Below, piece by piece: positions 1 through 35,719 of a stretch of DNA of 35,719 nucleotides. The DNA comes from Candidatus Aphodosoma intestinipullorum (GTDB lineage Bacteria > Bacteroidota > Bacteroidia > Bacteroidales > Paludibacteraceae). Position 1 is the first letter of the stretch. Each line of letters begins with the position of its first letter. Location of the stretch: contig JADIMV010000040.1 of the NCBI GenBank assembly GCA_017694515.1, forward strand, positions 1 to 35,719, read 5' to 3'. The notes under the pieces are model-generated. The model was not told where the DNA came from. It was given only the letters and a program-made list of their open reading frames with translations, and ran no database searches. A program made the translations under genes and the position numbers.

Positions 1-50
1 CGGCCACTACCCCCTCAAAGTAGCGTGTATACCAATTTCACCACCTGCGC
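1..50 (-). tRNA. tRNA-Leu(GAG), 3' part outside the window
   Basis: Read on the minus strand, the sequence starts GCGCAGGTGG and continues through a leucine-type D arm to an anticodon stem CTACT/GGTAG. The stem closes the loop TTGAGGG, so the anticodon is GAG (reads CUC/CUU). The window edge cuts the gene just after the anticodon arm, so the variable arm, T arm and acceptor 3' strand are not visible. It is the last of three tRNA genes on the same strand and is probably co-transcribed with the two upstream. Confidence 0.88.
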
Positions 51-79
51 ATACAAACTATCATGAACTTATGACCTTG

Positions 80-163
80 TGCCCAAAACAGGACTCGAAC
101 CTGCACAACCTCGCAGTTACTAGTACCTGAAACTAGCGCGTCTACCAATTCCGCCATTTGGGC
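80..163 (-). tRNA. tRNA-Leu(CAG)
   Basis: A complete cloverleaf is visible on the minus strand. The acceptor stem GCCCAAA/TTTGGGC is perfectly paired, with discriminator A. The anticodon stem CTAGT/ACTAG closes the loop TTCAGGT, giving anticodon CAG. A long class II variable arm follows, then a T arm with TTCGAGT in the loop. CCA is not encoded. The short ORF at 38-271 is a spurious translation through this gene and its neighbours. Confidence 0.95.
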
Positions 164-213
164 AACTCTTATCCTTTGCGCCTCTCTTGTCGGGACTCTT
201 CCCTCGGCGCGTG

Positions 214-286
214 AGCGGAAAACGGGACTCGAACCCGCGACCCCAACCTTGGCAAGGTTGTGCTCTACCAACTGAGCTATTTCCGC
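214..286 (-). tRNA. tRNA-Gly(GCC)
   Basis: On the minus strand the acceptor GCGGAAA pairs with TTTCCGC and the discriminator is T. The D loop reads AGTTGGTAGAGC. The anticodon stem CAACC/GGTTG closes the loop TTGCCAA, giving anticodon GCC. The T arm CGGG-TTCGAGT-CCCG is perfect. It is the first gene of the tRNA operon, about 140 bp downstream of a Bacteroidetes-type promoter. CCA is not encoded. Confidence 0.95.
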
Positions 287-668
287 ATTATCATATCATT
301 CTCGCTTCCGCCTCTTCTTTCGCTCCTCTCCTTGTCTCCCCCCCTCGGGGCAAGACCGCGTTCTTTCGGCAAATCCGCCTTCACACACATGGAAACCCAT
401 CCTCTCGATACTGTCCCCGTTTGCGGATGCAAAGGTACAACAATTTCCGGACATACAAAATATTTCTGTAAAAAAATCGCGCCTTTTTTCCTGACGGCAA
501 CCTACCGGCAGCTGAGACAGGACGTAAAACTTGAAAAAAGAAAGCCGTGCCGGCATACAGGAATTTCTCTGCGGAAAGGACGGACACAAAGCGTATGCGT
601 ACTCCAACATAGGACGGACGGCGCACACGGGACCGCAGGAGTATGGCAGCCGGCACGGCGGAAAACTC
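287..668. other. Intergenic region between the tRNA operon and an orphan gene
   Basis: Holds the tRNA promoter (430-459). The rest, about 460-668, lies downstream of the minus-strand gene at 669 and shows no convincing coding frame. The ORF-track entries here overlap each other on both strands and have no family features. An A6/T6 arm pair around a GC-rich loop lies near 470-492 and might end transcription from the orphan gene, but it is too AT-rich to call. Confidence 0.5.
430..459 (-). promoter_or_regulatory. Promoter of the tRNA-Gly/Leu/Leu operon
   Basis: The minus strand carries TTTG at 459-456 and, after 18 nt, TACCTTTG at 437-430. This matches the Bacteroidetes primary-sigma consensus (TTTG, 17-23 nt, TAnnTTTG). 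It points at the tRNA-Gly gene. Confidence 0.7.
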
Positions 669-1298
669 TCAGATGCAGGACAGTATCACGACAAATATGG
701 CTGCGAAAAGCACTATGCCCGCAAGCACAAGCACACGCTCAGCACTGCATGCGCCGGCGAACCAGTTATATAAGAACCCGTGCGTCTCCTCCTCGTCATC
801 CGTAGCGGCCTGTTCCTCGCTGCGGCGTTGTTCCCGCCGCTGGTTGACATCGTGCTGATAGCCTATCAGCACATCCTCTATCCCCGACATATCGTCCTTG
901 TGTACCGTCAGCTTGGAGCAGATGCGGTGTACGTTCTCGAAACGCTCCGCATCGTAAGGCACTACATAGCGGCGCGGCGAGAAATGTGACATCAGCTGCG
1001 TATATAGCGTCCGCACATTGAACGAAATGTGCAGGCCCTCCTCTGCCTCGCGGCGGACGCGTGACAAAGCCTCGAAATCGGAAGCCGGCGTATCGAGTAA
1101 CATGCGGTAGAGACGGTTGGAAGTCTCGACCATAGGAGGATTGTATGGAGACATGAAGTTGGTAGGCGTAACGGCCTCCACAAGAATGGATTTAAACCCG
1201 TATGGGTCATCCGGCAACAGGGATATGCGCTCTGGCGGCGCGGCAGCGCAGCCGGTTGCAGCCTCGTCCGGGCGGGTTTCTTCTTTAATTGCGTTCAT
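669..1298 (-). CDS. Orphan tail-anchored membrane protein, function unknown
   Basis: A 209-residue protein I do not recognise. It has no signal peptide. The first roughly 180 residues are hydrophilic, with a highly charged patch (QRREQRRSEEQAATDDEEE) just before the C-terminus. The last 22 residues (VLVLAGIVLFAAIFVVILSC) form one hydrophobic segment ending almost at the stop, so the protein is probably tail-anchored with its bulk in the cytoplasm. It reads well in one frame, and a strong promoter lies about 90 bp upstream of the ATG, which supports a real gene. It stands alone between the tRNA operon and another orphan gene, so context gives no function. Confidence 0.72.
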   Translation of the reverse strand: MNAIKEETRPDEAATGCAAAPPERISLLPDDPYGFKSILVEAVTPTNFMSPYNPPMVETSNRLYRMLLDTPASDFEALSRVRREAEEGLHISFNVRTLYTQLMSHFSPRRYVVPYDAERFENVHRICSKLTVHKDDMSGIEDVLIGYQHDVNQRREQRRSEEQAATDDEEETHGFLYNWFAGACSAERVLVLAGIVLFAAIFVVILSCI

Positions 1299-1670
1299 GG
1301 TACAACTTCTTCTTTATTGCTTTATTGCCATCCGAAAGCAAACTCACTGAACTTGTTCATTGGTTATGCTGAGGCGTAGCTTAACGCTGCAAAGATAATA
1401 CTTATGCAAAGATAATGCAAAAGCACTAACAAGGTATATTTCACCCCCCCCTCATTTATATTTATTTAACTATACTAACAGATATAGCCCGCGTCCTTAT
1501 CACACGTTCCGCCCGCCTTCGCACGCCCGCAAACCGCGCATTTTGAGGTAAAACACGCCCGTTTGGGGCATCCTCTCGGCAAAGCGGCCTGCCGCTTTCT
1601 GAACACTTTCGTTTCCGCCGCTAATCATATATCGCGCACCCCGCTCCCATGCCTCGTCCGGCCTATTCTC
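1299..1670. other. Intergenic region between two orphan genes
   Basis: Contains the promoter at 1390-1421, an AT-rich stretch around 1450-1490, and a hairpin at 1581-1598 (AAAGCGG/CCGCTTT around CCTG). The hairpin lies just past the stop of the gene at 1671 and may be its weak terminator. No coding frame is convincing. Confidence 0.45.
1390..1421 (-). promoter_or_regulatory. Promoter of the tail-anchored orphan gene, with a duplicated -7 element
   Basis: TTTG at 1421-1418, then 20 nt, then TATCTTTG at 1397-1390, all on the minus strand. A second copy of the -7 element (TATCTTTG at 1414-1407) sits 17 bp upstream inside a direct repeat TGCAAAGATAAT. Only the downstream copy has a well-spaced TTTG. 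Confidence 0.7.
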
Positions 1671-2198
1671 TCAGCCCGTCACCATCCGCTCCTGTCGGCG
1701 CATACGTCTGTTCCCGTCCCGCGCCCTTTTCCGCCGCCTCTCGTGCGCAGCCCGTACATCTTCGACAATCTCTTCAATCTCAACGCCTTCCATCCCCGCC
1801 ATTCTCTTCTTCTTTCTCTCCTCGCGCCTCTGCCGCGCCTCCTCGGCCCACAACCGCAGGGCCTCCATGCTCCGCTGCTCCGCCTCCGTTGCATCCTCCT
1901 TCAGCCGCCTGACGTGATGCGCCACGCACGCACCCCGCGCCGTCTTATACCCCATCTCCGCCGCGTGAGTCTCCCAGTACAGCCGCCTCTCCGGGTCACC
2001 CATCTCCCTCTTCGTCGCCTCGCTCGCCCTCGCCAGCACATCCCGCGCCCGCAGCTGCCTCTCCGTCTCCGGCTGCGTAATCTCCACAGCCTTAACCGTA
2101 TATATCCGTCCCCAGCGTACCGTCAGCCGCAGCCCGCTCCCCCTCATCCGCCGCCTTACATAAGGCAGCCAGCCCATCGAAATCAACTCCAATCTCAT
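1671..2198 (-). CDS. Small basic conserved-looking protein, function unknown
   Basis: A 175-residue, very basic protein, with no signal peptide or membrane segment. The N-terminal part (SMGWLPYVRRRMRGSGLRLT) looks like a compact domain. It is followed by a helical charged stretch containing RRLYWETHAAEMGYKTARG, then a long arginine/glutamate-rich probable coiled coil (about residues 95-175). The opposite-strand ORF at 1563-2249 is low-complexity, proline-rich and clearly the shadow frame. The ATG at 2198 is the only good start near the conserved-looking N-terminus. I cannot name a family; a nucleic-acid-binding role would be a guess from charge alone. No clear promoter is visible. Confidence 0.55.
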   Translation of the reverse strand: MRLELISMGWLPYVRRRMRGSGLRLTVRWGRIYTVKAVEITQPETERQLRARDVLARASEATKREMGDPERRLYWETHAAEMGYKTARGACVAHHVRRLKEDATEAEQRSMEALRLWAEEARQRREERKKKRMAGMEGVEIEEIVEDVRAAHERRRKRARDGNRRMRRQERMVTG

Positions 2199-2323
2199 AT
2201 CCTTATATCTTTAAAAACAACACATTACACAATAACCAAACCGCCATAGCCACACACATCTCCGCCTCGCCCATCTCCTCGCCTCAATCGAACCCCGCAC
2301 CATTCTCCCAAAGGAATCACTTC

Positions 2324-2593
2324 CTCCTCCCCCTTGGGGAGGTGTCGCATAGCGACGGAGGGGTATAGAAAATGTCCTAACAGCTTTCTCTTTCCCGCCA
2401 TTACGGATGTGACCCAAATTTGCAGCGAGAGCGGCGTTAAAAGGCTTTTTTGTTTGAGCCGTCAGGCGAGTTTAAAAGCCTTAGCCGCTGAGCGTCGCAA
2501 ATTTGAGGTCACGAAGTCTGGCGGCGGTTTTCTTTGGTTACTTTCTTGAACTGTAGCAAGAAAGTAACTGGGGGTATAGGGGGCAACGCCCCC
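2324..2593. repeat. Composite extragenic repeat made of nested inverted repeats
   Basis: Four structured blocks lie side by side. First (2324-2363), a CTCCCCC/GGGGAG palindrome is followed by GTCGC-ATA-GCGAC. Second (2416-2504), a large imperfect inverted repeat is bounded by AAATTTGC and GCAAATTT, with GGCTTTT/AAAAGCC inside. Third (2537-2568), a perfect 12-bp inverted repeat GTTACTTTCTTG has an 8-nt loop. Fourth (2579-2593), GGGGGC-AAC-GCCCCC. From memory, similar blocks are dispersed between genes in many Bacteroidales genomes; that is recollection, not a search. No transposase is present. Confidence 0.65.
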
Positions 2594-2672
2594 ATAACGC
2601 CAGCCCCTAAAAAACACTTCAATACAAAATTACCTCCCTACCCCTACATCACCAAACCCTATCATCTTAATC

Positions 2673-2750
2673 AAAGTTAAAAACACGTACTCTAACCATA
2701 CCTCCCAGCCACCTTCTCCTTACCCTCTCCTTACCCCTCCCCACATAATC
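2673..2750 (+). repeat. Dispersed promoter-proximal repeat, copy A
   Basis: Contains the exact core GTTAAAAACACGTACTCT, shared with the copies near 9987 and 22784 (one mismatch at 27667). After the core this copy keeps a CT-rich tail but has lost the CGAAGCCCCTC units seen in the others. It lies about 145 bp upstream of the glnS -7 element. Confidence 0.75.
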
Positions 2751-2795
2751 CCGCACCCCGCAGCACACCTCACTTAATTTTATCCCGGCATAACG

Positions 2796-2826
2796 CTTGC
2801 CGTGCGGAGAAAATTGAGTAAATTTG
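2796..2826 (+). promoter_or_regulatory. glnS promoter
   Basis: CTTG at 2796-2799, 19 nt, then TAAATTTG at 2819-2826. The predicted transcript start leaves a leader of about 100 nt before the glnS ATG. Confidence 0.6.
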
Positions 2827-2932
2827 CGAAAGCTAACCGCGCCGTGGCGGCACAACTGGCGCAATCATCTGCACCTCACGCCATTAAGCGGCAAATCACA
2901 TCATTCACTAAGGCAATAATAAACCTATTGTT

Positions 2933-4618
2933 ATGGCAGTTACGGCTGAAGACGCTCCGAAAAGGAGCCTGAATTTCATAGAACAGATAGTAGAAAACGA
3001 CATACGTGAGGGCGTAAACGGAGGACGCATTCAGACACGCTTCCCGCCCGAGCCTAACGGCTATCTCCACATCGGCCACGCAAAAGCCGTATGCCTCGAC
3101 TTCGGCATCGCCGAAAGGTATGGCGGCGTGTGCAACCTCCGCTTCGAGGACACCAACCCCGTCAAGGAGGATGTGGAGTACGTGGACTCCATCATGGAGG
3201 ACATCAGATGGCTTGGCTTCCATTGGAACAATGTCTACTACGCATCCGACTATTTCCATAAGCTCTACGACCTTGCCGTACAGTTCATTAAGGAAGGCAA
3301 AGCCTATGTCGATGAGCAGTCGGCCGAGGAGATAGCGCGCCAGAAAGGCACTCCCACAGAGCCCGGGCAGAACAGCCCCTACCGCGATCGCCCCGTCTCC
3401 GAGAGCCTCGATCTCTTCGAGCGGATGAACCGTGGCGAATTCCCCGACGGCTCAATGGTGCTGCGGGCCAAGATAGACATGGCGCACAGCAATATGCACT
3501 TCCGCGACCCGATAATGTACCGCATCATAACCACTCACCCGCACCACAGGACAGGCACTGAGTGGAAGGTCTACCCAATGTACGACTTCGCACACGGGCA
3601 GAGCGACTACTTCGAGGGCGTGACCCACTCGCTCTGCACTCTCGAGTTCGAGGTACACCGCCCCCTCTACGACTACTATCTCGACCAGTTCGTCAAGGGC
3701 GACTACCGCCCCAAACAGCGGGAGTTCAACCGCCTCAACATAACATACACGGTGATGAGCAAGCGCAAGATGCTCCAGCTCGTCCAGGAAGGGCTTGTCG
3801 CCGGATGGGACGACCCCCGTATGCCGACCATCTGCGGCCTCCGCCGGCGCGGATACACCCCCGAAGCCATACGCGCATTCATTGATAAGATAGGATACAC
3901 GAAATATGAGGCGCTCAACGATGTGGCGCTCCTCGAAAGTGCCGTGCGCGACGACCTCAAGCCGCGCACACCGAGGGTATGCGCCATTCTCGACCCCGTC
4001 CGCCTCGTGATAACCAACTATCCCGAGGGACAGCGCGAGACACTCCTGACGGAAAACAACCCCGACAACCCCGGACTCGGCACACGCGAGATGGCTTTCT
4101 CCCGCGAACTCTACATAGAGCGAGGCGACTTCATGGAGCAGGCCGACAAGGACTTCTACCGCCTCAGCCCGGGAGGCCGTGAGGTGAGGCTCAAGAGCGC
4201 GTACATCATCCGCGCCACTGCGTGCGAAAAGGATGCCGAAGGGCGCGTCACCACTGTCTTTGCCGAGTATGACCCGGAGAGCAAATCAGGCTCGGAGGGC
4301 GGCAACCGCAAGGTGAAGAGCACGATTAACTGGGTGGATGTCGAGAGCAGCATCGAGGCCGAAGTCCGCCTCTATGACCGCCTGTTCCTCTGCGAGAACC
4401 CCTTGGCCGAGAGCGGCGGTTTCCGCGATCTGCTCAACCCCGGCTCTCTGACAGTCCTCAATGGCTGCCGTGTCGAGGCATACCTCGCCGATGCTAAGCC
4501 CGGAGACAAGTTCCAGTTCCTGAAGTCGGGCTACTTCTGTGTCGACCCGGACAGCACGCCCGGCAGCCCGGTCTTCAACCGCACGGTGTCGCTGAAAGAC
4601 TCGTGGGCGAAGAAATAA
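2933..4618 (+). CDS. glnS: Glutamine--tRNA ligase (GlnRS)
   Basis: Charges tRNA-Gln with glutamine using ATP, in the cytoplasm. The 561 residues match the usual length (E. coli about 554). The class I signatures are clear: PPEPNGYLHIGH with HIGH at residues 46-49, and MSKRK at 275-279 as the KMSKS-type loop. RFEDTNP and the acceptor-binding segment (TGTEWKVYPMYDFAHGQSDY) are also typical of GlnRS rather than GluRS. The C-terminal anticodon-binding beta-barrels are complete. The ATG at 2933 gives an N-terminus of normal length. Having a dedicated GlnRS suggests the organism need not rely on the Glu-tRNA(Gln) amidotransferase route for this tRNA. The aminotransferase gene starts 75 bp downstream on the same strand. 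Confidence 0.97.
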   Translation: MAVTAEDAPKRSLNFIEQIVENDIREGVNGGRIQTRFPPEPNGYLHIGHAKAVCLDFGIAERYGGVCNLRFEDTNPVKEDVEYVDSIMEDIRWLGFHWNNVYYASDYFHKLYDLAVQFIKEGKAYVDEQSAEEIARQKGTPTEPGQNSPYRDRPVSESLDLFERMNRGEFPDGSMVLRAKIDMAHSNMHFRDPIMYRIITTHPHHRTGTEWKVYPMYDFAHGQSDYFEGVTHSLCTLEFEVHRPLYDYYLDQFVKGDYRPKQREFNRLNITYTVMSKRKMLQLVQEGLVAGWDDPRMPTICGLRRRGYTPEAIRAFIDKIGYTKYEALNDVALLESAVRDDLKPRTPRVCAILDPVRLVITNYPEGQRETLLTENNPDNPGLGTREMAFSRELYIERGDFMEQADKDFYRLSPGGREVRLKSAYIIRATACEKDAEGRVTTVFAEYDPESKSGSEGGNRKVKSTINWVDVESSIEAEVRLYDRLFLCENPLAESGGFRDLLNPGSLTVLNGCRVEAYLADAKPGDKFQFLKSGYFCVDPDSTPGSPVFNRTVSLKDSWAKK

Positions 4619-4693
4619 GCCCCGTAGAAGAACGGTAAGACGATTGATGAGTTTATCTTATATAATATATTAACCATTTAAAACACTAAGACT

Positions 4694-5878
4694 ATGCGTT
4701 ATGCTAAATGTGTAGGGGAGTTCCGCCCGTCGCCGATACGCGGCATGATGAAGGCGGTCATTAACCCCAATGTCATCTCATTCGCCGGCGGTATGCCGGG
4801 AAACGACCTGTTCCCGATACAGGATGTGCGCGACATAGTGGCCACTCTGCCGGAGGCCGAGTTCGAGACCGCCATGCAGTATGGCCCGACCGACGGCCTG
4901 CCCGCGCTCATCGACCTGCTGACCAAGGATATGGCCGCAAAAGGGTTCGACATGACGAAGAACCGCATCATCATCACCACGGGCTCTACTCAGGTGATGA
5001 ACATCATCTCTAAAATACTGACCGACCCGGGCGACGTGGTACTGACGGAAGACCCCGTCTTCTGCGGCTCTGCTGGGGCGTTCTGCGCCGCGCAGGGAAA
5101 AATCTACGGCGTAAAGCTCGACGGTGAGGGCATCATAATCTCCGAACTCGAAAAGGCTCTCGAACTGAACCCGAAGTTCATCTACATCACCCCGACATTC
5201 CACAACCCCGCCGGCCTGACCTACTCCCGCAAACGCCGCGAGGAGTTCCTCGCCGTGATGGCAAAGCACCCCGACACTGTGATACTCGAGGACGACGCAT
5301 ACTGCCAGCTCTACTACGATGAGGATGTCAGGAACGAGATAGTGCCGATGAAGACCTACGCCAAGAACGAGCAGCAGATAGTCTACTGTAGCTCATTCTC
5401 GAAGATATTCGGCCCCGGCCTCCGTATCGGATGGATGGTAATCCCGAACAATATGTACGAGGCTGCCGAGATATGCAAGCAGTCCATCGATGCCTGCACG
5501 CCGCAGCTCTCGCAGATGCTGGCATACGAGTTCATGCGCTCCGGCCGCATGACGCGCTACGTGGAGCGTCTCCGCAAGGTCTACAAGGAACGCCGCGACA
5601 CTATGGTGCGCTGCATGAAGGAGTATTGCCCCGAAGTGACTTTCGTGACACCGAAAGGCGGCTTCTTCCTCTGGGCAAAACTGCCCGACGGTCTCGACAT
5701 AGACAAGTATTTCGATGCCTGCGCTGAGCGCGGCGTAGTCTTCGTCAAGGGACAGGCCTTCAGCGCGAACTACGAGAACAACGGACACATCCGCGTCTCC
5801 TTCTCCAACATCCCGCCCGAAGTCATCGAAAAGGGCGTGAAGCTCATGGGCGAGGAGCTCAAGAAGATGCTGAAGTAA
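4694..5878 (+). CDS. PLP-dependent aminotransferase, class I/II (2-aminoadipate aminotransferase-like)
   Basis: A fold-type I aminotransferase of 394 residues that swaps amino groups between an amino acid and a 2-oxo acid using pyridoxal phosphate. The PLP lysine is K237 in SSFSKIFGPGLRIGW. Also visible are the N-terminal ISFAGGMPGNDLFP, the substrate-loop TPTFHNPAG and the cofactor-contacting ILEDDAYCQLYY. These features resemble the LysN/kynurenine aminotransferase-like group, which accepts 2-aminoadipate, aromatic or branched-chain substrates, so the true substrate is open. There is no N-terminal HTH, so it is not a MocR regulator. It follows glnS by 75 bp and ends just before a strong terminator. 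Confidence 0.9.
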   Translation: MRYAKCVGEFRPSPIRGMMKAVINPNVISFAGGMPGNDLFPIQDVRDIVATLPEAEFETAMQYGPTDGLPALIDLLTKDMAAKGFDMTKNRIIITTGSTQVMNIISKILTDPGDVVLTEDPVFCGSAGAFCAAQGKIYGVKLDGEGIIISELEKALELNPKFIYITPTFHNPAGLTYSRKRREEFLAVMAKHPDTVILEDDAYCQLYYDEDVRNEIVPMKTYAKNEQQIVYCSSFSKIFGPGLRIGWMVIPNNMYEAAEICKQSIDACTPQLSQMLAYEFMRSGRMTRYVERLRKVYKERRDTMVRCMKEYCPEVTFVTPKGGFFLWAKLPDGLDIDKYFDACAERGVVFVKGQAFSANYENNGHIRVSFSNIPPEVIEKGVKLMGEELKKMLK

Positions 5879-5898
5879 ACAGACCTCACCGCATCAAT

Positions 5899-5943
5899 AA
5901 AGAAAGCCGCCTGCAAGAGCAAATCTTGCAGGCGGCTTTCTTT
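5899..5943. terminator. Bidirectional terminator between convergent genes
   Basis: A perfect 20-bp stem (core GCCGCCTGCAAGA/TCTTGCAGGCGGC) with loop GCAAA and A/T-rich feet on both sides, so it forms a U-tailed hairpin on either strand. It sits between the aminotransferase gene (plus) and the phosphopantetheinyl transferase gene (minus), 20 bp from each stop. Confidence 0.92.
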
Positions 5944-5962
5944 GTCTGTCTGGACGGCCGGT

Positions 5963-6592
5963 CTACTTCTTCACCCACGCCATGACAAACTCCGGATAGA
6001 CCCGGTACTCTATCGTATAGCGCGCGTGCGCGGCCGTGCAGCTCTCCTGTGCGGTCATAGTCCCCTCGAGATACGGCTGGAAGGGATTGATGATGATGTC
6101 GTTGATAAAATCTACGCTCTCCTGTCCCATCACCTTGTACAGTGCCTCCTTGGCCGACCACATCAGAGCGAGGTGCGTCTTCTCAGAACGGCTGTCTACA
6201 AACGCCAGTTCGCTCTTGTTCAGGAACTTGTGCTTCACGCGTGCCACCTTGTCCGATACTCTCTCTATGTCTATGCCCACCGGATGGCACGGATGCAGTA
6301 TGACTGCGGCATACTCTCCCGTATGGGTGATGCTTATCTGCTGCGAGTGGTCCGCCAGATACGGCATCCCGCTTGGCAGATATTCTATCGTCTGTGGTGA
6401 GCCGCATATCTCGCTGAGCATCACCCGCACGGCCAGATACTCGCGCCTCCGCTTCTCGCTGCTGAACCGGTAGACCTGCTCCATCACGAAGGGGTCAAGG
6501 TCAAGCCGTTCAAGAAGTTCGTCGGAACTCTCCGTGATGTGCCACAGGGCTATGGTTATCCCGTTCTCGTATGTAGTCTGTTCAATTAACAT
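5963..6592 (-). CDS. 4'-phosphopantetheinyl transferase, Sfp type
   Basis: Transfers the phosphopantetheine arm from CoA to a serine of acyl or peptidyl carrier proteins. Of 209 residues, the ACPS-superfamily motifs are intact: SITHTGEYAAV near 87-97, VGIDIER with Mg-binding D108, and WSAKEALYK at 145-153 with E149. Length and the two-half layout suit the Sfp/Gsp group rather than the trimeric AcpS. It is the last gene of the minus-strand run after gldD, with a 31-bp gap, and ends at the shared terminator. No polyketide or non-ribosomal synthase is in the window, so the carrier protein it serves is unknown. Confidence 0.9.
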   Translation of the reverse strand: MLIEQTTYENGITIALWHITESSDELLERLDLDPFVMEQVYRFSSEKRRREYLAVRVMLSEICGSPQTIEYLPSGMPYLADHSQQISITHTGEYAAVILHPCHPVGIDIERVSDKVARVKHKFLNKSELAFVDSRSEKTHLALMWSAKEALYKVMGQESVDFINDIIINPFQPYLEGTMTAQESCTAAHARYTIEYRVYPEFVMAWVKK

Positions 6593-6623
6593 ATATCGTT
6601 GTGTTTATCATGTGTATCATACG

Positions 6624-7223
6624 TCATTTCCACTCGAGCGACTCTATGAGCCTGATGATGTCCTGCTCCACGTATGTGCTTACTGGCGCGATGGAGTCCG
6701 GGTTCGGCAGCGCGTTGAAATACAGTGCCCCACGGATGAAATGCCTTGTGCTGTCTGAGATGAAGAACTGCACGGGCGAGGCCGCGTTGCCGCTCATCTC
6801 GTACAGTATGCCGAACGCCCGCGCCGTGTCATTGGCATAAAGGCTCTCCTCTATCGCGTCCGCCCTTATCGTGTGCTTGTAGGCCAGCGTATACGACTCC
6901 TCGCTCACGGTCTGGAATGTCTCCGGAGTTATCTTCTTGTAGCTGAGGTGTATCGTGCCGTTGAGTGAGGGGTAGTCTAAGTTATACCACTCGTCATACT
7001 TGCCAGCCCACTGCTCCTCGCGCCTGTTCGCCACAGCGTATGCCGACATATCGAACTCACAGTGACTGAACACATCGCAGCGCGTATAGGCGTGTTCCGG
7101 CAGGTCTATGCGGAAATAGGCGTATGGCCTCGGCATAGGCGGCTGCGAGCATCCCGCCGGCAATAACATGGCCGCAAGCGCGGCAACGTACACTCTAATC
7201 CTCCTCATCATTCTCGTCTCCAT
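6624..7223 (-). CDS. gldD: Gliding-motility-associated lipoprotein GldD
   Basis: About 199 residues with a lipoprotein signal peptide ending in LLPAGC. The family hallmark PRPYAYFRIDLPEHAY follows the cysteine directly. The remaining sequence (YEMSGNAASPVQFFISD, IRLIESLEW near the end) is the usual GldD pattern. In Flavobacterium GldD is needed for gliding, but many non-gliding Bacteroidetes keep it, and its molecular role is not known. The ATG at 7223 overlaps the end of gldE by 29 bp. In-frame ATGs at 7211 and 7208 give a more typical signal peptide ([16 protein letters not shown]) and may be the real start. The two genes are surely co-transcribed. Confidence 0.9.
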   Translation of the reverse strand: METRMMRRIRVYVAALAAMLLPAGCSQPPMPRPYAYFRIDLPEHAYTRCDVFSHCEFDMSAYAVANRREEQWAGKYDEWYNLDYPSLNGTIHLSYKKITPETFQTVSEESYTLAYKHTIRADAIEESLYANDTARAFGILYEMSGNAASPVQFFISDSTRHFIRGALYFNALPNPDSIAPVSTYVEQDIIRLIESLEWK

Positions 7224-8529
7224 TCCTGTCTATGGTCAGCTTCACCTCTTTTATGCGGCGGTCATCTACTGCCGTCACCTCGAATTTGCAGTTGCCGTAG
7301 GTAACGACTTCATGCTCCTCCGGTATCTCCCCCTTGATTTCAAGTATAAGCCCCGCCAGCGTATCGACCTCCCCGGTCATGTCGGCAAAAGGCGCGGGGT
7401 CTATATCCGTAGCCTTGAAAAAGTCCGTCAGCAGAATCTTGGCCTCGAACACATATGTGTTGTCGTCCACTTTCCTGTACTGCATCTCCTCTTGGTCATA
7501 CTCATCGCTGATGTCCCCCACGACCTCTTCGAGTATATCCTCCATCGTGACCATGCCCGATGTGCCGCCGAACTCGTCCACGACTATCGCTATGTGTATC
7601 TTGTTCTTCCTGAACTCCTGTAGTAGGTCATCTATCTTCTTCGTCTCCGGCACGAAATATGCGGAGCGTATAAGCGTCTGCCACTTGAAGTTATCTCCCT
7701 TACCGAGATGCGGGATAAGGTCCTTCGCATAGAGTATGCCGCGTATGTCGTCGTATGTGTTGGCCAGCACCGGCATACGCGAATACTCATGCTCCACGAT
7801 GCAGTCCACCACCTTGTCGAACGTATCGTTTATATCTACGGTCACCATATCGAGACGCGAGGTCATGACCCCCGCCGCCGTGATATTGCCGAAGTGTACT
7901 ATGCCCTTCAGTATGTCGGCGTCCTCCTCTATGCTGTCCGACGTAAGCTCCAGAGCCTGTGAAAGGTCGTCGATTGATATGTTGCTGTTATGCTTGTGCT
8001 TGGAGAGCTGTCTGTTGACTATGTTCGTTGAGCCGACGAGCAGTTTCGTGAACGGCCTCAGCACCTTGCCCGTCCTCTTCAGTGCGCCTGCCGCCCGGCG
8101 GCACATCCGCAACGGGTTCTGCGAGGCGAAGATTTTAGGCATGATTTCCCCGAATAGCAACAGGAGGAATGTGATGATGACCGTCTGTATGAGGAAGCCC
8201 AGCCACGGGGCATTCGAGAAGTCGAACGTCAGGTTGAGGCACAATGTGGAGAGCATGACTATCGCCACATTGACGAAGTTGTTGGTTATCAGTATTGTCC
8301 CCAGCAGATGCTCAGGCTCTTTGCGCAGCTCCCTGATATTGTTGCCCACGGACGAACTGTCGGCTTCTATTTCATTGAGGTCTTGCGGAGAGAGGGAGAA
8401 GAATGCCACTTCGGAGGCCGAGACGAATGCGGAGACGCAAAGCAGCAATATGACGAACACTAACGACACGACTGCCTCCCACGTGAACGGAAGGACTATT
8501 ATAAGATCAGATAATGGGTTGGGGTCCAA
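7195..8529 (-). CDS. gldE: GldE, CNNM/CBS/CorC-HlyC membrane protein
   Basis: A 444-residue inner-membrane protein. An N-terminal CNNM (DUF21) domain of about four hydrophobic segments (residues 15-195, starting with [17 protein letters not shown]) is followed by a CBS pair (about 215-340, with the signature [20 protein letters not shown]) and a C-terminal CorC_HlyC domain. The order gldE-gldD with overlap, and ssb just upstream, is the standard Bacteroidetes arrangement and separates GldE from its general CNNM paralogue at 14181. Relatives are linked to divalent-cation transport; the GldE substrate is not established. Confidence 0.9.
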
Positions 8530-8553
8530 ACTGTTGTGGTTTAATTAAACAAT

Positions 8554-8580
8554 GCGGGGACGGATGTTTTCCGTCCCTGC
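8554..8580 (-). terminator. Hairpin between ssb and gldE (terminator or 5' mRNA stem-loop)
   Basis: A perfect 7-bp stem GGGACGG/CCGTCCC around ATGTTTT, extended by three more pairs including one G-T. It could end ssb transcripts, but there is no clean U-tract on the minus strand. Its position right after the TATATTTG box fits a protective hairpin at the 5' end of gldE mRNA equally well. Confidence 0.45.
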
Positions 8581-8611
8581 AAATATAGGGCATTTTTATC
8601 TAAACAGGAAA
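8580..8611 (-). promoter_or_regulatory. Probable gldE promoter, with a 5'-terminal mRNA hairpin
   Basis: TATATTTG at 8587-8580 with TTTC 20 nt upstream (8611-8608). The hairpin at 8554-8580 begins 1-3 nt after the -7 element, so the mRNA would start with this stem-loop. A perfect palindrome GTTTAATTAAAC at 8539-8550 lies between hairpin and start codon. Confidence 0.5.
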
Positions 8612-8653
8612 TATCAGCCGGACATTTTTACATCCGCTGCCACCTCCCCCTTT

Positions 8654-9184
8654 TCAGAACGGCAGGTCGTCGGCCTTATCCTCCCCGTAGGGCGCATTGT
8701 CGTATGGCTCGGCATTGATGGCCGGCGACTGCGGCTGTACGAACGGCGCAGGCTGCTGATACTGTGGCTGCTGATATTGTGGCTGCGCCTGCTGCCATCC
8801 GCCCTGCTGCTGTTGCGGCTGCGGTGCGCCCGCTGGCTGTGCCTGCTGGTCGCGGCGGCCGAGCATCTGCATATCGTCCACATATATCTCCGTCACATAG
8901 CGGCGCACGCCCGTCTTGTCGTCATACGTCCGGGTACGTATCTTGCCCTCCACATACAGCTGCGAGCCCTTCTTCACATACTTCTCCACTGTCGCCGCCA
9001 GACCGTAGCGGAAAACGAGGTTGTGCCACTCCGTACGCTCCGGCACCTGTGTACCGTTCTGTAGCGTATAGCCGCGCTCCGTCGTGGCCAGTCTGACATT
9101 GGCCACACGGTTATTGTTGTCGAAATAGCGCACATCGGGGTCTGCCCCGACATTGCCTACCAGAATCACCTTGTTTACTGACAT
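8654..9184 (-). CDS. ssb: Single-stranded DNA-binding protein
   Basis: Binds single-stranded DNA during replication, repair and recombination. The 176 residues comprise an OB-fold (about 1-110, starting MSVNKVILVGNVGADPDVRY and including RTEWHNLVFR), a glutamine/proline-rich linker with tandem QPQYQQPQYQQP, and the acidic tip DDLPF that recruits partner proteins. The fold and tip are complete. A promoter and a leader with two alternative hairpins lie upstream; gldE follows after 124 bp. Confidence 0.97.
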   Translation of the reverse strand: MSVNKVILVGNVGADPDVRYFDNNNRVANVRLATTERGYTLQNGTQVPERTEWHNLVFRYGLAATVEKYVKKGSQLYVEGKIRTRTYDDKTGVRRYVTEIYVDDMQMLGRRDQQAQPAGAPQPQQQQGGWQQAQPQYQQPQYQQPAPFVQPQSPAINAEPYDNAPYGEDKADDLPF

Positions 9185-9210
9185 AATCTTATGATGTTTT
9201 TATTACATTT

Positions 9211-9236
9211 CCCGCAATGCGGGACTCGCCTCCCGC
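9211..9236 (-). promoter_or_regulatory. Two mutually exclusive hairpins in the ssb leader
   Basis: The segment 9219-9223 (GCGGG on the plus strand) can pair either with CCCGC at 9211-9215 (loop AAT) or, as GCGGGA, with TCCCGC at 9231-9236 (loop CTCGCC). Only one can form at a time. No regulatory role is proven. Confidence 0.4.
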
Positions 9237-9255
9237 GCCCCTTCATTACGGACTT

Positions 9256-9287
9256 CAAAGTAAGTTCTATTTTTTCAATTATGCAAT
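9256..9287 (-). promoter_or_regulatory. Probable ssb promoter
   Basis: ATTG at 9287-9284, 20 nt, then TTACTTTG at 9263-9256 on the minus strand, one mismatch from TAnnTTTG. It gives a leader of about 70 nt that carries the alternative hairpins at 9211-9236. Confidence 0.45.
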
Positions 9288-9383
9288 AGTCCCACATGAA
9301 TTTACCGTAGTCCTCAAACAAAAAAACGGCAAGAGACTTGTCGTCCCTATGCCGCTAAGACCTTACAATGCGCAGACGGCGCA

Positions 9384-9665
9384 TTATAAATCTATATCTA
9401 TGTCTATATCGGGCAGGTTCTTGGCCAGACAGTCAGCCTCGCTGAGATTTCCCGCGCGCTTCTTGGTAACCTTAACCCCAAGTTGCTCGGCCAACTCATC
9501 CACCTTAGTATTGATGTCATTCTTACTGCAATAGACATAGTTTGTAACCGTCGTATTGTTTGTTTTCCACGTCATCTCCCAGCAATGTGGCTTGTCCGGA
9601 TCGCACGACGTAAACATCACGGCAGTCATGCAGACCGCCATCAAAGACAAAACTAATTTCTTCAT
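9384..9665 (-). CDS. Small lipoprotein, function unknown
   Basis: 93 residues with a classic lipoprotein signal (MKKLVLSLMAVCMTAVMFTSC, cleavage before the cysteine at 21). The mature part is about 73 residues. It includes the CWEMTWKTNNTTVTNYVYC segment with two cysteines that could form a disulfide, a helical KVDELAEQLGVKV stretch, and an unusual alternating tail DIDIDIDL. I do not recognise a family. It has its own promoter about 80 bp upstream. A 7-bp hairpin (AATGCGC/GCGCATT, 9367-9385) overlaps its stop codon. It probably sits in a membrane leaflet facing the periplasm or cell surface. Confidence 0.75.
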   Translation of the reverse strand: MKKLVLSLMAVCMTAVMFTSCDPDKPHCWEMTWKTNNTTVTNYVYCSKNDINTKVDELAEQLGVKVTKKRAGNLSEADCLAKNLPDIDIDIDL

Positions 9666-9746
9666 AACTGTATATTTATAATGTTAAACAAAACCCTGAC
9701 CATAACCGCCTCCCGCCTTATGTGTGCCATAACACAGAGACACGCG

Positions 9747-9778
9747 CAAAGGTAAGCACAAATCCCCATACCCGCAAG
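9747..9778 (-). promoter_or_regulatory. Promoter of the small lipoprotein gene
   Basis: CTTG at 9778-9775, 20 nt, TACCTTTG at 9754-9747 on the minus strand. Confidence 0.65.
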
Positions 9779-9986
9779 AAAAACCGACCGAAAAACGAAA
9801 TTATCCCAAAAATTATATCGGCAGCGTGTAAATGGCGCATAAAACTGGCTCAATACCCCGTCCACATACATCATCAATACAACAATCTCATATAAGCAAA
9901 ACACATATTATTCCTACGCATAATACCAAACATTACAGCATCAGCGCATATCCATTCGGACACCTCTCCTCCAATTATAAATTAAG

Positions 9987-10050
9987 GTTAAAAACACGTA
10001 CTCTCGCCGAAGCTCCTCCGTAGGCTCTCCGAAGCCCCTCCCGACCCTCT
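9987..10050 (+). repeat. Dispersed promoter-proximal repeat, copy B
   Basis: Core GTTAAAAACACGTACTCT followed by CGCCGAAG and a run of CTCCGAAGCCCCTC-like units. About 130 bp upstream of the coaX -7 element. Confidence 0.8.
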
Positions 10051-10090
10051 CAAGACAAATCGTAACAAAATGCCCGTACTTTCCCGTAGT

Positions 10091-10122
10091 TTTGCCCATT
10101 CAGAAAAAAAACAGTACCTTTG
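10091..10122 (+). promoter_or_regulatory. coaX promoter
   Basis: A perfect match: TTTG at 10091-10094, 20 nt, TACCTTTG at 10115-10122. The ORF track's TTG start at 10120 lies inside this -7 element, which rules it out as the translation start. Confidence 0.8.
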
Positions 10123-10152
10123 CGAGCCATAAGACGATATGCATTTTATTTG

Positions 10153-10893
10153 ATGGAACTTACGATTGACATCGGCAACAGTTATACCAAGTTCTGCATT
10201 TTCGATAATGACGCTATAACCTTCAACCTCATTACCAAAGATGTGACAGAAGAACTGTTGGCGGGCATAACGGGAAGGCACACGATATCCCATGCCATAA
10301 TATCATCTGTGACAGACAATAAAAAACATATCGGCGCGTTCTTGGAACATAGGGGCATACCCGTGCTGACGGTCACACACACCACGGCCATTCCGATTCG
10401 TAACTGCTACGGCACACCGGAAACCCTCGGCATGGACCGGCTCTCGGCCGCCGTAGGCGCGTACAGGCTCAGGCCGGGAGAAGCCTCGCTCATCATAGAC
10501 ATAGGAACGTGCATCACATACGATGTCATCGACGAGACAGGCTCTTTCCTCGGAGGCAACATTGCCCCGGGCTACAAGATGCGGCTCGACGCTATGCACG
10601 CTTTCACAGACAAGCTGCCCGACGTGCCCCCATGCGACATACCGGACTACCGCATAGGCCGCAGCACGACGGAAGCCATGAAAGCCGGGGCTTACAACGG
10701 CATCGTCTACGAGGCGGAAGGCATGGTTGCCTACCTCCGTGGCAGATACGGACGGCTCAATGTGTTCCTGACAGGAGGCGGGGCGGCATATTTCGCACAG
10801 AACATCGGATGCGGAAAAATTGCTGAGCCGAACCTTATACATATAGGCCTGAACGAGATATTAAGATACAACCTGAAGCTGACAACGGAATAA
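10153..10893 (+). CDS. coaX: Type III pantothenate kinase
   Basis: Phosphorylates pantothenate, the first step of coenzyme A synthesis. The ATG at 10153 is chosen because the upstream TTG overlaps the promoter and because DIGNS then falls at residues 6-10, as usual in this ASKHA-fold family. The protein is 246 residues. Also visible are GMDRLSAAVGAY at 93-104 (substrate-binding region), LIIDIGTCITYD with the catalytic-site aspartate, the GGNIAPGYKMRL loop and FLTGGGA near the C-terminus. The TAA stop overlaps the ATG of the next gene (TAATG), so translation is likely coupled. It heads a six-gene envelope cluster. Confidence 0.95.
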   Translation: MELTIDIGNSYTKFCIFDNDAITFNLITKDVTEELLAGITGRHTISHAIISSVTDNKKHIGAFLEHRGIPVLTVTHTTAIPIRNCYGTPETLGMDRLSAAVGAYRLRPGEASLIIDIGTCITYDVIDETGSFLGGNIAPGYKMRLDAMHAFTDKLPDVPPCDIPDYRIGRSTTEAMKAGAYNGIVYEAEGMVAYLRGRYGRLNVFLTGGGAAYFAQNIGCGKIAEPNLIHIGLNEILRYNLKLTTE

Positions 10894-12164
10894 TGAACAA
10901 AGTCCAGAACCTTATTATATTAGTTCTGACGGTAGTCATCTCAATGACGGCCGCCGGCATCGCCGCGCAGAACAACACCAACTCGCCATACACGCGGTAC
11001 GGCTATGGACAACTGCAGGACCAGGGCTTCTCCGTAAGCCAGTCGATGGGCGGAATATCATACGGACTGCGGAGCAATGCGACCATCAACCCCGGCAACC
11101 CGGCCTCATACAGCGCGATAGACAGCACAAGTTTCCTCTTCGAGTTCAGCGCATCGGGACTGCTCTCGTCATTCTCGAGCGGCGGCGCGACAAGGAACAC
11201 CTTCACGGGCAATCTCGACTACATAGCCCTTCAGGTTCCCGTCACGAAATGGATGGGGCTCAGCGCGGGAGTCATACCCTTCTCTTTCGTGGGATACAAC
11301 TACAACTTCAACGACTCGGTGAAAAACGCCGGAGGCGAGACCGACCACGGCTACACTGGCTACACGCAGGCATTCAACGGTAAAGGCGGCATCAGCCAGG
11401 TATACCTCGGCCTCGCGTTCGACCTCTTCGACCACCTCTCGCTGGGCGCGAACGCATACTATATGTTCGGCGACATCACCCACTACCGCACACTCGCGTT
11501 CGAATCGACAGACATACTGGCCAACAGCACAGTAAGCACATCCGAACTATATATCAGCAGCTTCAATGCACGCTTCGGACTCCAATACCACGAGACCGTC
11601 GGAGACAAACACGCGTTCACCATAGGCGCGGTTTACGAGTTCAAGTCCCCTCTCGGAGGTAAGCTGACCGAATCGACATCGGGCGTTGACACCGTGACCA
11701 CATCGTCCGTAGAGTCATTCGAACTGCCCGACACATACGGCGGCGGATTCACATACACATACGACGGACGATTCACCATAGGTGCCGACGCTACCTACCA
11801 GGCCTTCTCCTCGGCGAAATACTACGGCGTGACCGACAGCCTCAGCAACAGGCTCAAACTTTCCCTCGGCGCGGAGTACGTCAACGACCCGCGTGGACAC
11901 AGATACGTGGACCGGATGCACTGGCGTCTCGGCGCAAGCTACTCCGACTCATACGTCAGGGTAAACGGCGCGACGGCAAAGGATTTCGCCGTGACGTTAG
12001 GAATCGGACTGCCGCTGCGCAACTCGAAGACAATGATAAACTTTGACCTCAAATACGGCAACATAGGCGGGGCGAATCAGGCTCTGCTGAACGAGCAGTA
12101 TGTCCAGCTGGGCATCAACGTGGCATTAAACGAAACATGGTTTGTGAGGTCTAAGGTAAGATAG
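10893..12164 (+). CDS. Outer-membrane beta-barrel protein, function unknown
   Basis: 423 residues with a signal peptide (about 1-25, ending AAGIAAQ). The mature protein alternates aromatic and glycine-rich strands, contains the start SPYTRYGYGQL, and has the general look of a FadL/OMPP1-like barrel, ending in a strand with LGINVALNETWFVRSKVR. No catalytic motifs are seen. In Bacteroidetes genomes this gene commonly follows coaX and precedes a TPR gene and lptC (from memory), so a role in envelope assembly or transport is plausible but unproven. Confidence 0.85.
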   Translation: MNKVQNLIILVLTVVISMTAAGIAAQNNTNSPYTRYGYGQLQDQGFSVSQSMGGISYGLRSNATINPGNPASYSAIDSTSFLFEFSASGLLSSFSSGGATRNTFTGNLDYIALQVPVTKWMGLSAGVIPFSFVGYNYNFNDSVKNAGGETDHGYTGYTQAFNGKGGISQVYLGLAFDLFDHLSLGANAYYMFGDITHYRTLAFESTDILANSTVSTSELYISSFNARFGLQYHETVGDKHAFTIGAVYEFKSPLGGKLTESTSGVDTVTTSSVESFELPDTYGGGFTYTYDGRFTIGADATYQAFSSAKYYGVTDSLSNRLKLSLGAEYVNDPRGHRYVDRMHWRLGASYSDSYVRVNGATAKDFAVTLGIGLPLRNSKTMINFDLKYGNIGGANQALLNEQYVQLGINVALNETWFVRSKVR

Positions 12165-12205
12165 GAGACGTAATCGAATATAATCCAAATAACCAACCAA
12201 ATAGT

Positions 12206-13540
12206 ATGAAAGCATTAAATCTAATTGTTTTGACACTGTGCTTTTCCATGGCGGCCGGAGTAGTTTCGGCTCAGGAAAAGAAAACCGGAGAAGTGACACA
12301 GGAGTGTATGCAGAACCTCAGTCTCTTCACCACATCATGCAAGCACAAGAACTACGCCGACGCGCTCGGCCCTTGGGAAAAGGCATACGCCGACTGCCCG
12401 TATGCGCACAAGAACATATACATACTCGGTGTACAGATAGTGTCGTGGCAGATAGACAACGAGAAGGACGCGGCAAAGAAAGAGGAGCTGTTCCAGAAAC
12501 TCATGAAAGTCTACGATGACCAGATACTCTACTTCGGCAACGACCCCAAAGACCCGGTTGAGGAAATACTGGCCGACAAGGCGGTCACCTCACTGAAATA
12601 CAAGCCGAACGACCTGGCAATGCCCTACAAATGGCTCAAAGATGCCGTAACCAAACTCGGTGCTGACTGCGGCGCGACACATATACAGACATTCCTCACG
12701 ACATCGTACAGCCTGTACAAGAAAGACCCGTCGCTCACAGAGCAGTTCATCAGCGACTACACCATGTGCAGCAACGCGATAGACGGGGTCATCTCTACAG
12801 CTAAGCCCCAGTACAAGAGCACATACGAACAGTACAAGACATATTTCGACAATCTGTTCGCACAGTCTGGCGCGGCTGACTGCGACAAGCTCAACGAAAT
12901 CTTTGCCCCACAGATAGAGAAGAACAAGGCTGACCTTGCCTATTTGCAGCGCACCATGAACTTCTTCAAGCGTCTGGACTGCACCGACGAGGAGGCTTAC
13001 TTCGCCGCATCGACATACGCACACGCCATACAGCCGTCTGCCGAATCGGCAACGGGTCTCGGCTCCATGTGCTACAGCAAGAAGGACTATGCCAAAGCGA
13101 TAGAATACTTTCAGGAGGCCGCAAACCTTGCCGCAACGGACGAGGACAAGGCCAGTGAGCTGATGCGCATAGCCACTTGCTACAACGCGATGAACAACAA
13201 CGCCAAGACCCGCGAGTATGCAAAGCTGGCCATACAGAAGAACCCCAACACCGCAGCTGCGTACCTCCTGCTGGGATACATCTATGCGAACGCCGGCACT
13301 ATCTCTGACGACCCGGTGCTGAACAAGACAAAATACTGGGCGGCGGTAGACCAGTTCATCAAGGCAAGGAATGCTGACCCCTCGGAAGATAATGTGAAGC
13401 AGGCCAATGAGCTGATAAGGGCATACAGCGCACACTTCCCGACCAAGGAAGAAATCTTCATGCACCCCGACATCGAGGAGGGCAAGACATATTTTGTAGG
13501 CAGCTGGATAAGCGAAAGCACCACTGCACGTGCAAAATAA
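12206..13540 (+). CDS. Exported TPR-repeat protein
   Basis: 444 residues with a cleavable signal peptide (MKALNLIVLTLCFSMAAGVVSAQ). Helical repeats run through the whole mature protein. The clearest TPR pair is near residues 285-385 (MCYSKKDYAKAIEYFQEAAN, then AAAYLLLGYIYANAG). Several regularly placed cysteines (TSC, DC, MC) could form disulfides in the periplasm. It is probably a scaffold for partner proteins. It lies 41 bp after the barrel gene and 9 bp before lptC, so it belongs to the same operon. Confidence 0.88.
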   Translation: MKALNLIVLTLCFSMAAGVVSAQEKKTGEVTQECMQNLSLFTTSCKHKNYADALGPWEKAYADCPYAHKNIYILGVQIVSWQIDNEKDAAKKEELFQKLMKVYDDQILYFGNDPKDPVEEILADKAVTSLKYKPNDLAMPYKWLKDAVTKLGADCGATHIQTFLTTSYSLYKKDPSLTEQFISDYTMCSNAIDGVISTAKPQYKSTYEQYKTYFDNLFAQSGAADCDKLNEIFAPQIEKNKADLAYLQRTMNFFKRLDCTDEEAYFAASTYAHAIQPSAESATGLGSMCYSKKDYAKAIEYFQEAANLAATDEDKASELMRIATCYNAMNNNAKTREYAKLAIQKNPNTAAAYLLLGYIYANAGTISDDPVLNKTKYWAAVDQFIKARNADPSEDNVKQANELIRAYSAHFPTKEEIFMHPDIEEGKTYFVGSWISESTTARAK

Positions 13541-13549
13541 AGCGGAAGC

Positions 13550-14176
13550 TTGAAAACGGAGTTCCGAGATAACAGGTTCAAAAACAGTATAGCAGTAATC
13601 CCGGTGATTATTGCTATGCTGTTTTTATTCACTTCATGCAGGAAAAAGGTTGTCCTGACTGACGATATAGCCGACCAGAAGGTAATTCCCCAGATGCAGG
13701 CCGACTCCATAACGACCATAATATCAGACTCCGGCATCATCCGTTACCGCCTGTTCGCGAAAAAATGGAAGGTCTACGACAAGGCTGACACTCCATATTG
13801 GGACTTTCCGGAAGGACTGCACTTTGAAAGGTTCGATGAAGAGTACAACATCGACGCGCAGATAGATTGCCGCAAAGCCATATACTATCAGAAAATGGAG
13901 ATATGGAAACTCAATGACAGCGTGCGTGCCATCAATCTGCAAGGCGAGCAGTTCGAGACCGAGGAGCTGTACTGGAATCAGGGGACCGAGCGTGTCTACT
14001 CCGACTCGGCCATACGCATCATACAGGAAGACAAGATTATAAACGGCATAGGGTTCAACTCTAACCAGACATTCACAAAGTACGAAATCAGAAACCCATA
14101 CGGCATAATTCCAGTCGACCCCGAAGAAGAGCCGGACACTGTAGCGGCAGACAGCACGGCCGGCAACAAAGATTAA
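13550..14176 (+). CDS. lptC: LPS export protein LptC (lipoprotein form)
   Basis: LptC passes lipopolysaccharide from the LptBFG transporter to the periplasmic LptA bridge. The 208-residue product has the Bacteroidetes-type beta-jellyroll with MQADSITTIISDSGIIRYRL and GLHFERFDE. Its N-terminus ends in a lipobox (FLFTSC), so it is probably lipid-anchored instead of using the E. coli transmembrane helix. The reading frame is open only from the stop of the TPR gene (12 bp upstream), and TTG at 13550 is the only start codon that leaves a full signal peptide. The next gene begins 5 bp downstream. Confidence 0.88.
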   Translation: MKTEFRDNRFKNSIAVIPVIIAMLFLFTSCRKKVVLTDDIADQKVIPQMQADSITTIISDSGIIRYRLFAKKWKVYDKADTPYWDFPEGLHFERFDEEYNIDAQIDCRKAIYYQKMEIWKLNDSVRAINLQGEQFETEELYWNQGTERVYSDSAIRIIQEDKIINGIGFNSNQTFTKYEIRNPYGIIPVDPEEEPDTVAADSTAGNKD

Positions 14177-14180
14177 TGAG

Positions 14181-15431
14181 ATGGACGCATATTCAATCAT
14201 AATCATATCGCTTATCCTGTCAGCCTTTTTCTCCGGCATGGAGATAGCCTTCGTCTCGTCGAACAAACTGCGGATGGAGCTTGACAGGAAAAACAACGGG
14301 GTAAGCTCCAGACTGATTGATTTCTTCTACCGGCATTCCGAACAGTATATATCGACAATGCTCGTGGGGAATAATATAGTCCTCGTCATCTACGGCATAA
14401 AGATGGCGGAACTGCTCGACCCCGTATTCGCCAGCTTCATACACAACAATTTCGCCGTCTCTCTGATGCAGACCATCTGCGCCACAATAATAGTGCTGAT
14501 AACCGGCGAGTTCCTCCCAAAGACCATCTTCAAGGCCAACCCTAACCTGTGGCTGCGCATATTCGCACCTGTATTGGCCGTATTCTACGTCATACTCTAC
14601 CCTATCACCATATTGGCCACATTCCTCTCGCGGCTCATACTCTCCATATTCAAGGCATATTCCCCAAAAAGTGGACAGCAGAGCCTCAACAAGGCCGACC
14701 TCGACTACCTGATTAACGAGACTCTCGAAAGCCATGAAAGTGATGTGGAGATAGAAAACGACGTAAAGCTATTCCAGAACGCACTCGACTTCTCATCCGT
14801 AAAAATCCGGGACTGCATAGTGCCGCGCACGGAGATAATCGCCCTGCCCGAAGAGGGGACTACACTTGATGACCTCAAAAACACATTTGTAAGCACAGGC
14901 TACTCCAAGATACTGATATACAGGGATACGATAGACAACATCATAGGCTATTTCCACGCTGCAAACATATTCAAGCAGCCGGACAACTGGCGCGAGCTGC
15001 TGCTGAAAATGCCGATAGTACCGGAAACCATGGCCGCCAACAAATTGATGGACATATTCATGCAGGAAAAGAAAAGCATAGCCGTGGTAGTCGATGAATT
15101 TGGCGGCACAGCCGGGATTGTCACACTCGAAGACATCATGGAGGAGATATTCGGCGAGATAGAGGACGAGCACGACAACCGTGAATATACAGCCAAACAG
15201 ATTAATGAGCATGAGTATGTGCTCTCGGGTAGGCTGGAAATAGACGCGGCTAACAGCCAGTTCGAATTGGGCATTCCCGAATCGGACAACTATATCACGG
15301 TAGCTGGATACATACTTTACCACTACCAGAAATTTCCGAAACTAAACGAAACTATACGTATAGACAATTTCACATTTAAGGTTCTGGCTGCGCACAATAA
15401 CCGCATAGACCTTGTGAAGCTGACCAAATGA
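14181..15431 (+). CDS. CNNM/CBS/CorC-HlyC family membrane protein
   Basis: 416 residues and the second member of this family in the window. It has an N-terminal CNNM domain (LSAFFSGMEIAFVSSNKLRM, four membrane segments to about residue 160), then CBS domains (about 205-330) with IRDCIVPRTEI and [20 protein letters not shown], and a C-terminal CorC_HlyC domain. Relatives act in Mg2+/Co2+ export or sensing; the old name hemolysin is misleading. It lies 4 bp after lptC in the envelope cluster. Confidence 0.9.
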   Translation: MDAYSIIIISLILSAFFSGMEIAFVSSNKLRMELDRKNNGVSSRLIDFFYRHSEQYISTMLVGNNIVLVIYGIKMAELLDPVFASFIHNNFAVSLMQTICATIIVLITGEFLPKTIFKANPNLWLRIFAPVLAVFYVILYPITILATFLSRLILSIFKAYSPKSGQQSLNKADLDYLINETLESHESDVEIENDVKLFQNALDFSSVKIRDCIVPRTEIIALPEEGTTLDDLKNTFVSTGYSKILIYRDTIDNIIGYFHAANIFKQPDNWRELLLKMPIVPETMAANKLMDIFMQEKKSIAVVVDEFGGTAGIVTLEDIMEEIFGEIEDEHDNREYTAKQINEHEYVLSGRLEIDAANSQFELGIPESDNYITVAGYILYHYQKFPKLNETIRIDNFTFKVLAAHNNRIDLVKLTK

Positions 15432-15569
15432 TATGTATATCCAACTGACAATCAATACCATAAAAGATTTTGCACAAAAAACCGGCATTGTATTGCTTTT
15501 TTTCGTAACTTCGTCCCCAAAATTTTAGCGGAAATAGTCAATAATAACATGATATTTGCATAGCAGGAA

Positions 15570-17672
15570 ATGGCAACATTAGAGAAAATCAGGAGTAAAG
15601 GGACATTCCTTTTAATTGTGGTAGGTTTAGCTATTCTGGCATTTGTGATAGGAGATTTCCTCGGATCGGGCTCCACATATTTCCAGGAAAGCCGTAACAA
15701 CGTAGCCAAGATAAACGGCCAGAAAATCAAGGCAATGGACTTCATGAACTCTATCGAGCAGATGAGAAAAGTCTACGAGATGGAAATGGGTCAGGCCAGT
15801 CTCAACGATGAGGCGACAAACCAGATGAGAGAAAGCGTATGGGAGACCACGGTAAGAAGTAAAATCATAGGTGACGAGGCCAAGGCAATGGGCATGATGG
15901 TCACGAAGAACGAGCTTACCGACCAGATAGTCGGCTCTCACATAAGCCCTTACATAACCACACGTCCGGTGTTTATGAATCAGGACGGTGTGTTCGACCG
16001 TAACCAGCTGATTAATTTTCTCTCGATTATAGACGGAGAGCAGAGCGCGCAAATCCCTGCGGAAGAGCTCCAGAACTGGCGTAACTATTGGATGTTCTGG
16101 GAGAGAATGATAAAAGAGAACCGCATAGAGGAGAAATACACATCACTGATTTCCGAGGCGATAGCCGTTACACCGCTTGAAGCAAAATACGCGTTCGACG
16201 GCGGTAAGACATCGGCAGACATTGTATATGCAATGAAAAGCTATTATGCCATAGCCGACTCGACGGTGAATGTCTCCGACAGTGAGATAAAGGCACGCTA
16301 CAATAAGGAGAAAGAGCAGTTCAGACAGGAGGCTAACGCAAACATCAAATATGTAGCGTTCGACATCAAGCCTTCGCAGGAAGATTTCGATGATGTTGAA
16401 AGCTGGATTACGAAACTGAAAGACGAGTTTGCTTCTACTTCGGATATCGCGGGCGTGACAAACGGGAACTCTGATGTCACTTACAGCGGCGTGAACCTGA
16501 CCAAAGACGATGTGGACAAAGATTTCGCAGAGTTCGCGTTCAGTGGCAAGAAAGATGAGGTGTCCGGCCCGATATTTGTAAACAACACCTACAAAATGGC
16601 ACGCATCGTGGAGACTGGCATATCCTCGCCGGACTCGGTGAAACTCCGTAATATCGTGTTGTTCAGGCAGACCCCTGACGAGACACAGGCGCTTGCCGAC
16701 AGCATAGAGACAGCTCTCCTCGCTGGCTCTGATTTCGCACAGCTCGCAGAGGAACACTCCCTCGCACAGAATGCAAGGAACGGCGGTGAGATAGGTTGGG
16801 TGCGCGAAAACGAAGTGACGAAAGAGATTGCCGACAAGGCTTTCTACACCTCGACAAACGGATATTTCCATGTCAAGGAGGGCAATGCGATAATCATCTT
16901 CAATGTGGAGGAGATTGGAGGTAAAGCCGACAAGGTGAAGCTCGCGGTCATCTCGCGTGAAGTGATGCCCTCTTCGAGAACTCAGGCCGACATCTATGCT
17001 GAAGCAAAGAAGTTCGCCGTAGAGAATAACACTCTCGAAAAAATGGAAAGCGCAGCTAAGGAAGGGAATCTTAACCTGCGCAGCGCAAATAACATAAATA
17101 TCAATGCTACCCGTATTAACAATGTAAATCAGGCTCGGGAAGTGGTACGTTGGGCATTCGAGAACAAAGCCGGAACGGTATCTGATGTATTCGAATGTGG
17201 CGACAAACTCGTGGTTGCTGGAATAAACAGCGTACACGAGAAAGGCTACAGGAGCGTTGACGATGTGAAATCAAGGCTCATGACTGAAATCCGCAGGGAA
17301 AAGAAAGGCGATATTCTTACGGAACAGATGAAGGGCAAGACCATGGAAGAGCTTGCGGCAGACAACTTCTCTACCGACACAGTACGCGGTGTGAATTTCA
17401 ACAGCACATACGCGGGTTCGATTGGCAATGAGCCTGTCCTCTTCGCTCAGGTGGCCTCTGCAAAAGAAGGTGAGCTGTCGCAGCCGATAAAGGGAAATAT
17501 GGGCGCATTCGTCTATAAGGTCATATCAAAGACCGAATCGTCTGCACCATATAACGAGAAAGAGGAGATGGCTATGCTCTCCGAGCGTCAGCGTTACATG
17601 AACTCTTATCTCATCATTGATGCACTGAAAAAAGCTGCTGACATAGAGGACTTCAGATACAGATACTTCTAA
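15570..17672 (+). CDS. PpiD-like periplasmic chaperone / peptidyl-prolyl isomerase
   Basis: 700 residues anchored by one N-terminal membrane helix (GTFLLIVVGLAILAFVIGDF, about 11-30), with a large periplasmic part. A SurA_N-type chaperone region follows (VAKINGQKIKAMDFMNSIEQ). A parvulin domain sits at about 345-450 (LRNIVLFRQTPDETQALADS and NGGEIGWVRENEVTKEIADK), and a second, diverged rotamase-like region may lie near 590-670. It likely helps fold newly exported outer-membrane proteins. It closes the cluster, 138 bp after the CNNM gene, and is followed by a strong terminator. Confidence 0.9.
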   Translation: MATLEKIRSKGTFLLIVVGLAILAFVIGDFLGSGSTYFQESRNNVAKINGQKIKAMDFMNSIEQMRKVYEMEMGQASLNDEATNQMRESVWETTVRSKIIGDEAKAMGMMVTKNELTDQIVGSHISPYITTRPVFMNQDGVFDRNQLINFLSIIDGEQSAQIPAEELQNWRNYWMFWERMIKENRIEEKYTSLISEAIAVTPLEAKYAFDGGKTSADIVYAMKSYYAIADSTVNVSDSEIKARYNKEKEQFRQEANANIKYVAFDIKPSQEDFDDVESWITKLKDEFASTSDIAGVTNGNSDVTYSGVNLTKDDVDKDFAEFAFSGKKDEVSGPIFVNNTYKMARIVETGISSPDSVKLRNIVLFRQTPDETQALADSIETALLAGSDFAQLAEEHSLAQNARNGGEIGWVRENEVTKEIADKAFYTSTNGYFHVKEGNAIIIFNVEEIGGKADKVKLAVISREVMPSSRTQADIYAEAKKFAVENNTLEKMESAAKEGNLNLRSANNININATRINNVNQAREVVRWAFENKAGTVSDVFECGDKLVVAGINSVHEKGYRSVDDVKSRLMTEIRREKKGDILTEQMKGKTMEELAADNFSTDTVRGVNFNSTYAGSIGNEPVLFAQVASAKEGELSQPIKGNMGAFVYKVISKTESSAPYNEKEEMAMLSERQRYMNSYLIIDALKKAADIEDFRYRYF

Positions 17673-17688
17673 ATCGTTAGCACATACA

Positions 17689-17737
17689 ATAAAGCGGATG
17701 CGGGATTCGGCTCAGCCAAATCCCGCATCCGCTTTAT
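17689..17737 (+). terminator. Long Rho-independent terminator after the PpiD-like gene
   Basis: A perfect 19-bp stem (core AAGCGGATGCGGG/CCCGCATCCGCTT). The 11-nt loop can itself form GGC-TCA-GCC. The stem ends in CTTTATATA, so it terminates plus-strand transcription and may also work on the minus strand. Confidence 0.9.
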
Positions 17738-17760
17738 ATAGGAAACAATACACACTGGCA

Positions 17761-17880
17761 TATAAAAAACGAAAGCCTTGCTCACGCAAGACCTCCGCCC
17801 ACATTATCTATAATCTATAATCTATAAAAAAACCTTCTTTCCAATCTATGAAGAATCAAAACCAATTCTCTTGTTTTGAC
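17761..17880 (-). ncRNA. Candidate small RNA, about 120 nt
   Basis: Inferred from a well-formed minus-strand promoter followed, about 110 nt later, by a terminator-like hairpin, with no ORF between. The RNA would begin near 17880 with a small stem CAAAAC/GTTTTG. It passes an AT-rich stretch with repeated ATAGATT units and ends in a 7-bp hairpin GTCTTGC-GTGA-GCAAGGC followed by TTTCGTTTTTTATA. The U-tract exists only on the minus strand, which sets the direction. I recognise no known RNA family. Confidence 0.5.
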
Positions 17881-17884
17881 ACTG

Positions 17885-17915
17885 CAAAGGTACAGCTTTT
17901 ATTTTATCCCGCAAT
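17885..17915 (-). promoter_or_regulatory. Promoter of the candidate small RNA
   Basis: ATTG at 17915-17912, 19 nt, then TACCTTTG at 17892-17885 on the minus strand. There is no minus-strand protein gene downstream for more than 3 kb, so it would otherwise be orphaned. Confidence 0.6.
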
Positions 17916-18113
17916 AGGCAAATGCAAATTTAACATTAAATATATGTCCCTCGCGGCAGATTTAACAAAAATCACCCCAGATTGGCCTTTCGTACGCAAA
18001 CATTTTAATAAACATCGAGGCTTAGAACCCGCAAAGTTAATACTTACAATCTGACATATCTCACCTCGCAACGGCAATTCTTCTGCAAAATCCCTTAGAA
18101 AACACTGTTTACA

Positions 18114-18145
18114 CTTGTCTCTTAGCTCGGCTTTTACTACCTTTG
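18114..18145 (+). promoter_or_regulatory. Promoter of the gene at 18202
   Basis: CTTG at 18114-18117, 20 nt, TACCTTTG at 18138-18145; about 50 nt leader to the ATG. Confidence 0.65.
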
Positions 18146-18201
18146 TATCAGAACACTGCGGTATGGATTCGTAAAAGATGGTTCAGAGCAGATAAACAAT
18201 T

Positions 18202-18843
18202 ATGAGAAAGCCCGTAAAAACTGTTTTAGTCAGCCTGCTGCTTTTGGTCGCAATCGTTTTTGTAAACGGCTGTTACTTCGTGTTTTTTCATCAGTTCAAA
18301 TCAATGTCGAAACTCCGCCAAGGCAAAGATCTGAATCTCTACGAGTGTTGTAGCGCCTACACCATGCACATGGCTGTGTGGATATTCGGCTGGCCGTTGT
18401 CCCCTGAAGCGGCTTGGGAATGTTTCCTGCTCCACTTTCCTCACAATGACGGTGCTGTGGTGAGGTTCAGAGCCTCCGATGGGCTTATGAAATCTCCCAA
18501 ACTTCAGAAAGCGATAAAGTATTTGGCAGATAAGAAGGCAGGCACATCCGTTCACATCGTATGGAACGCAGCGAAGCATTTCGCCCTGAACAGCCCTGAA
18601 CACCGCGCGGCCATAGCTTTGAATGGATGCGATGTCATAAAGGGAAAAACTGACAAGGCGACGGGTGACTATGAGATTAGGATAAGGTGTCCGATGGTCT
18701 ATCCCAAATACTTCCGGGCAGAATTCAATCTCGGTCTGTTCACCATCTACATCCACGAAGGTCTCTTCAGACATTTGGAGGAGAAAGGCTGGATTAGCCG
18801 TTACACAGCTGAATACCATACCACGGTTAAAGTGACAAAATAA
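18202..18843 (+). CDS. Membrane-anchored protein, function unknown
   Basis: 213 residues with one N-terminal hydrophobic segment (VLVSLLLLVAIVFVNGCYFVFF, about 8-30). The VNGC inside it could be a lipobox, but hydrophobic residues follow the cysteine, so a plain membrane anchor is more likely. The rest is soluble, with CCSAYTMHMAVWIFGWPLS, several more cysteines and the aromatic segment YPKYFRAEFNLGLFTIYIHE. I do not recognise a family. It has its own promoter, and the antiporter gene begins 38 bp downstream, so the two may be one transcript. Confidence 0.78.
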   Translation: MRKPVKTVLVSLLLLVAIVFVNGCYFVFFHQFKSMSKLRQGKDLNLYECCSAYTMHMAVWIFGWPLSPEAAWECFLLHFPHNDGAVVRFRASDGLMKSPKLQKAIKYLADKKAGTSVHIVWNAAKHFALNSPEHRAAIALNGCDVIKGKTDKATGDYEIRIRCPMVYPKYFRAEFNLGLFTIYIHEGLFRHLEEKGWISRYTAEYHTTVKVTK

Positions 18844-18881
18844 AACCCTGTAACACAATAGACAACAAACAAATACATTGT

Positions 18882-20936
18882 ATGATACTGAATTCAATAA
18901 GATTGCCGGAGCTTCCGCTTACTGACCCCATTCCCATTTTCCTGTTGGTGCTGCTGATTATTCTTGTTGCGCCTATGCTCAACCGGATTAAGATACCGCA
19001 TATCATAGGTCTCATCATCGCAGGTATGGTTTTCGGGCCGCACGGACTGAATGTGCTGGCCAAGGACCAGAGTTTTGAACTGTTCGGGGAGGTGGGCATA
19101 CTGTACATTATGTTCCAGTCCGGGCTGGAGGTGGACATGAACACATTCAGGCAGAACAGCAAGAAAGGCATACTGTTCGGTCTGTACACGTTCTTTCTCC
19201 CGATGATTATAGGAACGGTCACATCTATGTACATTCTTAATTTCGACTTCGTGACCTCGGTCCTTCTGTCGAGTATGTATGCGTCGCACACCCTTATAGC
19301 ATACCCGATAGTGAGCAAGATGGGTATAGCGAAACACCGTGCGATTAGCATCACGGTCGTAGGTACTATTATCACGGTTGTGGGTGCGCTGCTTGTGCTG
19401 GCGGTCATCGTGGCGCGTGCCACGGGCGAAATGTCCGCCGGCTATTGGGGAAAGTTCGGTGTCGGGACTGTGATTTTCGGCATTGTTGTCTTCTGGCTGA
19501 TACCGTACATCACAAAATTGTTTCTGAAATTGAACAGCGACAATGTGGCGCAGTATATCTTCGTGCTGGCAATGGTGTTTTTCGCATCGTGGCTCGCGGC
19601 TATTGTCGGTCTGGAGGGCATTATCGGGGCGTTTTTCGCAGGACTGGTGCTGAACAGGCTCATACCGTCGGTGTCGCCCCTGATGAACAGGATAGAGTTT
19701 GTCGGCAACGCGATATTTATACCGTTCTTCCTGATAGGCATCGGCATGATGATAGACCTGCGTGTGTTCTTCACCGGTGGCGACGCGCTGCTTGTAGCGG
19801 TCACAATGAGTGTCGTGGCGACATTCACAAAGTGGCTTGCTGCATGGCTCACTGAGAAATCATGCCGCCTTACTAAGCACGAGGGCAACCTCATATTCGG
19901 CCTTAGCAACGCGCAGGCTGCCGCGACTCTGGCCGCAGTCATGATTGGCTACAATCTCGGCCTGCTCAACCTGAATGTGCTGAACGGCACGATTGTGATG
20001 ATACTCGTGACCTGCACCATAAGCTCTATCGTCACTGAAAAGGCGGCACGGGCCATCGCTTTGGCCGATGTGGCTGATAAGGAGTCGGATGACAGGCCGG
20101 AAGTGACAGGACAGGAGCGCATCCTCGTACCTATTTCTAATCCGCAGACCATGCCGCAGCTCATTGAGCTGAGCAACCTGATTAAGGACAAGAACAACAA
20201 GAAGGCGATTTATGCCCTGAGCATCAACAGTATAAACGGCGAGGACGATGAGCGTAAAGGCAAGCTGATGGAGAGCGCGGCAAAACTGGCTGCATCGACC
20301 GACAGCCAGCTCACCCCGATAGTGAAAAGGGACATAAACGTGGCTAACTGCATAGTGACCACTGCCGAAGAGTACGACATCACCGATGTACTGGTAGGTG
20401 TACACCAGAAAAGCAATATAGTCGACACGTTCTACGGCAACGTCATCTCCTCGCTGCTTAAAAGCTCCGATGAGAATCTCATCATCTACGGGACAAAGCA
20501 CCCCGTGAGCGACGTGAAGCGTCTGGTTGTAGCCGTGCCTGACAAGGCGGAGTTTGAACTCGGCTTCCCGCTGTGGTTCGAGAGGGTGAAGAACATAGCT
20601 TCGCAGCTTGGCATCAGCGTGCTATTCTTCGCAAGCCAGCGCACGACAGCGGCTCTGAAAGAGATGTGCGGACGGCAGAAGCTGAAAAACACGGACTTCA
20701 AGGAACTGGAGTCATGGGAGGATTTCCTCATCGTCACTCAGGAGGTGCGCCCGCACGACACGGTGATAATCATCTCGGCGCGGAAATCCACGCTCTCCTA
20801 CCATCCGCTCTTTGACAAAGTGCCGTACTACATAAGCAAGTACTTCACCGCGAACAACTTCATGATTATCTTCCCCCAGCAGAAAGAGCGCACTCTGCAC
20901 GAGGGCGAACTCTTCAACCCCCTGAAGATTAACTGA
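18882..20936 (+). CDS. CPA2-type cation:proton antiporter with C-terminal cytosolic domain
   Basis: 684 residues. The first roughly 385 form a Na+/H+-exchanger domain of about 12 membrane helices, with typical stretches IPHIIGLIIAGMVFGPHGLN, FQSGLEVDM and GLEGIIGAFFAGLVLNRLIP. These place it in the KefB/NapA-like CPA2 group, exchanging Na+ or K+ for protons. From about residue 400 a soluble region starts with ERILVPISNPQTM and resembles tandem universal-stress-protein domains, probably regulatory. There is no TrkA-N domain. The ion cannot be told from sequence alone. ispG follows after 16 bp. Confidence 0.9.
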   Translation: MILNSIRLPELPLTDPIPIFLLVLLIILVAPMLNRIKIPHIIGLIIAGMVFGPHGLNVLAKDQSFELFGEVGILYIMFQSGLEVDMNTFRQNSKKGILFGLYTFFLPMIIGTVTSMYILNFDFVTSVLLSSMYASHTLIAYPIVSKMGIAKHRAISITVVGTIITVVGALLVLAVIVARATGEMSAGYWGKFGVGTVIFGIVVFWLIPYITKLFLKLNSDNVAQYIFVLAMVFFASWLAAIVGLEGIIGAFFAGLVLNRLIPSVSPLMNRIEFVGNAIFIPFFLIGIGMMIDLRVFFTGGDALLVAVTMSVVATFTKWLAAWLTEKSCRLTKHEGNLIFGLSNAQAAATLAAVMIGYNLGLLNLNVLNGTIVMILVTCTISSIVTEKAARAIALADVADKESDDRPEVTGQERILVPISNPQTMPQLIELSNLIKDKNNKKAIYALSINSINGEDDERKGKLMESAAKLAASTDSQLTPIVKRDINVANCIVTTAEEYDITDVLVGVHQKSNIVDTFYGNVISSLLKSSDENLIIYGTKHPVSDVKRLVVAVPDKAEFELGFPLWFERVKNIASQLGISVLFFASQRTTAALKEMCGRQKLKNTDFKELESWEDFLIVTQEVRPHDTVIIISARKSTLSYHPLFDKVPYYISKYFTANNFMIIFPQQKERTLHEGELFNPLKIN

Positions 20937-20952
20937 CAAACGTACAGTCATC

Positions 20953-22641
20953 ATGAATCCGTTCAACTACTCCCGCAGGGAGACCGTACAGATACAAGTC
21001 GGCTCGACAACCGTAGGCGGCGATGCGCCCGTCCGCATACAGACCATGGCCAACACCGACACTAACGACATCGAGGCATCCCTCGCTCAGGCCGTACGCT
21101 GCTGCAATGCAGGCGCGGAGTTGCTCCGTTTCACCACTCAGGGCACACGTGAGGCGCAGAGCCTCGGCATCATCCACGACCGTCTGCGGGATCAGGGCAT
21201 CACTACCCCCCTCGTGGCCGACATCCATTTCAACCCCAAGGTGGCTGAGACAGCCGCCGCCCTCATCGAGAAAGTACGCATCAACCCCGGCAACTTCGTC
21301 CCCGGCAAGCAGGGCGAATACACGCAGGAGGAATGGGACGCCGAACTTGAAGCCATCCGCGCCAAGCTCCGCCCGCTCCTCGACATCTGCCGTCGCCACG
21401 GCACTGCCGTCCGCATCGGCGTGAACCATGGCTCTCTCTCCCCCCGCATCATGAGCCGCTACGGCAACACCCCCGAAGGTCTTGCTGCCTCGTGCATAGA
21501 GTTCATCGAGATGTGCGAAAAGGAGGATTTCCGCAATATTGTGCTGTCCGTCAAAGCGTCTAACACCCTTGTGATGATCCACGCCGTGCGCCTGCTCGTG
21601 CGCGAGATGGACTCTCGCGGTATGCGCTACCCCATCCATCTCGGCGTGACCGAGGCCGGGAGCGATGACGAAGGGCGCATCAAGTCCGCCGTCGGCATCG
21701 GCACTCTGCTCGCCGACGGCATCGGCGACACCGTACGCGTCTCCCTCTCCGAAGCCCCCGAGGCGGAACTCCCCGTGGCTCGCACTCTTGTACGCTACAT
21801 CACGGCCCGCACCGGGCATAAGCCCATCAATGGCAAACTCTGCGAAGGCTTCTCGCCCTACTCCTTCTCTCGGCGCGAAAGTGAACGCGTGGGCCGCATC
21901 GGCGGAGGACAGCCGCCAGTTGTCGTGGCCAATGACCCATGCACCGCCTCGCCGCAGGCCGACTATACCCTCAACGTCAGCCTGCCCTTCTGTTTCATCA
22001 TGCGCCCCGACGAGATGACCGACCGCATCATGCGCATACTCCGTGGCAATCCTTTCATCATCGCGATGCTCTACAGCCGCCACGCCAACCCCGTAGGCGA
22101 ACTCCGTGCCGCGATTCATCGCCTCACCGCCGCCGGGCTGAAAAACCCCGTCATCGTCAGTCGCTCTTACCGCGAGACCTCTGTCAAGACTCTACAGATT
22201 AAGGCTGCCGCCGACTTCGGCGCACTCCTTGCCGACGGCCTCGTTGACGGCATAATGCTTGAGGACACCACCCACACCTTTTCTCAGGAGACCCTCAACG
22301 ACATCATGTTCAAGATATTGCAGGCCGCCCGCGCTCGCATCACCGCCACAGAGTACATCTCCTGCCCCAGCTGTGGCCGCACCAAGTTCGACCTTCCGGA
22401 GGCCGTCCGCCGCGTCAAGGCCGCCACAGCCCACCTCCCCGGCCTGAAAATCGCCGTCATGGGCTGCATAGTCAACGGCCCGGGCGAGATGGCCGATGCC
22501 GACTACGGCTACATCGGTGCCGCCGCAGGCCGCGTTTCGCTCTATCGTGGCCGCGAGTGCGTCGCGAAGAACATCCCCGAGGCCGAGGCCACAGACCGCC
22601 TCCTCGCCCTCATCGCCGCCGACGGCCGTATCCCCTCCTGA
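20953..22641 (+). CDS. ispG: 4-hydroxy-3-methylbut-2-enyl diphosphate synthase (long form)
   Basis: Reduces methylerythritol cyclodiphosphate to HMBPP in the MEP isoprenoid pathway, using a [4Fe-4S] cluster. The 562 residues match the long form known from Bacteroidetes, Chlamydiae and plants, which has an extra domain (about 260-440) between the TIM barrel and the cluster domain. Barrel motifs include PLVADIHFNPKVA, KVRINPGNF and LGVTEAGSDDEGRIKSAVGIG. Cluster ligands are C471 and C474 (ISCPSCGRT), C505 (MGCIVNGPGE) and E512. Codon use is very GC-rich compared with the radical SAM gene 1.5 kb downstream. Confidence 0.96.
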   Translation: MNPFNYSRRETVQIQVGSTTVGGDAPVRIQTMANTDTNDIEASLAQAVRCCNAGAELLRFTTQGTREAQSLGIIHDRLRDQGITTPLVADIHFNPKVAETAAALIEKVRINPGNFVPGKQGEYTQEEWDAELEAIRAKLRPLLDICRRHGTAVRIGVNHGSLSPRIMSRYGNTPEGLAASCIEFIEMCEKEDFRNIVLSVKASNTLVMIHAVRLLVREMDSRGMRYPIHLGVTEAGSDDEGRIKSAVGIGTLLADGIGDTVRVSLSEAPEAELPVARTLVRYITARTGHKPINGKLCEGFSPYSFSRRESERVGRIGGGQPPVVVANDPCTASPQADYTLNVSLPFCFIMRPDEMTDRIMRILRGNPFIIAMLYSRHANPVGELRAAIHRLTAAGLKNPVIVSRSYRETSVKTLQIKAAADFGALLADGLVDGIMLEDTTHTFSQETLNDIMFKILQAARARITATEYISCPSCGRTKFDLPEAVRRVKAATAHLPGLKIAVMGCIVNGPGEMADADYGYIGAAAGRVSLYRGRECVAKNIPEAEATDRLLALIAADGRIPS

Positions 22642-22664
22642 CATATCAGCCTACTGTAAACCTT

Positions 22665-22696
22665 AACGCCCTGCACCGTGCTTGATGCAGGGCGTT
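22665..22696 (+). terminator. Terminator after ispG
   Basis: An 11-bp stem AACGCCCTGCA/TGCAGGGCGTT with a 10-nt loop, followed by TTCATTTTG, starting 24 bp after the ispG stop. Confidence 0.85.
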
Positions 22697-22783
22697 TTCA
22701 TTTTGCTCTGACCGCCCTCTCTGCCGGACTCACCGATAGCCCATCCTTCCTACTTGACACCGCATCTTCTTCTCTAAATTAGA

Positions 22784-22848
22784 GTTAAAAACACGTACTC
22801 TCGCTGAAGTCCTTAGCCAGCCCCTCCGAAGCCTCACCGAAGCCCCTC
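22784..22848 (+). repeat. Dispersed promoter-proximal repeat, copy C
   Basis: Core GTTAAAAACACGTACTCT, then CGCTGAAG and CCTCCGAAGCC / CACCGAAGCCCCTC units. It lies 145 bp upstream of the first and about 210 bp upstream of the second -7 element of the radical SAM operon. Confidence 0.8.
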
Positions 22849-22890
22849 ACCATCCGTAAAGCCGGCATCCGCCTTGTTCCGTCGCACTTT

Positions 22891-22904
22891 CACCCTTTTG
22901 GGTG
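22891..22904. promoter_or_regulatory. Palindrome abutting the operon promoter (candidate operator)
   Basis: CACCC-TTTT-GGGTG, perfectly symmetric, ending one base before the ATTG -33 element. This is where an activator would bind. The LuxR-type protein of the same operon is an obvious candidate, but the link is inference. Confidence 0.45.
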
Positions 22905-22936
22905 ATTGCAACTGTATCACATATGACGTATATTTG
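22905..22936 (+). promoter_or_regulatory. Upstream promoter of the radical SAM operon
   Basis: ATTG at 22905-22908, 20 nt, TATATTTG at 22929-22936. An imperfect palindrome GGTAACA-GT-TGTTGCC (22943-22958) covers the expected start of transcription and could be a second operator. Confidence 0.6.
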
Positions 22937-22994
22937 CAAGCGGGTAACAGTTGTTGCCACCCGTGCCGATGCATTACGGCAATCGGATTTTCAT

Positions 22995-23002
22995 TATCTT
23001 TG
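22995..23002 (+). promoter_or_regulatory. Second -7 element of the radical SAM operon
   Basis: TATCTTTG, 41 bp before the ATG at 23044. No good TTTG is found at the expected distance upstream, so this may need an activator or be unused. Confidence 0.4.
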
Positions 23003-23043
23003 CAAGGTACAAACTATAACATTGACCCATAAACCTCTAAGCC

Positions 23044-24111
23044 ATGAAACATTTCTTGACTGCACTCTGTACCCTACTCTTCTGGGTACAGGGTATTCAC
23101 AGCACCGTACTCACCACCCGCATAGACGAGCGCATAGAACTCGCCTCCTACCTCAGCAGATATGTCGGCTTTGACCGCGATCTCCCTATCGATGGCTACT
23201 ATTTCAACTATGTCGATCGGCAGTTCGTCTCCCGTACAAAGGGACTTCTTCTTTCTGACAACATATACTATTTTATGGCCTCCGGTTATGAGATCGACCG
23301 TGAACTGCTGTTGTCCGCCGCGCTCACATGGAAAATCGACAGTGGCCACATAGTGCAGGATGCGGATAAGACCAACAGGATGAGACAGACATGGCCTGCC
23401 AAAGAGTACGATGCCCTGATGGGGTTCATAGACCAGTTCTACCGCCAGACACGCTTCGGCGAATTCTTCACGGCGCAGAAGCCGCTCTACGACAAGGCCA
23501 AGGAGCTGTATGACAGTATGGCGCTTTCCGGTTTCCACACCGGTTTCCTCGACTCCATCACCTCCGCCCCTGCCGACAGCATCACTCTCTATATCTCACT
23601 GCTCAGCTACAAGGGCAACATACCTTTGCTCGCGTCCGGTGCAGTAGTAGTCAACGGTTTCATGATCCATCAGCCCCCCAAGCCTGAAAATGTCGGCTTC
23701 TCTCCCGACGCGCTGTGGATAGACGGACTTTCCGGTGACGACGTGATATATCCGCTTCTCTGCTCCCTATCTGAACTCATCCTTTACGGCGGAGCTGACA
23801 CACAGCGCACCATATCTCGCACGGCTATGGAGTACTACAAGTCGGCCATGTACCTCTTCGACAGGGCGCACGTCTCCCCCGAGGATATTATACCCCGTCA
23901 GATGTCGCAGCTTGCCGCCCTCGCCTACCTCGAGATGTATCATGCGGACATATTGGACTTCGCCATCATCGGTGACACCCGAAGGGGATTTTTCTGGGAA
24001 AACGAACTTTACAGGCGCATGAAAAAGCTCCGCTCTGCGGACAACTTTGCCGACAAACCGTTCAAAGATATGATGAACAGCCTATTATACGAACTCAAGA
24101 CCTTACTATGA
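23044..24111 (+). CDS. Secreted protein, possibly DUF4932-like
   Basis: 355 residues with a signal peptide (MKHFLTALCTLLFWVQGIHS). The mature protein starts with IDERIELASYLSRYVGF and contains YYFNYVDRQFVSRTKGL and FMASGYEIDRELLLSAALTW. This layout reminds me of DUF4932 proteins of Bacteroides, but I cannot confirm it. The region LRSADNFADKPFKDMMNSLL is near the end. There is no lipobox, so it is likely periplasmic or exported. Its stop overlaps the start of the radical SAM gene (ATGA), so the two are translationally coupled and probably act together. It could be the maturase's substrate or a processing protein. Confidence 0.82.
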   Translation: MKHFLTALCTLLFWVQGIHSTVLTTRIDERIELASYLSRYVGFDRDLPIDGYYFNYVDRQFVSRTKGLLLSDNIYYFMASGYEIDRELLLSAALTWKIDSGHIVQDADKTNRMRQTWPAKEYDALMGFIDQFYRQTRFGEFFTAQKPLYDKAKELYDSMALSGFHTGFLDSITSAPADSITLYISLLSYKGNIPLLASGAVVVNGFMIHQPPKPENVGFSPDALWIDGLSGDDVIYPLLCSLSELILYGGADTQRTISRTAMEYYKSAMYLFDRAHVSPEDIIPRQMSQLAALAYLEMYHADILDFAIIGDTRRGFFWENELYRRMKKLRSADNFADKPFKDMMNSLLYELKTLL

Positions 24112-25440
24112 TACTTTCACATTATAACTTTCCTCTCGAATACGATGGGGGCTATTACATATACAATGCGCTGTCTAATTCGTTGGTAGACATCGATCAG
24201 GACACGTATTCCGTCTTGTCATCTGAAAAAAATCAGAGCGGAGAGTTCGATACTGCAAAACTTGACGGTGAGACCGTCGAAGCTCTGCGCAAAAACAGTA
24301 TGCTGACCACCAGCTATGAAGATGAGTTCCTTATATACAAATCTATCATAAGCAGAGTCCGGGTCGAACGGGACACGATGCACATAACCATCGCCCCTAC
24401 AATGGATTGCCACTTCAATTGCCATTATTGCTTTGAAAAATTCAAACGACCCGGAAACATCTCAGAAGAGATGATGGATCGCATCATTAAATTCATATCT
24501 GGGAAAAAGGAAGTCAAGGCGTTAAGATTAACATGGTTCGGGGGGAGAGCCATTAATGGCCATACATGAAATAGAGACATTCTATGATAAGCTGAAAGCC
24601 CATCTGTCAGATATCCAGTTCAGTTCAAACATCATCACTACCGCATATGATGTGACAGAAGAGACGGTTCGCATATTAAAGAAAGTCCAGATAACATCAA
24701 TGCAGATTACAATTGATGGAATGAAAGAGACCCACAACAAAATAAAACGCATTGATGGAGTCGATGTCTTTGAACAGATCATGAAAAACATCGAATTACT
24801 CAACGATGAATACCCCGAATTGCATATAGTACTACGCGTAAATTTGACCAAAGCCAATGCCCTCGAATATCCCAAGCTAGTGGATTCTATATTCGAAAGA
24901 TTCAAGGGAAGAAAAAACATAAATCCCGCACCTGCATTTATTCTTGAAAAGGATATCCATATATGCAACGAGTGCAATACAGGTCTTTTCAATCATAAAG
25001 AGCGTTCCGCTTTTATATTGGATTTATACCATCATGGCTATGATAGCCCTTACGCAAGATACCCTAATAAAGTAATGGCCGAATGTGCCATACGCAATGA
25101 TTTAGCTGTTGCCTTTGACCCACGGGGATATGTATACAAATGTTGGGAGGTTATAGGTGATGAATCATACGCCATAGGCAAGATTGGAGACGACGGACGG
25201 ATAGTGGAGTTCAATCAGCTTGTCTATAACAGACAGATGTACGGTGCTGACCCTCTCGAAGATCCCGTATGCCGGAAATGCAGATACTTGCCTATATGCA
25301 ATGGCGGTTGCCCTATTCACCGTATCCAGAATAAATTTGAAAAATGCAGGAATAATTACTGTTCCCACTACAAAGGCTACTTGGAAGAGTTTCTGAAAAT
25401 ACATATCGCACGCTCCAAACGTGACAGATCCGACAAATGA
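24108..25440 (+). pseudogene. Radical SAM/SPASM maturase, frameshifted in a G6 run
   Basis: Two ORFs (24108-24569 and 24556-25440) are halves of one gene. The first has a Bacteroidales-type N-terminal domain and the radical SAM motif CHFNCHYC (C101, C105, C108), then LTWFGG, after which it goes out of frame. Removing one G from the six at 24540-24545 restores WFGGEPLMAIHE, the expected GGEPL motif, and joins the second ORF. The repaired protein is 443 residues and ends with a SPASM domain: CAIRNDLAV, GYVYKC and CRKCRYLPICNGGC, binding auxiliary Fe-S clusters. Such enzymes modify peptides or proteins with SAM-derived radicals. As written the gene is broken. Causes could be a homopolymer sequencing error, phase variation or true decay. 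Its base composition is lower in GC than its neighbours. Confidence 0.88.
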
Positions 25441-26186
25441 CAGACGGCTTACACATTAAGAACATGGACAACCACTCGAAACAAACCCCATCTGACTTTC
25501 CCATTGAGACCGTTCTGGACGCTTTAAGCATGGGACTCTACCAGCGTTTCATCTTGTTGGATTACGCCAACGACAGGCTTCTCTACATCTCCGACAGCTT
25601 TTCCTGCATATGCGGGAAATCAAGGGAAGAGCTGTACAGCGTGCCTGCCATAAACTTTCTGCACAGCCTCCGCCCCGCCTCCGAAAACGAAAGGCTCATG
25701 GAAATTGTAGAGCAAATAAATGCACTGGTCAGCGGGACAGAAGGCTTGTCCCCGGCTGCACTCACACTGTCGGTAGACATGAACGTCCTACGGGCTGACG
25801 GAACTATATGCCTGACCAACCACCAGTACATCCCCCTCTCCTTCTCCCCAGACGGGAAAACGCTGTCCAAACTCCTGATAATACTCTCGTTGCCGACATC
25901 GGCCTTTGCGTTTGATAAAATCATCGTCTCCGACAGGCTGCACGGCATGATCTACCGGCTGACGGCCGACCGTCAATGGCAATGCAAATCCGCACAGCAG
26001 TACACCGACAGGGAATTACAGATATTGCGGTTGGCGGCCATCGGCAAAACCCGCAAAGAAGTAGCGGAAATCCTGTGCCGCTCAGAGGAAACAATTAAAA
26101 CTACCAGTGCCGGACTGATGAAAAAGACAGGTTCTAAAAACATCATAGAAGCCCTTTGCAATGCCATTCATCTCAGGCTCATCTGA
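25437..26186 (+). CDS. PAS-like / LuxR-type transcriptional regulator
   Basis: 249 residues. The N-terminal part (about 25-150) looks like a PAS-type sensor, with RFILLDYANDRLLYISDSFS and LRPASENERLMEIVEQ. The C-terminal 62 residues form a LuxR/GerE helix-turn-helix: YTDRELQILRLAAIGKTRKE, then AEILCRSEETIKTTSAGLMK. It lacks a receiver-type phosphorylation domain. The ATG at 25437 overlaps the radical SAM stop (ATGA), so it is coupled; an in-frame ATG at 25464 is an alternative start. It probably controls its own operon, whose promoter has two palindromes. Confidence 0.85.
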   Translation: MTDGLHIKNMDNHSKQTPSDFPIETVLDALSMGLYQRFILLDYANDRLLYISDSFSCICGKSREELYSVPAINFLHSLRPASENERLMEIVEQINALVSGTEGLSPAALTLSVDMNVLRADGTICLTNHQYIPLSFSPDGKTLSKLLIILSLPTSAFAFDKIIVSDRLHGMIYRLTADRQWQCKSAQQYTDRELQILRLAAIGKTRKEVAEILCRSEETIKTTSAGLMKKTGSKNIIEALCNAIHLRLI

Positions 26187-26264
26187 CCCCGCGCCACGAG
26201 CGGGACACACCTTGCATGACATACTCCCGTACATCTGTGTCATCTGCCCGACAAAATTCACCCC

Positions 26265-26750
26265 TCACATCTCCACCACCTCCAGCCCCGTCACCCTCCC
26301 CTTCTCCACAGTCAGCCGCAGCAGCGTCCTCACCTTTTGCCATCCGTACGTGCCAGCCGCCCCGGGATTCATCGTCATCATCCCCAGCCGCTTGTCATAC
26401 ATCACCCGCAATATATGCGAATGCCCGCACACGAAAAGATCCGGCTTCCCCTCCTCGATAAGCCCTCGTGCCCACCGCCCGTAATGTCCCGGATAACCGC
26501 CTATATGCGTCATCAGCACCCTGATGCCCTCGCACTCGAAGCGCAGCGACGCGTGCAGCTCCGCCCGCAGATCCCAGCCGTCCGCATTGCCGTACACCGC
26601 CCTCACCGGCGCAATCCTGCACAGCCGGTCGTATGTCTCCCACCTGCCTATATCCCCCGCGTGCCATATCTCGTCGGCCCACTTCAGATGCTGCCTCAGT
26701 TTCTCGTCCACACATCCGTGCGTGTCGGACAATATAATCACCTTCCTCAT
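26265..26750 (-). CDS. Metallophosphoesterase, YfcE/MJ0936-type
   Basis: A 161-residue calcineurin-like phosphodiesterase with all metal-binding motifs: ILSDTHG (near residues 5-11), WHAGDIG, YGNADGWD, LMTHIGG and CGHSHI. This compact, single-domain form belongs with the YfcE/Vps29-like enzymes, which hydrolyse phosphodiesters with two divalent metals; the physiological substrate is unknown. The ORF-track start at 26819 is rejected because the extra 23 residues (VIAVPPFFVALLFCC) are translated from a terminator hairpin and its T-tract. ATG 26750 puts DTHG in its normal place. Confidence 0.9.
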   Translation of the reverse strand: MRKVIILSDTHGCVDEKLRQHLKWADEIWHAGDIGRWETYDRLCRIAPVRAVYGNADGWDLRAELHASLRFECEGIRVLMTHIGGYPGHYGRWARGLIEEGKPDLFVCGHSHILRVMYDKRLGMMTMNPGAAGTYGWQKVRTLLRLTVEKGRVTGLEVVEM

Positions 26751-26754
26751 AAAT

Positions 26755-26783
26755 ACGCAACAAAAAAGTAACGCAACAAAAAA
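26755..26783. repeat. 13-bp direct repeat ACGCAACAAAAAA
   Basis: Two exact copies (26755-26767 and 26771-26783) separated by GTA, just upstream of the phosphoesterase start. On the minus strand this doubles the terminator's U-tract. It might be a binding site or a slippage product. Confidence 0.6.
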
Positions 26784-26784
26784 T

Positions 26785-26811
26785 GGGGGCACTGCTATCA
26801 CAGCAGCACCC
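26785..26811 (-). terminator. Minus-strand terminator between the TetR and phosphoesterase genes
   Basis: On the minus strand, GGGTGCTGCT-GTGAT-AGCAGTGCCC pairs over 10 bp with two G-U wobbles; the plus-strand version has mismatches at those two positions. It is followed by CCATTTTTTG. It should stop tetR transcripts before the phosphoesterase gene. Confidence 0.75.
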
Positions 26812-26891
26812 GCACTCACGCCTAACTTAAAAAATAAAACTATGAAAAAATGTATGGTTGGAGGAAAAACGTCCTCCCGCGTTATCTTTCC

Positions 26892-27479
26892 TCATTGCCT
26901 CACAATCCCGCCGAACAGCACCTTGATAATGTTCTGTCTGTGATCCCTGATATACGTCCCTATCGTATGGTTCAGATACGGAGCCTCAAGCCCCTTCAGC
27001 GCATAGAGCGTCATCATCGCCGCCCACTGCGTATTCTGCACAGTGAAAATCTTCTTCTGCGCCCCGTCGTCATATATCTGCTTCAGCATCCTTATCTCCT
27101 TAACATCTATCGGCCGCCGCGCCTTCTCCACCTCATATATATTCCGGAAAAAATCCGCCTTCAGCGACCCGTTCCGCTCCACAGCCTCCTTCACCGCCTC
27201 GAACCTCACGAAGATATACTCCTCCAGCTTCCTGTCGGCGGGCAACTCCTTGGCCATCACCACCTGAAGCCTGTCTATAAGCAGGTCAAGCTCATTCTCA
27301 ATCACAGCCAGATACACCTCATCCTTATTCCTGAAATAAGTGTACAGCGTCCTCCGCCCCTTGCCTGAGGCAATGGCTATATCGTTCATAGTCACATGGC
27401 TCTTCCCGTACTGCGCGAACAGCCGCCGCGCCACATCCACAATAAGAACCCTCGTCTTCGAGACCTTTTCCTGTTTCAT
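26892..27479 (-). CDS. TetR/AcrR-family transcriptional regulator
   Basis: 195 residues from ATG 27479. The N-terminal helix-turn-helix is clear: RVLIVDVARRLFAQYGKSHV, MNDIAIASGKGRRTLYTYF. The C-terminal half is an all-helical ligand/dimer domain (about 60-195) with no family-specific motif I can name. The longer ORF-track start at 27548 is rejected because a well-formed promoter at 27508-27538 places transcription start near 27503, inside that extension. No efflux pump is next to it, so its target is unknown; pyrG lies divergently about 450 bp away. Confidence 0.9.
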   Translation of the reverse strand: MKQEKVSKTRVLIVDVARRLFAQYGKSHVTMNDIAIASGKGRRTLYTYFRNKDEVYLAVIENELDLLIDRLQVVMAKELPADRKLEEYIFVRFEAVKEAVERNGSLKADFFRNIYEVEKARRPIDVKEIRMLKQIYDDGAQKKIFTVQNTQWAAMMTLYALKGLEAPYLNHTIGTYIRDHRQNIIKVLFGGIVRQ

Positions 27480-27507
27480 ACTGGCATGAAATCTCAAAAT
27501 AGTCATG

Positions 27508-27538
27508 CAAATATACCCTTTTCTCCCTACACCGCAAA
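27508..27538 (-). promoter_or_regulatory. tetR promoter
   Basis: TTTG at 27538-27535, 19 nt, TATATTTG at 27515-27508 on the minus strand. It decides the tetR start at 27479. Confidence 0.75.
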
Positions 27539-27666
27539 ACATTTCCACGGTAATAATTTTCGGATAACCACATTAACCCCAAACACACTATTGTAGACAA
27601 CGGAATTACGTGATGACAAAAGGACTTACGCCGAGGTCTCATCATGAAACCTCATTGCAAATATAA

Positions 27667-27720
27667 GTTAAAAACACATACTCTCGCCGAAGCCCCTCCG
27701 AAGCCCCGAGCCAGCCACTC
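27667..27720 (+). repeat. Dispersed promoter-proximal repeat, copy D
   Basis: Core GTTAAAAACACATACTCT (one change from the other three), then CGCCGAAGCCCCTCCGAAGCCCC. About 140 bp upstream of the pyrG -7 element. Confidence 0.78.
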
Positions 27721-27807
27721 CCCAACAACTCGCCTTAAAACACACACTCCCCTTCCCCCCCGCCACATTTCTCACCGCCCCCCCGCTCTCATATCGCACA
27801 TATTTAT

Positions 27808-27815
27808 TACCTTTG
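27808..27815 (+). promoter_or_regulatory. pyrG promoter -7 element
   Basis: TACCTTTG with no good TTTG at the usual distance upstream. It would give a leader of about 105 nt to the GTG at 27926. Confidence 0.5.
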
Positions 27816-27925
27816 CAGATTGAAATCGTCCGCCTCCGCTCACCGTGGCGCGGACACACGCGCCGCCCGCAGGCAAGGACGGCTGGAACATCGGCATCAA
27901 AACACATAATTATACAGGTAAAATC

Positions 27926-29527
27926 GTGGCAACCAAGTACATCTTCGTCACTGGCGGCGTAGCGTCGTCACTCGGCAAGGGGATTATATCCTCATCTCTC
28001 GGCAAGCTCCTTCAGGCTCGCGGCTACAGAGTTACAAACCAGAAACTCGACCCATACATCAACGTCGACCCTGGCACTCTTAACCCCTACGAGCACGGCG
28101 AATGCTACGTCACAATCGACGGCCACGAGGCCGACCTCGACCTCGGACACTACGAGCGTTTCCTAAACGTCCGCACAACCAAGGCGAACAACGTCACCAG
28201 CGGACGCATATACATGAACGTAATCAACCGTGAACGCCGGGGCGACTTCCTCGGAAAGACCGTGCAGGTCATCCCCCACATCACCGACGAGATAAAACGC
28301 AACATCAAACAGCTTGGCAACACAGGCAACTATGACTTCGTAATCACCGAAATAGGCGGCGTGGTTGGCGACATCGAGTCCCTCCCGTACATCGAGAGCG
28401 TACGCCAGATGCGCTGGGAGATGGGGCGCGACTGCCTCTGCATCCACCTCACCTACGTCCCGTTCCTCGCCGCCGCAGGCGAACTGAAAACCAAGCCCAC
28501 GCAGCACTCCGTCCGCGAGCTACAGCAGGAAGGCGTGCAGCCCGACGTGCTTGTCCTCCGCACAGAGCATCCCATAACCCCCGAGGCGCGCAAGAAAGTC
28601 GCCCTCTTCTGCAATGTCGACGCCGACTGCGTCATCGAGAGCGCCGACGCGAAATCCATCTACGAAGTACCCGTGCGTATGCAGCGCGAAGGGCTTGACT
28701 CCGTAGTACTCAAAAAGTTCGGCATCAACCCCGACGAGACAGTCGCCGACATGAAGGACTGGAACGACTTCCTCCACAAGCTCCACACCGCGACAAAAGA
28801 GGTGCGCATAGCCCTCGTGGGCAAATACGTCCGCCTGCCGGACGCATACAAGTCCATCACCGAGAGCCTGATCCACGCCTCCGCATACAACGACCGCAAG
28901 CTGCGGCTCGACCTCATCCTCTCCGACGACATCGATGAAAGCAACGTGGAAAAGACACTCGCCGGATACGATGGCATACTCATAGCCCCGGGCTTCGGCG
29001 AACGCGGGATGTACGGCAAGATGTACGCCGCACAGTACGCCCGCGAGCACGACATACCCTGTCTCGGCATCTGCTTCGGTATGCAGGTGATGGCCATAGA
29101 GTTCGCACGCAACGTGCTGGGCATCAAGGACGCGCACACCGCCGAAATCGACCCTCACACTCCGAACAAGGTCATCGACATGATGGAGGAGCAGAAGACT
29201 GTCCTCGAAAAAGGCGGCTCCATGCGTCTCGGCGCATACGCCTGCACGCTCCGCCCCGGCACAAAGGCGGCGGCCATATACGGCAAGGAGCTGATACACG
29301 AGCGTCACCGCCACCGCTTCGAGTTCAACAACTCATACAAGGAGCGTTTCGAGGCCGCAGGCATGATTGTCTCCGGCACAAACCCCGACACCGGCCTTGC
29401 AGAGATAATCGAAAGCACTGCAAACCGCTGGTACATTGGCGTGCAGTTCCATCCTGAGTACTCCAGTACAGTGCTGCGCCCCCACCCGCTGTTCATAGAG
29501 TTCATCAAGGCGGCAATTAAAAAGTAA
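27926..29527 (+). CDS. pyrG: CTP synthase
   Basis: Makes CTP from UTP, ATP and glutamine. From GTG 27926 the protein is 533 residues and begins VATKYIFVTGGVASSLGKGI, the normal N-terminus with the ATP-binding loop. The longer start at 27845 adds an unrelated 27 residues and is not chosen. The synthetase domain includes KLDPYINVDPGTLNPYEHGE. The class I glutamine amidotransferase domain carries the nucleophile in CLGICFGMQ and the His/Glu pair in QFHPEYSS. The yidC gene starts 37 bp downstream, so the two likely share a transcript. Confidence 0.96.
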   Translation: MATKYIFVTGGVASSLGKGIISSSLGKLLQARGYRVTNQKLDPYINVDPGTLNPYEHGECYVTIDGHEADLDLGHYERFLNVRTTKANNVTSGRIYMNVINRERRGDFLGKTVQVIPHITDEIKRNIKQLGNTGNYDFVITEIGGVVGDIESLPYIESVRQMRWEMGRDCLCIHLTYVPFLAAAGELKTKPTQHSVRELQQEGVQPDVLVLRTEHPITPEARKKVALFCNVDADCVIESADAKSIYEVPVRMQREGLDSVVLKKFGINPDETVADMKDWNDFLHKLHTATKEVRIALVGKYVRLPDAYKSITESLIHASAYNDRKLRLDLILSDDIDESNVEKTLAGYDGILIAPGFGERGMYGKMYAAQYAREHDIPCLGICFGMQVMAIEFARNVLGIKDAHTAEIDPHTPNKVIDMMEEQKTVLEKGGSMRLGAYACTLRPGTKAAAIYGKELIHERHRHRFEFNNSYKERFEAAGMIVSGTNPDTGLAEIIESTANRWYIGVQFHPEYSSTVLRPHPLFIEFIKAAIKK

Positions 29528-29564
29528 CATTCTGAAAACCCAAACAGTACAGACTCATACACCA

Positions 29565-31466
29565 ATGGATAAAAATACGATTATCGGACTCGTCCTCATA
29601 TTGGCTATATTGTTCGGATTCTCATACCTCAACCGCCCTTCGGAAGAGGAGATTGCCGCACGTCAGCGTTATCAGGACTCCGTGGCAATGGCCAACGCGG
29701 AACAGATCAAGGAACAGATTGAATTCGAGAAAAAGCAGCGCGAACTCGACTCCATCGCCCTCGCCGAACACACCATCGACACAGCCCGCGCCCTCTCCCT
29801 CTACGGCGACTTCGCGGGCGTGGCCTTCGGCGACGATAGCCTTATGACCGTAGAGTCCGACCTGCTCCGCCTTCAGTTCTCAACCCGTGGAGGCCGCGTC
29901 TCGTCAGCAGAACTGAAAGAGTACCGCACACACGACTCCCTCCCCCTCGTCCTTTTCGAAGGCGATGAGTCGGAGATGAACTTCGTTCTGCTCACTCACA
30001 ACAACCGCGTGCTTAACACCAAAGACCTCTATTTCAAACCGATGCTGACTAAGACCGATGACGCGCAAATCATGACAATGCGCCTCGAGGTAGACTCCGC
30101 CAGCCATCTGGACTTCGTCTATACCATACCTGACAGCAATTACATGACCCGTTTCGAGATACGGGCGCACAATATGGCACAACACCTCGACCCGCGCACA
30201 AACTCCCTCGAGATGCAGTGGAAATCGCTCATCCGCCAGCAGGAGAAAGGGCGCAAGTTCGAGAGCCGCTATGCCGTACTCTATTACAAATATGCCGGGG
30301 ACGACGTGGAGGAAATGTCCCAGAACAAGAACGATGCCGAAAAGCCCACCGGCAAAGTACGTTGGGTAGCTTTCAAAGACCAGTTCTTCAGCACCATAAT
30401 GCTCGCTGACAACTCGTTCACATCCACCGCCCTCGAAAGTGAGATTATGCCGGAGCAGTCCCGATACATAAAGGCTTACAGCATGGATGCCGTAGTCGAC
30501 TTCGACCCCACAGGCCAGCACCCGACTATGATGCAGACCTACTACGGACCTAACCAGCACCGCATACTCAAATCATACGACAAGGATCTGAAAGGCGACG
30601 ACCAGCTCGACCTCGAGAAAATCATACCTCTCGGATGGTCTCTCTTCCGCTGGGTGTCGCAGCTGCTGATAATACCCATGTTCAACTTCTTCGGCCGCTT
30701 CATATCCAACTACGGTATCATTATCTTGCTGATGACCATAGTCATAAAGCTGATACTGCTGCCGCTCACGTTCAAGTCCTATATGTCGTCGGCCAAGATG
30801 CGTGTACTCCGCCCGCAGATTGAGGAGATCAACGCCCGCATCCCGGCGGAAAAAGCCATGGAGCGCAATCAGGCCACGATGGCTCTCTACCAGAAAGCCG
30901 GCATTAACCCCATGGGCGGATGCCTGCCGTTGCTCCTTCAGATGCCGATACTGTTCGCCATGTTCAGCTTCTTCCCCACGGCTATTGAGCTGCGCCAGCA
31001 GAGCTTCCTCTGGGCGGACGACCTGTCGTCCTATGATGCGATTGTCTCGTGGGACACATACATACCCTTCATATCCAGCACATTCGGCAACCACATATCG
31101 CTCTTCTGCCTGCTGATGACCGTGACCAACCTTATATATACCAAGGTGAACATGGCCTCGCAGCCCTCTGGCGGGCAGATGGCCGGCATGAACATCGTCA
31201 TGTACCTCATGCCCATTATGTTCCTGTTCATTTTCAACAACTATGCCTCCGGCCTCTCGTACTACTATTTCGTGTCGCTGCTCATCACGATAGGCCAGAC
31301 ATACCTCTTCCGCCTTTTCGTGGACGAGAAGAAACTGTTGAAAAAGATAGAGGCCGCCAAGGCCAAGCCGAAGAAGAAATTAGGCTTCATGGCACGCCTC
31401 GAAGCCGCGCAGAAAGCTCAGCAGGAAGCCATACGCAAGCAGCAACAGCAGCACAGGAAACGCTGA
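29565..31466 (+). CDS. yidC: Membrane protein insertase YidC
   Basis: Inserts and folds inner-membrane proteins, alone or with SecYEG. 633 residues: an N-terminal membrane helix (NTIIGLVLILAILFGFSYLN), a large periplasmic beta-domain (about 40-350), then the conserved five-helix core with INPMGGCLPLLLQMPILFAM and NNYASGLSYYYFVS. It ends in a long basic cytoplasmic tail (KAKPKKKLGF, RKQQQQHRKR) that probably contacts the ribosome. It follows pyrG by 37 bp. A 7-bp hairpin (TCAGAGG/CCTCTGA, 31493-31517) lies after it but has no U-tract. Confidence 0.96.
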   Translation: MDKNTIIGLVLILAILFGFSYLNRPSEEEIAARQRYQDSVAMANAEQIKEQIEFEKKQRELDSIALAEHTIDTARALSLYGDFAGVAFGDDSLMTVESDLLRLQFSTRGGRVSSAELKEYRTHDSLPLVLFEGDESEMNFVLLTHNNRVLNTKDLYFKPMLTKTDDAQIMTMRLEVDSASHLDFVYTIPDSNYMTRFEIRAHNMAQHLDPRTNSLEMQWKSLIRQQEKGRKFESRYAVLYYKYAGDDVEEMSQNKNDAEKPTGKVRWVAFKDQFFSTIMLADNSFTSTALESEIMPEQSRYIKAYSMDAVVDFDPTGQHPTMMQTYYGPNQHRILKSYDKDLKGDDQLDLEKIIPLGWSLFRWVSQLLIIPMFNFFGRFISNYGIIILLMTIVIKLILLPLTFKSYMSSAKMRVLRPQIEEINARIPAEKAMERNQATMALYQKAGINPMGGCLPLLLQMPILFAMFSFFPTAIELRQQSFLWADDLSSYDAIVSWDTYIPFISSTFGNHISLFCLLMTVTNLIYTKVNMASQPSGGQMAGMNIVMYLMPIMFLFIFNNYASGLSYYYFVSLLITIGQTYLFRLFVDEKKLLKKIEAAKAKPKKKLGFMARLEAAQKAQQEAIRKQQQQHRKR

Positions 31467-31540
31467 ACATTGTAATTCAGCACATTATTGAATCAGAGGA
31501 AAAGTTTTACCCTCTGACAGCAAAAAACGGTATACAATTG

Positions 31541-31571
31541 TTTGTCGGGCAAAAAAATAATCGTATATTTG
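31541..31571 (+). promoter_or_regulatory. Promoter of the OmpA-family gene
   Basis: A perfect match: TTTG at 31541-31544, 19 nt, TATATTTG at 31564-31571; leader about 25 nt. Confidence 0.78.
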
Positions 31572-31598
31572 CCCCCGTAATCTATAAAAAACGCTGTT

Positions 31599-33287
31599 AT
31601 GAACAGATTTAAGCCAATTTTCATTCTCATATTGGCACTGCTTTTTGTAGTACCATGTGAAGATGCCATGTCTGCGCGGCGCAAACGCCGTAGCTCGAAA
31701 AGATCTCCGGTAAGGTCATACATCGATATATATGGCGGAGCCGGATACTCTCTGATGATGCACAACATCGGCGGCTCGAAGACCCCGGGAGGTGGAGCCG
31801 GCATGATTGGTGTCGGTTATGACCTCAAACACCGCCGTAATCCTCTCATTTTCCATGCCGGACTTGAGTTCATGCTGCTCAATTCGACAACCAAGATGGA
31901 TCCATTCCGCCTCGAAGGGAAATTCAACTATGGAGACCCCACAATCAGCGGCAACTATCCCATGGATTTCTACATGGACTTCGACCCGTACAAGGAGTCG
32001 CACAACCGTTTCTCGATAAACGTGCCTGTACTCGTCGGTGCGGAGTTCGACCGCTGGTACATCATGGGAGGTGTCAAGGCGCAGATAGGCGTACTGGGCT
32101 TTTATAATACAAAGGGTACAGTGACTACATCGGCACACGACCCCCAGCTCATCGATCCGTTCGAGGAAATGTGGACACACGCTTTCCAGTCTTCGGACTT
32201 CAAGAGCAACGGCAACATTAACTTCGGCATAGACGTGACGGCCTCACTCGAAGGCGGCGTTGTCCTTGACGAGTGGATGCCGCGCGATATGCTCAAACTG
32301 AACAATAAGAACCGCACGAAACTCTCATACCGTGCGGGACTTTTTGCGGACTACGGCATACTTAACATCAACTCCAACAAGACAGAAGGCAGCATACTTC
32401 AGTTTCCGAACCCAGATGGTGGATTCTATGACATTAACAGTGGCATCCCTGCTGATCAGGTAAAGAATGTATCGCCCAAAAGCCTTCTGGCTTCTGACAA
32501 GGCGGCAGGGACAAAGCTCAATTCACTCGTTGTAGGAGCGAAGTTCACGGTGCTTTTCCAAGTCAGCAAAGAGCCTGTCAAGAGAAAAAGACCGAAACCG
32601 AGACCGAAACCGAGACCGAAACCTCAGGTGCCGCTGCCGGATCCTCCGTTCTTCTATGTGCTTGTGCGTGACTTCGATACAGAGAAGCCTATCGATGCCG
32701 ATGTCAAGCTGTACAGGAACATCGCACCGTTCGATACAGTGTTCGTGGCACGTACAGATGCGGAGACAGGTATGGCTCAGACCCGCGTGAAATCATCGCC
32801 TATGGGACTGCGCGTAAGCCGTTCGGGTTACATCGAGTACGTGGACTCCCTGCCGGGCATATATAACGACACGGTATATGTAGATCTCCAGCCTATCAAG
32901 GAGAACACCATCGTGATACTCGAGAACCTGCTGTTCGACTTTGACAAGGCGACAATCAAGAACGACTCTACATCGTCTGTCCTTGAGCTCGAGAAGCTCA
33001 TGAAGGAGAACCCGAACGTCATAATTGAGATTACGGGTCACACCGACAACGTAGGCCGCGAGTCGTACAACAAGAAACTTTCGGAAAGACGTGCTAAGGC
33101 TGTGTATGACCTGATGATACAGCGGGGTATACCGGCAGACCGCATGACGTACAAAGGCATGGGTAGCCGAGACCCGATCGATACCAACGAGACGGACGAA
33201 GGCCGCGCAGCTAACCGCCGCGTAGAGTTCATGATTATCTACGCGGACGACAACGGGGCTGGCGAAACCGAAGCTGCCGCCAACTGA
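31599..33287 (+). CDS. OmpA-family outer-membrane protein
   Basis: 562 residues with a signal peptide (about 1-26), an N-terminal beta-barrel region (about 40-320, starting YIDIYGGAGYSLMMHNIGG), a proline-rich linker RPKPRPKPRPKP (about 331-342), a small beta-sandwich-like segment (DFDTEKPIDADVKLYRN) and a C-terminal OmpA peptidoglycan-binding domain (about 440-550). The OmpA domain shows LLFDFDKATIKNDSTSSVLE, GHTDNVG, LSERRAKAV and NRRVEFMI. It likely ties the outer membrane to peptidoglycan. It is a single-gene unit with its own promoter and terminator. Confidence 0.92.
   Translation: MNRFKPIFILILALLFVVPCEDAMSARRKRRSSKRSPVRSYIDIYGGAGYSLMMHNIGGSKTPGGGAGMIGVGYDLKHRRNPLIFHAGLEFMLLNSTTKMDPFRLEGKFNYGDPTISGNYPMDFYMDFDPYKESHNRFSINVPVLVGAEFDRWYIMGGVKAQIGVLGFYNTKGTVTTSAHDPQLIDPFEEMWTHAFQSSDFKSNGNINFGIDVTASLEGGVVLDEWMPRDMLKLNNKNRTKLSYRAGLFADYGILNINSNKTEGSILQFPNPDGGFYDINSGIPADQVKNVSPKSLLASDKAAGTKLNSLVVGAKFTVLFQVSKEPVKRKRPKPRPKPRPKPQVPLPDPPFFYVLVRDFDTEKPIDADVKLYRNIAPFDTVFVARTDAETGMAQTRVKSSPMGLRVSRSGYIEYVDSLPGIYNDTVYVDLQPIKENTIVILENLLFDFDKATIKNDSTSSVLELEKLMKENPNVIIEITGHTDNVGRESYNKKLSERRAKAVYDLMIQRGIPADRMTYKGMGSRDPIDTNETDEGRAANRRVEFMIIYADDNGAGETEAAAN
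32591..32623 (+). repeat. 12-bp tandem repeat in the OmpA-family linker
   Basis: About 2.75 copies of ACCGAAACCGAG, encoding alternating RPKP in the linker. In-frame gain or loss of units would change linker length by four residues. Confidence 0.8.
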
Positions 33288-33323
33288 TTGGCATAATCTT
33301 GAATTTGCTCATAATAACAGTGG

Positions 33324-33359
33324 AGCGGTGGGGACGAAAATCCCCACCGCTTTGTTTTT
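33324..33359 (+). terminator. Terminator after the OmpA-family gene
   Basis: An 11-bp stem AGCGGTGGGGA/TCCCCACCGCT, loop CGAAAA, then TTGTTTTTC. Confidence 0.92.
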
Positions 33360-33374
33360 CCATTCACACATCTG

Positions 33375-33404
33375 ATTGTAATCGGCGGCATTTCACTATC
33401 TTTG
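33375..33404 (+). promoter_or_regulatory. pmbA promoter
   Basis: ATTG at 33375-33378, 18 nt, TATCTTTG at 33397-33404; leader about 70 nt. Confidence 0.6.
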
Positions 33405-33480
33405 TTTCACGAAGATAGAATGACTGCACCGACTACGCCCATCAGGCATAAAACAAACGATATAAAAAACAACTGAATAA

Positions 33481-34794
33481 ATGATACAGGAATACGAGAA
33501 AGATATTGCCCAGAGGGCATTGGAAAAGGCGATGAAATATGGGTGTGACGGCTGCCGCGTCACCTTGAAGAAAGGCACGGAGAATGAACTTGAAGTGCGT
33601 GACGGAGAGACCGACCGACTGCACCATTCGTCCGGATGCCAGCTGACTGTAGATCTCTACGCCGACGGGAAGTACAGCAGTGTATCGACCAATAAAATCT
33701 CTGATGAAGAGATAAGCCGGCTTATCAGGAATGGGATAAAAAACTGCCAGTGCCTTATGGCAGACCCATATCGGCTGATGCCGGAAAGCCAGCTCTACTA
33801 CAAAGGAAATGACGTTGAAATGGGGCTGTACGACCACAACTTCCGTGCTATTACGCCCGAAATGAAACTCTCTACGGCCCTGTCGGCCATAGACGAAATG
33901 AAAGACCCTGACGGGAATGTCATAACCGCATCTGCTATGGTAGACGACTACGAGGCGCACACATACATCATCTCATCAAACGGTTTCGAGGGCATGGAAA
34001 GCAGATCATCATACGCGCTGTCAGCCTCCATAAGCGTACGTGACGAGGGCGACAGCCGCCCGGAAGCGTGGTGGTACATATCATCCCCGCATTGGGACGC
34101 TATGCCGAAAAAGGGCATTGGAGAGACAGCATTGCGCCGCGCACTGAGGAAAAGAGGCAGCAGGAAGACCCACTCAGGACGCTACACGATGATAGTGGAA
34201 AACATGGTAGTCTCGCAACTGCTCGCCCCTATGATAGGTGCGATGAAAGGTGAGGCACTGCAACAACAAAGCTCGTTTCTGACCGATAAAAAGGGAGAGG
34301 CGATAGCCTCACCACAGCTGACCCTCACGGACAACCCGCTTCTCACAGGACATCCCGGAGCAAGGTGTTTCGATGCAGAAGGTATCGCCCTGAGACCTAT
34401 GACCGTCATCGAAAACGGCATACTGTGCAACTACTACATAAGTCATTATATCGGCAGAAAAATGTGTGCTGAGCCTACGACCGGAGCTACCTCAATACTG
34501 CTCACACCGCAAGGTACGGAAAGCGCGGAAAGCATGATAGCCTCATGCGTGCACGGGCTGTTCGTCACCGGCTTCAACGGGGGCAACTGCAACGGCGCGA
34601 CCGGTGACTTTTCATACGGCATAGAGGGGTTCGTGATTGAAAACGGAGAACTGACAGCCCCTTTCTCCGAGATGATAGTCACAGGCAATATGCTCACACT
34701 GTGGAAGAACCTCTCTAAAATGGGGAACGACGCGCCTGAATTCATGGCGTGGAGCCTGCCTACGATGCAGTTTGAGGACGTGGCTGTCTCATAA
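33481..34794 (+). CDS. pmbA: TldD/PmbA family protein (TldE-like subunit)
   Basis: 437 residues of the TldD/PmbA family, whose TldD-TldE pairs form metalloproteases that trim small peptides such as microcin precursors and the CcdA antitoxin. This member has the family layout: N-terminal helical part, ASAMVDDYEAHTYIISSNGF in the middle, GHPGARCFDAEGIALRP and the C-terminal FNGGNCNGATGDFSYGIEGF. It lacks the HExxxH zinc motif of TldD, so it is the PmbA/TldE type and would need a TldD partner, which is not in this window. It is monocistronic, with its own promoter and terminator. Confidence 0.9.
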   Translation: MIQEYEKDIAQRALEKAMKYGCDGCRVTLKKGTENELEVRDGETDRLHHSSGCQLTVDLYADGKYSSVSTNKISDEEISRLIRNGIKNCQCLMADPYRLMPESQLYYKGNDVEMGLYDHNFRAITPEMKLSTALSAIDEMKDPDGNVITASAMVDDYEAHTYIISSNGFEGMESRSSYALSASISVRDEGDSRPEAWWYISSPHWDAMPKKGIGETALRRALRKRGSRKTHSGRYTMIVENMVVSQLLAPMIGAMKGEALQQQSSFLTDKKGEAIASPQLTLTDNPLLTGHPGARCFDAEGIALRPMTVIENGILCNYYISHYIGRKMCAEPTTGATSILLTPQGTESAESMIASCVHGLFVTGFNGGNCNGATGDFSYGIEGFVIENGELTAPFSEMIVTGNMLTLWKNLSKMGNDAPEFMAWSLPTMQFEDVAVS

Positions 34795-34814
34795 GGATAG
34801 CAACAAGCATAGGA

Positions 34815-34862
34815 TATAAATAGTGCGCCGCTATGGATGACCATAGCGGCGCACTATTTATA
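34815..34862. terminator. Bidirectional terminator between pmbA and the TonB receptor gene
   Basis: A perfect 22-bp stem (core GTGCGCCGCTATGG/CCATAGCGGCGCAC) with loop ATGA and A/T-rich feet, between convergent genes. Confidence 0.93.
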
Positions 34863-34882
34863 CTTTGGCATCAATCAGACTT

Positions 34883-35719
34883 TCAGAATCCGACATCAGG
34901 GCCTCCCTCTCCTCCAACCGACTCATGCGTGCGGCGTTTGTCGAAGCTGAGATTGCCGAAACTGTATGACGCGGAGAGCTGGAAATATGTGCCACGGGAA
35001 GCGAACTCCGAGTACTGCCAGAAATTGTCGCCCCAAGTGGTCTGCCGCCAGCGGCGGGTGTTGAAAATGTCCCGGATTGTGAGGTTAAGGTTAAGTGATT
35101 TCTTCAGGAACGACTTGCGCAGACCAAGGTCGACAGCATAGTGCGCCTTTGTACGTCCCTGCGCCACGACATCGGGCGAATGGTAAAAGCCGGTCAGCTG
35201 CCCGGAGAAGCCGAGAGGCATGATGAAATTAGCCATGATGCGGGCAGAGAACGAGAACGTGTTCTGTGCGGGAGAGAGGAGGTCTTCCGTACCATCAAGG
35301 TTCGTATCGTAGTAGACATCACCGAGATACGAATAGTAACCGTTGAGTGTCGTAGTGAGGTTGAGCCATTTGGTCACCTTGTTCTTCGCCACGATTTCAA
35401 GCCCGGCTGAATGGCCGTCGGATATGTTTTCAAACGTGGAGTACATCACATCGTCAGCACCGAGGTAGCTCACGCGCCGCACCATGTTGGACATGTGTCG
35501 GTAGTAGAGCGATGCCGAGAGGGCGTGCTCCTCCCATGTCTTTATATAGTTGAACTCTGCGGCATCGGCATATTCGGGGTCGAGGTACGGGTTACCGAAC
35601 GAGATGTTCGTGGAGTCACTGACATCGCGGAAAGCGTTTATCTGCCAGCCACGCGGGCGATTGATGCGGCGCGTATAGTTGACCTGCAACTCATTGCCTG
35701 CGGGGAGGGAGTATGAGAG
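34883..35719 (-). CDS. TonB-dependent receptor, outer-membrane beta-barrel family (5' part outside the window)
   Basis: The last 279 or so residues of a large outer-membrane receptor. The frame stays open through the right edge (residues LSYSLPAGNEL precede the ORF-track start, which is just an internal TTG). Barrel features are typical of the Bacteroidetes OMP_b-brl_3 group: FGNPYLDPEYADAAEFNY, repeated aromatic-rich strands, LNLTIRDIFNTRRWRQTTW and LSASYSFGNL, then a short glycine-rich tail ending in phenylalanine. The plug domain and TonB box are not visible. The substrate cannot be inferred. Confidence 0.88.
   Translation of the reverse strand, partial: LSYSLPAGNELQVNYTRRINRPRGWQINAFRDVSDSTNISFGNPYLDPEYADAAEFNYIKTWEEHALSASLYYRHMSNMVRRVSYLGADDVMYSTFENISDGHSAGLEIVAKNKVTKWLNLTTTLNGYYSYLGDVYYDTNLDGTEDLLSPAQNTFSFSARIMANFIMPLGFSGQLTGFYHSPDVVAQGRTKAHYAVDLGLRKSFLKKSLNLNLTIRDIFNTRRWRQTTWGDNFWQYSEFASRGTYFQLSASYSFGNLSFDKRRTHESVGGEGGPDVGF

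Follow-up and report, generated by a model that had tools for sequence, protein, structure and literature searches.

Regulatory RNAs of Bacteroidota are, to our knowledge, known almost only from Bacteroides. The FopS RNAs of that genus repress PUL mRNAs by start-codon pairing and bind RbpB; the 70% consensus of their seed (R1', GTGTTTTTCATAGTATTAGATTTAAGGTTAACAAA) is found at the 5' end of the RNA, and conservation of FopS was reported within the Bacteroidaceae (PMC11697453). Repression through start-codon pairing is also described for GibS of Bacteroides (PMC7366714). The locus analysed here lies in the draft genome of Candidatus Aphodosoma intestinipullorum (G000, 85% complete), in a window (the whole stretch of 35,719 nucleotides under analysis) where an Rfam search at gathering thresholds finds two tRNAs only. 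The minus strand at 17914–17764 carries a conserved small-RNA gene, probably previously undescribed, that we hold with high confidence to be real. We infer from the sequence that it is transcribed and where its 5' and 3' ends fall. The features of the locus are as follows.

17914–17885, minus strand: promoter of the Bacteroidota type (TTG at 17914–17912, 19-nt spacer, TACCTTTG at 17892–17885)
~17880–17764, minus strand: predicted small RNA of about 117 nt, placed by the FopS-based promoter-to-start distance and by conservation
17880–17855, minus strand: stem-loop of the 5' leader (8 bp, predicted by folding), with a sequence that differs between species
17834–17802, minus strand: single-stranded conserved core, the proposed seed (GGTTTTTTTATAGATTATAGATTATAGATAATG, including the ATAGATT heptamers), near-invariant in five species and with a start-codon region as its complement
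17800–17767, minus strand: terminator hairpin of 12–15 bp with a GUGA tetraloop (17785–17782), from the fold and from compensatory changes
17769–17764, minus strand: U-tract 3' of the hairpin (T6), read from the sequence
17691–17735, strand not assigned: near-perfect inverted repeat past the stop codon of the surA-like gene, separate from the small-RNA hairpin
15570–17672, plus strand: convergent neighbour coding for a SurA/PpiD-like peptidyl-prolyl isomerase of 700 aa (Pfam SurA_N_2, Rotamase_2)
18202–18843, plus strand: the other flanking gene, coding for an unknown protein of 213 aa

Architecture and conservation of the probable RNA gene

Relatives were sought by a DNA search over 61 genomes and by screening 358 genomes of the family (Paludibacteraceae) with a covariance model of 75 nt (R1). 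Five strong copies (95–102 bits) were found, all in the genus of the window genome, where five of the nine genomes (draft assemblies, 80–99% complete) carry one each: G000, G001, G003, G007 and G008, the last two being closely related to each other. The GenBank names of the four other orthologous contigs include Paludibacteraceae bacterium RGIG7225 and RGIG7374 (water buffalo caecum), together with RGIG4115 (roe deer caecum) and uncultured Bacteroidales bacterium E19__bin91. The small-RNA gene is found directly downstream of the surA/ppiD-like gene and convergent to it in G000, G001, G007 and G008, while the G003 copy keeps the same relative orientation about 5 kb from surA. G005 and G006 lack an RNA gene at this place, surA and the gene after it being directly adjacent, for which reason the RNA gene is regarded as a unit that was gained or lost and not as a part of surA. 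An earlier note on this DNA had proposed checking whether close relatives retain hairpin and promoter. The test did not refute the gene: both are kept in the five carriers, whose leader and flanks have diverged. A multicopy element was rejected, there being a single strong copy per genome and the weaker R1 matches in the family being mostly chance arrangements of stop codon, heptamers and terminator. A phage origin was likewise discarded, the exact core being absent from viral contigs. A weak R1 match in genus g16 (L058, genome G023) combines CATAGATTTAGATAATGTGTGG with a GUUUGCGUGAGCAAAU hairpin, and a TACCTTTG motif lies about 120 nt upstream of it; surA is not its neighbour, and it may be an orthologue from another genus.

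The minus-strand promoter with its 19-nt spacer is present as the earlier note described it. A single site of this type is weak evidence because the 35.7-kb window has five occurrences of TTG-N19-TANNTTTG, both strands counted, where local shuffling predicts 0.31. The motif is found, as TTG-N19-TANCTTTG with exactly 19-nt spacing, at the matching position in all five orthologues. No neighbouring gene needs this promoter, since those at 15570–17672 and 18202–18843 are both on the plus strand, in agreement with what had been noted. The 5' end of the RNA was set by analogy to FopS, which starts about 5 nt past TTTG. The folding energy of the predicted RNA has a z-score of -2.5 relative to dinucleotide shuffles, and the molecule is composed of three parts: a variable leader, an unpaired core and the terminator hairpin. 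The leader occupies 28–60 nt between promoter and core and is hardly alignable among the five orthologues except in the closest pairs. A small stem had been suggested for the 5' end; such a stem is predicted at 17880–17855, but its CAAAAC/GUUUUG version is kept only in G000, G001 and G003. Coding potential is absent between promoter and hairpin, as first noted from the lack of an ORF, and a hidden peptide was dismissed: the sole ATG of the core (ATAATGTGG) runs straight into TAG in G007 and G008.

The terminator stem has 12 bp, or 15 with a G-U/A-U extension (15 pairs counted). The earlier observation of a hairpin holds, but its size of 7 bp was an understatement, the stem being about twice as long. 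The stem is 100% paired across the five orthologues, with two pairs altered on both sides; this covariation is modest because only five sequences contribute to it, and the case therefore rests on the whole pattern. A T-run flanks the hairpin on its minus-strand side only. A shared bidirectional terminator of surA was rejected, given that the plus-strand side lacks a T-run and that surA has its own hairpin. The inverted repeat at 17691–17735 is probably this surA-like terminator and could act as a back-stop for the small RNA too; the separate surA-side hairpin is present also in G007 and G008.

The core is near-invariant in the five species, with the sequence UUUUUU[U/C]AUAGAUUAUAGAUUAUARAUAAUGURG (in DNA form TTTTTT[T/C]ATAGATTATAGATTATARATAATGTRG), whose [U/C] position is U in G000, G001 and G003 and C in G007 and G008. 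Its ATAGATT repeats, already pointed out before this analysis, are the sole period-7 array of the window. In the 1.84 Mb of G007 there are 118 period-7 arrays (run >=14) versus 0–10 for periods 4–6, 8–10 and 12, and 36 for period 11, so the heptamer repeat may be an ordinary array in origin. The G007 arrays are built from many different units. In other genomes of the family, five loci (L063, L065, L071, L073 and L078) have ATAGATT/ATTGATT/ATAGTTT-type arrays immediately after the end of a gene and before a terminator hairpin. The TAACTGA heptamers of Beggiatoaceae are a possible parallel to the G007 arrays (PMC4679880).

The abundance of such arrays, and their presence behind the stop codons of protein genes and ahead of the terminators, agree with the view that the locus yields a short non-functional transcript or antisense noise from the convergent surA region, its heptamers being a chance genomic repeat. 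We consider this very improbable: the exact repeat and the hairpin are kept although the C-terminal regions of SurA are only 52–54% identical in protein sequence to that of the window and the leader varies, and a cis antisense role does not exist in G003, because its copy lies about 5 kb from surA.

Translation starts as predicted targets

The complement of the core (ATAATCTATAATCTATGAAAAA / AUAAUCUAUAAUCUAUGAAAAA) has the composition of an AT-rich 5' UTR followed by a start codon and lysine codons. Since it resembles a translation start, the RNA most likely represses mRNAs of surface proteins by start-codon pairing. The idea of ATAGATT units accessible to base pairing fits these data: no part of the RNA is better conserved or less structured than the one they lie in, and its complement is a start-codon region. 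A search of the nine genus genomes for the core complement with up to three mismatches gives 13 sites besides the RNA genes, 12 of which are on the ATG of an ORF. Most proteins encoded at these 12 sites have signal-peptide-like N-termini, and they include an OmpA-like protein, a small beta-barrel, a surface protein with fn3 domains and lipoproteins; exported or outer-membrane protein mRNAs are most likely the main targets. A strict target pattern has one non-self match only in the window genome.

The sequence ATGAAAAA is in itself typical of exported proteins, and for this reason a controlled test was run on translation starts. It used the 1,396 predicted starts in 1.84 Mb of G007, so that its statistics refer to G007 and not to the window genome. 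The core binds 55 of these starts at -16 kcal/mol or better, versus a mean of 11.3 (maximum 37) for 20 dinucleotide shuffles; the coding-region controls give 9. When the anti-ATG part is fixed and only the remainder is shuffled, little excess is left, with 55 versus a mean of 37.4 at -16 kcal/mol (0/20 shuffles reach 55) and 140 versus 107 at -14 (1/20 shuffles). The U-run and CAU supply much of the start-codon signal. A true FopS seed of the genus, used as positive control in the same test, yields a clearer signal (127 versus 13.7 and 43.7).

The best computed duplexes are those with the mRNAs of a barrel protein of G003 (L099, -32.3 kcal/mol), of a 2,126-aa fn3 protein of G007 (L243, -28.4 kcal/mol) and of a lipoprotein of G000 (L095, -23.9 kcal/mol). 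G008 carries an identical copy of the 22-nt site of the barrel protein. Pairing to AUG involves a G-U wobble in G000, G001 and G003 because their core has U for C. The G003 barrel-protein target was sought in 1.84 Mb of G007 and not found there, and none of the targets predicted so far has been traced to all five species.

An independent small-RNA gene acting by antisense repression at start codons is, in our judgement, the probable and best explanation of the locus. A housekeeping Bacteroidota promoter would direct synthesis of an RNA of ~117 nt with a foldable leader, a core made of U7 and AUAGAUU repeats, and a GUGA-capped terminator. The core would be an antisense seed working in trans, its U-rich beginning and UAUAG/CAUAG pairing with the start codon and the initial lysine codons (CUAUGAAAAA) while the AUAGAUU repeats would lengthen the duplex into the 5' UTR (AUAAUCUAUAAUCU). 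The duplex would block ribosome loading, chiefly on mRNAs of exported or outer-membrane proteins. Both the pairing in trans and this repression are deduced from complementarity.

RNAs that sequester proteins typically carry repeated identical single-stranded motifs, a description that the AUAGAUU sites also fit. The RNA might then be a protein-binding sponge that does not pair with mRNAs, and RbpB of Bacteroides does bind single-stranded R1-containing regions of FopS (PMC11697453). This possibility is judged quite unlikely: the search for RRM_1 in the nine genus genomes (drafts 80–99% complete) found none, with a positive result for the Bacteroides ihuae control, and the conservation of the core matches an anti-start-codon sequence.

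A second set of predicted RNAs in another family

Matches of the R1 model at 36–46 bits define a second locus set, of a predicted RNA that is likewise undescribed and has a matching layout and a near-identical seed, in another Bacteroidales family, f26 (14 loci: L136, L268, L271, L272, L276, L278, L281, L285, L287, L289–L291, L293 and L296). All 14 share an invariant seed (TATGTTTTTATAGATTGTAGATT), a variable leader and a terminator capped by GUGA or GCGA, in whose stem covariation is strong (54 doubly changed cells versus 17 in shuffles; 12/13 pairs). A TTG-N19/20-TANNTTTG promoter is located 30–62 nt upstream in nine of them. An Rfam scan of seven of these loci gave no match at the RNA. Several f26 copies are found downstream of a small lipoprotein gene.

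In the reciprocal direction, a model built from the f26 loci only (R2) places the five window-type loci at ranks 1–5 in 1.5 Mb, mostly of G007 (best E 0.003). The features found in both lineages are the TTG-N19/20-TANNTTTG promoter, the variable leader, the seed UUUUU[U/C]AUAGAUURUAGAUU and the GNRA-capped terminator. The window RNA probably belongs, on these resemblances, to an undescribed class with members in another Bacteroidales family. Common descent of the window-type and f26 RNAs is likely, though not proven because the seeds are short and AT-rich.

Comparison with FopS, GibS and BTnc231

The window RNA shares several features with FopS (RF04319): a canonical Bacteroidota promoter, a U-rich seed that is unpaired and contains CAUAG/UAGAUU, a terminator hairpin with a CGUGAG loop behind it, and complementarity of the seed to start-codon regions. 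FopS is 65–70 nt long, is multicopy in Bacteroides and has its seed, ending in AGAUUUAAGGUUAA, at the 5' end, whereas the window RNA is single-copy, has a 28–60-nt leader and heptamer repeats, and features AUAAUGURG in place of AGAUUUAAGGUUAA. Its core resembles only the first half of the R1' seed and begins 28–60 nt inside the predicted RNA. GibS (RF04182) shares with it a long unpaired region with UUUUUCAUAG..UAGAU but has 142 nt, two metastable hairpins, a second seed and a PM2-type promoter; its model scores 22.8 or 15.5 bits on the window versus a gathering score of 115. BTnc231 (RF04180) of Bacteroides has a comparable 5' unpaired UUUUUUUCAUAGA..UUUAGAU and a CGUGAG-loop hairpin but differs by two more stem-loops in a 154-nt model. 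It has the best E-value in Rfam if flanking sequence is scanned too (0.0004, at 29.6 bits), with a score below its gathering value of 80.4. Membership was rejected, as the match depends on the surA-side hairpin at 17691–17735 and drops to 11.3 bits without it.

The window RNA could instead be a diverged FopS paralogue, that is, a true family member to which a 5' leader and heptamer repeats were added. The order of parts and the CGUGAG-type terminator loop are the same, the R1 model recovers true FopS loci in other families (~36–43 bits; L137, L277), and, when only the core of G000 or G008 is scanned, FopS has the highest bit score of the Rfam families. The Rfam FopS model gives only 19.7 bits in G000 and 23.1 bits in G008, however, against a gathering score of 56, AGAUUUAAGGUUAA is missing and the seed is away from the 5' end. 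The same genome, moreover, has a true FopS at another locus (G000:C95:5823-5916; L047, L105; 70 bits at L105) with its promoter directly at the seed. Given this second gene and the score in G000, the window RNA is not filed as FopS, and we regard the paralogue as unlikely.

True FopS, recognized by GTTTTTCATGGTATTAGATTTAAGGTTAA, a canonical promoter and a CGUGAG-type hairpin, is present in 302 of the 358 Paludibacteraceae genomes, usually in 1–2 copies; a reversed control pattern is found in none. RRM_1 proteins (RbpB-type) were found in 101 genomes elsewhere in the family and in none of those sampled from genera g1, g18 and g21 (9, 2 and ~178, respectively), most of which keep FopS. With FopS present in genera that have no detectable RRM_1, it becomes testable whether this RNA network can do without RbpB. 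We put forward tentatively, and somewhat short of a balanced judgement in its favour, that the window-type RNAs are a second widespread start-codon-targeting class parallel to FopS, marked by a free leader, an AUAGAUU-repeat seed and a GNRA-capped terminator, represented in two or more families, and RbpB-independent where the RRM protein is undetected. The seed design that joins an anti-start-codon sequence to heptamer repeats is common to two families and unmatched in Rfam 15, and the locus suggests that uncultured gut relatives of Bacteroides possess a conserved RNA that regulates surface proteins. The window RNA most likely works like FopS.
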